Source: Aliihoeflea aestuarii (GTDB lineage Bacteria > Pseudomonadota > Alphaproteobacteria > Rhizobiales > Rhizobiaceae). From it: 64,000 nucleotides of DNA. Positions 1-64,000 of the stretch are shown here, one piece after another. Under the pieces are notes generated by a model that saw only the letters and a program-made list of their open reading frames with translations, had not been told where the DNA came from and ran no database searches. The first letter of the stretch is position 1, and each line of letters begins with the position of its first letter. Where the stretch lies: contig NZ_JAAAMK010000003.1 of assembly GCF_024105665.1 (NCBI RefSeq), positions 1-64,000 on the forward strand, written 5' to 3'. The position numbers and the translations under genes are program-made.

Positions 1-93
1 ATGCACTATGATCTGGGATATATCGACCTGGAACAGAAGACCTTGCAGACCATCGACAACCCGTTCGGCACGAGGTTGTCACCCATGTCTTAG
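1..93 (+). pseudogene. C-terminal end of an IS481-family transposase (cut by window edge)
   Basis: An open frame enters from the left edge and ends at TAG (91-93). Its last 30 residues, including [13 protein letters not shown] and DNPFG, match the conserved tail of IS481-type integrase-core (DDE) transposases, which ends close to the right terminal repeat. Only the tail is visible, so I cannot tell whether the element is intact. The Met at position 1 is an internal residue, not a start. Family assignment is from recall of the conserved tail. Confidence 0.7.
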
Positions 94-129
94 GTACATT
101 CTGTTACCCATGTCTCCGGGTCGTACACA
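1..129. mobile_element. Right end of an IS481-type insertion sequence
   Basis: The transposase tail is followed by a short terminus that, read on the minus strand from about 129, begins TGTGTACGACCCGGAGACAT, the TGT-type end expected for IS481 elements. The decamer ACCCATGTCT occurs twice (81-90 and 106-115), as in a terminal region with repeated transposase-binding sites. The tRNA-Arg gene begins 9 bp further on. The left end and any target duplication lie outside the window. Confidence 0.6.
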
Positions 130-138
130 ATAGGGAGT

Positions 139-215
139 TGGCGCACCCGACAGGATTCGAACCTGTGACCTTCGCCTTCGGAGGGCGACACTCTATCCAG
201 CTGAGCTACGGGTGC
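139..215 (-). tRNA. tRNA-Arg (anticodon CCG)
   Basis: On the minus strand the acceptor stem GCACCCG (215-209) pairs with CGGGTGC (149-143). The discriminator G is at 142 and an encoded CCA at 141-139. The D-arm has AGCTCAGCTGGAT, the T-loop reads GGTTCGAATCC, and the anticodon stem CGCC/GGCG frames the loop CTCCGAA, giving anticodon CCG (Arg, CGG codons). Length is 77 nt including CCA. All cloverleaf elements are intact. Confidence 0.97.
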
Positions 216-498
216 TTCCGTGCCTTGACGCTTGCGCCAGCGGCACAAGCGTCATAACCGAAGCACGATGGCGCATCAATATGTGATCCTTCACTGAACC
301 GCATTACTCGGCATATTAGGGGGGTCGGATGTCGTCCCCTGCACGTTGACGCGCCGAGAGTTCCGCGGCCAGAATGCCCGCGCGCCTTTCAGGCACCGAA
401 GGGCGCCCGCACATTTGACGAGGCATCAGATCGTCTTGAAACCGGATTCCGATTTCCCGTCCGATGCCCGGATTGACGTCCAAACGGAAGAAGGGCGC

Positions 499-1596
499 GT
501 GACAGGGCGGATCGTGCTTGCGGGCGGTGGCCATGCGCATCTTCAGGTCGTGGAATCGTTCGGCAGGCGACCGCTTGCCGGTTGGCAAATCGTACTGGTG
601 TCGCCGGACGAGAAGGTCATCTATTCGGGCATGCTGTCGGGCCTTCTGGCGGGACACTATCGCCGCGAGGAGGTCGAGATCGATCTTCCCGCGCTGTGCC
701 GGGCCAACTCCGTCGATTTCATCCAGGGGCGCGGCGACGGCATCGACCGGGGCCGGCGCAGGCTGCTTCTCGATGACGGGCGCGAGCTTTCCTTCGATCT
801 CCTGTCGCTCGACATCGGCGGCGCATTCGTGCCCGATTCCATCACGGGCGCACGCGATCATGCGATACCGGTTCGGTCGATCGACAGGCTGCTGGCGGCG
901 GTCGGGAACGGTTCCGAGGACGAGCGGTTCACCGTGATCGGCGGCGGTGCGGGCGGGGTCGAAACCGCGCTTGCGGTGCATCATCACGCTGTCCTGCCCG
1001 GACTTCCTCCGGCGAACCGCGTGCGGCTGGTCACGGCCGGCGCTCTCCTCGAAGAAAAGCCCGACGGCTTGCGCCGGCAGATCCGCAAGCTGTTCGAGAC
1101 GCGCGGCATTTCGCTTATAGAACATGCGCCGGTCGCGGAGATCAGCGCGACGGAAATCGTTCTGGCCGACGGCAGGCGTTTTCGTTCGGACGCGACCCTT
1201 CTTGCCGCGGGCCCGACGCCGCATGGCTGGCTTGCACATACCGGCCTCGCTCTCGAGGACGGGTTCATCGCTATTCGCCAAACGCTGCAAAGCGTGTCGG
1301 ACCCGGATATTTTCGCGGCCGGCGATTGCGCCACGCTTGCCGGAGCATGGCAGCCGAAATCCGGCGTCAGCGCCGTGCGGGCCGGGGCTATCCTCGCCGA
1401 AAATCTGCACCTGCGTGCCGCGAACGAACAGTTGCGGGCATGGCATCCGCCCGCGCGGCAGTTGATGCTTCTGGCGAGCGGGGATCAGCGCGCCGTCGCG
1501 AGCTGGGGCATGTTCTGGTGCGCAGGCCGATGGGTCTGGCGCATCAAGGACCGGATCGACCGGCGCTGGGTGAAGCGCTTTACGATTTTCAGTTGA
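499..1596 (+). CDS. NDH-2-like pyridine nucleotide-disulfide oxidoreductase (FAD)
   Basis: A flavoprotein of 365 aa. Residues 8-14 (AGGGHAH) form the N-terminal dinucleotide fold for FAD. A second fold, IGGGAGG around 147-153, should bind NAD(P)H, and FAAGDCA near 275 is the C-terminal FAD motif. The GGGHAHL/YSGML pattern is typical of the NDH-2-like branch that also includes SelD-fused oxidoreductases. No redox-active CxxC pair is visible, so it is not a glutathione-reductase type enzyme. I chose GTG at 499, preceded by GGAAGAAGG, over an upstream start at 346 because that extension has no domain. The electron acceptor is unknown. It overlaps the convergent carboxypeptidase gene by 8 bp. Confidence 0.85.
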   Translation: MTGRIVLAGGGHAHLQVVESFGRRPLAGWQIVLVSPDEKVIYSGMLSGLLAGHYRREEVEIDLPALCRANSVDFIQGRGDGIDRGRRRLLLDDGRELSFDLLSLDIGGAFVPDSITGARDHAIPVRSIDRLLAAVGNGSEDERFTVIGGGAGGVETALAVHHHAVLPGLPPANRVRLVTAGALLEEKPDGLRRQIRKLFETRGISLIEHAPVAEISATEIVLADGRRFRSDATLLAAGPTPHGWLAHTGLALEDGFIAIRQTLQSVSDPDIFAAGDCATLAGAWQPKSGVSAVRAGAILAENLHLRAANEQLRAWHPPARQLMLLASGDQRAVASWGMFWCAGRWVWRIKDRIDRRWVKRFTIFS

Positions 1597-2494
1597 AGGC
1601 GGCGAGCATCGGGCGGCGCGGCTGCGGCGCGTTCGGTGCGCTCGTTCCGACCATCGGCATATATTGCTCGATCAACTCCTGCATGTGCGCGTTGCGACTT
1701 CTTGCCGTCTCGCCGCCCATGACCACGGCCACCATCTGCCGTCCGCCGCGATCGACGGAGGTGGCCAGATTGAAGCCCGATGCGCGGATATAACCGGTCT
1801 TCAGGCCATTGACGCCCGCAACGCTTTCGAGAAGATCGTTATGCCCGCGTATGGTGCGGCCCGCATAGGTGAATTCGCGGTTGCCGAAATAGTGATAATG
1901 ATGCGGGAAGCGCTTGCGCAACGCGATCGAAAGCAGCGCCATGTCGCGCGCAGTCGTCTGCTGGCCGGGGTTGGGCAGGCCGGACGCGTTGCGGAACGTG
2001 GTCGACGACATGCCCATCTGGCGTGCGCGCTGCGTCATCAATGCCGCGAAATTCTCTTCCGTGCCGCCGAGATGCTCGGCGACTGCGACAGCCACATCGT
2101 TCGCGGAGCGAATGACGAGGGCACGGATCGCCGAATCGACATCGATGGTACCGCCGCGATCGAAGCCGATCTTGGTCGGCACCTGCGCGCGCGCGTATTC
2201 CGACACGGGGATCATCGATGCCTTGGTGAGACGGCCCTGGTCGAGCGTCTCGAACAGCATGAAAACGGTCATCATCTTGGTCAGCGAGGCCGGATAGCGA
2301 AGCGCATCGGCATGCGCCGAATAGAGCGCCTGACCGGAATTAACGTCGACGACGATGGCGGCATATTTCTCGGACGGGATCGGCGGCGGCGGATCGGGCA
2401 GGACGGAAGCCGCCGTGCAGGCCGACAGGAACAGGCACAATGCCGCCAGCATCGCCGCTGCCGGCGAAACCGGCTTCCGCCTCATCATGTCCAT
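1589..2494 (-). CDS. D-alanyl-D-alanine carboxypeptidase (PBP5/6-type) lipoprotein
   Basis: A 301-aa serine DD-peptidase that trims the terminal D-Ala of peptidoglycan stem peptides in the periplasm. All three penicillin-binding motifs are present: SLTK at 70-73 (nucleophile Ser70), SAN at 130-132 and KTG at 232-234. The N-terminus is a hydrophobic signal ending in LSAC (Cys26), a lipobox, so the enzyme is probably lipid-anchored. The usual C-terminal amphipathic anchor of PBP5 is missing, in line with that. The start is ATG at 2494 behind GGGAGTGGG. Earlier in-frame Mets would place extra residues before the signal. It is monocistronic and convergent with the oxidoreductase gene. Confidence 0.92.
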   Translation of the reverse strand: MDMMRRKPVSPAAAMLAALCLFLSACTAASVLPDPPPPIPSEKYAAIVVDVNSGQALYSAHADALRYPASLTKMMTVFMLFETLDQGRLTKASMIPVSEYARAQVPTKIGFDRGGTIDVDSAIRALVIRSANDVAVAVAEHLGGTEENFAALMTQRARQMGMSSTTFRNASGLPNPGQQTTARDMALLSIALRKRFPHHYHYFGNREFTYAGRTIRGHNDLLESVAGVNGLKTGYIRASGFNLATSVDRGGRQMVAVVMGGETARSRNAHMQELIEQYMPMVGTSAPNAPQPRRPMLAAFN

Positions 2495-2603
2495 CCATCC
2501 CACTCCCGCAAACCCTGTCCCAAGCGGATGTTTTGCCCGAGACATGGTTAAGCGGCAATGAATAGGCCCGCCGCGCAACAAAATGTGAGCAGCGGACGGA
2601 GCC

Positions 2604-3722
2604 TTACTTGTCGACGCCGCCCCAGATGGCTTCGGCCGTCCTGACGACGAGGTCGAGCTTGCGGCGCTGGTCGTCGACCGTGATCGCGTTGCCTTCTTCG
2701 GTGGAGGCGAAACCGCATTGCGGCGCGATGCCGAGCTGGTCGATATCGGCGAATTTCGACGCGGCGTCGAACTGGCGCTTCAGATCGTCCAGCTTTTCGA
2801 GGTCGCCCGTCTTGGTCGTGATGAAGCCCGGCAACACCCGCTTTTTGCCCTTCGGCAGAAGGCGCAGCGGCTCCAGTCCGCCGGCGCGCTCGGTGTCGTA
2901 TTCCATGAAGTAGATGTCGACGCCGGTCTTGTTGAAGATCGCGTCGGCGGCAGGGTCATAAGCGCCTTCGGCCGCATGCGTCGAGCGGAAATTGCCGCGG
3001 CACATATGCATGCCGATGACCATGTCGTCGGGACGATCCTTGATCGCTTCGTGCATCATCCAGGCATATTGGTCGATCAACCAGTCCGGATCATCGCCCG
3101 CCGCCTTCTTGTCGGCGCGGTGCTTGGGATCGCACAGATAGGCGAAGAAGATATCGTCCATCTGGAGATAGCGGCAACCGGCCTCGTAGAACGCCTTGAC
3201 GGCCTTGGCATAGGTCTTCGCCAGATCGGCGAAAAGCACCTCGACGTCCTTGTACTCGGCCGGATGGATGTCGTCCTTGGCGACGCGGAAATGGCAGCAG
3301 CTCGGGCCGGGGATCGAAATCTTCGGCGTCGCCCTCGTGTTCGCCGCGACGAACTTGAAGTGCTCCAGCATCGGGTGGTCGTCGGGGAAATCGAGCTTGC
3401 CCGTGATCGTCGGATAGACCGGCGGAATCTTGGTGCCGTGGAACTGGACGCCCTCCTGACGGCGCTCCAGCTCGAACCCGGTCAGCTCGCCCATGAAATC
3501 GAAGTGCCAGAACTGGCGGCGGATTTCACCGTCGGTGATGGCGGGAATGCCGGCTTCTTCCTGAAGGCGGATGACGTCGCGGATCGCCTCGTCCTCGACG
3601 GCCGCAAGTTCGTCCGCCTCGATCGATTTGTCCTCGAAGAACTTCCTGCGGGCATCCTTGACCGATTGCGGGCGAAGCAGGCTGCCGACATGGTCGGCGC
3701 GAAAGGGCGGGGTGGCGGGCAT
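2604..3722 (-). CDS. MetE C-terminal-domain family methyltransferase (methionine synthase II-like)
   Basis: A stand-alone cobalamin-independent methionine synthase-like protein (372 aa, YxjG/YxjH type) that lacks the N-terminal half of full MetE. It starts with the family motif DHVGSLLRP (10-18). Zinc ligands expected from MetE are present: His239 and Cys241 in MHMCRGN, Glu274 in FMEYD, and Cys336 in APQCGF. These short relatives probably transfer a methyl group to a thiol, but the donor and acceptor often differ from MetE, so I do not assign methionine synthase activity. The start at 3722 follows GAGGAG by 6 nt. The gene lies just upstream of the ureG end, on the same strand, about 75 nt away. 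Confidence 0.85.
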   Translation of the reverse strand: MPATPPFRADHVGSLLRPQSVKDARRKFFEDKSIEADELAAVEDEAIRDVIRLQEEAGIPAITDGEIRRQFWHFDFMGELTGFELERRQEGVQFHGTKIPPVYPTITGKLDFPDDHPMLEHFKFVAANTRATPKISIPGPSCCHFRVAKDDIHPAEYKDVEVLFADLAKTYAKAVKAFYEAGCRYLQMDDIFFAYLCDPKHRADKKAAGDDPDWLIDQYAWMMHEAIKDRPDDMVIGMHMCRGNFRSTHAAEGAYDPAADAIFNKTGVDIYFMEYDTERAGGLEPLRLLPKGKKRVLPGFITTKTGDLEKLDDLKRQFDAASKFADIDQLGIAPQCGFASTEEGNAITVDDQRRKLDLVVRTAEAIWGGVDK

Positions 3723-3796
3723 TATATTCTCCTCGGACATAACGACATGTGCATGCGCTTACACGGCATTGAAACGTGCCGCAAGCTTGCATGCTC

Positions 3797-4414
3797 TCAG
3801 GCGCGCAAGCCGCCCTGCTCGACGATGAAGTCGACGATTTCGGCCACGCCCTTGCCGCGCGACAGGTCGGTGAAACCGAAGGGGCGCTCGCCGCGCGAGG
3901 CTTTGGCGTCGATGTCCATCTGACCCAGATCGACATTCACGTAGGGCGCCAGATCGGCCTTGTTGACGACGAGGAAATCCGACCGCGTGATGCCCGGCCC
4001 GCCCTTGCGCGGGATGTCGCCGCCCTGGCAGACGGAGATGACATAGAGCGTCAGATCGGCAAGGTCGGGCGAGAAGGTTGCGGCGAGATTATCGCCGCCC
4101 GATTCGATGAAGATAATGTCGAGGCCGGGAATGCGCGCGTTGAGCGCATCGATCGCCTGAAGGTTGATCGAGGCGTCTTCGCGGATGGCGGTGTGCGGGC
4201 AACCGCCGGTTTCCACACCGACGATCCGGTCTTCGGACAGCGCCTGGAGGCGCACGAGGGCGGTGGCGTCTTCCTTGGTGTAGATGTCGTTGGTGACGAC
4301 GGCGATGGAGAACTCGTCACGCATCGCCTTGCAGAGCTTTTCGGTCAGCGTCGTCTTGCCGGAGCCGACAGGCCCGCCGATGCCGACGCGCAGGGGGCCA
4401 TTGGGTGAAGTCAT
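3797..4414 (-). CDS. ureG: Urease accessory GTPase UreG
   Basis: A SIMIBI-class GTPase (205 aa) that supplies nickel and energy for urease metallocentre assembly in a complex with UreD and UreF. The P-loop GGPVGSGKT is at 13-21. The invariant nickel-binding CPH motif is at 72-74 (GGCPHTA), followed by ESGGDN and the guanine-specificity motif NKAD. Length and order match the family throughout. Its ATG overlaps the ureF stop by 4 nt (4411-4414), so it is translationally coupled as the last gene of the urease operon. Confidence 0.97.
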
Positions 4415-5067
4415 GAGCGGAACAGCCTTACATGTTGGGTTTCGTGGTTCATGGCGGCGATTTCGGCAGTCAGCGCCGCGCTGCCCAGATCGTCCAGCGA
4501 AGCGAGCGCGGCGCGATCCGCCATCGCGACGATCCTCGGTTCCAGAGCATGAAGAAGGCGCACGCCCGCATCCTGCCCGAGAAGCGAAAGCCGGATGCCG
4601 GCCTGAATCTGGTTGGAGGCGAAGCCTTGCGCGAATGCGGCGACGGTGGCGTCGAGATCAAGCCCGACCCAGCCGGCCGATGCGCCGAACGCGACCGGAT
4701 ATGGGCATGGGTCGGGCAGCGTGCGTTCTCCCGTCCATTGCGCCACATATTTCACAAAGGCCGCGCCCTGCGCCATCGTCTCCAGATGACGCTCGACTGA
4801 GCCGGCCATCGCCTCGCAAAGTTCGGCAAGCTCAACGAGGTCGCCATCGGTGGTCGCACGCTTCCACGCCTGCGCGGCCAGAAGCGCATCATTCCATGCC
4901 GTGCCATGGTCGAGCAGGACTTGGAGCCAATCAGTCAAGCCGTTCGCATTGGCGACGAGGCCGTCGCCCGCCGCCCGCTCCAGCCCGTGGCTATAGCTGA
5001 ACGCGCCGACCGGAAAGGCCGGCGACAGCCATGCCATCAGCCTGAGCGATGCGGCCGTATCAGCCAT
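4411..5067 (-). CDS. ureF: Urease accessory protein UreF
   Basis: A 218-aa all-helical accessory protein that bridges UreD and UreG on apo-urease and gates nickel delivery. The N-terminal signature [16 protein letters not shown] is unmistakable for UreF. The start is ATG at 5067, 8 nt inside the end of ureE, giving coupled translation. A longer in-frame extension upstream is an accidental open frame antisense of nothing relevant and overlaps ureE. Length is normal for the family. Confidence 0.96.
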
Positions 5068-5539
5068 GGCCGTGCGAATGGTGATGGTCGTGACCGTGCG
5101 CCTTGCCGGAATAGGCCCCGCGCACCGGCTCGAAACCCGTCCTGACATGAACGACCGTCGCGCCGAGCCCTTCCAGCATCGCCTCGATGACATGGTCGCG
5201 CAGGATGAGGATGCGGTCGTCCTCGATCTGTGCGGCGAGGTGCCGGTTTCCGATATGCCAGGCGAGTTCGACCAGATGCAGCCTGTCGCGCGGGCGGATT
5301 TCGAGAAGGTTCTCGTCGGCCGCCCTGACCTCCGCCAGGTCGCCGGTATCGAGTAGAAGGCAATCGCCGGCCGCCAGGGCGACCGGCTGCGGCAGATCGA
5401 TGAGGACACGCGCACCTGTATCGAGGATCAGGAGCTTGCGGCGCAAATGCCGCTCGTCATGCGCGAGCCCTGCGTTACCGATCACGTTGCGCCCGTCGCG
5501 ATCCTGCGCCCGCACGACGGCGTTCCCCCGGTACATCAT
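5060..5539 (-). CDS. ureE: Urease accessory nickel metallochaperone UreE
   Basis: A 159-aa nickel chaperone that passes Ni2+ to UreG. The body has the UreE N-terminal beta-domain followed by a ferredoxin-like metal-binding domain with WHIGNRH, whose His residues are typical. The C-terminus is a histidine-rich tail ([11 protein letters not shown]), a nickel reservoir found in many UreE proteins. The start ATG at 5539 overlaps the stop of the preceding gst by 4 nt (ATGA), with an AAGGAA ribosome site about 10 nt before it. The gene end overlaps ureF by 8 nt. Confidence 0.96.
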
Positions 5540-6144
5540 GCTTCTGTTGATTCCTTTTCTTTTTGCTTCGCACGCGCCAGCGCCGGGCGGGCCAGCACGC
5601 GGTCGAAATAGGCGTTGACGCGGTCCGATGCGATCTCGAATTTCGCCCCGCGCGCCCATTGCCCGCAATGGCCGAGAATCACGTCGGCGCAAGTGAAGCG
5701 GTCGCCCATGGCGAACTGCCTGTCGCCTAGACGTTTGTCGAAGGTCTCGACCTCGCGATCAAACTCGGCCTTCGTCCACGGGCCGACTTCCGCGCGCTGG
5801 TCATCGGGCAGCATCATCCGATGCTTGAGCTTGTTCCAAAGCGGCGCTTCGAGTTCCACCTGCGCGAAGAAAAGCCACGAAGCGATCTCGCCGAGCTCGG
5901 CCGGATTGTCACCGCCCATGCCTTTGTCGGCATGCTTGTTGGCGAGATAGAAGACGATTGCGGCCGAATCGACGATGATGACATCGCCATCTTCAAGCGC
6001 GGGCGCCTTGCCGCTCGGATTGTAGCGATACATGAGTTCGGAATGCTGTTTGGCGGGCGCGAATTCATATGCTTCCCCCAATTCTTCCAACATCCATGTC
6101 ACACGCACGAGACGCGAACCTGGCGCGCCGATAGCCTTGTACAT
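5536..6144 (-). CDS. Glutathione S-transferase family protein within the urease operon
   Basis: A 202-aa GST. The N-terminal thioredoxin-like domain (about 1-75) opens with [20 protein letters not shown] and carries the glutathione site around [10 protein letters not shown] and [11 protein letters not shown]. The all-helical C-terminal domain contains [12 protein letters not shown], the usual N-capping box region. The substrate is unknown. The start at 6144 follows GGGAGG. It lies 32 nt after ureC, and its stop overlaps the ureE start by 4 nt, so it is co-translated with the urease accessory genes. It is not a standard urease operon member. Confidence 0.9.
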
Positions 6145-6176
6145 TCCAGTCCTCCCAAAATTTCTGCGATGCGACG

Positions 6177-7889
6177 CTAGAACAGAAAATACCGTTGCGC
6201 CATCGGCAGAACCGTCGCCGGCTCGCAGGTCAGGAGTTCGCCGTCGGCGCGGACCTCGTAGGTTTCCGGATCGACCTCGACATGCGGCATCGCATCGTTG
6301 AGCACCATGGAGCGCTTGGAGATTCCGCCGCGCGTGTTTTCCGCCGCGACCATCTCCTTGTCGACGCCGAGCCGCCCTTTCAGACCCGAATCGAGCGCTG
6401 CGCGGGAAACGAAGGTGACGGACGAATTCGTCACGGCCTTGCCGAAGGAACCGAACATCGGCCGGAAATGAACCGGTTGCGGCGTCGGGATGGACGCGTT
6501 CGGGTCGCCCATCGGCGCCGCCGCGATCATGCCCCCGACCAAAACCATGTCCGGTTTGACGCCGAAGAAGGCCGGGTTCCAGAGCACGAGGTCCGCGCGC
6601 TTGCCGATCTCGATCGAGCCGATCTCCTTCGACAGTCCTTGAGCGATGGCCGGATTGATCGTGTATTTCGCGATGTAGCGGCGAACGCGGAAATTGTCGT
6701 TCTCGCCGGTCTCTTGCCTCAGGCGGCCGCGCTGGCGTTTCATCTTGTCGGCCGTCTGCCAGGTGCGGATCGCCACTTCGCCAACGCGGCCCATCGCCTG
6801 AGAGTCCGACGAGATGATCGAAAACGCGCCGATATCGTGCAGGATGTCCTCGGCCGCGATTGTCTCCTTGCGGATGCGGCTTTCGGCGAAGGCCACGTCC
6901 TCGGGGATAGAGGGCGACAGGTGATGACAGACCATCAGCATGTCGAGATGTTCGGCGATCGTGTTGACCGTGTAGGGCCGGGTCGGATTGGTCGAGGACG
7001 GGATGAAGTTCTCGAAACCGCAGACCTTGATGATGTCGGGCGCATGTCCGCCGCCCGCGCCCTCGGTGTGGAAGGCGTGGATGGTGCGGCCGCCGATGGC
7101 CGCGATGGTATCTTCCACGAAACCGCTTTCGTTCAGCGTATCCGTGTGGATCATCACCTGAATGTCGAACGCGTCGGCGACCGACAGGCAGCAATCGATG
7201 GCCGCCGGCGTCGTGCCCCAGTCCTCGTGAAGCTTGAGCGCGCAGGCCCCGCCGAGGATCATCTCCTCCAGCGCCTTGGGCTGCGAGGCGTTGCCCTTGC
7301 CCGACAGGCCGATATTCATCGGGAACGCGTCGAAGGACTGGATCATGCGCGCCAGATGCCACGGTCCGGGTGTGCAGGTGGTCGCCAACGTGCCATGCGC
7401 CGGGCCGGTGCCGCCGCCGAGCATCGTCGTGATGCCGGAATTCAGCGCCTCCTCGATCTGCTGCGGGCAGATGAAATGGATGTGCGCGTCGAAGCCGCCC
7501 GCTGTCAGGATCTTGCCCTCGCCAGCGATCGCCTCGGTGCCGGGGCCGATGATGATCGTCACGCCGTCCTGCGTATCCGGGTTGCCGGCCTTGCCGATCG
7601 AATGGATGCGACCGTCCTTCAGCCCCACATCGGCCTTGTAGATGCCGGTGTGGTCGACGATCAGCGCATTGGTGATCACCGTGTCTACCGCGCCGTCGGC
7701 GCGCGCGACCCGGCTCTGGCCCATGCCGTCGCGGATGACCTTGCCACCGCCGAACTTCACCTCCTCGCCATAGGTGGTCAGGTCGTGCTCGACCTCGATG
7801 AAGAGTTCCGTGTCGGCAAGGCGAACCTTGTCGCCGGTCGTCGGTCCGAACATGCGCGCATAGGCGGCGCGCGACAGGCGGCTAGGCAT
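6177..7889 (-). CDS. ureC: Urease subunit alpha (catalytic, UreC)
   Basis: The catalytic subunit (570 aa) of nickel urease, which hydrolyses urea to ammonia and carbamate in the cytoplasm. The nickel ligands are in place: His136 and His138 (DAHIHFI), the lysine to be carbamylated at 219 (ALKLHED), His248, His274 and the Asp in SSDSQAMG near 362. The flap [14 protein letters not shown] holds the active-site Cys321 and His322-323. The start is ATG at 7889 behind AGGAG. Longer in-frame extensions up to 8027 have no family match. Unusually, the beta subunit gene is 1.45 kb away, with two opposite-strand genes between, so ureC probably has its own promoter in 7890-8103. Confidence 0.98.
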
Positions 7890-8103
7890 GATTTTCTCCT
7901 GGGAAACGATCGTTCTCAACGACTTGGCGGCGAGGCGACACATGGTCGTCACATTGCACACGCTGTCGCCACGAAATGACCCGCGAATGGCCTCGCGCCG
8001 AATGAAACCGAGCCCGCGGCGAAGCATTGAGGGACCAGTCGTTCACGGACGGCAATCGTGAGCAAGGGACAGATTTCAAATCGAACCGAAGAGGAAATTC
8101 ACG

Positions 8104-8640
8104 ATGAAACGGATTATCGGACTGACCACCGCCGCCCTGATGAGCGCTTCGATGCTTGCAGGCCCAGCCTTGGCGCAGCAATCGCCAGTCGCACCGGGAG
8201 CCGGTGACGGCACCGAAGTCGAAACCGGCGTGACGGGTGGCACCGACACGATGGAAGCGCCCATGGGGGAAGCCCCGGCCGGCGCAACGACCTTGCCGGC
8301 TGAGGTCGATACGGACGCGACTGCCGCTATCGGCGGCGAGGCGACCTTCGACGGCGCGCTTGCCGCTATCGAGGGCAACGCCACCAGCACCGCCGCCATC
8401 GACACGATGACGGAAGTCGGCAGCGTGGATGTCGTTCGCATCGGCGAGCTGGAAGGGGCCGACATGACGGCGCTGGAGACGGCCACGAGCGAGCGCAGCG
8501 CGGAAATCACCGAGTTGCAGGCGGCGCTCGAAGCCAACACGGCGGTTTCGTCGGCACTCGAGGCCGAAGATGTCGCGGTGGCCGACGTCGTCGCGGCCGA
8601 GACTGCAGCCGATGGCGAACTGGTCGTCTACGTCCAGTAA
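8104..8640 (+). CDS. Small acidic exported protein, unknown function (paralogue 1)
   Basis: A 178-aa protein with a clean Sec signal peptide (MKRI then a hydrophobic core, AxA site PALAQ near 24). The mature part is rich in Ala, Glu, Asp and Thr and has almost no aromatics. The last 70 residues contain the segment SAEITELQAALEANTAV, followed by a VADVVAAE strand-like stretch. This aligns with the C-terminal half of the next gene product, so the two are paralogues. I recognise no named family; similar small periplasmic proteins occur in Rhizobiales. GAGGAA precedes the ATG. It lies on the plus strand between ureB and ureC, opposite to the urease genes, and is followed by a strong terminator. 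Confidence 0.8.
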   Translation: MKRIIGLTTAALMSASMLAGPALAQQSPVAPGAGDGTEVETGVTGGTDTMEAPMGEAPAGATTLPAEVDTDATAAIGGEATFDGALAAIEGNATSTAAIDTMTEVGSVDVVRIGELEGADMTALETATSERSAEITELQAALEANTAVSSALEAEDVAVADVVAAETAADGELVVYVQ

Positions 8641-8662
8641 CAGGCGGTCCGAGACGATTTGT

Positions 8663-8694
8663 GGCGGCGCGGGCTTGAACCCGCGCCGCCTTTT
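8663..8694 (+). terminator. Rho-independent terminator
   Basis: A perfect 11-bp stem (8663-8673 with 8680-8690) closed by a CTTGAA loop and followed by TTTT. It lies 22 nt after the stop of the first exported-protein gene, so the second paralogue needs its own promoter. On the minus strand there is no T-run, but the hairpin would still be transcribed by any ureB-to-ureC read-through. Confidence 0.85.
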
Positions 8695-8784
8695 CGTGTT
8701 AGGAGAGATGGGTTTCGCGGTTGCGAAATATGCTCGCCCGCTCCAGATATGAAACACAAACGGACGATCGAGAGACCAAACGAG

Positions 8785-9333
8785 ATGGCCACCACCCAGC
8801 CCAAACATGCGTCGCGACTTGCCATCCTCCTGGCCGGGGCGCTTGCCTGCGCCGCGCCGTCCGCCCTTGCCCAGGGCCTCGACAGCGAAGGCGCGATCGA
8901 CACCATCGTCGACAGCGAGGTCAAGACGGAGGAATTGAGCGCGACCGAGGAAAGCGGCCGGGTCGTCACGGCGATCGACGCGAGCCTCGACAACGCGCAG
9001 ATCGTGCGCCGCGCCTTCAATATCGAAGAAGTCGATATCGTCTTCCTGCCGGGAGTGGGTGCAGGCGACAGCGGGATCAGCGAAAAGCGCGCGGAAAATG
9101 CCGACCAGATCGTCGAATTGCAGCAGGCGATCGAGGGCAGCGCGATCTTCTACCACGCGGTGAATTCGCGGCAGATTCTGGTACGCGACATCGTCGCGAT
9201 CGAATTCGAGAACGAGAACAGGACGGCGACGATCTTCGTCGCCGGCGCGGAGCCGGGAACGGCCGTTCCCGAGGCGCCCGCCGACGAGCCTCCGGCAGAA
9301 CCCGAAGCCGCGCCGGACGCACCCGCCCAGTAG
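8785..9333 (+). CDS. Small exported protein, unknown function (paralogue 2)
   Basis: A 182-aa protein with a signal peptide (hydrophobic stretch LAILLAGALACAAPSALAQ, cleavage after ALA near 30). The core resembles its upstream neighbour: a VDIVFLPG strand, then NADQIVELQQAIEGSAIF, then a VRDIVAIEFEN strand, matching the order in paralogue 1. The tail is Pro/Glu/Ala rich (EAPADEPPAEPEAAP), likely disordered. I chose ATG at 8785 because it starts the signal peptide; earlier in-frame codons add an unlikely Cys-containing leader. The gene is convergent with ureB, 11 bp apart. Function unknown. Confidence 0.78.
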   Translation: MATTQPKHASRLAILLAGALACAAPSALAQGLDSEGAIDTIVDSEVKTEELSATEESGRVVTAIDASLDNAQIVRRAFNIEEVDIVFLPGVGAGDSGISEKRAENADQIVELQQAIEGSAIFYHAVNSRQILVRDIVAIEFENENRTATIFVAGAEPGTAVPEAPADEPPAEPEAAPDAPAQ

Positions 9334-9344
9334 GCGCGTCACCG

Positions 9345-9650
9345 TCACAGCGCGCCCATGATCTTCTGCTGAAAACCGAAGATCGTGCGCGCGCCGCCGA
9401 TCGGGATCAAAGTCACGTCGCGCTCCTGGCCGGGCTCGAACCGCACGGCGGTGCCGGCGGCGATATCGAGGCGCATGCCGCGCGTCGCGTCGCGATCGAA
9501 GACGAGCCCCTCATTGACCTCATGGAAATGATAGTGGCTGCCGACCTGGATCGGCCGGTCGCCGGCATTGGCGACCTTGAGCGTCACGGCCTCCTTGCCG
9601 CCGTTCAGTTCGATCTCGCCGTCGGCCGCGATTATCTCTCCGGGAATCAT
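9345..9650 (-). CDS. ureB: Urease subunit beta (UreB)
   Basis: A structural subunit (101 aa) that packs with UreA and UreC in the (UreABC)3 enzyme. The signature MIPGEII at the start, then [11 protein letters not shown] and [18 protein letters not shown], is diagnostic. The start at 9650 has GGAGGT 4 nt upstream; the longer open frame beyond it overlaps ureJ and is spurious. It lies 10 nt after ureJ. It is the last gene of the upstream urease transcript, since ureC does not follow directly. Confidence 0.96.
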
Positions 9651-9660
9651 CGATACCTCC

Positions 9661-10248
9661 TTAGCCGGCAACGAAGACGAGCAGCCCGGTGAACGCCGTT
9701 GCCGCACCCAGCGCACGAACGGGCAGATCGCGCAGGTCGAATCGTGTGAGCGCAACGGCCAGCCATATGCCCGCACCATGCAGCAGTACGGTGGCGATAA
9801 GGAAACCTGCACCGTAGACGAGCGTTTCCGATTGCCCCATTTCCGTGCCGTGAGCATGGCCGTGGAACACCGCGAACAGACCAATGAGGATGGCGGCAGG
9901 CACGACGGGCAGCCTGACGGACGCGGCCACCAGAAGACCGATCACGACCACGGAACCGAGGATCATCGGCTCGACATAGGGCAGCGGCACGCCGCCCAGC
10001 GCCGCGAGGAACCCCGCCGACATGAAGGTGACGAAGGCTGCGGGAACGGCAAGCACCGCCCGGCCGCCGAGCGCGGCCGCCCACAACCCGACGGCGACCA
10101 TCGCCAGAATATGATCGAGCCCCGTCAACGGGTGCAGGAAACCGGCCAGAAAGCCGTTTTCGACATGCGCGCCATGGCCCGGATGAGCGAAGGCGGCCGT
10201 CGAGAACAGCATCGCCGAAAGAACAGTGAGCGGCAGTCGCTTGGACAT
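9661..10248 (-). CDS. ureJ: HupE/UreJ family nickel permease
   Basis: A 195-aa inner-membrane protein with a signal peptide followed by [29 protein letters not shown], the hallmark of the HupE/UreJ family. It has about six membrane segments and a second His-rich motif, FHGHAHG (near residue 130), between helices. Family members take up Ni2+ by facilitated diffusion for hydrogenase or urease. Its place between ureA and ureB points to nickel supply for urease. The start ATG at 10248 follows GAGGA; two upstream Mets (MMKRRG) are possible alternatives. Confidence 0.92.
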
Positions 10249-10276
10249 GGCGGAGAATCCTCGTCGTTTCATCATT

Positions 10277-10579
10277 TCAGCGGATCGGCTCATGGACGGT
10301 CACGAGCTTCGTGCCGTCGGGAAAGGTCGCCTCGACCTGAACGTCGTGGATCATCTCGGCGATACCTTCCATCACCTGATCACGCGTGACGACATGCGCG
10401 CCGGCCTCCATCAGGTCGGCGACCGAGCGCCCGTCGCGCGCGCCTTCCACGACGAAATCGGTGATCAGCGCGATCGCCTCGGGATGATTGAGCCTGACAC
10501 CGCGCTCCAGTCGCCTGCGCGCCACGATGGCGGCCATCGCAATCAGGAGTTTGTCCTTTTCCCGTGGCGTCAAATTCAT
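10277..10579 (-). CDS. ureA: Urease subunit gamma (UreA)
   Basis: The smallest structural subunit (100 aa). It begins [14 protein letters not shown] and contains [10 protein letters not shown] and [31 protein letters not shown], all conserved through the family. It is separated by 10 nt from ureD upstream and 28 nt from ureJ downstream on the same strand. gamma and beta are separate genes, as in most bacteria. The longer frame upstream of 10579 overlaps ureD and is not real. Confidence 0.97.
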
Positions 10580-10589
10580 CTCATCACTT

Positions 10590-11417
10590 TCAGCTTGTCC
10601 AAATCTTGGGCAGACCTGCCTGCCCGTTGAGCAGTCGAGCCAGGGGCAGCAACCGACGGCGCAGGGCGTAGCCGTCCTCGGCAACGATTCTGGCAAGAAG
10701 CTTGCCAGTCCCGCCGACGCACCAGAAACTCGCACTGCCCGCCTCGCCGGTCAGCGCGCGAACGGACGTGAGCAGTTCCTCCGCATTTTCGCCGAGAAAC
10801 AGAAGCGTCGCGACGGCGCGGCCACCGTTGGTAGTCGCCTGGCGGGAAAGCTGGTCCGCGACATCGGGACCGATGCGGAAATCCTCGGCATGGACGAGGC
10901 GGCCGGCATGGCGCACACGCCAGCGATCGTGAAACATCGCCCGGTCCACCCGCTCGCCCATCGCCTTCCTACCGAAGATCGTCGCTTCGAGGATCAGCGC
11001 GCTGGCGTCTTGCGCCAGATCGACGTCGAGCCGGCGCGACAGTGCCGCGCCGTCGAACAGGATCGTCTCCTGCGGCAGCCAGCAAAGACGCGCACCCGCG
11101 CCCGCCTTCAGCGCGACCGAAACTTCGGCACGGCCCGTGCCAGCGCGATAGATTTTCTCGCATGCCTGCGTCGTCAGGCTGAGGCTGGAGCCGGGGGCAG
11201 CATCGGCCGACCATTCGACCCGGTCGCCGCCGGTCAGCCCGCCGGCCGTGTTGATCAGAACCGCTTCAAGCGCGGCGCTTTCAGGTGCGGGAAAGCGAAT
11301 CTTGGCCGCGCCCTCCTGAAACAGGCGGTGAAGACGCGTGCGGCCATCGATCTGCCTGACCGAGACCCGTCCATCGGCGCGCACGCGTTGCAATACCGGA
11401 GGCTGGACGGGAATCAT
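10590..11417 (-). CDS. ureD: Urease accessory protein UreD
   Basis: A 275-aa scaffold protein that binds apo-urease and recruits UreF and UreG. Conserved blocks are [13 protein letters not shown] (residues 58-70), [12 protein letters not shown] and [13 protein letters not shown] chose ATG at 11417 because the family's conserved region starts just after it; the upstream extension to 11579 runs through the intergenic region and the divergent GST start. It is the first gene of the urease operon, divergent from the GST gene by 115 bp, which should contain the operon promoter. Confidence 0.93.
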
Positions 11418-11532
11418 GATCGGTTCGAAATTCCAGATTGGCGAACGCTGTGTATCGGCTCGCAGGACAGCGTAACGCTTGCAACCGGCATGCCAAGCCA
11501 TATCTCGTTGGGACCCACCAACGGAGCGCTTC

Positions 11533-12237
11533 ATGTCCGACCTGTCCGCCTTCCCCATCACCAAACGCTGGCCCGCCACACATCCCGATCGTCTTCAGCT
11601 CTATTCGCTGCCGACGCCGAACGGCTTGAAGATTTCGATCGCGCTGGAGGAAATGGGCCTGCCCTATGAGGCGCATCTCGTCGATTTCGACACCAACGAT
11701 CAGACGACACCGGAATTCCTGTCACTCAACCCGAACAACAAGATTCCCGCGATCATCGACCCTGACGGTCCCGGCGGAAAGCCGCTCGGCCTGTTCGAAT
11801 CCGGCGCGATCCTCGTCTATCTCGCCGAAAAGACCGGCAAGCTCCTGCCGACAGACGCCGCGCGGCGCTACGAGACGCTGCAATGGCTGTTCTTCCAGAT
11901 GGGCGGCATCGGGCCGATGTTCGGTCAGTTCGGCTTCTTCTACAAATTCGCAGGTAAGGAATTCGAGGACCGGCGTCCGGCCCATCGCTACCGCGACGAA
12001 TCGCGACGCCTGCTCGGTGTACTCGACAAGCGGCTCGACGGTCGCCAATGGATCATGGACGACGAGTATACGATCGCGGACATCGCGATGTTTCCATGGA
12101 TACGAGGTGTGGACGTCTTCTATGGCGGGCGCGAAGAACTCGGTTTTGACGAGGTGCCGAACGTCACGTCCTGGCTCGAACGCTGTATCGCTCGGCCGGC
12201 AAGCCAGATCGGCCTGAATGTGCCCAAGCGAGACTGA
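11533..12237 (+). CDS. Glutathione S-transferase, YfcG/YghU (nu-class)-like
   Basis: A 234-aa GST. The N-terminal segment LQLYSLPTPNGLKISIALEE, with Thr-Pro-Asn at the GSH site, and LNPNNKIPAI, FESGAILVYLAEKTG match the YfcG/YghU type. These proteins bind GSSG and act as disulfide-bond oxidoreductases or peroxidases rather than classical transferases. GGAG is 6 nt before the ATG at 11533; an in-frame start at 11479 adds 18 residues without family support. It is divergent from ureD and is not similar enough to the other GST here (5536-6144) to suggest a recent duplication. Confidence 0.9.
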   Translation: MSDLSAFPITKRWPATHPDRLQLYSLPTPNGLKISIALEEMGLPYEAHLVDFDTNDQTTPEFLSLNPNNKIPAIIDPDGPGGKPLGLFESGAILVYLAEKTGKLLPTDAARRYETLQWLFFQMGGIGPMFGQFGFFYKFAGKEFEDRRPAHRYRDESRRLLGVLDKRLDGRQWIMDDEYTIADIAMFPWIRGVDVFYGGREELGFDEVPNVTSWLERCIARPASQIGLNVPKRD

Positions 12238-12323
12238 CGCGCCGGCCCCGAAGGCGAATTGACGGACGGCGAAATGATTATGTAGGATAACAAAGTCCGT
12301 CATGGACCTTCAGGGAGGAAGAC

Positions 12324-13466
12324 ATGAAGAATTTCTCACGCGCGCTCATGCTCGCGACCATGGCGGTGCCGTTCGCGGCGACCGCCGCACTCGCCGACAT
12401 CACCATCGGCGTTACCGTTTCGGCCACCGGATCGGGCGCGGCGCTCGGCATCCCGCTGCGCAACTCGGTCGAATTGTGGCCCGACAATATCGACGGCGAG
12501 CCGATCCGCGTCATCGTGCTTGACGATCAGGGAGACCCCTCGATCGCGACCACCAATGCGCGCCGCCTGATCACCGACGACAATGCCGACGTGATCGTCG
12601 GTTCGGCCCTGACGCCCGCATCGATCGCGGTGGCAGGCGTTGCCGCCGAAACCGAGACGCCTCATTTGACCGCTTCGCCCGTCCCGCCGAACGTTTCGGA
12701 CGGCGAGTGGACTTTCGTCCTGCCGCAATCGGCGGGGCTGATCGCCCGCACGCTGTTCGCCAAGATGCAGGCGGACGGCGTCAATACCGTCGGCTATATC
12801 GGCTTTTCCGATTCCTATGGCGATTTGTGGGTCAGCCAGATGAGCGCCATCGGCGCCGAATATGGACTCGAAATGGTGGCCGAGGAGCGCTATGCGCGTC
12901 CGGACACCTCCGTATCGGGGCAGGTGCTGCGCCTCGTCGCCGCCCAGCCGGACGCCGTCTTCGTCGGTGCATCCGGCACCGGCGCGGCATTGCCGCAGAT
13001 CGCCCTTCGCGAACGCGGCTATGAGGGCACGATCTACCAGACGCACGGGGCCGTGACGTTCGACTTCCTGCGTATCGCCGAAGGCGCGGCCGCCAACACC
13101 ATCTTCGCTTCCGGACCGGTCATGGTCGCCGAGCTTCAGCCCGACGCATCCGAGACCAAGGCGGACGGCATGGAGTACGTCACCGCCTATGAGGAGCGTT
13201 TCGGCGAAGGCACGCGCACGCAGTTTGGCGCGCATATCCACGACGCGATGGCGATCCTGAAAGTCGCGGTGCCGCTGGCCATGGAAAGCGCGGAGCCCGG
13301 CACGCCGGAATTCCGCGCGGCATTGCGCGAAGCGATCGAGACCGGCGGACCTTTCCCGGCCAGCCAGGGCGTGTTCGAGTTCACGCCGGAAGATCACCTC
13401 GGCCTCGACGAGCGCGCCGTGGTGCTTCTGACCGCCAATGAAGGCACGTTCGAACTGGTCGACTGA
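12324..13466 (+). CDS. Branched-chain amino acid-type ABC substrate-binding protein (LivK-like)
   Basis: A 380-aa periplasmic binding protein of the HAAT family. A signal peptide ends ALA near residue 24. The Peripla_BP_6 fold follows, with DITIGVTVSATGSGAALGIPLRNSVEL, a DDQGDPSIATTNARRLI segment and VGYIGFSDSYGD. Substrate is uncertain: amino acid, amide or urea are possible for the family, and the closeness to urease does not settle it. It is shorter than typical UrtA. The RBS GGGAGGAAG precedes the ATG. The partner permease and ATPase genes lie next to it but on the opposite strand and convergent, so the binding protein is transcribed separately. Confidence 0.88.
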   Translation: MKNFSRALMLATMAVPFAATAALADITIGVTVSATGSGAALGIPLRNSVELWPDNIDGEPIRVIVLDDQGDPSIATTNARRLITDDNADVIVGSALTPASIAVAGVAAETETPHLTASPVPPNVSDGEWTFVLPQSAGLIARTLFAKMQADGVNTVGYIGFSDSYGDLWVSQMSAIGAEYGLEMVAEERYARPDTSVSGQVLRLVAAQPDAVFVGASGTGAALPQIALRERGYEGTIYQTHGAVTFDFLRIAEGAAANTIFASGPVMVAELQPDASETKADGMEYVTAYEERFGEGTRTQFGAHIHDAMAILKVAVPLAMESAEPGTPEFRAALREAIETGGPFPASQGVFEFTPEDHLGLDERAVVLLTANEGTFELVD

Positions 13467-13490
13467 CCGGTTTGCGCTGCCGAAGGAAAG

Positions 13491-13520
13491 GCCCGTCGGA
13501 GCGATCCGGCGGGCTTTTTA
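13491..13520 (+). terminator. Rho-independent terminator after the binding-protein gene
   Basis: A 9-bp stem with one G-T pair (13491-13499 with 13506-13514) and loop AGCGAT is followed by TTTTTA. It sits 25 nt after the stop of the LivK-like gene and 14 nt before the end of convergent livF. Confidence 0.85.
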
Positions 13521-13533
13521 TATAGTTGGAAGA

Positions 13534-14238
13534 CTATCCTCCGCCGAGATAGGCTTCGACCACAGCCGGATCGGCGGCCATTTCATCGGTGCTGCCCGAT
13601 CGGCGGATTTCGCCGAGTTCCATCAGATGCGCTTCATCGGCGATCTCCAGAGCGGCGCGCGCATTTTGCTCCACCAAGAGGATCGATACTCCGGTCGAGC
13701 GCAGTTCAGCGACGATGCCGAGGATTTCGGCGACGATCTTCGGGGCGAGGCCGAGGCTCGGTTCGTCCAATAGGAGAAGCTTCGGCCGGCTCATCAGTGC
13801 GCGGGCAAGCGCCAGCATCTGCCTTTCGCCGCCCGAAAGCGTTCCGGCAAGCTGTTTGCGTCGTTCCTTCAGGCGTGGAAAGCGATCATAGAGGTCAGCG
13901 CGTGCTTCGGCCCGCTCCGACGCCGACCGCAGGAAGCCGCCCAGCTCCATATTGTCTTCGACGCTCATGGAGCCGAAGAGCTCGCGCTTTTCCGAGACCA
14001 GGCACATGCCGGCGGCGACGCGGCCCTCGACGCTCGGCGGCACCGGCTTTCCGCGATAAAGGATCGTCCCGCTCGACGGCACGACGCCCATAGCGGCATT
14101 GAGCAGCGTCGTCTTGCCGGCACCGTTTGCGCCGATGACGGTGACGATGCGCCCCTCTGCCATGGCAAGGTCGACCCCATGCAGGACTTCGGCCTTGCCG
14201 TAGGAAACGCGGATATCGGAGAGTTGGAGAAGGCTCAC
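13534..14238 (-). CDS. livF: Branched-chain amino acid-type ABC transporter ATP-binding protein (LivF)
   Basis: A 234-aa ABC ATPase. Walker A GANGAGKT is at 36-43, the signature LSGGERQ near 135, Walker B LLLLDEPSLGLAP follows, and the switch His lies after SILLVEQNA. The VEQNA motif in place of a VTHD-type switch is typical of LivF. It pairs with the LivG-type half of the fused upstream protein to drive import. Its ATG overlaps the stop of that gene by 4 nt (14235-14238). Confidence 0.93.
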   Translation of the reverse strand: MSLLQLSDIRVSYGKAEVLHGVDLAMAEGRIVTVIGANGAGKTTLLNAAMGVVPSSGTILYRGKPVPPSVEGRVAAGMCLVSEKRELFGSMSVEDNMELGGFLRSASERAEARADLYDRFPRLKERRKQLAGTLSGGERQMLALARALMSRPKLLLLDEPSLGLAPKIVAEILGIVAELRSTGVSILLVEQNARAALEIADEAHLMELGEIRRSGSTDEMAADPAVVEAYLGGG

Positions 14239-16004
14239 GACACGCCTCCGAGATAGGCCGACACGACGGCGGGATGACGGCGCACCTCGGCCGGGTTGCC
14301 CTCGGCGATCTTGGTGCCGAAGTCGAGGACGACGAGATGATCGACCAGCCCCATGACGAAGCTCATATCGTGTTCGACCAGAAGCACGCCGACACCTTCC
14401 GCGCGCAGCTTCTTCAACAACTCCGCCAGTTCCTGCTTTTCGCCGTGGCGAAGTCCGGCGGCCGGTTCGTCGAGAAGCAGCAGCGCCGGATCGAGGCTGA
14501 GCGCACGGGCGATTTCGAGGATGCGGATCTGGCCGAGGGCCAGATCGCCCGCCGGGCGGTCGCGATAATCGGCCAGCCCGACGCGCGCGATCTGCGTTTC
14601 GGCCTCGGCCAGAAGAATGGCTTCCTCGGCGCGGTCGAGCCGCAGGACGGAGCGAACCACGCCCGAGCGACCGCGCAGATGCGCGCCGAGCGCAACGTTT
14701 TCCAGAACGGTCATCTCCGGCAGCACCTTGGCGTGCTGGAAGGTGCGGGCGATGCCGTGGCGGGCGACCTCGCGTGGGCTTTTCGCCGAAGCGGTCGCGT
14801 CGCCGAAGATCACCTTGCCGCCGCTCAAGGGCGAGATAGCCGTGATCAGGTTGAACGTGGTGCTTTTGCCCGCCCCGTTCGGCCCGATCAGGCCGACGAT
14901 CTGCCCCGCTTTCACATCGAACGAGACGTCGTTGACGGCGACGAGGCCTCCGAATGTTTTGCGCGCGGCTTCGAGCTTGACGAGCGTGGTGCCTTCGGGC
15001 GCGAGTTTGCGGCGGCCGAGCGCGCCGTCGGCCTTGGGCAGCGGTCGTCGCTTTCGGGCCGGCAGCGCGCGCAGGATGAGCGGCCAGAGTCCGTCGCGGC
15101 TGAACTGGAGGATGGCGACCAGCAGAATTCCGAAGACGATCATCTCGAAATTGCCGGTGATGCCGACGAGGTCGGGCAGGAAGCGCTGGAGCAGGTCCTT
15201 CAGGATCAGGACGAGGCTCGCGCCGAAGATCGCACCCCAGACGTGCCCCGCGCCGCCGACGACCGCCATCAGCAGATACTCGATGCCCATATTGAGGCCG
15301 AAGGGCGTCGGGTTCACCGAGCGTTGCATATGCGCGTAGAGCCAGCCGGACAGTGCGGCAAGCACGCCCGCCAGCACGAAGACGGTGAGCTTGGCACGTA
15401 CGATGTCGACGCCGAAGGCCTCGGCTGCCTGCGTGCCGCCGCGCAAGGCGCGCAGCGAGCGCCCGACGCGGGAATCCAGAAGGTTGCGCGCACCGATGGC
15501 GACCGCGATGACGCAGCCCCAGATGACGTAATAGATCGAGCCCGACGAAAAGAAGCGATGGCCGGCAAGTTCCAGCGGCGGGATCGCCGTGATGCCGTCA
15601 TAGCGGCCGAAAAGCTGGATCTGGCCGAAGAGGTAGTAGAGCGCCAGACCCCAGGCGATGGTGCCGAGCGGCAGGAAATGACCGGATAGCCGCACGGTGA
15701 TGAGGCCGAGCGGAAGGGCGACCAGCGCCCCCGCCAGAAGTGAAAGCGGCAGCGTCGCCCAGGGGGAAAACCCGTAAGCCGTCGTCAGGACCGCCGTCGT
15801 ATAGGCGCCGAAACCGACCAGCGCCGCCTGACCGAACGACGTCATGCCGCCGACGCCCGTCAGAAGCACGAGGCCGATCGCCACCAGCGAGGCGAGGCCG
15901 ATATTGTTCAAAAGCGTGATCCAGAATGGCGGGATCGGCAGGAAGGGAACGGCCGCGACGACCGCGATGCCGACAAAGCCGATGAGCCTGCGGTCGAGCG
16001 CCAT
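14235..16004 (-). CDS. Fused ABC permease (LivM) and ATPase (LivG)
   Basis: A 589-aa fusion. Residues 1-320 are a LivM-type permease with about 8-9 membrane helices (LLTGVGGMTSFGQAALVGFGAY is the typical motif). A basic linker (ARKRRPLPKADG, about 320-335) joins it to a LivG-type ATPase from about 345 to 589, with Walker A GPNGAGKST, signature LALGQIRILEIARAL, Walker B LLLLDEPAAGL and VLLVEHDMSFV. LivM-LivG fusions are known in this family, so this is uncommon but not unique. It follows livH by 2 nt and is coupled to livF. Confidence 0.93.
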   Translation of the reverse strand: MALDRRLIGFVGIAVVAAVPFLPIPPFWITLLNNIGLASLVAIGLVLLTGVGGMTSFGQAALVGFGAYTTAVLTTAYGFSPWATLPLSLLAGALVALPLGLITVRLSGHFLPLGTIAWGLALYYLFGQIQLFGRYDGITAIPPLELAGHRFFSSGSIYYVIWGCVIAVAIGARNLLDSRVGRSLRALRGGTQAAEAFGVDIVRAKLTVFVLAGVLAALSGWLYAHMQRSVNPTPFGLNMGIEYLLMAVVGGAGHVWGAIFGASLVLILKDLLQRFLPDLVGITGNFEMIVFGILLVAILQFSRDGLWPLILRALPARKRRPLPKADGALGRRKLAPEGTTLVKLEAARKTFGGLVAVNDVSFDVKAGQIVGLIGPNGAGKSTTFNLITAISPLSGGKVIFGDATASAKSPREVARHGIARTFQHAKVLPEMTVLENVALGAHLRGRSGVVRSVLRLDRAEEAILLAEAETQIARVGLADYRDRPAGDLALGQIRILEIARALSLDPALLLLDEPAAGLRHGEKQELAELLKKLRAEGVGVLLVEHDMSFVMGLVDHLVVLDFGTKIAEGNPAEVRRHPAVVSAYLGGVS

Positions 16005-16006
16005 GA

Positions 16007-17041
16007 TCAGTCGTCCTCGTGATGATCGGTGGTGAGCGAACGCCAGATCAGGACCGGGATGATCAGCGTGAAGACGATGATCTCCTTGAAGTTGCTGGCG
16101 TAGAAGGAGGCGAGCGCTTCGACCAGACCGACGCCGATGGCGGCCAGCGCCGTGACCGGGAAGCTCGACAGGCCCGCGATGATCGCCGCGACGAAGCCCT
16201 TGAGACCAATCAGGAAGCCGGTGTCATAGTAGACCGTGGTGATCGGCGCGATGAGCACGCCCGAGACCGCGCCGATGGTTGCGGCAAGGACGAAGGCGGT
16301 GCCGCCGGTCAATTGCGTGCGCACGCCGACGAGACGCGCGCCGAGGCGATTGACGGCGGTGGCGCGCAGCGCCTTGCCGAGCAATGTCTTCTCGAAGAAG
16401 AAATAAAGCCCGACCATCGCCGCGATGGTCACGCCATAGATCCACACTGCCTGAGCGGCGACCGGCATGAAGCCGACCGAGAACGAACCGGCCGTCAGCG
16501 GACGCGCGCGGAAGCCCTCGGCTCCGAAGAAGGCGAGACCCAGCCCCATCATCGCCAGATGGACGCCGACTGATGTGATGAGAAGCACCAGAACGGTGGC
16601 ATCGGAGAGCGGGCGATAGGCGATGCGATAGACGTAAAGGCCCATCGGCGCGACGATGACGATGGTCAAAAGCGCCTTGACGAAGGCATTCGGTTCGGTG
16701 GGAACGATGAAAAGCGCGGCCGTGTAGATCGCGAACGGCAGGACCAGATTGATGGCGGCCGACCGCGCCAGTGCGGGCAATCCCGGTCGCAGGCGCGTTT
16801 CGACAAGATCGAACAGGAACGCGGCGATGCCGAAGACGACCAGAAGCATCGCCGTACCGGGCATTCGGCCGACATCGAGGAAGGCGAGCGTCAATGCGCC
16901 ATAGGCCACGAATTCGCCCTGGGGGATGAAAATGACGCGGGTGACGGCGAAGACCAGAACGAGCGCCAGACCGAGCAGCGCATAAATCGCGCCGTTGGTC
17001 ACGCCGTCCTGAACCAGGAAAGCCAGAATCGTGAATTCCAA
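16007..17041 (-). CDS. livH: Branched-chain amino acid-type ABC transporter permease (LivH)
   Basis: A 344-aa inner-membrane permease, the first gene of the livH-livMG-livF operon. It has about eight hydrophobic helices. The N-terminal motif [33 protein letters not shown] and the cytoplasmic loop around [19 protein letters not shown] (coupling to the ATPase) are typical of LivH. It is somewhat longer than E. coli LivH because of an extra membrane segment near 90-120. The start at 17041 is the only good one, with GGGAGGAGAC upstream. Confidence 0.92.
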
Positions 17042-17156
17042 GGCGTCTCCTCCCGCCTGCGGCTACCCGTCACCGGGCAGATCGCACAAACTTGTAATGA
17101 TCTATAACAATTCAGACGACGGGCGACAATCGCGAATTTGGTGCTCTCCAAACGAA

Positions 17157-17182
17157 CACGACCGCCGAAAACGGCGGTCGTG
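17157..17182 (-). terminator. Hairpin terminator at the end of the peptide transporter operon
   Basis: An 11-bp perfect stem (17157-17167 with 17172-17182) with an AAAA loop. Read on the minus strand it is followed by TTCGTTT, a weak T-run, 27 nt after the OppDF stop codon. It also separates this operon from the livH promoter region. Confidence 0.65.
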
Positions 17183-17208
17183 AGATTTTGCGGTGAGTGA
17201 AATGCACC

Positions 17209-19494
17209 TCAGTCGTAGAGAACGCAGGCCACCTTGTGCCCGTCTTCGAGCTTGCGGATCGGTGGCGGCTCTTTCTTTTCAAAGCCGACATGAATGTTAG
17301 TGCCGCGCGGCTCGATCCGCGCCACCTCGGCAAGCGCCGGGCTGCGGACGGTCAGGATCGACATGACCTCGTCGGCCGCAGCCGCCGCATCGCCCTTCAC
17401 CTCGATCAAGATGTCGAGACCCTCGACCGTGGCCTTGCCGAGATGCGCCGGCGCGTCGCCTTCGATCGTCCGCAAATCGAGCGCCGACTTCACGTCACGC
17501 CCTTCCCAGCCGCAGACGGGCGTCGCCAGCGGGCATCTTGTGTGGAACCGGCAGCCATTCGGCGGCTCGATCGCGCTCGGAATCTCGCCGGCCGCCTCGA
17601 GCGGCGGCTTGACGATATCCGGATCGGGTTCCGGGCTCGCATCGAGCAAAAGCCGCGTATAGGGGTGCAGACGCTTGGAGATGACGTCTTCGGTCGGCCC
17701 CATCTCGACGATCTGGCCGAGATACATGATCGCCGTGCGGTCCGCGACGTAGCGGATCGTCGGCAGGTCATGGCTGACATAGACGAAGGAGATGCCGAGT
17801 TCCTCGCGAAAGCGGCGCATGAGGTTGAGGACGCCCGCGCGGATCGACACGTCGAGCATCGAAACAGGCTCGTCGGCGACGATGAAGCTTGGTTCCAGCA
17901 CGATCGCGCGCGCGATGGCAACGCGCTGGCGCTGGCCGCCAGACAATTCGTGTGGGAACCGCTCCAGATAGGTCTCGGCCGGCTTGAGACCGGCACGCTC
18001 CAGCGCCTGACGCACACGCAGCTTCAAATCCTTGCCTTTGGCGAGACCATGGATCGTCAACGGCTCGCCGACGATATCGGCGATGGTGAAGCGCGGGTTG
18101 AGCGTTTGATACGGGTCCTGAAAGACCATCTGCGCCGAGCGGCGGAACGCCTTCAGATCCTTGCCCTTGAGATGCGCAACATCGCTGCCCGCGAAACGGA
18201 TTTCGCCTTCGGTCGCATCCTGAAGCTTGACCAGCATCTCGCCGGTCGTCGTCTTGCCCGAACCGGATTCACCGGCAAGCCCGAGGATTTCACCAGCCTT
18301 CAATTCGAAATCGATGCCGTCGACGGCATGGACCTTACGGTCTTCCTTCTTCGAAAATGACGACAGGAAGCCGCCGGCGACAGGGAAATGGCGCTTCAGG
18401 CCGCGCACTTCGATGACATTGCCTTCGCCGATGTCGTCGGCGGGCGAATTGATCGCGCTGGCGATTTCGCCAAGCCGCTGGCCGACCTTTGCCCATGTCT
18501 CGTTGCGCGCGGAGATCGCGCGGAATTCCTCGGCCTTTTCGGGAAAATGGCAAGCTGTCGCGTGATCGCCGCCAACATTGTGGAAGGCGGGCGCCTCGGC
18601 GATGCAACGCTCCTGCGCAAACGGGCAGCGCGCGGCGAAGCGGCATCCCGTCGGCGGGTCAAGCAGGTTGGGCGGCGTACCGGGGATCGAGATCAGTTCG
18701 CGCTGCGCCCCTTCCAGCGTCGGGAACGCGTTGGTCAGGCCCATCGTATAGGGGTGGGCGGGCGCGCGGAATACGGTGCGGACCGGGCCGGTCTCGACGA
18801 TCTTGCCGCCATACATGACAGCGACGCGATCACAGGTCTGAACCACGACGGAAATGTCATGCGTGATGAACAGCAGCGACATGCCGCGCTCGCGGCGCAA
18901 CTTGCCGAGGCGCGCGAGAATCTGCGCCTGCGTGACCACGTCGAGCGCGGTCGTCGGCTCGTCGGCGATGACGAGCGCCGGATCGAGCGCCATCGCCATG
19001 GCGATGATGGCGCGCTGCTTCATGCCTCCCGACATTTCATGCGGATAGGCCGACAGGCGCGACGGATCGATGCCGACCGCGCGGAACAGCGTCTCGCCAT
19101 GCGCCCAGGCATCCTTTTTGTCGATCTGGATATGGGCCTGCATGGCCTCCACGATCTGGTCGCCGACACGGTAGACGGGATCGAGCGCGTTCATCGCCGC
19201 CTGGCTGATCCAGGCGATATCCTTCCAGCGAACCTTGCGCATCTCTTCTTCGGAAAGCGGCACGAGGTCCCGACCTGAAAAGCGGATCGAGCCGGCGGCC
19301 ACGTCTCCGTTCGGCGGGAGCAGCCGCAGCATGCCCTTGGCGGCCGTCGTCTTGCCGCAGCCGGATTCGCCGACCAGTCCGAGCGATTCGCCCGGCCGGA
19401 TCGAAAAGTCGATGCCGTCCACCGCCCGCACCGGCCCTGCGCCGGTGCGATAGTGGATGGCGAGGTCTTTCACGTCGAGAAGCGGTTCGGTCAT
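17209..19494 (-). CDS. Fused OppD-OppF-type ABC ATPase with C-terminal extension
   Basis: A 761-aa protein holding both ATPases of a peptide importer. The first half has Walker A GESGCGKT (42-49), signature MSGGMKQRA, Walker B VIADEPTTALD and the OppD C-terminal Fe-S-like Cys cluster (CRFAARCPFAQERC). After a linker, the second half (from about 395) has GESGSGKT, LSGGQRQRVAIARA and FIVADEPVSMLD. In OppF the final Cys motif is compact; here about 75 residues lie between PVCGWEGRD and the closing DGHKVACVLYD. The start ATG (19494) overlaps the permease stop by 4 nt. The open frame upstream of 19494 is antiparallel noise inside the permease gene. Confidence 0.93.
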   Translation of the reverse strand: MTEPLLDVKDLAIHYRTGAGPVRAVDGIDFSIRPGESLGLVGESGCGKTTAAKGMLRLLPPNGDVAAGSIRFSGRDLVPLSEEEMRKVRWKDIAWISQAAMNALDPVYRVGDQIVEAMQAHIQIDKKDAWAHGETLFRAVGIDPSRLSAYPHEMSGGMKQRAIIAMAMALDPALVIADEPTTALDVVTQAQILARLGKLRRERGMSLLFITHDISVVVQTCDRVAVMYGGKIVETGPVRTVFRAPAHPYTMGLTNAFPTLEGAQRELISIPGTPPNLLDPPTGCRFAARCPFAQERCIAEAPAFHNVGGDHATACHFPEKAEEFRAISARNETWAKVGQRLGEIASAINSPADDIGEGNVIEVRGLKRHFPVAGGFLSSFSKKEDRKVHAVDGIDFELKAGEILGLAGESGSGKTTTGEMLVKLQDATEGEIRFAGSDVAHLKGKDLKAFRRSAQMVFQDPYQTLNPRFTIADIVGEPLTIHGLAKGKDLKLRVRQALERAGLKPAETYLERFPHELSGGQRQRVAIARAIVLEPSFIVADEPVSMLDVSIRAGVLNLMRRFREELGISFVYVSHDLPTIRYVADRTAIMYLGQIVEMGPTEDVISKRLHPYTRLLLDASPEPDPDIVKPPLEAAGEIPSAIEPPNGCRFHTRCPLATPVCGWEGRDVKSALDLRTIEGDAPAHLGKATVEGLDILIEVKGDAAAAADEVMSILTVRSPALAEVARIEPRGTNIHVGFEKKEPPPIRKLEDGHKVACVLYD

Positions 19495-21230
19495 TGGCGC
19501 GCCCTCAGTCGCGGATTGGCGATGAGTTCGAGCGACCGCGAGATGAAGAACACGGACAGCACCGTCGTCATGATGAAGAAACCGGGCGGCAGGTTCCACC
19601 ACCAGGCGGTCCGCCACGCGCCCGAAAGACGCGCATTGTGCAGGATGCCGCCCCACGAGATCGATTGCGGCGGCCCGAGTCCGAGGAACGACAATGTTGC
19701 CTCCGCGATGATCGACACGCCGACGATGATGGCGAGTTCGAGGAAGACGAGCGGCATCACGTTCGGAAAGATGTGGAGATACATGATCCGCAGATCGGAC
19801 GCGCCGGCGACCCGCGCGGCCTTCACGAAGGGCCGCTCGCGCAGCGACAGCACCTGACTTCGGATCAGTCGCGCCACCGTCCGCCATGTGAGCAGCGATA
19901 CGGCGAGGATGACGATCAGCAGGCTCGGCTCGAACAGGAGCACCAGGATCAGTGCGAACGGTTCGAACGGAATGCCGTACATCACGTCCACCGTGCGCAT
20001 CAGCACCGTTTCGGTGCGGCCGCGATAATAGCCGGCGACGAGGCCGACATTGGTGCCGATCAGCACGACGAGCGCCGCCCCCAGGAAGCCGACGAGAAGC
20101 GCAATGCGCGAGCCGTGGACGTTCTGGCTGAAGAGGTCGCGGCCCAGATGATCGGTGCCGAACCAATGGTCGGCGCTCGGCGGGGCGAGCCGGTTGACGA
20201 AGCGGTCGGAGCCGAGCGCGAGGATGTCGTCACCGGCGACCAGAAGCGCGCGCAGATGACGTTCGCTCTCGGCCGGCACGCGCAGCCATTCCCCGCCGTC
20301 ATGCTCGATGATGATGCCGTTACGGCCGACCGCAACCGCGCGTCCGTCGTCGCCGACCCAGCCGGCGCGCAGCGCGCGGGTGTCCGGTGTCGTGTCCTCT
20401 GCCCAGCGCTCTCCGGGCGCTGTGCGGCGCACCGCCGTGCCGCGCTCGCCGACCGCGATCGCTTGCCCGTTGGGCGAAATGTGTAGGCCGTTCAATTCGC
20501 GCTGTGTGCCGAGCCGTTCAAGTTCGGCTTCGCCCGTCTGCGGATCATAACGGATCGCAAGGCCGCGATCGCCGACGGCCAGCAGTGTACCGTCCGCATC
20601 GCGCTGCACCGCGTTGAGCGCGAAGCCGCGCCCGACCGGGCTTTCGATCTCCGTGACCGAAGGCGTGCCGGCAAGATCGAGCAGCCAAAGCTCCTCGCCG
20701 CCCCCGACGATCAGTGCGGAATTTTCATCGACCCATGCGGCGGAGCGCAGATGGGCGGAAGCGGGTGCATCGACGGACGTCCATCCGGTGCCGTCGAGAA
20801 GCGCGATCGTGCCGTCCGAACCGACGACCAGCGCGCGGCCGTCCTCAGCTATCGCGACACCGTTCAAATCGACGATTTGCGGGAAGCCGATCACGTCCCA
20901 GCCATCCGGGCCGTACCGATAGACGGTGCCCTGACGGCCGACCGCGATGCCGTTTCCGGCACCGTCGTCGTCGGCTGCCTGAATGGCGTATTCGCCGAGC
21001 GACGGCGACAGGCTCCAGTTGATCGCGCCGCCCTCGCCCGCTTCGCGCACGAGCACGGATGCGTCCTCGACCTCGTTGATGGCATTCGGATCGTGAGGCG
21101 ACAACAGGGGCGCGGCGAGCGCCATGGCGACGATGACGGATAGGACCGCCAGCCCGATGACGGCGAGCCGGTCGGCCAGAACCAGACGAAGCGGCTTGGC
21201 GGCGCTCCTGATAGCGGAAGGCACGATCAT
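19491..21230 (-). CDS. DppC/OppC-type permease with a large beta-propeller-like periplasmic insertion
   Basis: A 579-aa permease, about twice the usual 280-300 aa. Residues 1-50 give the N-terminal tail and first membrane helix, ending SPHDPNAINE. The canonical protein resumes at 349 with PPSADHWFGTDHLGRDLFS and continues with five helices and the EAA loop (FVKAARVAGASD). Between them, about 52-347 form seven repeats of 38-44 residues, each with a VGxxG-like turn: AVGRQG 96, VVGSDG 135, IVGGGE 174, AVGDRG 218, AVGERG 259, AVGRNG 300, ALGSDR 338. This spacing suggests a seven-bladed propeller (Ycf48/WD/BNR-like) facing the periplasm. The frame is intact and both junctions are overlapping (ATGA). 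Confidence 0.92.
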   Translation of the reverse strand: MIVPSAIRSAAKPLRLVLADRLAVIGLAVLSVIVAMALAAPLLSPHDPNAINEVEDASVLVREAGEGGAINWSLSPSLGEYAIQAADDDGAGNGIAVGRQGTVYRYGPDGWDVIGFPQIVDLNGVAIAEDGRALVVGSDGTIALLDGTGWTSVDAPASAHLRSAAWVDENSALIVGGGEELWLLDLAGTPSVTEIESPVGRGFALNAVQRDADGTLLAVGDRGLAIRYDPQTGEAELERLGTQRELNGLHISPNGQAIAVGERGTAVRRTAPGERWAEDTTPDTRALRAGWVGDDGRAVAVGRNGIIIEHDGGEWLRVPAESERHLRALLVAGDDILALGSDRFVNRLAPPSADHWFGTDHLGRDLFSQNVHGSRIALLVGFLGAALVVLIGTNVGLVAGYYRGRTETVLMRTVDVMYGIPFEPFALILVLLFEPSLLIVILAVSLLTWRTVARLIRSQVLSLRERPFVKAARVAGASDLRIMYLHIFPNVMPLVFLELAIIVGVSIIAEATLSFLGLGPPQSISWGGILHNARLSGAWRTAWWWNLPPGFFIMTTVLSVFFISRSLELIANPRLRARQ

Positions 21231-22204
21231 TTGAAGCTCACGCGTGGGTCGAGCGTCGAATAGAGGATATCGACGAGAAGATTGAGGGAGATCACGAAGG
21301 CGGCCATGACGAGGAAGCTCGCCTGCGCCAGCGGGAAGTCGGAGGTGCGCACCGCGCTCAGGATTTCACGGCCAAGACCCGGCCATGAGAACACGACCTC
21401 GACCACGACCTGACCGCCCGCAGCAAGGCCGATCGTGACGGCAAGCTGCGTGACGACGGGCAGGAGCGCGTTGCGCGCGGCGTGGTTGTAGAGAATGCGC
21501 CGCTCGGGCAGGCCCTTGGCGCGCGCCATCTCGATGAAATCCTCGCCATAGACCTCCAGCATCGTGTTGCGCATGATCAAAAGCGGCGAGCCGAGATAGT
21601 AGAGCGCGACGACGATGGCCGGCAGCGTCAGGTGCCACAGGAAGTCGAGCGTCGTGATCTTGTCGAAGAAGCCGGTGCTCGTATAGGGCAGCGTGCGCAT
21701 TCCGCTGGTCGGGGCAAGACCGAGCATCACGCCGAAGACGAGAATGCCGATCATGCCGGTCCAGAACATCGGCGCGGAGCGGAACATCAGCCCGGCGAAG
21801 ATGCCGACCGTGTCGGCGCGGGTGCCGCGACGCCAGGACAGCCACGCGCCGAGCGGCACGCCGATGAGATAGGCGATCAGGATTGCCGTCACCATCAGCA
21901 CCATCGTGTTGCCGAGCCGCTCCCAGATGATGTCGGCGACCGGTGCGCGATAGTGGAAGGAATAGCCGAAATCGCCCTGCACGGCGTTTTGCAGGAAGAG
22001 CAGATATTGCCGCCACAGGGGTTGGTCGAGGCCGAAGCTCTGGCGCACCATTTCACGCTGTTCGGGGCTGAGGCCCTCGGCGACGAGCGCGGTCGTCGGG
22101 TCCGGCAGCCCCCACCGGAACAGGAAGAACAGGAGCGTCGCGATGATGAAGAGCGAGACCAGTGCCTGGAAGGCACGGCGGATCAAATAGCTACGGCGGT
22201 TCAT
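21227..22204 (-). CDS. DppB/OppB-type ABC permease
   Basis: A 325-aa inner-membrane permease of the peptide/nickel importer family with six helices. The N-terminal helix (YLIRRAFQALVSLFIIATLLFF) and SFGLDQPLWRQYLLFL are typical of the B subunit, as is the EAA loop FIEMARAKGLPERRIL. Length is normal, unlike its partner permease. It probably pairs with the insertion-bearing DppC-type subunit, to which it is coupled by an ATGA overlap at 21227-21230. Confidence 0.94.
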   Translation of the reverse strand: MNRRSYLIRRAFQALVSLFIIATLLFFLFRWGLPDPTTALVAEGLSPEQREMVRQSFGLDQPLWRQYLLFLQNAVQGDFGYSFHYRAPVADIIWERLGNTMVLMVTAILIAYLIGVPLGAWLSWRRGTRADTVGIFAGLMFRSAPMFWTGMIGILVFGVMLGLAPTSGMRTLPYTSTGFFDKITTLDFLWHLTLPAIVVALYYLGSPLLIMRNTMLEVYGEDFIEMARAKGLPERRILYNHAARNALLPVVTQLAVTIGLAAGGQVVVEVVFSWPGLGREILSAVRTSDFPLAQASFLVMAAFVISLNLLVDILYSTLDPRVSFK

Positions 22205-22228
22205 GTTCCGGCCTTGCGCAAATGGCTT

Positions 22229-22260
22229 GCGACCCGCCGCAAGGAGATGCGGCGGGTCGC
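22229..22260 (-). terminator. Intercistronic hairpin between binding protein and permease genes
   Basis: A perfect 12-bp inverted repeat (22229-22240 with 22249-22260) with an 8-nt loop and no T-run on either side. It lies 17 nt after the binding-protein stop. Such hairpins commonly protect the upstream mRNA 3' end or attenuate transcription, so binding protein is made in excess over permease. Role is inferred. Confidence 0.6.
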
Positions 22261-22277
22261 GCAGTCAGCGTTCAGGA

Positions 22278-23891
22278 TTACTTGACGAGGCGGCCTTCAC
22301 CGTCCCACGAATACCCGGCTTCCTCGAGCGCGGCGCGCGCCGCATCCATGTCGTACTCGAACTGCTCGACGAAAGGCGCGCTCCAGAAGGCGTTAACCGG
22401 CGCGATGATCGAGTGTCCGACCTCGCCGCGACCGTCGAGGAGCACATTCACCATGCGCTCGCGATCCATCGCCTGCGTCAGAGCGCGCCGCACCTCGCGG
22501 TCGTCGAACGGCTCGCGCTTGGTGTTGAAGGTCATGTGATAGTATCCGAAATCCGGCACCGTCACGACCGTCAGGTCGTCCTGCTGCTCGGCAAGCGGAA
22601 TCTGCCCGGCTTCCATGCGCCAGGCGGTCATGTCGATCGCGCCGGTCTGAAGACCCGTGAACACGCCTTCCATGTCGGCATAGATCACGAACTCGACACC
22701 ATCGACGGCGATTTCGTCGGCGTGGAAATGATCCTCGTTTTTCGCCAGCGACATGATCTCGCCGCGGCTGTAGGCGTCATACTTGAACGGCCCGGAACCG
22801 ATATTCGGGATCTGGTCCGGCGTCAGTTCGCCGGGGTTCTCGATATCGGCCCACAGATGTTCGGGCAGGATCGAAATCTGCGACAGCGCGATATTCGCGA
22901 AGGACGCGGACGGCTCGGACAGGTTGAAACGAACGGTCAGGTCACCCGTGGCCTCGACATTTTCGAGCGAGTCCAGATAGGCATCGAAATAGGCGTAGCT
23001 CTGGCTCTTGTAGTAATTGAAGGTGAAGGCGACGTCCTCGGCCGTGACCGGCTCGCCGTCATGGAAGGTCAGGCCCTCGCGCAGCGTGACGTCGATCGTC
23101 GTGTCGTCGACGGCTTCGACGGATGCGGCCATCCAGTTGATCGGCTCGACATCCGGCGACAGGCGAATGAGGCGGTCGTAATAAAGGCGCATCCACTTCC
23201 AGCCCCAGACCGAAGTCGAGGCGAGCGGGTTGAGATTGTCCGGCTCCTGCGGGCCGCCGATACGCAAGGTCTGACGATCCGTCAGCGGGCGGGCCTGCAT
23301 CGGACCCCATTCAGAGTAAAGCCCTTCGCCGGCCATCGCCTCCATGCCCTCGAAGGCCGCGTTGTTGTAGGCCACGACCTCGTCGCGGTAGAACAGCACG
23401 ATCACCGGCGCATCGGGAACGTAGAGCTCCTGCATCTGCTGCACGAGTTCCTGTCGTGCCTCCACGTCGAATTCCTGCGACTGGCGCGTGAAGAGTTCGT
23501 CATATTCGGGATTGTGGTAGCCGCCCGGATTGTTGCCGCCCGGCTCGGACTGGCGCGAATCCAGCGTCCCCAGGAAGAACTGCGGATCGAGACGGTCGAC
23601 GCGGCCCGACCAGCCGATGATCGTCGCGTCGAAATCCTGCTGGTCGTAGAAGCGACCGAGAAGGGTCGAGAACTCCGTCGGCTGGACGTTGACCTCGAGC
23701 CCCAGTTCGCGCCATGCCTCGGCGACGATGAAGGCCGCCTCGTAACGGATCGGGTCGTAGGCTTCGGTCGTGGTTGCGATCGTCACCGCGGGAACGCGTT
23801 CCTGAGCATTGCCCGGCGCCGCAAATGCAGCCGTCAGCGCAGTCGAAACAAGCAGACCGAAACCAATCCGTCGCGAACGTGACATCATCAT
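22278..23891 (-). CDS. Peptide-type ABC substrate-binding protein (SBP_5) with circularly permuted order
   Basis: A 537-aa exported protein (signal to NAQ near 30). In the SBP_5 family the mature N-terminus carries a motif like LRIGGPQEPDNLNP, then LREGLTFHDGEPVTAEDVAFTF, then the segment ending AALEEAGYSWDGEGRL, and the chain finishes with a lobe I segment. Here the order is reversed: residues 31-200 (VPAVTIATT, AEAWRELGLEVNVQ, DFDATIIGWSG, GYHNPEYDELF, DAPVIVLFYRDEVVAYN) match the usual C-terminal third, and 205-537 match the usual N-terminal two thirds, ending at GYSWDGEGRLVK. This is a circular permutation. The start at 23891 has GGAGAGGG 5 nt upstream. First gene of the operon. Confidence 0.9.
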   Translation of the reverse strand: MMMSRSRRIGFGLLVSTALTAAFAAPGNAQERVPAVTIATTTEAYDPIRYEAAFIVAEAWRELGLEVNVQPTEFSTLLGRFYDQQDFDATIIGWSGRVDRLDPQFFLGTLDSRQSEPGGNNPGGYHNPEYDELFTRQSQEFDVEARQELVQQMQELYVPDAPVIVLFYRDEVVAYNNAAFEGMEAMAGEGLYSEWGPMQARPLTDRQTLRIGGPQEPDNLNPLASTSVWGWKWMRLYYDRLIRLSPDVEPINWMAASVEAVDDTTIDVTLREGLTFHDGEPVTAEDVAFTFNYYKSQSYAYFDAYLDSLENVEATGDLTVRFNLSEPSASFANIALSQISILPEHLWADIENPGELTPDQIPNIGSGPFKYDAYSRGEIMSLAKNEDHFHADEIAVDGVEFVIYADMEGVFTGLQTGAIDMTAWRMEAGQIPLAEQQDDLTVVTVPDFGYYHMTFNTKREPFDDREVRRALTQAMDRERMVNVLLDGRGEVGHSIIAPVNAFWSAPFVEQFEYDMDAARAALEEAGYSWDGEGRLVK

Positions 23892-24143
23892 ATAGACCCT
23901 CTCCATTGGTCGTCAGGTGTTCTTGATATTCGAGGCGTCGTGCGCCTCTTTTTAGAGATTATCCCCAGGAGCCGGACGCTAGAAGAATTGGCCCTACATG
24001 ACAACCTTACCACAGGTTGCATTTGGTGATCGCCCATAGACGCAACGTAATCTGCCTGCACCAGCGGGTTCGTTAGCGTGTGCTTTGCCGGACGGCGACG
24101 ACGATGCTAGGCACCTCGCAGATCACTAACGGGAAGGACGCAC

Positions 24144-25529
24144 ATGACGAAGCAACTCGTCGACGACCGGCTTGCGCAGATTTTCGAGCATATCGATTCG
24201 AACCGGGACAGCTTTATTTCACGCCTTATCGACTATGTCCGGCATCCCTCGATCAGCGCGCACGATATCGGCATCCGCGAAGTCGCCGATATGCTGGTCG
24301 GCATGCTCGGGAAACTCGGCATGGAAGCCGAGGCCGTCGAGACCGAGGGCCATCCGATGGTCGTCGCGCGGCGCGGCGACCGCAAGGACGTGCCGACCGT
24401 CATGCTTTACGGGCATTACGACGTGCAGCCGCCCGAACCGCTCGAAGCCTGGGTCAGCCCGCCCTTCGAGCCGACAATCCGGGACGGTCGTATCTATGCG
24501 CGCGGCGTCGGCGACAACAAGGGCCAGCACTTCGCGCAGCTTCTGGCGATCGAATCCTGGCTCACTGTTCATGGCGATCTGCCCTGCAACATCATCGTGC
24601 TGCTCGAGGGCGAAGAGGAGATCGGTTCGCCGCACATCGCCGAATTCGCCCGCAAGCACCGCGACCGGCTGAAGGCCGATCTCGTCATAACCGCCGACGG
24701 TCCGTTGCACATTTCGGGCCGGCCGATCGTCACCTTCGGCGTGCGCGGCATCGTCAGTTTCGACCTGAAGGCGAAGACCGCCGACCGCGACACGCATTCG
24801 GGCAATTACGGCGGCGTGATGCCGAACGCGATCTGGAAGCTGGTGCATCTTCTCGGCACCATGAAGAACGACGCGGGCGCGATCACCATCGACGGGCTCC
24901 ACGACGACATCATCGCGCCCAGCAATGTCGACCGCGCACGCGCGGCCGATCTACCGCTCGACCTGCCCGAATTCATGAACGAGCTTGGACTTTCCGAACT
25001 CGACGCACCGAAGGACCGTCCGTTCTACGACCGGCTGATGTTCCACCCGACCCTGACGATCAACGGATTGCATGGCGGTTATGGCGGTCCCGGCACCAAG
25101 ACGGTGCTGCCGGCCGAAGCGATCGCCAAATGCGACATGCGCCTTGTCGACGGCATGGACCCGGAAGACGTGTTCGCCAAGGTGGAAGCGCATGTGCGCC
25201 ATCATGCGCCCGACGTCGAATTCATCCGCCACGGCTCGATGCTGCCCTCGAAGACGGCGATCGACACGCCCTATGCCGACGCCATCGTTCAGGGCCTGAC
25301 CGCCGCGCATGGCGTCGAACCGCTGCTCTATCCCGCGCTGGGCGCGAGCGGGCCGGACTATGTCCACACGAAGATTCTCGGCATTCCGGCCTTTTTCGTG
25401 CCTTACGCAAATGCCGACGAGGCCAATCACGCGCCCAACGAGAACCTGACCATCGACTGCTTCATCAACGGCATCAGATCCGGCGCGGCGATGCTGGCAA
25501 AGCTGGGCGCGCTCGGGAAGGCGGGATGA
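24144..25529 (+). CDS. M20 family dipeptidase
   Basis: A 461-aa di-zinc peptidase of the M20/CNDP type, cytosolic (no signal). Metal and catalytic residues: His91 and Asp93 in GHYDVQPP, bridging Asp124 in GVGDNKGQ, and the EGEEEIGS block with the general base Glu around 157-158. A dimerization domain insert follows about 205-360, and a C-terminal metal His lies in NHAPNENL. GGGAAGGA precedes the ATG. It is divergent from the peptide transporter operon by 252 bp, so imported peptides are likely substrates; that link is inferred. Confidence 0.93.
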   Translation: MTKQLVDDRLAQIFEHIDSNRDSFISRLIDYVRHPSISAHDIGIREVADMLVGMLGKLGMEAEAVETEGHPMVVARRGDRKDVPTVMLYGHYDVQPPEPLEAWVSPPFEPTIRDGRIYARGVGDNKGQHFAQLLAIESWLTVHGDLPCNIIVLLEGEEEIGSPHIAEFARKHRDRLKADLVITADGPLHISGRPIVTFGVRGIVSFDLKAKTADRDTHSGNYGGVMPNAIWKLVHLLGTMKNDAGAITIDGLHDDIIAPSNVDRARAADLPLDLPEFMNELGLSELDAPKDRPFYDRLMFHPTLTINGLHGGYGGPGTKTVLPAEAIAKCDMRLVDGMDPEDVFAKVEAHVRHHAPDVEFIRHGSMLPSKTAIDTPYADAIVQGLTAAHGVEPLLYPALGASGPDYVHTKILGIPAFFVPYANADEANHAPNENLTIDCFINGIRSGAAMLAKLGALGKAG

Positions 25530-25671
25530 CGGATGCGACGATCGGCGTTTGAAAGCGCCGTTCATCCGTGCTGAACTGAGCTTCAATGATTCTGGCCGCC
25601 GGCACGCTTGAAGCCGGCGCGACATACCACCACATCAGGCCGAACACGCAGGTTTCAAGGAGAGTTCCCGA

Positions 25672-25992
25672 ATGTCAGCGATCAAGATCGACAAGAACAA
25701 TTTCCAGTCAGACGTGCTGCAGGCGGCCGGGCCGGTGGTCGTGGACTTCTGGGCCGAATGGTGCGGCCCGTGCAAGATGATCGCCCCTGCGCTCGACGAG
25801 ATCGCGACCGAGCTCGACGGCAAGGTGAAGATCGCCAAGGTCAATATCGACGAAAACCCGGAACTTGCCGCACAGTTCGGCGTGCGCTCGATTCCGACGC
25901 TGATGATCTTCAAGGGCGGCGAAGTGGCCGACATGAAGGTCGGCGCGGCTCCGAAGACGGCGCTGTCATCCTGGATCAGCGGCAACGTTTGA
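25672..25992 (+). CDS. trxA: Thioredoxin 1
   Basis: A 106-aa cytosolic dithiol oxidoreductase. Active site WCGPC at 30-34, preceded by VVVDFWAE and followed by the cis-Pro motif RSIPTLMIF. It reduces ribonucleotide reductase and other disulfides. AAGGAGAG lies 9 nt before the ATG. In many Rhizobiales trxA sits between addA and folC; here folC is next but addA is not upstream. A terminator follows directly. Confidence 0.97.
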
Positions 25993-26012
25993 TTGCCGAT
26001 CGGACCGCAAAC

Positions 26013-26041
26013 CAAAAACCCGGCCTCGCGCCGGGTTTTTT
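26013..26041. terminator. Bidirectional rho-independent terminator after trxA
   Basis: Stem ACCCGGC (26018-26024) pairs with GCCGGGT (26030-26036). T6 follows on the plus strand, and the preceding AAAAA gives a T-run on the minus strand. It can end trxA from the left and folC read-through from the right. Confidence 0.85.
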
Positions 26042-26083
26042 ATGTCGGCCGTGGTTCCGAACCGTCGGTGTGGCGGAACTATC

Positions 26084-26125
26084 GAGGCATGGAACCCCTG
26101 TGCTCGTCACAGGGGTCCATGCCTC
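26084..26125. repeat. Palindromic intergenic repeat, single arm
   Basis: A near-perfect 42-bp palindrome: GAGGCATGGAACCCCTGTG, loop CTCGT, then its complement with one unpaired A. The same core (GGCATGGACCCCTGTGACGAG, CACAGGGG) occurs at 32867-32989, and a variant (CCTGGATTCCTGTG) at 31279-31405. It belongs to a dispersed repeat family common in intergenic regions of Rhizobiales. Confidence 0.8.
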
Positions 26126-26154
26126 AGCATTCCCGATGCATTTCGGCTACAAGA

Positions 26155-27486
26155 TCAAACTGGCGGCGTGCCGTTCTTTTCCAGAACCTCGCCCGCGAGG
26201 TAGAGCGATCCGCAGATCAGGATGCGCGGCGACGCGTCGGCTCTGTCCCAGGTTTCGGCCAGAAGCCGCAGGGCGCTCTCCACCGACGAGACCGGCTCGG
26301 CCGTCAGGCCCGCCTCCATCGCCCGCGCGGCCAGTTCATCATTGGGCACGCCGGACTCCGAATGCGTGACCGGGACCGTGAAGACATGGCGAGCCATGCC
26401 CTCGAACGCCCGGAAATAACCCGACTGGTCCTTGGTGTTGATCATGCCCGCGATGAGGAACAGCGGACGCGGGCGCTTTTCCTCCTGTTCGGCCATGGCT
26501 TCGGCGATGACGGTTCCGGCGCCCGGATTGTGGCCGCCGTCGAGCCAGATTTCCGCACCCTCCGGCGCGAGGTCGACGAGCCGGCCCTCGGCCAGCCTTT
26601 GCATGCGGCCCGCCCAATCGACCTTCTTCATCGCGCGTTCGGCCACGCGCAGCGAGCCGTCGAAGCCGGCTGACTTGATCGCGGCGATGGCGGTCGCGGC
26701 ATTGGCATATTGGTGGCGGCCGATCAGACGCGGCAAGGCAAGGTCCATCAGCCCGTCATCGTCCTGATAGATCAGCCGGCCGTTTTCCTCATAGGCGATG
26801 AAATCCTGTCCGTAGATCAGAACCGGGCACCCGTGCCGCTCGGCGGCATCGATCAGCACCTCGCGCGCGGCGTCATGTTCCTGCGCGCCGATGACGACGG
26901 GCTGGCCGCGCTTGACGATGCCGGCCTTTTCGGCGGCGATGAGTTCGACCCGGTCGCCCAGATACGCCTCATGATCGAGCGAGATCGGCATGATGACGGA
27001 GACGGCGGGGCGGGCGATCACATTGGTCGCGTCGAAGCGCCCGCCGAGCCCGACCTCAAGGATCGTCGCGTCGGCCGGATGCTCGGAAAAGAGTACGAAG
27101 CCGACGGCGGTCAGGATTTCGAATACGGTGATCGTGCGACCTTCATTGGCGCTTGCGACGCGCGCGATCGCTTCGGCGAAGACGGCGTCGTCGACCAGCC
27201 TTCCCCCGCCGGCTTCACCCAGACGATAACGTTCGTGCCAGCGCACCAGATGCGGCGAGGTGTGGACATGGACCGTGCGGCCGCCAGCCTCGAGCAAAGC
27301 GCGCGAAAAGGCGGCCGCCGACCCCTTGCCGTTGGTGCCGGCGATGTGGATCACCGGCGGCAGGCGATCCTGCGGATTGCCGAGGCGCTCGAGCAGATCG
27401 CGAATGCGCTCCAGCGAAAGGTCGAAACCCTTCGGATGCAGCGACATCAGCCGCTCGATCTGCTGCTCGGCGGTCAAAAGCGTCAT
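26155..27486 (-). CDS. folC: Bifunctional folylpolyglutamate synthase/dihydrofolate synthase
   Basis: A 443-aa Mur-ligase-family enzyme that adds glutamate to dihydropteroate and to tetrahydrofolates. P-loop AGTNGKGS at 49-56, the HTSPHLVRWHERYRL region for folate binding, LEVGLGGRFDATN, and the C-terminal ligase domain with WLDGGHNPGAG. Full length for the family. Last gene of the trpF-trpB-trpA-accD-folC string, 22 nt after accD, an order conserved in Rhizobiales. Confidence 0.95.
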   Translation of the reverse strand: MTLLTAEQQIERLMSLHPKGFDLSLERIRDLLERLGNPQDRLPPVIHIAGTNGKGSAAAFSRALLEAGGRTVHVHTSPHLVRWHERYRLGEAGGGRLVDDAVFAEAIARVASANEGRTITVFEILTAVGFVLFSEHPADATILEVGLGGRFDATNVIARPAVSVIMPISLDHEAYLGDRVELIAAEKAGIVKRGQPVVIGAQEHDAAREVLIDAAERHGCPVLIYGQDFIAYEENGRLIYQDDDGLMDLALPRLIGRHQYANAATAIAAIKSAGFDGSLRVAERAMKKVDWAGRMQRLAEGRLVDLAPEGAEIWLDGGHNPGAGTVIAEAMAEQEEKRPRPLFLIAGMINTKDQSGYFRAFEGMARHVFTVPVTHSESGVPNDELAARAMEAGLTAEPVSSVESALRLLAETWDRADASPRILICGSLYLAGEVLEKNGTPPV

Positions 27487-27508
27487 GGCCGGGCTCCGAT
27501 GCTGAGTG

Positions 27509-28420
27509 TCAGGCGGCGGTCTTTTCGTCAGCCTCGTGCGACAAATCGGCGAGCGCGGGCACCGGCTCCAGCGGCGTGTGCGTCAGAATCTTCAGGAGCC
27601 GCGCGATCGTCGACTTCAGTTCGAGGCGCGAGACGACCATGTCGACCATGCCGTGCTCCATCAGATATTCGGCACGCTGGAAGCCTTCCGGCAGCTTCTC
27701 GCGGATCGTCTGCTCGATGACGCGCGGACCGGCAAAGCCGATCAGGGCGCCTGGCTCGGCAATGTGAACGTCGCCCAGCATCGCGTAGGAAGCGGTCACG
27801 CCGCCCGTCGTCGGATTGGTCAGAACGACGATATAGGGCAGGCCGGCTTCCTTCAGCCGGTCGACCACGACCGTCGAGCGGGCGAGCTGCATCAGGGACA
27901 GGATGCCTTCCTGCATGCGCGCGCCGCCCGAAGCTGCGAACAGCACCAGCGGGCGCTTCTTCTCGATCGCAGTTTCGAAACCGCGAATGATCGCCTCGCC
28001 GGCCGCCATGCCGAGCGAGCCGCCCATGAAGGCGAAATCCTGAACCGTCGCGACGATCGGCAGGCCCTCGATCGTGCCGACACCGTTGAGGACGGCATCT
28101 TCCATGCCCGTCTTGGCCTTGGCGTCGCGCAGGCGGTCCGTATAGCGCTTTTCGTCGCGGAATTTCAGCGGATCGACGGGCGCCTTCGGGTTCTCGACGG
28201 TCTCGTATATGCCATCGTCGAAGAAGTAGCGCAGCCGCTCCTTCGCCGAGATCTTCATGTGATAGCCGCTCGCCGGAATCACATATTGATTGCTCTCCAG
28301 ATCCTTGTGGAACACCATCTCGCCCGTCTCGGGATCCTTGATCCACAGATTCTCGGGCATGTCGCGCCGGCCGAGCATCGAATTGATCTTGGGGCGGACG
28401 TAATTCGTGATCCAGTTCAT
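27509..28420 (-). CDS. accD: Acetyl-CoA carboxylase carboxyltransferase subunit beta
   Basis: A 303-aa subunit of the carboxyltransferase that makes malonyl-CoA for fatty acid synthesis, working with AccA. Conserved blocks are [49 protein letters not shown] and [17 protein letters not shown]. In E. coli AccD an N-terminal Cys4 zinc ribbon precedes this; here the matching region ([19 protein letters not shown]) has no cysteine at all. Loss of the ribbon is usual in Rhizobiales AccD. The start at 28420 gives [13 protein letters not shown], the conserved N-terminus of that group. Confidence 0.95.
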
Positions 28421-28472
28421 CGCGGGGCCTGTTCTTTTATCCGTTATAGCCGTTCGATTGGAGATGGGCCGG

Positions 28473-29315
28473 TCAGCTTGCCTTTGCAAGGCGCGCGGAC
28501 CGCACGCCCTGCGCCAGACCGGACACCAGCGTCGCCACGGCCTCGGCCGGATCGGCGGTCTTATCGCCTTTCGGCCCGAGCACATTGGCGACCGCGTTGA
28601 CGATGGCCGTGCCGACGACGACGCCATCCGCCGACGCGCCAATGGCGCGGGCCTGCTCGGCCGTCTTGACGCCGAAGCCGACGCAGACCGGCAGATCCGT
28701 GTGGCCCTTGATGCGGGCGACAGCACCGGCCACCTTGGTCGTGTCGGGCAGCGCGGAACCGGTGATACCGAGCATCGATACATAATAGACGAAGCCCGAC
28801 GTGTTTTCGAGAACCTTGGGCAGGCGCTTGTCGTCGGTCGTGGGCGTCGCGAGGCGGATGAAATTGATGCCCGCCTTCAACGCCGGGACGCACAATTCGG
28901 CGTCCATCTCGGGCGGCAGGTCGACCACGATCAGCCCGTCGATGCCGGATGCCTTGGCGTCGGTCAGGAAACGCTCGACGCCGTAGATGTAGATGGGGTT
29001 GTAATAGCCCATCAGCACAATCGGCGTCTCATCGTCCTCGCGGCGGAAATCGGCCGCCATCGCGAGCGTCTTCTTCAGCGTCTGGCCGGCCTTCAGCGCG
29101 CGCAACCCGGCCGCCTGGATCGCCGGGCCGTCGGCCATCGGATCGGAAAACGGCATGCCGAGTTCGATCACGTCGGAACCTGCCTTCGGCAGCGCCTTCA
29201 TGATCGACAGCGAGGTCTCGTAATCCGGGTCGCCGCCCATGAAATAGGTCACGAGCGCGGGGCGGCCCTCTTCTTTCAATGCGGCCATGCGGCGGTCGAT
29301 GCGGGTGTCGGTCAT
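28473..29315 (-). CDS. trpA: Tryptophan synthase alpha chain
   Basis: A 280-aa TIM barrel that cleaves indole-3-glycerol phosphate to indole and channels it to TrpB. Catalytic Glu lies in [16 protein letters not shown] and catalytic Asp in [10 protein letters not shown]. The phosphate-binding [10 protein letters not shown] is present. The start ATG at 29315 is 2 nt after the trpB stop. The long open frame upstream of it is a shadow across trpB. Confidence 0.97.
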
Positions 29316-29317
29316 TC

Positions 29318-30538
29318 TCAGATCTCCATGCCCATCATCGTGGCCACCGTGTGCACGTCCTTGTCGCCGCGGCCGGACAAATTGACGATGATCGTCTCGT
29401 CCTTGCGCATCTGCGGCGCGATCTTCATCGCCTGCGCGATGGCATGGGCCGATTCCAGCGCCGGGATGATGCCTTCCGTCTTCGTGCAGAGCTGGAAGGC
29501 TTCCATCGCCTCGTCGTCCATGATCGGGACATATTCGACGCGGCCCGTATCGCGCAGCCAGGAGTGTTCGGGGCCGACGCCGGGATAGTCGAGGCCGGCC
29601 GAGATCGAGTGGCCGTCCTTGATCTGCCCGTCCTCGTCCTGCAACAGATAGGTGCGGTTCCCATGCAGGACGCCCGGTCTGCCGGCGCTCATCGATGCGC
29701 AATGCTCGTCGCCCGACAGGCCATGCCCGCCGGCTTCCACGCCGACGATCTTCACGTCGGGATCGTCGAGGAACGGATGGAAGATGCCGATGGCGTTCGA
29801 GCCGCCGCCGACCGCCGCAATGACGACGTCGGGCAGACGCCCTTCCTGTTCGAGCATCTGCGCGCGTGCCTCGATGCCGATCACCGACTGGAACTCGCGC
29901 ACCAGTTCGGGATAGGGATGCGGGCCGGCGGCGGTGCCGATCAGGTAATAGGTGTCCTCGACATTCGTGACCCAGTCGCGCAGGGCCTCGTTCATGGCAT
30001 CCTTGAGCGTGCCGTGGCCGGCGGAAACGGGGTTCACCTCGGCACCGAGCAGCTTCATGCGAAAGACGTTGGGCTTTTGACGCTCGACATCGGTCGCGCC
30101 CATATAGACGACGCAGGGCAGGTTGAACCGCGCCGCGACAGTCGCCGAGGCGACGCCGTGCTGGCCCGCCCCCGTCTCGGCGATGATCCGCGTCTTGCCC
30201 ATGCGGCGTGCGAGCAGGATCTGGCCGAGGCAATTGTTGATCTTGTGCGAGCCGGTGTGGTTCAGATCCTCGCGCTTGAAGAAGATGCGCGCGCCGCCCA
30301 AATGCCGCGTCAGGCCCTCGGCGAAATAGAGCTTGGACGGCCGGCCCGCATAATGCGTCGACAGCGATTTCAGCTCGGCCTGAAATTCGGGATCGACCTT
30401 GGCCGCGTTCCATTCGCGCTCCAGATCGAGGATCAGCGGCATCAGCGTCTCGGCGACGAAGCGTCCGCCGAAGATGCCGAACATGCCCTCATGATCGGGG
30501 CCTGTACGGAATGAATTGGGCGCAACCGGGCTGTTCAT
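29318..30538 (-). CDS. trpB: Tryptophan synthase beta chain
   Basis: A 406-aa PLP enzyme that condenses indole with serine. The Schiff-base lysine is in [11 protein letters not shown], the phosphate-binding loop is GGGSNAIG, and [11 protein letters not shown] is a TrpB hallmark. Full length, standard TrpB1 type. It lies 10 nt after trpF. The ATG at 30538 has GAGGAG about 8 nt upstream. Confidence 0.98.
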
Positions 30539-30548
30539 GAAAATCTCC

Positions 30549-31205
30549 TCAGGCCATCTGGGCGCGCGCGGCGCGAATTGCCGCGAAGAATTCTTCGATC
30601 AGCGCCGGGTCCTTGATCCCCGGAGCGCTTTCCACGCCGGACGATATGTCGATGCCGGGCGGGTTCGTCTGCCGCAGCGCATCGCCGATATTGCCGACAT
30701 TGAGCCCCCCGGAAAGCATGTAATCGACATCGCGGTCAAGCGCGGCGAGAAGGCGCCAGTCGAACGACACGCCGTTGCCGCCCGGAAGATCAGAACCCTT
30801 GGGCGGTTTGGCGTCGAAGAGGAACCGGTCGGCGATGCCGCGATAGGGCGCGATGAGCGCAAGATCGTCAGGCGTGCTGACCGCGAACGCCTTCATGACC
30901 GGCAGGCCGTAACGCTGCTTCACCTCGGACGCACGCTGGGGCGTTTCCTTGCCGTGAAGCTGGATCATGTCGGGTGACATGGCGGAAACGATGGCGTCCA
31001 GCACGGCATCATCGGCATCCACCGTGACGGCGACGGCCTTCGCCTTGCCGCGCGCGCCTTCGCGCAGGCGGTGCGCCTCATCTGGCTCAATATGGCGTGG
31101 GCTCTTTTCGAAGAAGATGAAGCCAATGTGAGACGCGCCGTTGCCGAGCGCGGCATTCACCGCTGCTTCGGTCTTCAGGCCGCAGATCTTGATGTCGAAA
31201 GTCAT
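30549..31205 (-). CDS. trpF: Phosphoribosylanthranilate isomerase
   Basis: A 218-aa TIM barrel for the third step of tryptophan synthesis. The general base Cys is in DIKICGLK (residue 8), the general acid Asp in LLFDA-like FLFDAKPP, and the phosphate site in [10 protein letters not shown] and [10 protein letters not shown]. It is the first gene of trpF-trpB-trpA-accD-folC. I chose ATG at 31205; an upstream start at 31259 would extend into the repeat region. Confidence 0.96.
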
Positions 31206-31278
31206 GAGAGGCGAGTGGCATGAAAACGCGGCGAAGTCGAGGAGAAGGCTTCTCGGCACGCATTTGAGGTTGAACGGT

Positions 31279-31405
31279 AGAGGCCTGGATTCCTGTGACG
31301 AGCACAGGAATGACGGCGAGACGGGTAATGGAACTCGCCACGCCAGAGATTTGCAAAACCATCTATCCCGTCATTCCTGTGCTCGTCACAGGAATCCAGG
31401 CCTCT
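31279..31405. repeat. Paired inverted palindromic repeat element (type A)
   Basis: Two 38-bp arms, 31279-31316 and 31368-31405, are exact reverse complements, separated by 51 bp. Each arm contains its own palindrome (TTCCTGTG ACGAG CACAGGAA). The same build, with GGGG replacing GGAA, occurs at 32867-32989. The element fills the gap between trpF and the metallopeptidase gene, both on the minus strand, and could fold into a long hairpin. It resembles rhizobial mosaic repeats in build; I have not matched it to a named family. Confidence 0.85.
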
Positions 31406-31431
31406 ACATCCATGACGGCAGGACTTTGTCG

Positions 31432-32190
31432 TCAATCCGCCCCGAAACCGATCGCCTGCAGCGCGCCGCCGTTCTTCTTCAGCCAGGCGCGGGCCTCGTC
31501 GGTGCGGGAGCATAGGTCTCGGCACAGCGCCCAGAATTTCGGGCCGTGGTTCATCTCTTTCAGATGCGCGACCTCGTGGGCGACGAGGTAGTCGATGACC
31601 GGTTTCGGGGCCATCATGATGCGCCAGGAAAAGGAGAGCGCGCCGTCCGACGTGCACGAGCCCCAGCGGCTCGTCGTGTCCTTGAAGCGGATCGACTTGG
31701 CGGGGCGACCGACGCTTGCCGTATGCTTTTCGACCAGCACCGCGATGTCGCGCTTCGCCTCGCGCTTGAGAAAGTCCGCCAGTCGGCGCGGCAGGTGGCG
31801 TTCGTCGCCGTGGACGATCAGTGCCGGTTCGCCGCCGGCATCGCCGATGCTGACGGTTCCGCGCCCCGGCCGGTGGACGATGAGATGCGGCACGCCGCGC
31901 AGCGGAAGCCGTGCGCCAGGCCGCAGGGTCGCGTCACCGGGCAGTTTTGCCAGACGCGCTTCGAGCCAGCCGCTATGCCGTTCAAGGAATTTGTCGACCT
32001 CGCGGGGAGCGACGCCCGGCGGGATCGTTATGCGCAGACCCTTGCCCCCTGCGTCGATGCGCAAGGTCAGGCGCTTGGCGCGCGCGTTCTCGACGATGCG
32101 CAACGGCAAGGTTCGGTCCGCGACGCGATGATCGCGGACGATCGGCGCAGCGGGCGCGCGCTGACGGGAGCGGAAAAGACCAAGCACCAT
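31432..32190 (-). CDS. YgjP-like metallopeptidase domain protein (DUF45)
   Basis: A 252-aa predicted zinc hydrolase. The zinc site VAHEVAHLKEMNHGPKFW (near 204-221) has the HExxH plus downstream His layout of the YgjP/SprT-like (WLM) group. RFKDTTSRWGSCTSDGALSFSWRI is the other conserved block. E. coli YgjP has been reported as a UTP pyrophosphatase, so the substrate is open. No signal peptide, so probably cytosolic. Confidence 0.85.
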   Translation of the reverse strand: MVLGLFRSRQRAPAAPIVRDHRVADRTLPLRIVENARAKRLTLRIDAGGKGLRITIPPGVAPREVDKFLERHSGWLEARLAKLPGDATLRPGARLPLRGVPHLIVHRPGRGTVSIGDAGGEPALIVHGDERHLPRRLADFLKREAKRDIAVLVEKHTASVGRPAKSIRFKDTTSRWGSCTSDGALSFSWRIMMAPKPVIDYLVAHEVAHLKEMNHGPKFWALCRDLCSRTDEARAWLKKNGGALQAIGFGAD

Positions 32191-32244
32191 GGCGTCAATC
32201 TAGACGATTCGAACCGGTGAATATCCGAAAAACGATCCTGAAAC

Positions 32245-32272
32245 GAAAACGGCGCCGCATGAGCGGCGCCGT
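32245..32272 (-). terminator. Rho-independent terminator after the DUF2852 gene
   Basis: A 10-bp perfect stem (32249-32258 with 32263-32272), loop ATGA, followed on the minus strand by TTTTCGTTT. It lies 23 nt after the stop codon of the DUF2852 gene. Confidence 0.85.
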
Positions 32273-32295
32273 GGCATGTTCGTTCAAACCGGCGA

Positions 32296-32727
32296 TCAGG
32301 CCGGGTTGAGGATTTCGCCGTTCTGAGGCTTTTCAGGCGTATTGCGTGAGTTCTTCGACATGAAGCGGTCGAACTCTTCCTGATCCTTGGCACGGCGCAG
32401 TTCGCGCAGATACTCGTCGAACTCGGTGCGCATCTCGTCGAGCTTGCGACGCTCTTCCTCGATGCGGGCGAGTTCCTTCTCGCGCCAGTCGTCGAAAGCG
32501 ACGTTGCCCGTGCGCGGCGCGCTGGTGCGATAAGCGCCCTTGCGGCAGGAGGAGAAGAACCCGTCGGTTGCGCGGTTCATCTCGCTCTTGAAGCCGTCGA
32601 GGCGATCGCCCCAGATGATGTAGGCAAGCATGGCGAGGCCCAGCGGCCAGAACACCATGAAGCCGATGACCATCAAGGCGATGGTGGCTGGCGTCCATGC
32701 TGGACGGATCAGTGCGGTCTTCGTCAT
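32296..32727 (-). CDS. DUF2852 family membrane protein
   Basis: A 143-aa protein with one long hydrophobic hairpin (about 11-40, TPATIALMVIGFMVFWPLGLAMLAYIIW) at the N-terminus, then a charged helical region (EKELARIEEERRKLDEMRTEFDEYLRELRRAKDQEEF) that looks like a coiled coil. This is the DUF2852 pattern, widespread in Alphaproteobacteria and of unknown function. The ATG at 32727 has GGAACGGG upstream. The longer frame before it starts inside the repeat at 32867 and is not real. Confidence 0.88.
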   Translation of the reverse strand: MTKTALIRPAWTPATIALMVIGFMVFWPLGLAMLAYIIWGDRLDGFKSEMNRATDGFFSSCRKGAYRTSAPRTGNVAFDDWREKELARIEEERRKLDEMRTEFDEYLRELRRAKDQEEFDRFMSKNSRNTPEKPQNGEILNPA

Positions 32728-32866
32728 CGTCACCCGTTCCTTTCCCGGTGGCTTGCAGCCCTCGTGACTGCTCCAAAGCAGATGGGAAGGGTGCAAACCG
32801 ACTTCAAGAAAAATCGGATGGGCGGGGTGGCGGATGGTTCTGGACCGGGGTTGTTTTGGGACCATA

Positions 32867-32989
32867 GAGGCATGGACCCCTGTGACGAGCACAGGGGTGA
32901 CGGCGGAAAGGGTGATGGAAATCGCTTACGTCGGAGATTGCCAGGAACCTTCATCCCGTCACCCCTGTGCTTGTCACAGGGGTCCATGG
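32867..32989. repeat. Paired inverted palindromic repeat element (type B)
   Basis: Arms 32867-32903 and 32956-32989 are near-perfect reverse complements 52 bp apart (one difference: ACGAG against ACAAG in the loop). Each arm is itself palindromic (CCCCTGTG / CACAGGGG). It matches the element at 31279-31405 in size, arm spacing and core, and shares its sequence with the single arm at 26084-26125. It fills the 300-bp gap between the DUF2852 and BenE-like genes. Confidence 0.85.
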
Positions 32990-33027
32990 CCAAATGATTC
33001 CGCCTCATCAGCCGGGCAGGATTGCCT

Positions 33028-34182
33028 TCATCGTCTGCGCAGCCGCGCCGCAACGCGATCGAGAAAAAACACGGCAAGTCCGGCCACAAGACCCCAGAAC
33101 GCCGCGCCGATACCGGCGACGGCGACACCCGAGGCCGTGACCGCGAAGGCGACGATTGCAGGCGCGCGCTCGGCGGGGTCAGCCATGGCGAGCGCCAGCG
33201 CATTGGTGAGCGGGCCGAGCAGACCGATGCCGGCCACGAGCAGGATGAGGCTCGGCGGCAACACGTCGAAAAGCGCGACGACCGACGCACCGAAGATCGC
33301 GAAGAAAACGTACCAGAGTGCGTAGAACGGCCCGGTCAGCCAGCGCTTCTTCGGATCGGGATGGGCGTCGGGGTCCGTGCAGATCGCCGCCGATATGGCG
33401 GCAAGATTGGTGGTGAGCGCGTTGAAGGGAGCGGAGACGAGCGAGAAGAACCCCGTGGTCGCGATCAGCGCACCGGCCGGTGGCTCGTAGCCTGCCGCGC
33501 GCAGGACGGCGATGCCGGCCAGGTTCTGCGAGGCCATGGTGACCAGATAGAGCGGAACGGCCAGCCCGATGAAGGCAGCAAGCGAGAATTCCGGCGTCGT
33601 CCAGACCAGAGTCGACATCTCGAAGGCCGGGAGCGTTCCGACCCGCCCCAGCATGACAGCGAGCGCGACGCCTCCAACGAGAACCACGAGGACCGACAGC
33701 GCCGGATTGACGAGGCGGATGACGAAGAAGGCGACGATCAGCGGCAGGACGAGCACTGGGTCGGCTCCAGCGGCACGCGCCGCGCCCATGACGAAGGCCA
33801 CGACGATGCCGGCGAGCATGCCCGACGCGACCGAGGACGGGATCAGCGCGACGAGCCTTGTCAGCGGGCGGACCAGCCCCGTAAGCGTCAGCAGCAAAGC
33901 GGCACCGACGAACGCGCCGACCGCCTCGCCCATCGTGAAGCCCGCGCTCGCGCCGATCAGCGCCGCGCCGGGCGTCGACCATGCGGTGATGACGGGCATG
34001 CGCGTCCACCACGAGAGGATGAGCGTCTCGGCCGCCTTGGCGAGGCACACCGCCGTCACCATGCTCGCGGTCTGCGTCTGCGTCGCACCAACGGCGCTGG
34101 CTGCTGCGATGACGAGCGCCAGCGTGCCGCCGAAGCCGACGACCGCCGCGACGAAGGAGGAGACGACGACCGACAGCCGCAT
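33028..34182 (-). CDS. BenE family benzoate/H+ symporter-like transporter
   Basis: A 384-aa inner-membrane transporter with about 12 hydrophobic helices. FVAAVVGFGGTLALVIAAA at the N-terminus, TRMPVITAWSTPGAALI and PFNALTTNLAAISAAICT are conserved in BenE (related in fold to UraA/SLC26 transporters). The substrate is not certain: no benzoate genes are nearby. The start codon shares one base with the stop of the preceding hydrolase (TGATG at 34180-34184), so the two are coupled. Confidence 0.87.
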   Translation of the reverse strand: MRLSVVVSSFVAAVVGFGGTLALVIAAASAVGATQTQTASMVTAVCLAKAAETLILSWWTRMPVITAWSTPGAALIGASAGFTMGEAVGAFVGAALLLTLTGLVRPLTRLVALIPSSVASGMLAGIVVAFVMGAARAAGADPVLVLPLIVAFFVIRLVNPALSVLVVLVGGVALAVMLGRVGTLPAFEMSTLVWTTPEFSLAAFIGLAVPLYLVTMASQNLAGIAVLRAAGYEPPAGALIATTGFFSLVSAPFNALTTNLAAISAAICTDPDAHPDPKKRWLTGPFYALWYVFFAIFGASVVALFDVLPPSLILLVAGIGLLGPLTNALALAMADPAERAPAIVAFAVTASGVAVAGIGAAFWGLVAGLAVFFLDRVAARLRRR

Positions 34183-34955
34183 CAGTCGCAAATCCGCTCG
34201 ACCAGCCCCTGTGTGGCCTTCAGGATCAGCGCGATGTCCTGCGGCCGCGACAGGCGGTGATCGCCATCCTTGACCAGCGAGATCGTCACGTCGTCGGCCG
34301 GCAGATGCTCCACGAGCTTGAGCGCATGGGTGTGCGGCACGTCGGGGTCGGCGAGACCCTGGATGATCGTGACGGGGCAGTGGGTGTCGACGATGCCGTC
34401 CATGACGCGGTTCGCCCGCCCATCCTCGAACAGCGCGCGCGTGTAGGTATTGGGTTCCGGTGAATATTCCGACGGCTCTTCCATGTAGCCCTTCGTTTCG
34501 AGGTCGCGGCGATGGGCGTCGGTCAGTTCCGGCTCCATCAGTTCCATGGTGAAGTCGGGCGCAGGGGCGAGCAGCAAAAGCGCGCCGATGCGATCGCCCT
34601 CGCCTGCCTTGTGCAGTTCCTGCACCATGCGAAGCGCAATCCATGCGCCCATGGACGAGCCGACGAGGATCTGAGGGCCTTCGGTCCTCTGCCGAAAGAT
34701 TGCGAGGCTTTGCGCGAGCCACCGCGAGATGGTGCCATCCCTGAAGTCGCCGCCCGATTCCCCGTGTCCCGAATAATCGTGGCGCAGGAAGGCGCGGCTG
34801 TTGTCGCGCGCCCAGGCGTCCAGCGCCTCTGCCTTGGTCCCGAGCATGTCGGAGCGATATCCGCCGAGCCACACGACCCCCGGCGCGGCTCCCGCGCGGT
34901 GGCGATAGGCGATGTTGCTTCCCTCGACATTGACGTGTTCGGGCGCTTCGATCAT
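34182..34955 (-). CDS. Alpha/beta hydrolase
   Basis: A 257-aa hydrolase. The nucleophile elbow is VGSSMGAWIA (Ser near 99), the oxyanion/HG region DYSGHGES, the acid Asp lies in QGLADPDVPH and the catalytic His in KDGDHRLSR. The pattern fits the ABHD10-like branch of serine esterases or depalmitoylases. The substrate is unknown. AAGGAGAGG precedes the ATG at 34955. Cotranscribed with the BenE-like gene. Confidence 0.88.
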   Translation of the reverse strand: MIEAPEHVNVEGSNIAYRHRAGAAPGVVWLGGYRSDMLGTKAEALDAWARDNSRAFLRHDYSGHGESGGDFRDGTISRWLAQSLAIFRQRTEGPQILVGSSMGAWIALRMVQELHKAGEGDRIGALLLLAPAPDFTMELMEPELTDAHRRDLETKGYMEEPSEYSPEPNTYTRALFEDGRANRVMDGIVDTHCPVTIIQGLADPDVPHTHALKLVEHLPADDVTISLVKDGDHRLSRPQDIALILKATQGLVERICD

Positions 34956-35059
34956 GTCCCTCTCCTTGATCCGGCAGCGATTTGCGCCATCTGATAGCAT
35001 GGGCGCAACAGATCGCCAGTTTTTCGCGCGACCCGTGATTTTTTGCCCGTGCCGTGTTA

Positions 35060-35088
35060 TTGACACGCGCAATAGCCGAGCGCATTGC
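35060..35088 (+). promoter_or_regulatory. Possible sigma-70 promoter of infC
   Basis: A perfect -35 box TTGACA (35060-35065) lies about 80 nt before the infC start. At 17-18 bp spacing only CATTGC/ATTGCA (35083-35088) can serve as -10, which is weak. The position is right for infC but the -10 is poor. Confidence 0.35.
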
Positions 35089-35143
35089 AGCGCCCGCCTG
35101 AAAATTCAGTCCTGAACGTCAATGATTTGAGGAGACTACGACC

Positions 35144-35680
35144 ATTCGCAGACCGTTCAAAGCCGCGGCGCCGACCAAAGAAGGCCCGCGCTCCAACCGC
35201 GACATCCGCGTACCGCAGGTACAGCTCATCGATGCCGAAGGCCAGAATCGTGGCGTCGTGTCGATCAATGAAGCCCTGATCCTCGCCGAGGAAGCAGGAA
35301 TGGATCTCGTGGAAATCTCGCCGAACCAGACGCCGCCCGTCTGCAAGATCACCGATCTCGGCAAGATGAAGTATCAGAGCCAGAAAAAGGCCGCCGAGGC
35401 GCGCAAGAAGCAGAAGACCATCGAGATCAAGGAGATCAAGATGCGTCCGAACATCGACACGCACGATTACGACGTGAAGATGCGCGCGGTTCGTCGCTTC
35501 TTCGACGAAGGCGACAAGGTCAAGCTGACACTGCGTTTCCGCGGCCGCGAGATGGCGCATATGGAACTGGGCATGAAGCTGCTCAACCGCGTGCGCGAGG
35601 AAGTCGCCGAGATCGCCAAGGTCGAGGCCGAACCGAAGCTCGAAGGCCGCCAGATGATGATGGTGCTCGCGCCACGCTGA
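35144..35680 (+). CDS. infC: Translation initiation factor IF-3 (AUU start)
   Basis: A 178-aa factor that keeps ribosomal subunits apart and checks start codons. The N-domain covers about 1-80 ([48 protein letters not shown]) and the C-domain 85-178 ([37 protein letters not shown]). The reading frame is open upstream of the first ATG at 35258, which would cut off conserved residues. The family-typical N-terminus begins at ATT 35144, with TTGAGGAG 9 nt before it. An AUU start is the known basis of IF-3 autoregulation. Confidence 0.95.
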
Positions 35681-35721
35681 GCTGCAAATTTCCGCATTCG
35701 GCGCAGCGGATCGAATCTCCG

Positions 35722-35750
35722 TTGCGTTTTATCGTCGGCGCGGCTATAGA
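35722..35750 (+). promoter_or_regulatory. Sigma-70 promoter for rpmI-rplT
   Basis: TTGCGT (35722-35727), a 17-bp spacer, then TATAGA (35745-35750). It lies 42 nt after the infC stop and points at rpmI, so rpmI-rplT can be transcribed apart from infC. Confidence 0.65.
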
Positions 35751-35756
35751 CTCCGC

Positions 35757-35928
35757 GTTCATGAGCCGTCCGGCAGGGCATGCCGTGTCGGCTCGTAATG
35801 CTTAAAAGCTCAACTCGATATCGAGCGAAGCGAGAAGCGGTCGAAAGGCCGCCGTCGGTCATCCGACGCCCTCGCGGAGCGGCCGGTGCAAGCCGGCCTG
35901 CGTGAGCGCAGAGAAACGGAGAAGCAAA
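35757..35928 (+). promoter_or_regulatory. Structured mRNA leader of rpmI-rplT
   Basis: About 170 nt of untranslated leader follow the promoter. It contains several short inverted repeats, such as CGAAGCGAGAAGCGGTCG and GCCGGTGCAAGCCGGC. Leaders of this operon carry an L20-binding autoregulatory site in E. coli and B. subtilis. I see structure but cannot match it to a known L20 leader. Confidence 0.35.
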
Positions 35929-36138
35929 ATGCCCAAGATGAAGACGAAGTCTTCGGCCAAGAAGCGGTTCAAGATCACCGCTTCCGGCAAGGTCAAGGCG
36001 GCTGCCGCAGGCAAGCGCCATGGCATGATCAAGCGTTCCAACAAGTTCATCCGCGACGCGCGCGGCATGATGGTTCTGGCCGAGCCCGATGGGAAGAAGG
36101 TCATCAAGAACTATCTGCCGAACGGCGGCGGGCTTTGA
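35929..36138 (+). CDS. rpmI: 50S ribosomal protein L35
   Basis: A 69-aa basic ribosomal protein. [21 protein letters not shown] is the diagnostic L35 start, and [15 protein letters not shown] and KNYLPNGG follow. The ATG at 35929 has CGGAG upstream; an in-frame ATG at 35902 would add nine non-conserved residues. Next gene rplT begins 32 nt later. Confidence 0.97.
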
Positions 36139-36170
36139 GCTTTCAGAACCGATTTTAAGGAGATCATGAC

Positions 36171-36572
36171 ATGGCACGAGTCAAAAGGGGCGTAACGTCC
36201 CACGCCAAGCACAAGAAGGTTCTGAAGGCCGCCAAGGGTTTTTACGGCCGCCGCAAGAACACCATCCGCATCGCCAAGCAGGCGGTCGAGAAGTCGCTGC
36301 AATACGCCTACCGCGACCGCAAGAACCGCAAGCGCAATTTCCGCGCTTTGTGGATTCAGCGCATCAATGCGGCCGTCCGCGAGCATGGCCTGACCTATGG
36401 CCGCTTCATCGACGGCCTGAACAAGGCCGGCATCGAGGTCGACCGCAAGGTTCTGTCCGATCTGGCGATTCATGAGCCGGCGGCATTCACCGCCCTGGTC
36501 GCCAAGTCCAAAGGTGCCCTCGAGTACCTCAAGGACAAGACACCGGGTGAGTTTGAGCGCGCTGTCGCCTGA
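36171..36572 (+). CDS. rplT: 50S ribosomal protein L20
   Basis: A 133-aa ribosomal protein needed early in 50S assembly. [19 protein letters not shown] at the start, [26 protein letters not shown] and LWIQRINAA are conserved. AAGGAG precedes the ATG. Its short C-terminal extension ([20 protein letters not shown]) is normal in Alphaproteobacteria. Confidence 0.98.
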
Positions 36573-36610
36573 GCCAGCGCTTCCCAAACCCTGCGAATTT
36601 GATAATTGGG

Positions 36611-36641
36611 AACCCGCGCTGGACAACCGGCGCGGGTTTTT
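36611..36641 (+). terminator. Rho-independent terminator between rplT and pheS
   Basis: Stem AACCCGCGC (36611-36619) pairs with GCGCGGGTT (36630-36638), followed by TTTTT. It lies 39 nt after the rplT stop and 36 nt before pheS, so it may also reduce read-through into pheS. Confidence 0.8.
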
Positions 36642-36676
36642 CCTTGCCTGAACCAAGATCAGTGGATGACGATCCG

Positions 36677-37762
36677 ATGAGCGAACTCGACACACTCGAA
36701 ACGATGGTAATGGCCGGCGTTGCCGCAGCTTCCGACGAAGGCTCGCTCGAAGAGTTGCGGATCGCTGCGCTCGGCAAGAAGGGTTCGGTTTCCGAAAAAC
36801 TCAAGACACTCGGTGCAATGAGCCCCGAGGAGCGCCAGACGATGGGACCGGCGATCAACGGCCTGAAGCAGCGCGTCACCGACGCGATCGCAGCACGCAA
36901 GAGCGAATTGCGCGACGCGGCGATCGACGCGCGTCTTACCGCAGAAAAACTCGATGTGACACTTCCCGTTCGCCAGTCGCCGGCCGAGCGCGGACGCATC
37001 CACCCGATCAGCCAGGTAATCGACGAGATTACGGCGATCTTCGGCGATCTCGGCTTCGCCATCGCCGAGGGGCCGGACGTCGAGACGGACTATTACAATT
37101 TCACCGCGCTGAACTTCCCCGAAGGCCATCCGGCGCGCGAGATGCACGACACGTTCTTCTTCCAGCCGAATGAGGCGGGCGAAAGAAAGCTTTTGCGCAC
37201 GCACACCTCGCCGGTGCAAATCCGCACGATGGAGACGCAAAAGCCGCCGATCCGCATCGTCATTCCCGGCAAGACCTACCGGCAGGATTCCGACGCCACC
37301 CATTCGCCGATGTTCCATCAGGTCGAGGGTCTGGTGGTCGACAAGACCGCCAACGTCGCCAACATGAAGTGGGTGCTCGAAGAGTTCTGCAAGGCGTTCT
37401 TCGAGGTGCCGCAGGTGAAGATGCGATTCCGCCCGTCCTTCTTCCCCTTCACCGAGCCATCGATGGAGGTCGACATCCAGTGCGACCGATCGCGGCCCGG
37501 CGAAGTGCGCTTCGGCGAAGGCAGCGACTGGATGGAAATCCTCGGCTGCGGCATGGTTCACCCGAACGTGCTGCGCGCCGGCGGCCTCGACCCGGATGAA
37601 TATCAGGGTTTCGCCTGGGGCATGGGCATCGACCGCATCGCCATGCTGAAATACGGCATGCCGGATTTGCGCGCCTTCTTCGACGCGGATGTGCGCTGGC
37701 TGTCGCATTACGGCTTCCGCCCGCTCGACATGCCGACGCTGTTCGGGGGGTTGTCGAGCTAG
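36677..37762 (+). CDS. pheS: Phenylalanyl-tRNA synthetase alpha subunit
   Basis: A 361-aa class II synthetase subunit. An N-terminal coiled coil (about 1-90) binds tRNA-Phe. Motif 1 is [10 protein letters not shown], motif 2 is [12 protein letters not shown], and motif 3 is [17 protein letters not shown]. Phe-binding residues lie in [12 protein letters not shown] chose ATG at 36677 since upstream in-frame starts lie inside the terminator. The partner pheT begins 920 nt later, with three small genes between, an unusual spacing. Confidence 0.97.
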
Positions 37763-37764
37763 GT

Positions 37765-38013
37765 ATGCCGACGGTCTTGCGCAAATACGGTATCCGGTTC
37801 CATTTCTACGGATCGGATATGGGCGAGCCGCCGCACATTCACGCGTCGGGCCAGGGCGGCAAGGCGAAGGTTTGGCTGAACGCGGTCGAGTTCGCCGAAC
37901 ATCAAGGCTTCAAGAGTTCCGACTTGAAGCGTATCCTCGAAGTTGCCAACGAGCACAGGAACGAGTTTCTGGAGGCGTGGGATGAATTCTTCAAATCCGT
38001 ATCCGGACAGTGA
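37765..38013 (+). CDS. DUF4160 domain protein (possible toxin-antitoxin partner)
   Basis: An 82-aa protein starting 2 nt after the pheS stop. MPTVLRKYGIRFHFYGSDMGEPPHIHA, with the HIH-type motif, followed by KVWLNAVEFAEHQGFKSSDLKRILEVANEHRNEFLEAWDEFF, is the DUF4160 pattern. Its stop overlaps the next gene by 32 nt. DUF4160 is often encoded next to DUF2442, in pairs that have been listed as putative toxin-antitoxin modules; function is not established. Confidence 0.88.
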   Translation: MPTVLRKYGIRFHFYGSDMGEPPHIHASGQGGKAKVWLNAVEFAEHQGFKSSDLKRILEVANEHRNEFLEAWDEFFKSVSGQ

Positions 38014-38260
38014 GCGTCCGATAGAGGCGTGGTGCGACCCGTCCAGTCTGCATGTGCGGCTGGGAGATGGAAGGGAAGTCGTTACCCCGCTATGGTGGTA
38101 TCCCCGGCTTCTGGCAGCGACCGCTTCCGAGAGAAACAAGGTGGAATTGATGCTGGACGGCGTTCACTGGCCGGACGTAGACGAGGATCTTTCCGTGCGC
38201 GGAATGCTGAGCGGGTGGAAGTATCCGGACGCGGTCAAGCCGCAGATCGCGGCAGAGTAA
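37982..38260 (+). CDS. DUF2442 domain protein (pairs with DUF4160)
   Basis: A 92-aa protein. The core LHVRLGDGREVVTPLWWYPRLLAATASERNKVEL and DGVHWPDVDEDLSVRGMLSG is the DUF2442 signature. Its start lies inside the DUF4160 gene (overlap 37982-38013), pointing to coupled translation and joint function. Which of the pair would be the toxin is not known to me. It lies between pheS and pheT on the same strand. Confidence 0.88.
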   Translation: MNSSNPYPDSERPIEAWCDPSSLHVRLGDGREVVTPLWWYPRLLAATASERNKVELMLDGVHWPDVDEDLSVRGMLSGWKYPDAVKPQIAAE

Positions 38261-38262
38261 TC

Positions 38263-38661
38263 ATGACGATCCACACAGGTTCCTGCCGCTGCGGCCTGAT
38301 CGCGCTCGACGCTTCCGCCGAGCCGACCTTCCGCTCCTATTGCCATTGCCGCGATTGCCGCAAGCAGACCGGCGCGCCGGTCATGGCGTTTGTGGGCTTT
38401 CGCGACGAGCATCTGACATGGCACGGCGAGCCGAAGACGTGGCGCGCGGGTGGTGTGACGCGGTCGTTCTGTGAGCATTGCGGAAGCCAGATCGGCTATC
38501 GCGACGAAAGACTGCCGGGTGAAATCTATCTGTCGCTCGGCTTCATGGACGATCCGGAAAATTATCCGCCCACACGCCATGCCTTTGTGGAACGGCAACT
38601 GCCGTTCCTTCACATTGATGACGACCTTCCACGCTTCAACGGCTTTTCCGTCGAACGCTGA
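38263..38661 (+). CDS. GFA family protein (CENP-V/Gfa zinc-binding fold)
   Basis: A 132-aa protein with the zinc-binding cysteines of the GFA fold: GSCRCG near 7-10, CHCRDCRK near 27-33 and FCEHCGSQIG near 71-79. Members include Gfa (glutathione-dependent formaldehyde activation), but most have no proven activity. The start is 2 nt after the DUF2442 stop. The gene ends 21 nt before pheT, so it is probably cotranscribed with it. Confidence 0.9.
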   Translation: MTIHTGSCRCGLIALDASAEPTFRSYCHCRDCRKQTGAPVMAFVGFRDEHLTWHGEPKTWRAGGVTRSFCEHCGSQIGYRDERLPGEIYLSLGFMDDPENYPPTRHAFVERQLPFLHIDDDLPRFNGFSVER

Positions 38662-38682
38662 CCTTCAGACTGGACGAACACG

Positions 38683-41088
38683 ATGAAATTCACGCTTTCC
38701 TGGCTCAAGGACCACCTGGACACCGACGCCTCGCTCGACGAGATCTGCGAGCGACTGACCATGATCGGCCTTGAGGTCGAGGCGGTCGACGACAAGGCGG
38801 CGCTGAAGCCGTTCGTCATCGCGAAGGTCGTCAGCGCCGTCCAGCATCCCGACGCCGACAAGCTGCGCGTGCTGATGGTGGATACCGGCGACGGCCAACC
38901 CATACAGGTCGTGTGCGGCGCGCCGAATGCGCGCGAAGGTCTTGTCGGCGCGTTCGCCGCGCCGGGCGCATATGTTCCGGGCATCGACGTGACTTTGTCC
39001 GTCGGCAAGATCAGAGGCGTCGAAAGCCACGGCATGATGTGCTCGGAGCGCGAATTGCAGCTTTCGGACGCGCATGACGGCATCATCGACCTGCCCGCAG
39101 ATGCGCCGGTCGGCACGCCGTTCGCGACCTATGCGAAGCTCGACGATCCGGTGATCGAGATCAATTTGACGCCCAACCGGCCGGATGCGACGAGCGTCCA
39201 TGGCATCGCGCGCGATCTGGCCGCCTCGGGTCTCGGTACGCTGAAGACATCACCGGTCAAGCCTGTGGCCGGAACCGGCGAGACCCCAGTGAAGGTGATG
39301 ATCGAGGACGGCGAGCTTTGCCCCGGCTTCGCGCTGCGGCTGGTAAAGGGCGTCAAGAACGGCGCTTCGCCGAAATGGATGCAGCAGCGTTTGATCTCCA
39401 TCGGCCTTCGCCCGATCAACGCCCTGGTCGACATCACCAATTACGTCACATTCGATCGTGGCCGTCCGCTCCACGTTTTCGACGCCGCCAAGGTCAAAGG
39501 CGACCTCACCGTTCGCTCGGCGCGGGATGGCGAAAAGGTGCTGGCGCTCGACACGCGCGAATACACCTTGAAGCAAGGCATGTGCGTCATCACTGACGAG
39601 AACGGCGTCGAATCCATCGCTGGCATCATGGGCGGCGAGCATTCGGGCTGCGACGAGAACACAAGCGACGTGCTGATCGAATCGGCGCTGTGGAACCCGA
39701 TCAACGTGGCGCAGACGGGGCGCGCGCTCGGCATCATCACCGATGCGCGCTATCGCTTCGAGCGCGGCGTCGATCCCGAATTCATGGTGCCGGGCATCGA
39801 GTTGGCGACGCGGCTCGTTCTCGACATCTGCGGCGGCACGGCGAGCGAAACGCAGGTCACCGGCTATGCTGGCTACGAGGCGAAGCGCATCTCGATGCCA
39901 GCTTCGGAGGTCAAGCGCCTGACGGGGTTGGACGTCTCGAAGAACGAATCGATCTCGATCCTCGACCGCCTCGGCTTCGCACCGCAGGACAAGGGTGAGG
40001 CGATCGAGGTCGCCGTGCCGTCCTGGCGTCCCGACGTCGACGGCAAGGCCGACATCGTCGAGGAAGTCATGCGACTTTACGGTGTCGACAACATCGCGCC
40101 GCAACCATTGCCGTCCTTCGGCGCGGTCAATTCGAAGATGCTGACGCCGATTCAGATTCGCACGCGCGCAACGAAGCGGGCGCTGGCCGTGCGCGGCATG
40201 ATGGAGGCCGTCACATGGTCGTTCATCCCGGCCGCCCATGCCGAACTTTTCGGCGGCGGGACCACAGCGCTCAAGCTTGCAAACCCGATCGCCGCCGACA
40301 TGTCCGACATGCGCCCGTCGCTTTTGCCGGGGCTGATCGCAGCCGCGCAGCGCAATGCCGATCGCGGGCTGAATGATGTCGCGCTGTTCGAAGTGTCGGG
40401 AACCTATGAAAGCGATGCACCGGACGGCCAGCGGCGCGTGGCGGCAGGCATCCGTCGCGGTACGGCGAAGCTCGATGGTTCGGGCCGCAACTGGGCGGGC
40501 AATGCAGGCCCCGTCGGCGTCTTCGACGCCAAGGCCGACGCCTTCGCGGCCCTCGAAGCGGCCGGCGCGCCGGTCGACAAGCTTCAGGTCGAGGCGGGCG
40601 GCCCGGCGTGGTATCACCCCGGCCGTTCGGGCACGATCAAGCTTGGGCCGAAGATGGTGCTGGGCACGTTCGGCGAATTCCATCCGAAGACGCTGGACGC
40701 GCTCGACGCCGCCGGCCCGCTCGCCGGCTTCGAGGTGTTTCTCGACGCGATCCCCGAGCCGAAGGCCAAGGCGACGCGGACCAAGCCGAAGCTCGAACTC
40801 TCGCCCTTCCAGGCGGTGAAGCGCGATTTCGCCTTCGTCGTCGACAAGGGGATCGAGTCCGCTGCGATCGTCAAGGCCGCGTCCGGGGCGGACAAGAAGC
40901 TCGTTTCGGACGTGCGCGTCTTCGATATCTTCGAAGGTTCTTCGCTCGGCGCCGACAAGAAGTCCGTCGCCATCGAGGTCGCGATCCAGCCCGCTGATCG
41001 CACATTGACCGACGAGGATTTCGAGGCGTTGGCGGCCAAGATCGTCGCCAATGTGGAGAAGTCGACGGGCGGGGTCCTGAGGGCGTGA
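38683..41088 (+). CDS. pheT: Phenylalanyl-tRNA synthetase beta subunit
   Basis: An 801-aa subunit. The EMAP-II-like tRNA-binding domain (about 39-148) contains [15 protein letters not shown]; the B3/B4 editing domain lies around 210-390; the B5 domain around 400-475; the catalytic-like domain follows; and a C-terminal anticodon-binding FDX-ACB domain (about 708-801) begins near [18 protein letters not shown]. Full length. Its stop overlaps or abuts the start of the next gene. Confidence 0.97.
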
Positions 41089-41090
41089 CG

Positions 41091-42077
41091 ATGTTCCGCT
41101 GGGGCGTCCTGTCGACCGCGAAGATCGCGCGGGATCATGTGATCCCGGCGATCCTCGAATCGGAAAACGGCGTGCTGGCGGGCATCGCCAGCCGCGACGG
41201 TGCGCGGGCGGCGGCGCTCGCGACACGGTTCGGCGCGCCCCATTCTTTCGGCTCCTACGACGACCTCCTCGCATCCGATGCCATCGACGGCGTCTATATT
41301 CCGCTGCCGACCTCCGAACACGCCGAATGGGCGATCCGGGCCGCCGATGCCGGCAAGCATGTGCTGGTGGAAAAGCCGCTGGCGCTCAAAGCCGCCGACA
41401 TCGAGCCGGTCATCGCCGCGCGGGACCGCAACGGCGTTGTTGTTTCCGAAGCCTTCATGGTCTTCTACCATCCGCAATGGGCGAAGGTGCGCGACCTGAT
41501 CGCCGCCGGCGCGATCGGCCGGCTGCGGAAGGTCCAGGGCGCATTTACCTACTTCAACCGCGACCCCGACAATATGCGCAACAGGCTCGATCTCGGCGGC
41601 GGCGCGCTGCCCGATATCGGTGTCTATCCGATCGTCACGACCCGCCTCGCCACGGGCGCGGAGCCGAAACGCGTTCGCGCGACGGTCAAGCGGGACCGCG
41701 ATTTTCGAACCGACATCCTCGCCGATGTGACCGCCGATTTCTGCGATTTCGAACTGTCCTTCTACTGCTCGACCCAGATGGCCCTGCGGCAGGAAATGGT
41801 CTTCCACGGGGAGGACGGTTTCATTTCCGTCCATGCGCCCTTCAATGCGGGCGATTTCGATCACCACCGCATCGAACTTCACGACCAGCGCCGCGTCGAA
41901 GCGCGCGTTTTCCGGTTTCCCGGCACACGGCAATACCGGATTCAGGTCGAGGCGTTCGCCGCGCGGGCACGCGGTCAAGACATCGCCATCTTCTCGCTCG
42001 AAGATTCCCTGCGCAACCAGCTTGTCGTGAACGCGTCATACCGGGCGGGCGAAAAGGACGGATGGGAATTCGTCTGA
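41091..42077 (+). CDS. Gfo/Idh/MocA family oxidoreductase
   Basis: A 328-aa NAD(P)-dependent sugar-type dehydrogenase. The Rossmann region is [20 protein letters not shown] (GxxxxA-type), the catalytic lysine is in [10 protein letters not shown] (the EKP motif), and the C-terminal beta-sheet domain covers 125-328. Closest in style to D-xylose 1-dehydrogenase or trans-dihydrodiol dehydrogenase-like members; the substrate is unknown. ATG 41091 has GAGGG upstream; GTG at 41085, overlapping the pheT stop, is possible. Confidence 0.88.
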
Positions 42078-42140
42078 GCGGCGAGCGAATGTACGCTCCG
42101 TTAATATTTCAACTCGACATTTTGCGTGATCGATAGATCA

Positions 42141-43118
42141 ATGGGAATGGGGATTGATTCGGGAGATGGAACGCTGAAGAACAAGGTCTGGGCTCTGATC
42201 GGTCTTTGCGCCGTCGCCTTGTCGATCTGGCTTCTTGCCAAGGAATTGCGCGGAACCTCGCTCGACGAGTTCTGGGACAGTTTCGTGGCCATCGGCGCGC
42301 GCGACTGGTGCCTCGCCGTCATCGCCACGCTCGGCGCTTATGCCGCGCTGGCCGGATATGATCACCTCGCGCTGATGCACCTGAAGCGAAAGGTGGGCTG
42401 GCTCTTCATCTCACTCTGCTCGTTCACCACCTATGCCCTTGCGCACAATATCGGCGCATCCGTCTTTTCCGGGGCGCTGGTGCGCTACCGCGCCTATTCC
42501 TCGAAAGGGCTGACGGCGTCCGAGGTCGGCGTTCTCGTCGCCTTCTGCTCGTTTACGTTCGCGCTCGGGACGCTGCTCCTGACCGGGCTGGTGCTGCTCA
42601 TCAAGCCGGACATCACCGAGCGTTTCGTCGACGTTCTCCCGGTCGAGGCTTCGACGACGACGGGGCTTTTCATCCTCGCACTGATCGCCATCTACGTCCT
42701 GGGTAGCTGGCTGAAACTGCGCCCGCTCAAGATCGGCTCCTTCGAGCTGACCTATCCGCGCCTGCCGATCGTCTCGCGCCAGCTCGTCATCGCACCGCTC
42801 GAACTCGCCTGCGCCGCCGCCATCGTCTATTTCGTGTTGCCGGAAGCGGGAAACCCCGGTTACTTCATCGTGCTCGGCATTTTCCTCGTCTCCTTCTCGG
42901 TCGCGTTGCTGAGCCATGCGCCGGGCGGCATCGGCGTTCTGGAACTGGTGTTCATCACCGGCCTGCCGGAGATGGACCCGGTCGACGTTCTGGCCGCGCT
43001 CTTCGTGTTCCGGCTTCTCTACCTGATCATTCCACTTGTCCTGTCGCTGTTCGTGGTGCTCGGTTTCGAGCGCGCGCAACTCTCGGGGAAGGCAACGGCA
43101 AAACCGGAAACACCCTGA
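42141..43118 (+). CDS. YbhN/LPG synthase TM-domain family membrane protein (UPF0104)
   Basis: A 325-aa integral membrane protein with about eight helices. It starts after a short cytosolic tail (KNKVWALIGLCAVALSIWLLAKEL) and carries the family blocks LAGYDHLALMHL, ALAHNIGASVFSGALVRYRAYSSKGLTASEV and SHAPGGIGVLELVF. These are shared with the flippase domain of MprF (lysyl-PG synthase), but no synthase domain follows, so it may be a lipid transporter. The start is unsure: ATG 42141 or 42147 fit, with no strong RBS. Confidence 0.85.
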   Translation: MGMGIDSGDGTLKNKVWALIGLCAVALSIWLLAKELRGTSLDEFWDSFVAIGARDWCLAVIATLGAYAALAGYDHLALMHLKRKVGWLFISLCSFTTYALAHNIGASVFSGALVRYRAYSSKGLTASEVGVLVAFCSFTFALGTLLLTGLVLLIKPDITERFVDVLPVEASTTTGLFILALIAIYVLGSWLKLRPLKIGSFELTYPRLPIVSRQLVIAPLELACAAAIVYFVLPEAGNPGYFIVLGIFLVSFSVALLSHAPGGIGVLELVFITGLPEMDPVDVLAALFVFRLLYLIIPLVLSLFVVLGFERAQLSGKATAKPETP

Positions 43119-43153
43119 CCGGGCTTTGACGGTGGATTGATTGCCTGGACCGA

Positions 43154-43185
43154 CTTGCGTCCCAAATTGGCCCTTCTTATATACG
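43154..43185 (+). promoter_or_regulatory. RpoH (sigma-32) heat-shock promoter for dnaKJ
   Basis: CTTG (43154-43157), an 18-bp spacer, and CTTATATACG (43176-43185). This fits the alphaproteobacterial heat-shock consensus CTTG-N17/18-CYTATNTNNG. It lies 120 nt before the dnaK ATG. The leader between contains no other obvious site. Confidence 0.8.
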
Positions 43186-43304
43186 CCGCACAGTTGCGAC
43201 GGGCACTGCAAAAGCTCGCGCGCGGCACTTTCACTGAAACGGGGGCCGTCGTCCGGAACGCCTCATTGGGTCCAAAGACGGCCTGCCAAGCGGAGACAAG
43301 AAAA

Positions 43305-45224
<1,920 letters not shown>

Positions 45225-45244
45225 TTGCACGAAGACGAACGGGG

Positions 45245-45276
45245 AACCCGGCCTTGCGCCGGGTTTCTTCGTTTTT
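45245..45276 (+). terminator. Rho-independent terminator after dnaK
   Basis: Stem AACCCGGC (45245-45252) pairs with GCCGGGTT (45258-45265), then TTCTTCGTTTTT. Located 20 nt after dnaK, so dnaJ expression relies partly on read-through or its own promoter. Confidence 0.75.
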
Positions 45277-45418
45277 GATGCGAATTGTTGCCGAAATGCG
45301 CGTGGCTCTTTGCCGGCGCTATGGCATAGGAGGCTCGGGCTTCCTAAATCGAGCGCTGGCGTAACGCCGTTTCGAGTGCCGCGAAGCCCCATAGCCAGAT
45401 GATCGAGACCAGCCAGGG

Positions 45419-46552
45419 ATGACCATGAAGGCCTGCTTTTACGAGACCCTCGGAGTGCAAAAGAGCGCCGACGAGAAGGAATTGAAGGTCGCCTTCCGCA
45501 AGCTGGCCATGCAGTACCATCCCGACCGCAATCCCGACAATGCGGATGCGGAGCGCAAGTTCAAGGACATCAACGAAGCCTATGAGGCGTTGAAGGACCC
45601 CCAGAAACGGGCGGCCTATGACCGCTTCGGCCATGCCGCTTTTGAGAATGGCGGCGGCTTCGGCGGCGGCGGCGGTGGGTTCGGACAGGGTGGTGGCTTC
45701 GCCGATATCTTCGAAGATATCTTCGGCGACATGATGGGCGGACGCCGGCGCGGCGGCGCCAGCAATCGCGGCGCGGATTTGCGCTACAACATGGAAGTCA
45801 CGCTCGAGGAAGCCTTTGCCGGCAAGACCGCGCAGATTCGCGTTCCCTCTTCGATGGTGTGCGACGAATGCACCGGTTCGGGCGCGAAGCCCGGCACCCA
45901 GCCCGTCACCTGCTCGATGTGCTCAGGCTCGGGCCGCGTGCGCGCGGCGCAGGGTTTCTTTTCCATCGAGCGCACCTGTCCGCAATGTCAGGGGCGCGGC
46001 CAGACGATCCAGGACCCGTGCCGCAAATGCGCCGGGCAGGGCCGCGTCACCGAGGAGCGCGCGCTGTCGGTGAACATTCCCGCCGGCATCGAGGACGGGA
46101 CGCGCATCCGCCTGTCCGGCGAGGGCGAGGCGGGGCTGCGCGGCGGACCTTCGGGCGATCTCTATATCTTCCTGTCGCTCAAGCCGCATGAATTCTTCCA
46201 GCGCGACGGTGCCGATTTGTATTGCAAGGTGCCCATTTCGATGACGACGGCCGCGCTCGGCGGCGGCTTCGAGGTCGCCACGCTCGACGGCACGCAAACG
46301 CGCGTAAAGGTTCCCGAGGGCACGCAGCACGGCCGCCAGTTTCGCATGCGCGGAAAGGGCATGCCGGTCCTTCGCCAGAATCAGGTCGGCGATCTCTACA
46401 TTCAGGTCGCTGTCGAAACGCCGCAGAGCCTGTCGAAGAGACAGCGGGAGCTGCTGCAGGAGTTCGAGGAATTGTCATCGACGGAGAACAGTCCGCAAGC
46501 CTCCGGTTTCTTCAGCCGCATGAAGGATTTCTTCGAGTCCTTCGGCAACTGA
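45419..46552 (+). CDS. dnaJ: Chaperone DnaJ (Hsp40)
   Basis: A 377-aa type I J-protein that stimulates DnaK. The J domain has the HPD motif (YHPDRNPDN near 36). A Gly/Phe-rich region follows ([16 protein letters not shown]), then four CxxCxGxG zinc repeats ([32 protein letters not shown]) at about 146-208, and C-terminal peptide-binding domains. ATG 45419 or 45425 are both possible starts. Confidence 0.97.
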
Positions 46553-46653
46553 CATTCTCTCATCACGAAATCCTGTGATCGATTGGCCCGGATAATGCTT
46601 GTCTGCTTGGCGCCGGCATGGTCCCTTGCACAGCGAATCGAAGGGATGGACGC

Positions 46654-47250
46654 ATGAAGAACGGATTGCAGCGGCTGACGCGGCGCTTCGACGAGGAATT
46701 GAAATTTCTCAAGGGCTGGCTCGACCAGCCGCGCGCGGTCGGTTCGGTGATCCCGACGAGTTCCGTCACGGCGCGGCGCATGGCATCCGTCATCAATTCC
46801 GATTCGGGTCTTCCCGTTCTCGAACTCGGCCCCGGCACCGGCGTCATCACCAAGGCGATCCTGGAGCGCGGCATTCCCCCCGAAAAGCTTTACTCCATCG
46901 AATACTCCGCCGATTTCGTGGAGCATCTGGTCGAGCAGTTTCCCGACGTGAACATCATCGAGGGCGACGCCTTCAACCTCGATGATACGCTCGGCGAGGA
47001 TCGCGGCCTCGTCTTCGATACGATCGTGTCGGGCGTGCCGCTCTTGAACTTCCCGGTCGACCAGCGCGTCGCCTATGTCGACGATCTGCTGAACCGCGTC
47101 CCGCCCGGACGGCCGGTCGTCCAGCTTACCTATGGGCCGAGATCGCCCGTCCCCGCCGGCAAGGGCGACTATGTGGTCGAGCACCTCGATTTCGTGCTGC
47201 GCAATTTCCCGCCTACGCAGCTCTGGCTCTATCGCCGCCCGCAGGCATAG
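46654..47250 (+). CDS. pmtA: Phosphatidylethanolamine N-methyltransferase (PmtA, rhizobial type)
   Basis: A 198-aa SAM-dependent methyltransferase that converts phosphatidylethanolamine stepwise to phosphatidylcholine. N-terminal FDEELKFLKGWLDQPRAVGSVIPTS is typical of PmtA, and the SAM-binding motif I is VLELGPGTGVI (near 52-62). AGGGA precedes ATG 46654. In Sinorhizobium and relatives pmtA also follows dnaJ, so the location supports the call. Confidence 0.92.
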   Translation: MKNGLQRLTRRFDEELKFLKGWLDQPRAVGSVIPTSSVTARRMASVINSDSGLPVLELGPGTGVITKAILERGIPPEKLYSIEYSADFVEHLVEQFPDVNIIEGDAFNLDDTLGEDRGLVFDTIVSGVPLLNFPVDQRVAYVDDLLNRVPPGRPVVQLTYGPRSPVPAGKGDYVVEHLDFVLRNFPPTQLWLYRRPQA

Positions 47251-47281
47251 CGGCCGTTTTGACAACCTGCTTCCATCGGTC

Positions 47282-47332
47282 GGACCATGATGCCGAAAAG
47301 TGGGAACCGGTTTTCGGACGACATCATGGTCC
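47282..47332. repeat. Palindromic rhizobial intergenic repeat
   Basis: Outer arms GGACCATGATG and CATCATGGTCC (47282-47292 and 47322-47332), with inner CCGAAAA and TTTTCGG. Sequences of the form ATGCCGAAAAGTG..TTTTCGG..ATCATG are dispersed in Rhizobiales genomes. It lies after pmtA and may act as its terminator-like 3' end. Confidence 0.75.
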
Positions 47333-47428
47333 AGGTTCCTATTTTGCCGCATATCTGCGACGGCAAGTGATTCCACTTCGCTGCATCATGCTCTATAGGA
47401 CGCCGACGAGCACAGGAACAACTGCCTC

Positions 47429-48019
47429 ATGACCCCGAAGATTCTCGTTTTTGCCGGCTCCATCCGAAGTGGGGCTTACAGCGGCAAGACGGCAGATCTG
47501 GCCCACAAGGAACTGGCGGTTCAAGGCGCGGACGTCACGCGCATCTCGCTGGCCGACTATCCGCTGCCGTTGATGGACGAGGATCTGGAGAGCGAAAAGG
47601 GCGTGCCGCAGAACGCCGTCAAGCTCGCCGGCCTGTTCGATGGTCACGACGCCGTTCTGATCGCGACACCCGAATATAACGGCTCGATCCCTCCGCTCGT
47701 GAAGAACGCGATCGACTGGATCAGCCGCGTGTCGAAGATCGACGGGCGTCCGGTGCGCCCCTTCAACGGCAAGGTGATGGCGCTGTGTTCCTCATCCGCT
47801 GGTCATTTCGCGGGGATCCGGAGCGGCGCGCATCTGCGCGCCGTGCTGTCCCACATACAGGCCGACGTCATCGCGCCGCAGGTTTCGGTGCCGAACGGGG
47901 GTTCGGCGTTCGAGGAAAACGGTGCGTTCAAGGACGACCGGCTCCGCAAGGGCATGGAGCGGCTTTGCAAGACGCTGATCGACCACGCAAATCTGAAATC
48001 GCCGCGCGTCAGCGCCTGA
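47429..48019 (+). CDS. NADPH-dependent FMN reductase family protein
   Basis: A 196-aa flavodoxin-like reductase. FMN-phosphate loop [15 protein letters not shown] (near 8-22) and the family motif [17 protein letters not shown] (near 88-104) match the YieF/ChrR/azoreductase-like group, which reduces quinones or chromate in a two-electron step. The physiological substrate is unknown. The start ATG 47429 follows a weak RBS. It is 22 nt upstream of pyrF, probably one transcript. Confidence 0.9.
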
Positions 48020-48041
48020 TGCAGCCGACCGAGGGGAAACC

Positions 48042-48743
48042 ATGACACATGATGCCATGCCTGACAGCCGCCTGATCGTCGGACTGGACCTGCCTACCCT
48101 TGCCGAGGCCGAGCGCGCCGTCGCCGAACTCGGCAATCTCGTTTCCTTCTACAAGATCGGCTACCAGCTCGCCTTCGCCGGCGGCCTCGACTTCGCGCGC
48201 GATCTTGCGGCAAGCGGCAAGTCCGTCTTCCTCGACATGAAGCTGCTCGACATCGACAACACCGTCGCCAAGGGCGTCGAGAACATCGCCCGGATGGGCG
48301 TCACCATGTTGACGTTGCACGCCTATCCCAAGGCGATGCGCGCGGCGGTCGAGGCGGCGAAGGGAAGCGACATCTGCCTGCTCGGCGTCACGGTGCTGAC
48401 GTCGATGGACGACGCCGATCTCATCGAAGCGGGATATGGCGACGATGCCGCTTCGCTCGTTGCCAGGCGTGCGGCACAGGCCCGCGAAGCCGGCATGGGC
48501 GGCATCGTCTGCTCGGCCGCCGAGGCGCGCGCGGTGCGCGGCATCGTCGGGCCGGACATGGCCGTCGTCACGCCCGGCATCCGCCCGACCGGTGCCGATC
48601 ATGGCGACCAAAAGCGCGTCGTCACGCCGGCGGACGCACTCAAGGCCGGTGCGAGCCACCTCGTCGTCGCGCGACCGATCATCGCCGCACCCGATCGACG
48701 CGCGGCGGCATCTGCAATTCTCGATGAAATGAAAGGCGCCTGA
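48042..48743 (+). CDS. pyrF: Orotidine 5'-phosphate decarboxylase
   Basis: A 233-aa TIM barrel for the last step of UMP synthesis. The catalytic Asp-Lys-Asp network is in [13 protein letters not shown]; the phosphate-binding loop is VTPGIRP; the C-terminal [10 protein letters not shown] is typical. GAGGGG precedes ATG. The order flavin reductase - pyrF - DUF1330 is on one strand with short gaps. Confidence 0.97.
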
Positions 48744-48765
48744 GCGCCGCAACAGGGAGGAAAAC

Positions 48766-49059
48766 ATGACCAAGGGATACTGGGTCGCGCATGTCGAGGT
48801 TCGCGACGCCGAGCGCTACAAGGATTACGTGTCGACGGCAAAGCCGGCTTTCGAGCGCTATGGCGCGAAATTCCTCGCGCGCGGCGGCACCTATCATGCG
48901 ATGGAAGGCAAGGGACGCGGTCGCAATGTCGTCATCGAATTTCCGTCCATGCAGGCCGCGCTCGACTGCTACAATTCGGCCGAGTATCAGGCAGCCAAGG
49001 CCATCCGTCAGGAAGTCGCGGACGCCGAGATGATCATCGTCGACGGCTACGATGGCTGA
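48766..49059 (+). CDS. DUF1330 family protein
   Basis: A 97-aa dimeric alpha/beta-barrel-type protein. MTKGYWVAHVEVRDAERYKDYV, then KFLARGG and NVVIEFPSMQAALDCYNSAEYQAAKAIRQ, is the DUF1330 pattern, similar in fold to monooxygenase-like ABM domains. Biochemical role unknown. GGGAGG precedes the ATG; 22 nt after pyrF, a pairing common in Rhizobiales. Confidence 0.92.
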   Translation: MTKGYWVAHVEVRDAERYKDYVSTAKPAFERYGAKFLARGGTYHAMEGKGRGRNVVIEFPSMQAALDCYNSAEYQAAKAIRQEVADAEMIIVDGYDG

Positions 49060-49178
49060 TCGAGGGCACGCGCACTGACCTCAGTGTTCACCGAAACGGG
49101 ATCGCGGCAGCCTTGCACATGGCGCGGTGCTGCCATTAAAAGAGCGACATTGGCTTTGGTCCCCGCTCCGCTGGTCGC

Positions 49179-49490
49179 ATGAAACTCCTGCTTTCCCTCG
49201 CGATGATCTTTTCGCTGCTTGCGGCGACGTTCGCCGCTTCGGCCGCGAGCCCCGAGACGGATTCCGGGTCGGGCTGCGTCACCATGGAAAACGGCGAGTT
49301 CTGCATCGATCCGGCGGCCGTGCCCGTCAAAGGCGGAACGGCCGAGAAATCCTCGAAATGTCTGGGGCCTTATCTGGCCTCCAGCGGGACGTATTTGTGC
49401 CGGTCCGGCGGCCAGGTCCACGCCGCCGCATCCGGGACGACCGATGACGGGCTGACGCCTCGAAATCCGAAGCGACCGCCCCGCGCCTGA
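49179..49490 (+). CDS. Small exported hypothetical protein
   Basis: A 103-aa protein with a signal peptide (MKLLLSLAMIFSLLAATFAASA, cleavage near 23). The mature part has four cysteines (SGCVTM, EFCIDP, SKCLGP, YLCRSG), suggesting two disulfides, and a Pro/Arg-rich tail. I recognise no family. It lies alone between DUF1330 and DoxX genes on the same strand. Confidence 0.7.
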   Translation: MKLLLSLAMIFSLLAATFAASAASPETDSGSGCVTMENGEFCIDPAAVPVKGGTAEKSSKCLGPYLASSGTYLCRSGGQVHAAASGTTDDGLTPRNPKRPPRA

Positions 49491-49564
49491 ACTCCATCCA
49501 CATTCATTCGCGTCCCCAGCGGGACGAAATCGATACGTCGAGCCTTAGGAAACGAGCGCTCGCG

Positions 49565-50044
49565 ATGGAGTTCATCAACATGACCGATACCACTTTCACA
49601 ACGGCTTCCCCGAAGTCGCAAACCCTCATCCTGCCTCGCCTCAAACCCGTCTATGCGGCGCTGAACGATATTTCCGAAACGCTTTTGCGCGTCGTCATCG
49701 GCTTTGCGCTGATGGCGCATGGCTGGCCGAAGATCCAGGCGCCACTCGGCGCCGTTCAAATGGTCGAAGGCATCGGCTTTTATCCCGGCTGGTTCTGGTC
49801 GCCCGCACTCGCGACGACCGAATTCGTCGGCGGTTTCCTGCTTCTCATCGGCCTTTTGACGCGGCCGGTGGCGCTGGCGGCGACCTTCGTCCTGCTCGTC
49901 ACCGTCTGGTTCCACTGGATCCAGCTTGAACAGGGCTATTCGGGAGCCGAGCTGTCGCTGATCTGGGCGGCCGCGACGTTCCTCTTCGTCGTGCGGGGCG
50001 GAAACAAATACTCGGTGGACGGCGCGATCGGCCGGCAGTTCTGA
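49565..50044 (+). CDS. DoxX family membrane protein
   Basis: A 159-aa four-helix membrane protein. ETLLRVVIGFALMAHGWPKI is the DoxX first-helix motif, and VGGFLLLIGLLTRPVALAATFVLLVTVW and the terminal LFVVRGGNKYSVDGAI agree. DoxX proteins are linked to redox stress and quinone-dependent systems, but the role here is not known. A start at Met6 (49580, MTDTTF) is also possible. Confidence 0.88.
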   Translation: MEFINMTDTTFTTASPKSQTLILPRLKPVYAALNDISETLLRVVIGFALMAHGWPKIQAPLGAVQMVEGIGFYPGWFWSPALATTEFVGGFLLLIGLLTRPVALAATFVLLVTVWFHWIQLEQGYSGAELSLIWAAATFLFVVRGGNKYSVDGAIGRQF

Positions 50045-50078
50045 TCCGTCAGGGGGCGCCTTCGCGCGCCCCCGCCAG

Positions 50079-50112
50079 CGGTTCCCGCGCACAGGTGCGG
50101 GAACCGTTCTTC
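50079..50112 (+). terminator. Rho-independent terminator after the DoxX gene
   Basis: A perfect 10-bp stem (50079-50088 with 50097-50106) followed by TTCTTCT. A second GC hairpin (50052-50073) precedes it. Located between convergent doxX and dgcN-like genes. Confidence 0.75.
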
Positions 50113-50116
50113 TCGT

Positions 50117-51112
50117 TCAGGCGAGCGCGTCGACGAGACGGTCGGCACCGTCGCGGAACGGGTCGATGGCGGGCAGGCCCATCTCGGCCTCCACCTTCGC
50201 CAGATAAGCGCGCGCCTCGGCCTCGCTCATGCCAGCCGTGTTGACCGAGATGCCGATCACCTTCACATCGGGATTGACCATACGCGCCATCTGGACCGCG
50301 AGGTCGCGCAGGGCGTCGAGCGAAGGCAGCTTGTAGCCCGGCAGGCCGCGCATATGCGCGCGCGTCGGCTCGTGGCACAGAACCAGCGCATCGGGCTGGC
50401 CGCCATGGATCAGCGCCAGCGTCACGCCCGAATAGGAGGCGTGGAACAGGCTGCCTTGTCCTTCGATCAAATCCCAGTGGTCTTCGTCATTGTCGGGCGT
50501 CAGCCATTCGATGGATCCGGCCATGAAGTCGGCGATGACGGCGTCGAGCGGCACGCCCTCGCCGGTGATCAGGATGCCGGTCTGGCCGGTGGCGCGGAAG
50601 GAGGCGTTCATGCCGCGTTCGCGCATCACCTTTTCCATGGCGAGCGCGGTGTACATCTTGCCGACCGAGCAGTCCGTGCCGACCGCAAGGCAACGCCTGC
50701 CCTTGCGCGGGACACCGTTGGCGATGGGATAGTCGACCGTGGGAATGCGCACGTCGATCAGCCTGACGCCATGGCGCTCGGCCGCTTCGACGAGTTCTGG
50801 CACCTCGCGCAGCAGGTCGTGCAGGCCCGAGGCGACGTCCATGCCGGCCTCGATGGCTTCCAGCATGACCGCGACCCACTCCTTCGAGATGACGCCGCCG
50901 CGATTGGCCGCGCCGATGACGAGCGTCTGTGCGCCGGCCGCCTTCGCCTGCGATATCGTCATGTCCGTCAGGCCGAGATCGGCCTTGCAGCCATCCATCC
51001 GGTACTGGCCGACCGACAGGTCCGGCCGCCAGTCCTTGATGCCGTTGGCCACCTTGGCGGCAAGCGGATCGGGCACATCGCCCAGGAAGAGGAGGTAAGG
51101 GGTCTTGAGCAT
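50117..51112 (-). CDS. DgcN-like N-acyltransferase family (DUF1611)
   Basis: A 331-aa protein with a P-loop-like domain: VGTDCSVGKMYTALAMEKVM (near 138) and EGQGSLFHASYSGVT are characteristic of DUF1611. Members named DgcN act on D-glutamate by N-acetylation and are encoded with the dipeptide-epimerase-like DgcA; no DgcA gene is next to it here. I assign the family but not the substrate. ATG 51112 starts MLKTPYLLFLGD, the family's N-terminus. It is convergent with doxX. Confidence 0.8.
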   Translation of the reverse strand: MLKTPYLLFLGDVPDPLAAKVANGIKDWRPDLSVGQYRMDGCKADLGLTDMTISQAKAAGAQTLVIGAANRGGVISKEWVAVMLEAIEAGMDVASGLHDLLREVPELVEAAERHGVRLIDVRIPTVDYPIANGVPRKGRRCLAVGTDCSVGKMYTALAMEKVMRERGMNASFRATGQTGILITGEGVPLDAVIADFMAGSIEWLTPDNDEDHWDLIEGQGSLFHASYSGVTLALIHGGQPDALVLCHEPTRAHMRGLPGYKLPSLDALRDLAVQMARMVNPDVKVIGISVNTAGMSEAEARAYLAKVEAEMGLPAIDPFRDGADRLVDALA

Positions 51113-51313
51113 TTCAGTCTCGCATGATTGGTCTTCGTGCTTGTCGCATTCCGGAGCGAGCGTCTCAAGGGCCAGCGGCGCGGCAAGCAGGAGGACAGCG
51201 TGAAGCGGTATTTCGCCGAGGAGATCAAAACGTCGCAATTGGGCACTCTCGTCGCATGGACAACCCGCCCAGCGCGAACTATCTAGAGTATTCCAAACCG
51301 AGAGACGTTCTGA

Positions 51314-51742
51314 GTGGAAACATCCCGCACCGCACATGCTGGGGACAGTTGGTGGCTTGCGCCGATCTGGCGCTTGCCTGCTTTCGTGCTTCTGCTTTTT
51401 GCAGTGCTGGCCTATGGCGGCCTTCCATCGGTACCGTCCCATCCGGTCGCGGCCATGTCGGCCGGCGTGATGGATGAGGCTCACGTCGCACCCGATCAGG
51501 CCGACGAGTCCCGCAACCGCATCCATGCGGCCGGCGATCAGCGCGGGGACGTTCCAGACGATCGGTCGGGCATTCAGCAATCATCGGCTTTCATGGCGGA
51601 CGTCACCGCGCACAGCGACGGCCCCGACCTGCAACGCCCCGATCTGCGATATGGTCTTATCGTGCGATATTCCTCGCGCGCGCCTCCTGCGGCATCGGTC
51701 ACGCCGCAAAATCCGCCCCCGACGCACCGTTTTACGGTCTGA
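51314..51742 (+). CDS. Hypothetical membrane-anchored or exported protein
   Basis: A 142-aa open frame with GTG start, preceded by GAGAGAC. It has one hydrophobic helix (LPAFVLLLFAVLAYGG) near residue 25-40 and a polar, His/Asp-rich remainder. No family is recognised. The frame fills most of the 780-bp gap between dgcN and mrpA, and codon bias is not decisive in this GC-rich DNA. An antisense frame also runs through, so this may be non-coding. Confidence 0.4.
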   Translation: METSRTAHAGDSWWLAPIWRLPAFVLLLFAVLAYGGLPSVPSHPVAAMSAGVMDEAHVAPDQADESRNRIHAAGDQRGDVPDDRSGIQQSSAFMADVTAHSDGPDLQRPDLRYGLIVRYSSRAPPAASVTPQNPPPTHRFTV

Positions 51743-51891
51743 AGCCATGGGGTGAGCCGCCAGTTCGATGACGAAAGCCCCATAATGCCCATTTTACCTG
51801 CTCCGTCCTTTATGCCTCGAGCACGCTTTGGCCTTGCACGCAAAGGCTGCGTCATCGCGTCGGGAAGGCATGAAGAAGGGGCACGTTCCTG

Positions 51892-54807
51892 ATGTGGCAT
51901 AGCGGCCTTCTCGCGGCGCTCGTCGCGCTTCCCTTCGTCGGAGCGGTTCTTGCCGCGCTCCTGTCGTCCAATGCGCGCAATGCCGAGGCCTGGCTTGCCG
52001 GCACGGTGGCGCTCGGCGGGCTGATCATCACCGCGTCGGCCTATCCGTCGGTCGTCGACGGCGGCGTCGTGCGCCACACGATCGAATGGGTGCCGGCGCT
52101 CGGCCTTTCCGTCTCGCTGCGCATGGACGGTTTCGCCTGGCTCTTCTCGATGCTGATCACCGGCATCGGCCTGCTCGTGGTGATCTACGCCCGCTACTAC
52201 ATGTCGCCGAAGGACCCGGTGGCGCGTTTTTATGCGTTCTTCCTGGCCTTCATGGGCGCGATGCTGGGCCTCGTCGTTTCCGGCAACCTCATTTTGCTCG
52301 CCGTCTTCTGGGAACTGACCAGCATCTTTTCGTTCCTGCTGATCGGCTACTGGCATCACAACCAGGCCGCGCGCGACGGCGCGCGCATGGCGCTGACGAT
52401 CACCGGAACAGGCGGTCTTTGCCTTCTCGCCGGCATGGTCCTTCTCGGCCATATCGCAGGCAGCTACGATCTGGACGTGGTGCTCGCATCGGGCGACCTG
52501 ATCCGCGCGCACGACCTTTATCTGCCGACGCTGCTCCTCATTCTTCTGGGTGCGCTGACCAAGAGCGCGCAGTTCCCCTTCCATTTCTGGCTGCCGAACG
52601 CCATGGCCGCGCCGACGCCCGTCTCGGCCTATCTGCATTCGGCCACCATGGTGAAGGCGGGCGTCTTCCTTTTGACGCGCTTCTGGCCCGTCCTGTCGGG
52701 CACGCCCGAATGGTTTGCGATCGTCGGCCTCGCGGGCATGACGACTTTGCTGCTCGGCGCTTATTTCGCGATCTTCCAACAGGACCTCAAGGGTCTGCTC
52801 GCCTATTCGACGATCAGCCATCTCGGCCTCATCACCACGCTTTTGAGCTTCGGCAGTCCGCTGGCGCTCGTCGCCGCGATCTTCCACATGATGAACCATG
52901 CGACGTTCAAGGCGTCGCTCTTCATGGCGGCCGGTATCATCGATCACGAGGCCGGCACGCGCGACATGCGAAAACTGGGCGGACTGTTCCACGCCATGCC
53001 GATTACGGCGACGCTCGCGATGGTCGCCAGCGCTGCAATGGCCGGCGTACCGCTGCTGAACGGCTTCCTGTCGAAGGAGATGTTCTTCGCCGAAGCCCTT
53101 GCGGAACATCAGGACACCCTCCTCGATGGCGTCGCACCCTATGTCGCAACGCTCGCCGGCGCGTTCGCGGTGACCTACTCGATCCGCTTCATCCACAATG
53201 TCTTCTTCGGCCCCAGGCCGGCCGATCTGCCGCATGAGCCGCATGAGCCGCCGCAGTGGATGCGCCGGCCGGTCGAGCTTCTCGTGATCCTGTGCGTCAT
53301 CGTCGGCATCATTCCGGGCATCGCCGTCGGTGCGTTTCTTGAAACCGCCGCCGTTTCGGTCCTCGGCGACAACACGCCCCAATACGGCCTCTACCTCTGG
53401 CACGGCTTCAACATCCCGCTGCTCATGAGCGTGATCGCGCTCGTGGCGGGCCTCCTGCTCTACTGGCAGCTCAAGACCTACCTGCGCACGAGCGAGGAAG
53501 GACCGCCCTATTTCCGCCGCCTGCGCGGCCAGCGCATCTTCGAGCGCATACTGGTCACGGTCAGTTGGCGCTGGGCGCGCGCGCTCGAAGCCGCTCTGGC
53601 GACGCGCCGCCTTCAACCGCAGCTTCGTATCTTCGTGGCGCTTGCGGTCCTCGCCGGCGTCTGGGCGATGTGGGGGGCAGGCGACAGATGGCCGGAATTC
53701 ACCGCACGCGGACTCGATCCGGTGCTCGGCGTCCTGTGGGCGATCGGCGCGTTCTGCGCTGTGGCCGCCGCATACCAGGCCAAGTTCCACCGGCTTGCCG
53801 CCGTCATCCTGATGAGCGGAACCGGCCTCATCCTGTGCGTCTCCTTCGTCTGGTTCTCCGCACCCGACCTTGCCGTCACGCAGCTTCTCGTCGAAATCGT
53901 CACCACCGTCCTCATCCTGCTCGGCCTGCGCTGGCTGCCCAAGCGCGACGAGGAAATCTACGAGGGCGTCGACACGAAGACCCGGCTGCGGCGTCATCGC
54001 GATTTTGCAATCGCGGTCGCGGCCGGCGTCGGCGTCGCGATCCTCGCGCTCCTGGTCATGCTGACCCCGCTGCCTCCGACGGTGGGCGATTTCTATCTCG
54101 AACACGCCTATTCGGAAGGCGGCGGCACCAATGTCGTCAACGTGATCCTGGTCGATTTCCGCGCCTTCGATACGCTCGGCGAGATCGTCGTTCTGGCGGC
54201 CGTCGCGCTGACGATCTACGCACTGCTTCGCCGCTTCCGTCCGGCGGAGGACACGTCGGAACTTCCCTATCAGCAGCGCGACCAGAACGAGTTCGACGAT
54301 GCACGCATGGACCGCGAGGTCGGCGAGACGGTGAAGGACTACCTTCTGGTTCCCTCGGTGATCATGCGCTGGATGTTCCCGGTCATCACGCTTCTCGCCG
54401 CCTACCTGTTCCTGCGCGGGCACGATCTGCCCGGCGGCGGCTTCGCGGCCGGCGTCGCGATGGCCATCGCGTTCCTCCTGCAATATCTGGCGGGCGGAAC
54501 CCGCTGGGTCGAGGAGCGGCTGCGCATCCTGCCGGTCCGGTGGATCGGCTTCGGCCTGATGGTGGCCTTGCTGACTGGCATGTCTTCGTTCCTGTTCGGC
54601 TACCCGTTCCTGACCACATATTTCCAATACACGGAGATTCCGTTCGTCGGTGAAATGCCCACTGCTTCCGCCCTTCTGTTCGACCTCGGCATCTTCAGCC
54701 TCGTCGTCGGCGCGATCGTGCTGATGCTCGTCGCCATCGCCCACCAATCCCTGCGCATGAAGCGCGGGAAGGCGCCGCGACAGACCAGCGAAGGGGGGCA
54801 GAGCTGA
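51892..54807 (+). CDS. mrpA: Mrp Na+/H+ antiporter subunit A (fused A/B)
   Basis: A 971-aa membrane subunit. The N-terminal part is NuoL-like (VFWELTSIFSFLLIGYWHH, FPFHFWLPNAMAAPTPVSAYLHSATMVKAGVFLL, KGLLAYSTISHLGLI), about residues 1-520. A MrpA-specific segment with more helices follows, and the last 170 residues are the MrpB domain (SEGGGTNVVNVILVDFRAFDTLGEIVVL, LRGHDLPGGGFAAGVAMAIAFLLQYL). A/B fusion is common in Group 2 Mrp operons. First gene of mrpA-C-D-E-F-G, exchanging Na+ (or K+) for H+. Confidence 0.95.
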   Translation: MWHSGLLAALVALPFVGAVLAALLSSNARNAEAWLAGTVALGGLIITASAYPSVVDGGVVRHTIEWVPALGLSVSLRMDGFAWLFSMLITGIGLLVVIYARYYMSPKDPVARFYAFFLAFMGAMLGLVVSGNLILLAVFWELTSIFSFLLIGYWHHNQAARDGARMALTITGTGGLCLLAGMVLLGHIAGSYDLDVVLASGDLIRAHDLYLPTLLLILLGALTKSAQFPFHFWLPNAMAAPTPVSAYLHSATMVKAGVFLLTRFWPVLSGTPEWFAIVGLAGMTTLLLGAYFAIFQQDLKGLLAYSTISHLGLITTLLSFGSPLALVAAIFHMMNHATFKASLFMAAGIIDHEAGTRDMRKLGGLFHAMPITATLAMVASAAMAGVPLLNGFLSKEMFFAEALAEHQDTLLDGVAPYVATLAGAFAVTYSIRFIHNVFFGPRPADLPHEPHEPPQWMRRPVELLVILCVIVGIIPGIAVGAFLETAAVSVLGDNTPQYGLYLWHGFNIPLLMSVIALVAGLLLYWQLKTYLRTSEEGPPYFRRLRGQRIFERILVTVSWRWARALEAALATRRLQPQLRIFVALAVLAGVWAMWGAGDRWPEFTARGLDPVLGVLWAIGAFCAVAAAYQAKFHRLAAVILMSGTGLILCVSFVWFSAPDLAVTQLLVEIVTTVLILLGLRWLPKRDEEIYEGVDTKTRLRRHRDFAIAVAAGVGVAILALLVMLTPLPPTVGDFYLEHAYSEGGGTNVVNVILVDFRAFDTLGEIVVLAAVALTIYALLRRFRPAEDTSELPYQQRDQNEFDDARMDREVGETVKDYLLVPSVIMRWMFPVITLLAAYLFLRGHDLPGGGFAAGVAMAIAFLLQYLAGGTRWVEERLRILPVRWIGFGLMVALLTGMSSFLFGYPFLTTYFQYTEIPFVGEMPTASALLFDLGIFSLVVGAIVLMLVAIAHQSLRMKRGKAPRQTSEGGQS

Positions 54808-55148
54808 TGGAACTCGTCATTGCAGCCGCAATCGGCATTCTCACTGCGTCGGGCGTCTGGCTTCTCCTTCGCCCGCGCACCTACCAACTCGTGATCGGGC
54901 TGGCGCTTTTGTCCTACGCGGTGAACCTTTTCATCTTCTCGATGGGGCGGCTGCGCGTGAATGCGCCGCCGGTCCTCGACGGTTCCTCGCCCGTCGACGT
55001 GTCGGCCTATACCGATCCGCTGCCGCAGGCGCTCGTGCTGACGGCCATCGTCATCGGCTTCGCGACGACCGCGCTGTTCCTCGTCGTGCTGATCGTTTCG
55101 CGCGGACTGACCGGAACCGACCATGTCGATGGAAGGGAGGACGGATAA
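54807..55148 (+). CDS. mrpC: Mrp antiporter subunit C
   Basis: A 113-aa NuoK-like membrane subunit with three helices. GVWLLLRPRTYQLVIGLALLSYAVNLFIFSMG and DPLPQALVLTAIVIGFATTALFLV are the conserved MrpC motifs. Its ATG shares a base with the mrpA stop (TGATG), and its stop overlaps the mrpD start (TAATG). Confidence 0.96.
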   Translation: MELVIAAAIGILTASGVWLLLRPRTYQLVIGLALLSYAVNLFIFSMGRLRVNAPPVLDGSSPVDVSAYTDPLPQALVLTAIVIGFATTALFLVVLIVSRGLTGTDHVDGREDG

Positions 55149-56767
55149 TGGACCTGTCTCCCGCACATCTCGCGGTCGCGCCCGTCCTGATCCCGCTTTT
55201 CGCGGGCGCGCTGATGCTGTTCTTCGACGATCGCGAACGCCGGCTGAAATCCGCGCTGTCGCTGCTGTCCATCCTGGCATTGATCGCCGTTGCGGCCATA
55301 CTGATCGGCCGTGTCCACGGGGGTGAGGAGCGCCTCGGCATCGTCTACCTCCTCGGCAATTGGCCGGCACCGGTCGCGATCAATCTGGTCGCTGACCGCC
55401 TGTCGGCGATCATGCTCGGTTTGACCGCCCTCCTCGCCCTGTCGGCGGTGGTTTTCGCGACCGAGCGCTGGGAGCGCGTCGGCCCGCATTTCCACTCGCT
55501 GTTCCAGTTTTTGCTGGTCGGCCTCAATGGCGCGTTCCTGACGGGTGACCTCTTCAACCTGTTCGTCTTCTTCGAGGTGATGCTGGCCGCTTCCTACGGT
55601 CTCGTGCTGCATGGCGGCGGCGCGCTGCGCGTGCGCGCCGGTCTGCACTACATCGCGATCAATCTCGCTGCGGCCCTCGTCTTCCTGATCGGCATCGCGA
55701 TGGTCGTCGGCGCAACCGGCAGCCTCAACATGGCGGAGATTGCGGCCGTCGCCTCAAACCTCGAGGGTTTCGCGCAACCTGCGCTCCATGTCGGCCTCGC
55801 GATGCTCGGCCTCGCCTTCCTCGTCAAGGCCGGCATGTGGCCGCTCGGCTTCTGGCTCGTTCCCGCCTATTCGGCGGCGGCAGGTCCGGTCTCCGCCGTC
55901 TTCGCGGTGCTGTCCAAGGTCGGCATCTACGCGTTGCTGCGTCTGGCGCTGCTCGTTCCGGACGAAGGCGCGGCTTTCGGCTCGATCGTCATCTTCATCG
56001 GCGGCGCGGCGACGCTGGCCTTCGCCTCGGTCGGCGTCCTCGCGTCGCAATCGATGAAGCGCGCTTCGGCCTATTTCATCCTGATGTCGTCGGGCACCCT
56101 TCTGGCGGCCTTCGGCATTTCGCAGCCCGCCACCACCGCCGGTGCGCTTTTCTACCTCATCAGTTCGACGCTCGCCGTCAGCGCGTTGTTCCTGATCGTC
56201 GAGCTTCTCGAACGCGAGCAGGATTCGGCAGCGGGCGTCCTCGCCGTCACGCTTGAAGCCTATGGTGACGGCGAAGACGAAAAAGCTCCCGAAGAATTCG
56301 AGGTAGGCCGCACCATGCCCGGCTCCATCGCGATCCTCGGCATCGGCTTTTCCATGGTGTCGCTGGTGCTGATCGGACTGCCGCCCTTATCCGGGTTCCT
56401 GTCCAAATTCGCCATCCTCAATGCCATCATCGGAACGGGTGCGACGGAACTGGACGGTTTCGTCGTCATGCGCACCATCCTCGCAGCGCTTCTGGTCCTG
56501 TCCGGCGTGGTCGCGCTCATCGCGCTTTCGCGCATGGCGATCCGAACATTCTGGGCGCCCGTGGAGCCGTTCCTGCCGCGCATCACCATCATGGAGACGG
56601 CGCCGATCCTGTTCCTTCTCGGCCTGCTCCTGGCGTTGGCGCTGATGGCCGGACCGGCGATGGACCTGTTCCTGGCGACGGCGGAAGACCTTCACGATCC
56701 TTACCGCTATCTCGATGCGGTGCTCGGCGCCGAGCGCGTGCCGCCCTTCGCGGAGACCAGCCAATGA
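55148..56767 (+). CDS. mrpD: Mrp antiporter subunit D
   Basis: A 539-aa NuoN/M-like subunit with about 14 helices. [18 protein letters not shown] carries the key Glu of helix 5, and [41 protein letters not shown] matches the conserved helices 7-8. Proton-channel Lys residues are kept. Length is normal. It overlaps mrpE by 4 nt. Confidence 0.96.
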
Positions 56768-57249
56768 GCGCAATCATCCCCTATCCGCTGCTCGCCGCCG
56801 GCCTGGTCCTGATGTGGCTGCTTCTCGGGGGCTTCACGCCGGGTCATCTGGTGCTGTCGATCATCGTCGGCGTCGGCTGTTCGCATGCGCTTGCGGCGCT
56901 GGGCGAAAAGAGCCTCAAGGTGCGGCGCTGGCTGGCGATCCCGAGGCTCTTCGGCATCGTACTCTACGATATCGTGCGCTCGAACATCGCCGTCGCGGGC
57001 ATCATCCTGTCCGGCCAGCGCCGGACACGCAGTTCGGGCTTCATCACCATTCCCCTCAAGGTCCGCCATCCGTCCGCGCTGGCGATCCTGTCGATCATTC
57101 TGACGAGCACGCCGGGCACCGCCTGGCTCGACTACAGTTCGGCGCGGGGCGAACTCCTCATCCACGTCTTCGACCTCGTCGATCCGGAGCAATGGGTGGA
57201 ACTGATCGGGACGCGCTACGAACGCCTGCTTATGGAGATTTTCGAATGA
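56764..57249 (+). CDS. mrpE: Mrp antiporter subunit E
   Basis: A 161-aa subunit with two or three N-terminal helices and a cytosolic domain. [26 protein letters not shown] and the block [15 protein letters not shown] are typical of MrpE. Start and stop overlap the neighbours by 4 nt each. Confidence 0.95.
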
Positions 57250-57527
57250 GCGAGATCATCCTCGTCAGTGCGATCTGGATTGCGCAGGGGGCCCTCGCTC
57301 TCGCCATGTGCCTTTGCACCTGGCGCATGGTGCTCGGTCCGCGTGCGCAGGACCGGGTGCTTGCCATGGACGCCCTTTACGTCTGCGCCATGCTGCAATT
57401 GCTGGCCTTCGGCATCCGCACGGGCAACACGATCTTCTTCGAAGCCTCGCTCGTCATCGGCGTCCTCGGCTTCGTCGCCACGGTCTCGCTGGCAAAGTTC
57501 CTCATGCGCGGCGAGGTGATCGAATGA
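57246..57527 (+). CDS. mrpF: Mrp antiporter subunit F
   Basis: A 93-aa three-helix subunit. [20 protein letters not shown] contains the conserved Asp of MrpF helix 2, which has a role in ion translocation, and [21 protein letters not shown] matches helix 3. ATG 57246 overlaps mrpE by 4 nt. Confidence 0.95.
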
Positions 57528-57919
57528 CCATAGATCTCGCCGACGTTCCAATCTGGGCCGCCATTCCGGCAGCCGCGTTCCTCGTCATCGGGGCGGGCCT
57601 GTCACTGCTGGGAACGCTCGGCCTCGTGCGCCTGCAGACATTCTACGACCGCATCCACGCGCCGACCCTGGCCACGAGCTGGGGTGCGGGCGGCATGGTC
57701 ATGGCCTCGATGATCATCTTCACGGCCGCGTCCGCGCGGCCCGTCTTTCACGAAATCCTGATCGGCATCTTCGTCACCGTCACCACGCCCGTCACGTTGA
57801 TGATGCTGGGGCGGGCGACGCTTTATCGCGACCGCATGGAAAACAGCCCCGACCTGCCGAAAGCCGCCCGCCATGTGCCGGAGCCGGAGGACGAGGAAAA
57901 AGAAGAGCAAAACACATGA
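57524..57919 (+). CDS. mrpG: Mrp antiporter subunit G
   Basis: A 131-aa subunit with three helices. [29 protein letters not shown] is the MrpG signature. The C-terminus is longer than usual and acidic ([12 protein letters not shown]). ATG 57524 overlaps mrpF by 4 nt, and its end overlaps the ptsN-like gene by 4 nt. Confidence 0.95.
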
Positions 57920-58374
57920 AGCTCACCGATTTCATCTCTACAGCACGCGTCGAGACCAAAGCGTCCTACGCAGACAAGCGCGCCGTCATCAAGGCGCTGG
58001 CGCGCCTGATGGCGGACGGGACAGCGCTTGAGCCGGAGGTCTTTTCCGATGCGCTCGGCGCGCGCGAGAAGCTGGGCTCGACCGCGATCGGCAAGGGCGT
58101 CGCCATCCCGCACGCCAAGCTGGCCGAAATCGACCAGCCGGTCGTCGCCATCATCCTTTTACAGGGCGAACTCGATTTCGAGGCACCGGACGACGAGCCG
58201 GTCGATATCGTCTTCGGCATCGTGACGCCGCCCGAAGCCACCGACGTGCAGATGATCGCGCATTTCGCCAAATATCTGCGCGACCCCAAATTCCTCAATG
58301 CGCTGCGCAGCGCCGCAACGCCGCAGGATGTCGTCGACACCTTGCAGCGCAAATGCACATTGCCGCCGGAATGA
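57916..58374 (+). CDS. PtsN-like EIIA (nitrogen-type PTS IIA) domain protein
   Basis: A 152-aa EIIA of the fructose/Ntr type. The phosphorylation site His is in STAIGKGVAIPHAKL (near 68), and LLQGELDFEAPDDEPVDIVFGIVTPP agrees with the fold. In Proteobacteria EIIA-Ntr controls K+ transporters and kinases through its phosphorylation state. Here it is co-translated with mrpG (ATGA overlap), which suggests control of, or by, the Mrp antiporter. The main ptsN next to rpoN is not in the window, so this is likely a second copy. Confidence 0.88.
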   Translation: MKLTDFISTARVETKASYADKRAVIKALARLMADGTALEPEVFSDALGAREKLGSTAIGKGVAIPHAKLAEIDQPVVAIILLQGELDFEAPDDEPVDIVFGIVTPPEATDVQMIAHFAKYLRDPKFLNALRSAATPQDVVDTLQRKCTLPPE

Positions 58375-58405
58375 ACGATGCCGGCGGCGTTTGCGTATCG
58401 GGCGC

Positions 58406-59524
58406 TCAGTCCCAGCTCAGCGCGCCGCCGCTCTGATATTCGATGACGCGGGTTTCGAAGAAGTTCTTTTCCTTCTTCAAGTCCATCGCCTCCGACATCC
58501 ACGGGAAGGGATTCTCCGCCTCCTTGAAGACGGGCGCCAGACCCAGTTGCGCGCAGCGGCGGTTGGCGATGAAGTGCATATATTGCTCGCACAAGGCCGC
58601 ATTGAGCCCCAGGAAGCCGCGCGGCATCGTATCGCGCCCGTAGGACGCTTCCAGTTCGGCCGCATCGGCGATCATGCCGCGCACCTCGTCCTGAAACTCC
58701 CTCGTCCACAGATGCGGGTTTTCCAGCTTGATCTGGTTGATGACGTCGATGCCGAAATTCAGGTGGATCGACTCGTCGCGCAATATGTACTGATACTGCT
58801 CGGCGATGCCGACCATCTTGTTGCGCCGGCCGAGCGACAGGATTTGCGCGAAGCCCGTGTAGAACCACATGCCTTCGAAGATGACGTAGAATGCAACCAG
58901 ATCACGCAGGAACGACTGGTCGGCCTCCAGCGTGCCCGTCTTGAAATCGGGATTGTCGAGGTTCTGCGTGTGCTTCAGCGCCCATGCCGCCTTGTCGGTG
59001 ATCGACGGCACCTCACGATACATGTTGAACAATTCGCCCTCGTCGAGGGCGAGGCTTTCAACGATGTACTGGAAGGTATGCGTGTGTATCGCCTCCTCGA
59101 AGGCTTGGCGCAGGAGATATTGCCGGCATTCCGGATTGGTCAGATGGCGATAGATCGCCAGCACGATGTTGTTCGCCACGAGCGATTCGGACGCGGCGAA
59201 GAAGCCGAGATTGCGCTTGATCATGCGCCGCTCGTCCTCGGTCAGGCCGTCCTTCGACTTCCACAGCGCGATGTCGGCCTGCATGGACACTTCCGTCGGC
59301 ATCCAGTGATTGTTGCAGCCTGACAAGTACTTCTCCCACGCCCAGCGATATTTGAGCGGCAGGAGCTGGTTCACGTCGGCGCGCGCATTGATCATGCGCT
59401 TGTCGTCCACCGAAACGCGCGCCCCGCCACGTTCGATCTCGCCGAGGCCGGTGGCGTCGGCGGCGGTCGCGGCGGCGAGCGACGGGATGGATGAGGCGGC
59501 TTTGGGTTCTGACCAGTCGAGCAT
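58406..59524 (-). CDS. nrdB: Ribonucleotide reductase class I beta subunit (class Ic-like, Phe at the radical Tyr site)
   Basis: A 372-aa R2 protein. Metal ligands by alignment to E. coli R2 are Glu113 (ASESLVANN; Asp84 in E. coli), Glu144 and His147 ([10 protein letters not shown]), Glu217 (IFEGMW), and Glu251 and His254 (RDESIHLNF). The position of radical Tyr122 is Phe151. Phe there and Glu as the first ligand are the hallmarks of class Ic (Chlamydia-type) R2 with a Mn/Fe cofactor. AAGGAG precedes ATG 59524. It follows nrdA by 158 bp, with a repeat element between. Confidence 0.93.
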
Positions 59525-59563
59525 TTGTGTTCTCCTTAAGATTGTTCTGCGCGGTCTGCGCTG

Positions 59564-59675
59564 CCCCTCATCGCCCTGCCGGGCACTTCTCCCCGTAAGA
59601 ACGGGGAGAAGAATACAGCTCCAACGTCGGCGCCCCCTTTCCCCGTTTTTACGGGGAGAGGGTAAGGGTGAGGGG
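59564..59675. repeat. Intergenic mosaic repeat between nrdA and nrdB
   Basis: A 112-bp element bounded by CCCCTCA (59564-59570) and TGAGGGG (59669-59675). Inside are two palindromes: CTTCTCCCCGT/ACGGGGAGAAG (59587-59611) and CTTTCCCCGTTTTTACGGGG (from 59637). Repeats with CTTCTCCCCGT and ACGGGGAGAAG are common between rhizobial genes. It may modulate nrdB expression relative to nrdA. Confidence 0.75.
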
Positions 59676-59682
59676 TGATCGC

Positions 59683-62574
59683 CTACTGGCAGGCTTCGCA
59701 CTCGGGATCGTCGATGACGCAGGCCTTGCCCCATGCAGCATCGGGATCGACCACGATGGGCGCGGCGGCAGGTTTGGCAACGGCAAGAGCCGAGACGGCA
59801 TTGAGCTTTCCGTCCGTGCCTTTCAGCGTCGATTTCTCGACATGCGTGGCCGAGCGCGAGCGCAGATAGTAGGTCGTCTTCAACCCCATCTTCCAGGCAA
59901 GCCGGTAAAGCTCGTCGAGCTTCTTGCCGGACGGATTGGCGATGTAGAGGTTGAGCGACTGCGCCTGGTCGATCCATTTTTGCCGGCGCGAGGCCGCCGC
60001 GATCAGCCACGCCGAATCGATCTCGAAAGCGGTTGCGTAGAGCACCTTGATATCGTCGGGGATGCGGTCGATCTGGCCGACGGACCCGTCGAAATATTTG
60101 AGGTCCGACACCATCACCTCGTCCCAGAGCCCGCGCGCCTTCAGATCATGGACGAGCTGCGCGTTCACGACCGTGAAGTCGCCCGACATGTTCGATTTGA
60201 CGAACAGGTTCTGATAGCCCGGCTCGATCGATTGCGACACGCCGCAGATGTTGGAGATCGTCGCCGTCGGCGCGATCGCCATCGTATTGGAATTGCGCAT
60301 GCCGGTCGTCTTCACGCGCTGACGCAGCGCGTCCCAGTCGAGCGTCGCGCCTTCATCCATGTCCACGCCCGGCCGCGCATCCTCAAGCAACTTGATCGAA
60401 TCGATCGGCAGGAGGCCGCGCGACCAGAGCGAACCGTCGAAGCTCGGATAGCGGCCGCGCTCGGCGGCGAGATCGACGGAGGCCGAAATCGCGTGATAGC
60501 TGATCGCTTCCATCGACCGGTCGGCGAATTCCACAGCCGCATCCGACGCATAGGCGATCTTGAGCTTCTGCAACGCGTCCTGAAAGCCCATCAGGCCGAG
60601 GCCGACCGGGCGGTGGCGCAGATTCGAGGCGCGGGCTTCGGGGATCGTGTAGAAATTGATGTCGACGACGTTGTCGAGCATGCGCATCGCGGTGCTCACC
60701 GTCCTGGCCAGACGGTCGAAATCGAGACCGTTTTCCGTGACATGGTTGAGAAGGTTGACGGAGCCCAGATTGCAGACGGCCACCTCGTCCTTCGACGTGT
60801 TCAGCGTGATCTCGGTGCACAGATTGGACGAATGCACCACGCCGATATGGCCCTGCGGCGAGCGGATGTTGCACGGGTCCTTGAAGGTGATCCACGGGTG
60901 GCCGGTTTCGAAGACCATGGTCAGCATCCGGCGCCACAAATCGAGCGCCCGGACCTTGCGGGACACGCGCAACTCGCCGGCCGCCGCCTTGGCTTCATAG
61001 GCTTCGTAGGCGGCCTTGAAAGGCTTGCCATAGAGATCGTGCAAATCGGGCGTCTCGTCCGGCGAGAACAACGTCCATTCGCCATCCGCCTCCACGCGCT
61101 CCATGAACAGGTCCGGCACCCAGTTGGCGGTGTTCATGTCGTGCGTGCGGCGGCGGTCGTCGCCAGTGTTCTTGCGCAGGTCGAGGAACTCCTCGATGTC
61201 GACATGCCACGTTTCGAGATAGGCGCAGACCGCGCCCTTGCGCTTGCCGCCCTGGTTGACGGCGATGGCGGTGTCGTTGGCCACTTTCAGGAACGGCACG
61301 ACGCCCTGGCTCTCGCCATTGGTGCCCTTGATATGCGCGCCGAGGCCGCGAACCGGCGTCCAGTCGTTTCCAAGGCCACCGGAATATTTTGCCAGCAAAG
61401 CATTGTCCTTCACGCCCTTGAAGATCGCGTCGAGATCGTCGCCGATGGTCGTCAGGAAGCAGGAGGACAGTTGAGGCCGCGTGGTGCCCGAGTTGAATAG
61501 GGTCGGCGTCGAGGCCATGAAGTCGAAGGACGACAGGAGGTCGTAGAACTCGATGGCGCGCGCCTCGCGGTCGATCTCGCGGATCGCGAGGCCCATGGCG
61601 ACGCGCATGAAGAAGGCTTGCGGCAATTCGAACCGCTTGCCCTTCGTGTGCAGGAAATAGCGGTCGTAGAGCGTCTGGAGACCGAGATACTGGAAGTTCA
61701 GGTCGCGCTCCGGCTTCAGCGCGGCGCCGATGCGGGCAAGGTCGAAGCGACCGAGTTCAGGGTCGATCAGTTCCGCCTCGATGCCGGTGCGGATGAAGTC
61801 GGGAAAATAGGTCGCGTAACGCGTGCCCATATCGGCCTGCGTCGCCTGCTCCGGCCGACCCGAAACGAAGGTCAGGGCCTCGCGCCGCAACTTGTCCATC
61901 AAAAGCCGCGCCGAGACGAAAGTGTAGTTCGGCTCCTGCTCGACCATGGTGCGCGCGGCAAGGATCGGTGCAAGCGACAATTCGTCCAGCGTGATGCCGT
62001 CGTAGAGATTGCGTTTCGTCTCGCTGAGAATCGGAGCCGGCGAGACCGCTTCCAGCCCCTCGCATGCCTCGTCCACGATGCGGGCAAGGCGTGCTTCGTC
62101 CAGCGGCAGCAACGCGCCCTTCTCGCCCTTCACGTTGAGGGACGGCGCTGCGGATTGCACGGTCGCGGGCTTTTCGGCTTCACGCTCACGCGCGCGCTCG
62201 GCACGATAGAGCACATAGGCGCGGGCGACCTTGTGATGCCCTTCGCGCATCAAGGCGAGTTCGACCTGGTCCTGCACGTCCTCGATATGGAAGGTGCGGC
62301 CCTCGCCGACGCGCCGCGTCAGCGCGGAAACGACCTGATCGGTCAGGTCCTCGACGATATCGTGGACGCGGCGCGAGCCTGCTGCCGTCGACCCTTCGAC
62401 CGCGAGAAACGCCTTGGTCAGCGCGACCGTGATCTTGGCCGGATCGAACGGCGTGACGCCGCCATTGCGCCGGATCAGGCGGTAGCCAGGCTCGGCCGGC
62501 GCATGCGCGACCGTTTCCGCGGCAGGTTGGATCGGGCGTGTTCCGTTGGTGTGAAGTGCGTGTGTTGCCGGCAT
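59683..62574 (-). CDS. nrdA: Ribonucleotide reductase class I alpha subunit
   Basis: A 963-aa R1 protein. An ATP-cone (about 30-125, [25 protein letters not shown]) gives allosteric control. A second, partial cone-like region follows. The catalytic domain has [31 protein letters not shown] with the active-site Cys and Glu, and the radical-transfer and C-terminal ECEACQ (two Cys) that accept electrons from thioredoxin. ATG 62574 is inside a longer frame whose upstream part overlaps the riboswitch. It is first in the operon nrdA-nrdB. Confidence 0.95.
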
Positions 62575-62690
62575 CTCGTCCCCGTGGGTGCTGTGGACGG
62601 GATGAAGGCAAAACGCCGGCCGCGGATGAAGCATCCACGCGCCTTGCGCACCGCCGGAGCACCCCGCCCGAGGTTCGTTCACATCGTCAA

Positions 62691-62875
62691 GGCAGGTCTC
62701 CTGGCTCGCAGGTCGCCGCCTTTCGTCAGCCTTCCCGGTGAATCACCAGTGGCATTACTCGACGAAACGCTCGCTGCTTACAGTTGCGGGGGCAGCGCCG
62801 GATTTCCCGCTGACGGGGCACCGGCTTCCCTCTTAGCCTCCTTTGCCGAATCGGCTTCGGAAGACCCTGACGACT
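62691..62875 (-). promoter_or_regulatory. Cobalamin (B12) riboswitch upstream of nrdAB
   Basis: On the minus strand the conserved core is present in order: AGGGAAGCCGGTG, CGCTGCCCCCGCAACTGTAAGC (the B12-box area), GCCACTG, GGGAAGGC and GAGCCAGGAGACCTGCC at the 3' end (62691-62707). The order and sequences match the cobalamin riboswitch family. It ends 116 nt before the nrdA start. A GGGGTGC segment past it can pair with GCACCC next to the nrdA ribosome site, so translational control is plausible. B12 binding would lower nrdAB expression. Confidence 0.92.
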
Positions 62876-63208
62876 GCATATTGCGTTCACGCGCATGCGG
62901 TCGTCAACATATTGATGAAAAGATTCACGATCAGGCGTCGATGCTCGTCATATTGTGCGGATGTGACACGGCTCAACCGAACGCACGCGTTCAGTAACAA
63001 TCCGGCAGACATGCTTCAGTTCAGTATTAATGCCGATTCTTCGAAGTTTAACCCTTCCCGGCTAACTTGCCCGTCAAATGCTCTTGGCGTGACAGGAAGT
63101 CGATGGGTCGAACGTCACCCTATAACTTCTTATTAAGCATAAAGATGTTCACGACATGCAGGGACTCCACTTGGCGGTAAAGTGCTGTGGAGCACAAAGG
63201 GTGAGGGA
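62876..63208. other. Divergent promoter region of nrdA and the flippase gene
   Basis: This 333-bp stretch has no gene. It must hold the nrdA promoter (minus) and probably the promoter of the flippase gene (plus). It is AT-richer than the flanks. Two similar motifs, CAACATATTGAT near 62905 and TCATATTGTGCG near 62949, are 41 bp apart and could be NrdR-type boxes; their match to the consensus is partial. Confidence 0.4.
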
Positions 63209-64000
63209 ATGGGCGCGGGCCTGATCGACGCAGTCAAGGCAAGAATGGCGTTTCATCCGGGCGGGTTTTCCCGCACCGGCATTTCCGTCATGGGCCTGCG
63301 CATCGGCGCGGCGGGACTGGCCTTCATCGCCCAGGTGGCGGCCGCGCGGCTGGTCGGCGCGGAAGCCTTCGGCTCCTATGCGCTCGTCCTCGTCTGGTTG
63401 CTTCTGCTCGGCCATGGCGCGACGGTTGGAACGAACCAGCTCGTCTGCCGCTTCGTGTCCGCCTATCGGGCAAAGAGCGACGCGGGGGCGATGCTCGGCC
63501 TTCTCCATTTCTCGTTCGCGCTGGCGCTTGGCGTATCGGTCGCCGTGACGCTCGCCGCGCTGGCCGTCGTCCATTTCGGGCCGGCGCTTTCGCCGCAGAT
63601 CATCGCGCTTGCGACGCTTGCCTTTCTGGTTATCCCCCTGCTCGTGCTTCAGGAGTTTCTCGAAGCGATCGCACGCGGTCTCGACAAGCCGCTGCTTGGC
63701 ATCGGGCCAACGATGCTCCTGCGGCATCTGGCGATCATCTCCGGCGTCGGCTTCGTTTTCGTTACTGGCGGATCGGCCGACGCCGTGACCATCATGAGCT
63801 TCACCGTGGGCGGATTGGTCGCCTCCGTGGCCGTCCAGTCCCTGCTGTTGTGGGGCGAGTTGAAAACGATGCTCGCAGGCGTCAGGGCCAGCTACCAGGT
63901 CGGCTACTGGTTCAGGACCGCGCTGCCGGTCGCGTTGCTCGACGCCAGCGAAGTGCTGTTCCACAATGCCGACATCCTGATCCTCGGTCTTTTCATGCCG
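63209..64000 (+). CDS. Polysaccharide/lipid flippase (Wzx/MurJ-like), partial at the window end
   Basis: An open frame from ATG 63209 runs without stop to the window end (264 codons). AAAGGGTGAGGGA precedes the ATG. The protein is strongly hydrophobic with at least six helices. GISVMGLRIGAAGLAFIAQVAAARLVGAEAFGSYALV is the typical first-repeat start of MOP-superfamily flippases (RfbX/Wzx). It probably exports a polysaccharide precursor. The C-terminal part and any linked glycan genes are outside the window. Confidence 0.8.
   Translation, partial: MGAGLIDAVKARMAFHPGGFSRTGISVMGLRIGAAGLAFIAQVAAARLVGAEAFGSYALVLVWLLLLGHGATVGTNQLVCRFVSAYRAKSDAGAMLGLLHFSFALALGVSVAVTLAALAVVHFGPALSPQIIALATLAFLVIPLLVLQEFLEAIARGLDKPLLGIGPTMLLRHLAIISGVGFVFVTGGSADAVTIMSFTVGGLVASVAVQSLLLWGELKTMLAGVRASYQVGYWFRTALPVALLDASEVLFHNADILILGLFMP

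What the first reader, a model, noticed from the sequence alone, without database searches (positions are those of the whole stretch)
20190..21077. Seven-repeat propeller-like domain inserted in the first periplasmic loop of a peptide permease
The DppC-type permease is 579 aa, against about 290 for the family. The standard ends are intact: the N-terminal helix ends SPHDPNAINE and the protein resumes at PPSADHWFGTDHLGRD. Between them, residues about 52-347 hold seven VGxxG-type turns at 96, 135, 174, 218, 259, 300 and 338, spacings 38-44. That regularity and the count of seven fit a closed beta-propeller. It faces the periplasm, where the binding protein docks. The frame is open and both gene junctions keep 4-nt overlaps, so it is likely made. 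It could bind peptides or cell-wall fragments, or help dock the permuted binding protein encoded in the same operon.
Basis: partly seen in the sequence, partly recalled or inferred. Interest (0 to 1): 0.88.

Follow-up and report, generated by a model that had tools for sequence, protein, structure and literature searches.

The report
Beta-propeller built into a peptide importer
A few alphaproteobacteria carry a peptide-type uptake pump with a seven-bladed propeller domain built into its outer loop, perhaps an extra handle for the protein that delivers the pump's cargo.

Summary
The 579-aa DppC-type permease carries about 286 extra residues (61-346) in its TM1-TM2 periplasmic loop. AlphaFold2 folds residues 58-342 with high confidence as a seven-bladed propeller; Foldseek's best matches are WD40-type propellers. 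It is no artefact: 22 loci of other alphaproteobacteria and one plasmid carry it at the same place, with DppB beside it and, in the 19 loci that reach far enough, the same circularly permuted binding protein. Searched with the permease core instead, 4 of 4 near-identical cores in 297 genomes of the family have the insert; the next best (56% identity or less) do not. Other systems with permuted binding proteins have normal-sized permeases, so the insert looks like one later gain. The face where both linkers leave is conserved, with nine conserved basic loop residues; the other face is more variable and has none. Best explanation: an extra docking surface for the soluble binding protein, working like MalF-P2 with an unrelated fold. 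Docking is inferred, not shown, and the propeller's orientation is unknown. The substrate is open; 7 of 12 testable loci have a gamma-glutamyltranspeptidase gene next door.

The parts
19491..21230 (-). DppC-type permease with inserted propeller, 579 aa
   Evidence: ORF; PF00528 at residues 395-576 and OppC_N PF12911 at 19-52
21051..21101 (-). ancestral TM1-TM2 loop upstream of the insert and first linker (residues 44-60)
   Evidence: compared by eye with insert-less relatives
20193..21050 (-). inserted seven-bladed beta-propeller (about residues 61-346): six four-stranded blades plus one made of the first two and last two strands
   Evidence: AlphaFold2 pLDDT and DSSP; Foldseek
20622..20642 (-). 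SPVGRGF motif (residues 197-203), conserved d-a loop on the linker-side face
   Evidence: conservation in 23 inserts
20247..20270 (-). ESERHLRA motif (residues 321-328), conserved Arg/His loop on the same face
   Evidence: conservation in 23 inserts
19494..20189 (-). permease core (residues 348-579), 93-98% identical to the insert-bearing homologues compared, 90% in Nitratireductor
21227..22204 (-). DppB-type permease, 325 aa, with the normal N-terminal domain
   Evidence: PF19300 and PF00528
22278..23906 (-). circularly permuted SBP_bac_5 binding protein, 542 aa, signal-peptide-like N-terminus without Cys
   Evidence: residues 214-539 align to AppA 24-352 and residues 47-180 to AppA 366-495; N-terminus
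17209..19494 (-). DppD-DppF fused ATPase, 761 aa
24144..25529 (+). divergent M20 peptidase gene, also beside the operon in Aquamicrobium aerolatum (L018)
   Evidence: PF01546

Best explanation
A type I peptide-family ABC importer in which the DppC subunit gained, apparently once, a seven-bladed propeller in its TM1-TM2 periplasmic loop. Shown by computation: the predicted fold, the place, one group of bearers, long co-inheritance with the permuted binding protein, DppB and fused DppDF, and a conserved Arg-rich face on the side where the two linkers leave. Inferred: that this face lies toward the membrane next to the mouth of the pore, and acts as an extra docking surface for the soluble permuted binding protein. 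It would lengthen the stay of that protein on the pump and help choose the right partner, as MalF-P2 is thought to do for MalE, while DppB would still handle release through its scoop motif as in E. coli.
For: Propeller predicted at high confidence with propeller matches in the PDB. DppB beside it in 22 of 22; the permuted binding protein in 19 of 19 whose contig reaches that far. Query not containing the insert: in 297 family genomes the 4 cores at 97-100% identity all lie in insert-length frames (585-627 aa), the other 8 listed matches (46-56%) in frames of 293-331 aa; in plasmids the only core match above 60% is the insert-bearing Nitratireductor one. Insert-bearing cores form one side of a branch, support 98/100. 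Fourfold-site divergence is similar in insert and core (0.58 and 0.56 to L021) while amino-acid identity is 0.60 and 0.94: co-inherited, both constrained. Top loops (b-c, d-a) conserved at 35 of 76 positions, bottom loops at 11 of 58, Fisher p 0.0016; conserved basic residues 9 of 76 and 0 of 58, p 0.005. Both ends of the insert leave at the b-c gap of blade 7, on that face (DSSP, propeller topology recalled). Window binding protein and 19 homologues read from their open frames show no lipobox at the cleavage site. In E. coli, DppA caps DppB/DppC, and DppA and DppBCDF purified apart do not co-elute (PMC12136057, section 8). Precedents: MalF-P2 contacts MalE (PMC3150292, passages); Ycf48, a seven-bladed propeller, binds lumenal parts of D1 through an Arg patch (PMC10403576, passages).
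Against: No complex was modelled, and the permease part of the model is below pLDDT 50, so the orientation is unknown. Permuted binding proteins without a lipobox in Maritalea, Roseomonas and Ketogulonicigenium (N-termini) go with normal DppC, so docking does not need a propeller. The insert as a whole is acidic (24 R+K, 47 D+E in the window). The binding-protein model was poor (pLDDT 52). The 22 loci were found with the insert as query, so their keeping it is no test; searches are, but small. Conserved positions are not independent: most of the 23 rows come from one Rhodobacteraceae group. The face test was made after seeing the pattern.
Confidence: 0.5

Rival explanations
1. The propeller is a ligand-binding or catalytic domain: its Arg-rich face captures or trims an anionic substrate (gamma-glutamyl peptide, cell-wall fragment) at the pore mouth, as a second binding site.
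For: Arg/His/Glu-rich conserved face; gamma-glutamyltranspeptidase gene next to the operon in 7 of 12 loci with at least 2.5 kb downstream; M20 peptidase gene beside it in the window and L018; an S. aureus glutathione importer locus also carries ggt (PMC10355420, abstract).
Against: No enzyme family matched the window insert over a curated cut-off. Conserved residues lie on many blades, not in one pocket. The 7 GGT loci carry Rhodobacteraceae or Pararhodobacter labels or group with them, and the window has no GGT beside the operon, though 4 elsewhere in the genome.
Confidence: 0.22
2. The propeller docks another periplasmic protein (a peptidase, GGT, an assembly factor) or shields the permease, making an envelope complex rather than serving the binding protein.
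For: Propellers are common interaction platforms (recalled); Ycf48 works this way on D1.
Against: Among the neighbours scanned (20 proteins of 9 loci, five queries) none is as constant as the binding protein, DppB and DppDF. A partner encoded elsewhere would not have been seen.
Confidence: 0.18
3. The insert is a tolerated domain with little effect on transport.
For: It evolves faster than the permease core (amino-acid identity 0.51-0.73 against 0.90-0.97 in seven comparisons).
Against: One conserved face and conserved linkers in 23 inserts; no insert-less core above 56% identity was seen in 297 family genomes or above 60% in the plasmids.
Confidence: 0.08
4. Assembly or annotation artefact (two genes fused).
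For: None found.
Against: Same junctions in other genomes and MAGs and in an annotated plasmid.
Confidence: 0.01

Closest known systems
E. coli DppABCDF dipeptide importer (type I ABC importer; PMC12136057, passages and section 8)
   Same: Binding protein of family 5, B and C permeases, D and F ATPases; OppC_N and BPD_transp_1 in the C permease
   Different: No propeller in the description of DppC seen here; binding protein not permuted; DppA Arg383, which meets the dipeptide carboxyl group, aligns by my reading to Glu48 here (Glu in 18 of 19, Gln in 1)
Maltose importer MalFGK2, MalF-P2 region
   Same: Large folded region (residues 91-271) in a periplasmic loop of one permease subunit, touching the binding protein (passages)
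   Different: Other permease family and other loop, not a propeller (recalled)
Ycf48 / PF14870 propellers
   Same: Seven blades and an Arg patch that binds a membrane protein's lumenal surface (passages); profile match of the inserts to nine proteins, six of which were scanned and match PF14870, E 9e-20 (the nine had been picked with the inserts' own profile)
   Different: Not part of a permease; only 6 of 23 inserts match PF14870 at E 0.01, the window's does not
Insert-less relatives: permuted-binding-protein importers (e.g. Halalkalicoccus jeotgali plasmid 2) and unnamed family genome G033
   Same: Permease core 53% (Halalkalicoccus) and 56% (G033); Halalkalicoccus binding protein 36% over 98% in one piece, so same order of halves
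   Different: DppC of normal size, 288-325 aa in eight read, open frame 317 in G033; binding protein of G033 not examined

Membership tests
Peptide/nickel (Opp/Dpp) type I ABC importer | OppC_N and BPD_transp_1 over cut-off in the C permease | tested here: met
   37.6 bits (cut-off 23.9) and 74 bits (cut-off 26.4)
Peptide/nickel (Opp/Dpp) type I ABC importer | family 5 binding protein, B permease and two ATPase halves in one gene run | tested here: met
A named DppC, OppC, GsiD or NikC | NCBIfam equivalog match over cut-off | tested here: not met
   best is Opp4C, 242.5 bits, cut-off 350; filed at superfamily level only
Seven-bladed beta-propeller fold | seven four-stranded blades in a closed ring | tested here: met
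   predicted, not solved
Ycf48 family (PF14870) | match over Pfam gathering score | tested here: not met
   no PF14870 hit for the window insert at E 1; 6 of 23 inserts at E 0.01, best 6.1e-6
WD40 repeat family (PF00400) | match over Pfam gathering score | tested here: not met
   18.9 bits, cut-off 27
MalF-P2-like docking domain (works like, not membership) | contacts the cognate binding protein | not testable with these tools
   no complex prediction offered
Circularly permuted family 5 binding protein | C-terminal part precedes N-terminal part in one ORF | tested here: met
   against 1xoc; the N-terminal part alone matches the late part (after about residue 340) of most full-length chains listed. 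The structure model was too poor to add to this.

The most novel reading that the evidence does not exclude
The propeller is a dedicated receptor for the binding protein: a new way for a type I ABC importer to hold a soluble binding protein at the pump, reached independently of MalF-P2 and of lipid anchoring. Its fast-varying surface would co-evolve with its own permuted partner, while its conserved Arg-rich face seats on the pore.
Probability: 0.4. Interest if true: 0.75.

Novelty: new variant of a known kind. Interest (0 to 1): 0.62.

Why it matters
How binding proteins find and choose their importer is known from a few model pumps (recalled). A natural domain insertion beside a very conserved permease core, with a constant partner binding protein and insert-less relatives, makes a clean experiment: remove the domain and measure docking. 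I found no earlier description of a propeller inside an ABC importer permease, which cover open-licence PMC papers only.

Tried and rejected
Chance repeat: rejected. Frame or assembly artefact: rejected. Single-protein scans for relatives confirmed none (viral contigs, genome contigs); the four-row alignment found 22. Weak hits at E 0.001: 8 of the 12 family genomes that matched, 10 of 11 in the order, and at E 1e-8 9 of 10 in the class. I read 12 such proteins and scanned nine with Pfam: seven matched PF14870 over its cut-off, L052 fell just under (25.1 against 27 bits), L005 matched nothing; L054, L055 and L059 were not scanned and the remaining weak hits were not followed. These genome searches scored only a few first-look candidates per genome (8, 5, 6, 8, 9 at most), so misses are possible; searches scored nearly all. 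The idea that the insert exists because the binding protein is permuted: weakened by insert-less permuted systems. Substrate: GGT neighbours (7 of 12) and Glu48 in place of DppA Arg383 do not suffice to name one. The second structure job (binding protein) gave pLDDT 52 and was not used. The tree (22 with, 9 without insert) carries long-branch warnings; only the unity of the insert group is used. GC of insert 0.69, core 0.65: no use made of it.

Full report
Observation. The 579-aa ORF at 19491-21230 (-) is real. Its ends are a DppC-type permease: OppC_N at 19-52 and BPD_transp_1 at 395-576, both over cut-off. It has 4-nt overlaps with both neighbours.

Fold. A 21-row alignment of the window protein and 20 full-length homologues gave an AlphaFold2 model with block pLDDT 87-96 over residues 61-340; nearly all of the permease part after residue 344 is below 50 and says nothing. 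DSSP gives six blades of four strands; strands 58-64 and 70-75 complete the blade begun by strands 326-332 and 335-340, so the ring is closed by its own two ends. Foldseek against the PDB gave 1557 matches at E 0.001 or better. The first is a Plasmodium ribosome chain (named RACK1 in the entry title), the second the designed seven-bladed 7bif with TM-score 0.80 by its own length; Ycf48 5ojr has 0.66. By sequence the insert is only weakly tied to known propeller families. A profile comparison with nine proteins, six of them scanned and matching PF14870, gave E 9e-20, but these nine had been picked with the inserts' own profile.

Distribution. In 297 genomes of the window's family 4 hold the full insert, the window's own included; 1 of 5 in its genus; 3 of 60 relatives of G098, all in one genus with 8 sampled. 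Samples of 397 genomes of the order, 385 of the class and 299 of the phylum gave no full-length match besides the own genome (few candidates scored per genome). The genome-contig scan found 22 loci: Mesorhizobium microcysteis, Aquamicrobium aerolatum, many Rhodobacteraceae including Rhodobaculum, Rhabdonatronobacter and Pararhodobacter, and MAGs labelled Geminicoccaceae and Hyphomicrobiales. That scan needed one of two peptide patterns, so diverged members may be missed. One plasmid of 72,556 records has it, Nitratireductor sp. OM-1. That several of these genera live in soda lakes is recalled, not from a call.

Test without the insert as query. With the permease core alone, 12 places in 10 of 297 family genomes passed E 1e-65: four at 97-100% identity, all in insert-length frames, and eight at 46-56% in frames of 293-331 aa, one of these a paralogue in the window's own genome. 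In plasmids one record has a core at 90%, the insert-bearing Nitratireductor; all 3241 others are below 60%.

Operon. DppB lies beside it in 22 of 22 loci and the permuted binding protein in 19 of 19 with room, L027 cut by the contig end; DppDF, in part cut by contig ends, follows in 18, the other four ending at the contig edge or, in L019, broken. The binding protein is circularly permuted: residues 214-539 match AppA 24-352, and 47-180 match AppA 366-495. Read back to their open frames, the window protein and 19 homologues (18 of the 22 loci, and Nitratireductor) show no lipobox at the expected cleavage site; L016 and Nitratireductor have a Cys within the hydrophobic stretch.

History. Permuted binding proteins are wider than the insert: 66 plasmid records hold a place covering at least 80% of the query. 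I fetched ten of them besides Nitratireductor: eight have DppC of 288-325 aa; the Microvirga stretch has no annotation, and the Neorhizobium one shows a 531-aa permease entry that I did not resolve. The loop in Halalkalicoccus reads DPNAINRAADGSALRLMEPS, against DPNAINEVEDASVL, propeller, RLAPPS here, which sets the junctions at about 60/61 and 346/347. The 22 insert-bearing cores fall on one side of a branch with support 98/100. In seven comparisons core identity to the window is 90-97% and insert identity 51-73%, with similar fourfold-site divergence: old, co-inherited, both constrained, the core very strongly.

Conserved face. Over 23 inserts, loops b-c and d-a have 35 of 76 positions conserved in at least 22 rows, loops a-b and c-d 11 of 58 (p 0.0016). 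Conserved basic residues in loops: 9 of 76 (R99, R201, R222, R244, R263, R285, R303, R324, H325) against 0 of 58 (p 0.005). In propellers b-c and d-a loops form one face (recalled). Both chain ends leave in the b-c gap of blade 7, on this face, after linkers of about 14 residues (helix ends from the low-confidence part of the model). So the conserved face most likely looks to the permease.

Mechanism. In E. coli DppA caps DppB and DppC, and the two purified apart do not co-elute; DppB's scoop motif works in import after release. MalF-P2 shows that a big loop region can touch a binding protein. The simplest reading is that the propeller adds a docking surface for a soluble binding protein (0.5). 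A second substrate site or a platform for another protein remain open.

Substrate. GGT genes lie next to the operon in 7 of 12 loci with at least 2.5 kb downstream (yes: L015, L020, L021, L022, L023, L024, L026; no: L013, L016, L018, L032, L034; in L024 the match is in two pieces). L016 has a penicillin amidase instead. An S. aureus glutathione importer locus also holds ggt (abstract). The DppA residue that meets the dipeptide carboxyl group (Arg383) aligns to Glu48, and Asp436 to Asp104, by my reading of the alignment ends and of one printed alignment; Glu48 is Glu in 18 of 19 and Asp104 Asp in 19 of 19. So a plain dipeptide is not the obvious cargo; gamma-glutamyl or other modified peptides are a guess.

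Literature. Searches on propellers in permeases or importers gave no paper on this architecture. Searches on permuted binding proteins gave three papers and none; one of the three, PMC4990184 on Treponema Tp0684 (listing only), concerns a glucose-binding protein of divergent topology and is a precedent in another family. All cover open-licence PMC papers only.

Noticed in passing
window 22278-23906: Circularly permuted SBP_bac_5 proteins form a wide group reaching haloarchaea; 66 plasmid records hold a place covering at least 80% of this query. Two paper searches listed no paper on a family 5 case; PMC4990184 (listing only) is a precedent in a glucose-binding protein.
   Followed up: partly
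window 14235-16004: A branched-chain amino acid type transporter downstream has permease and ATPase (LivM-LivG-like, read from the translation) in one 589-aa ORF.
   Followed up: no
L052:871-3021: 717-aa open frame from an unnamed class-level genome with a VGxxG-repeat, propeller-like middle between what look like two membrane helices: perhaps another membrane protein carrying a propeller.
   Followed up: partly
L019:1266-2324: In this MAG contig the dppC frame ends just after the propeller and no permease core follows; misassembly or real break not decided.
   Followed up: partly
L024:13909-15698: The neighbouring gamma-glutamyltranspeptidase gene matches in two overlapping pieces, so broken or misread.
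   Followed up: no
window 19494-20189: The DppC core (without TM1) is more conserved to four Rhodobacteraceae loci (0.93-0.94) than whole DppB of the same operon (0.80-0.82) at similar fourfold-site divergence. An exception is L014, whose partial DppB is 93% over 117 residues. Reason unknown.
   Followed up: partly
L051, L069, L071, L072 (flanks of insert-less permuted systems): M20 or M28 peptidases, and in L051, L071 and L072 hydantoinase/oxoprolinase genes, lie near these operons, a possible hint to the cargo of the wider group.
   Followed up: no
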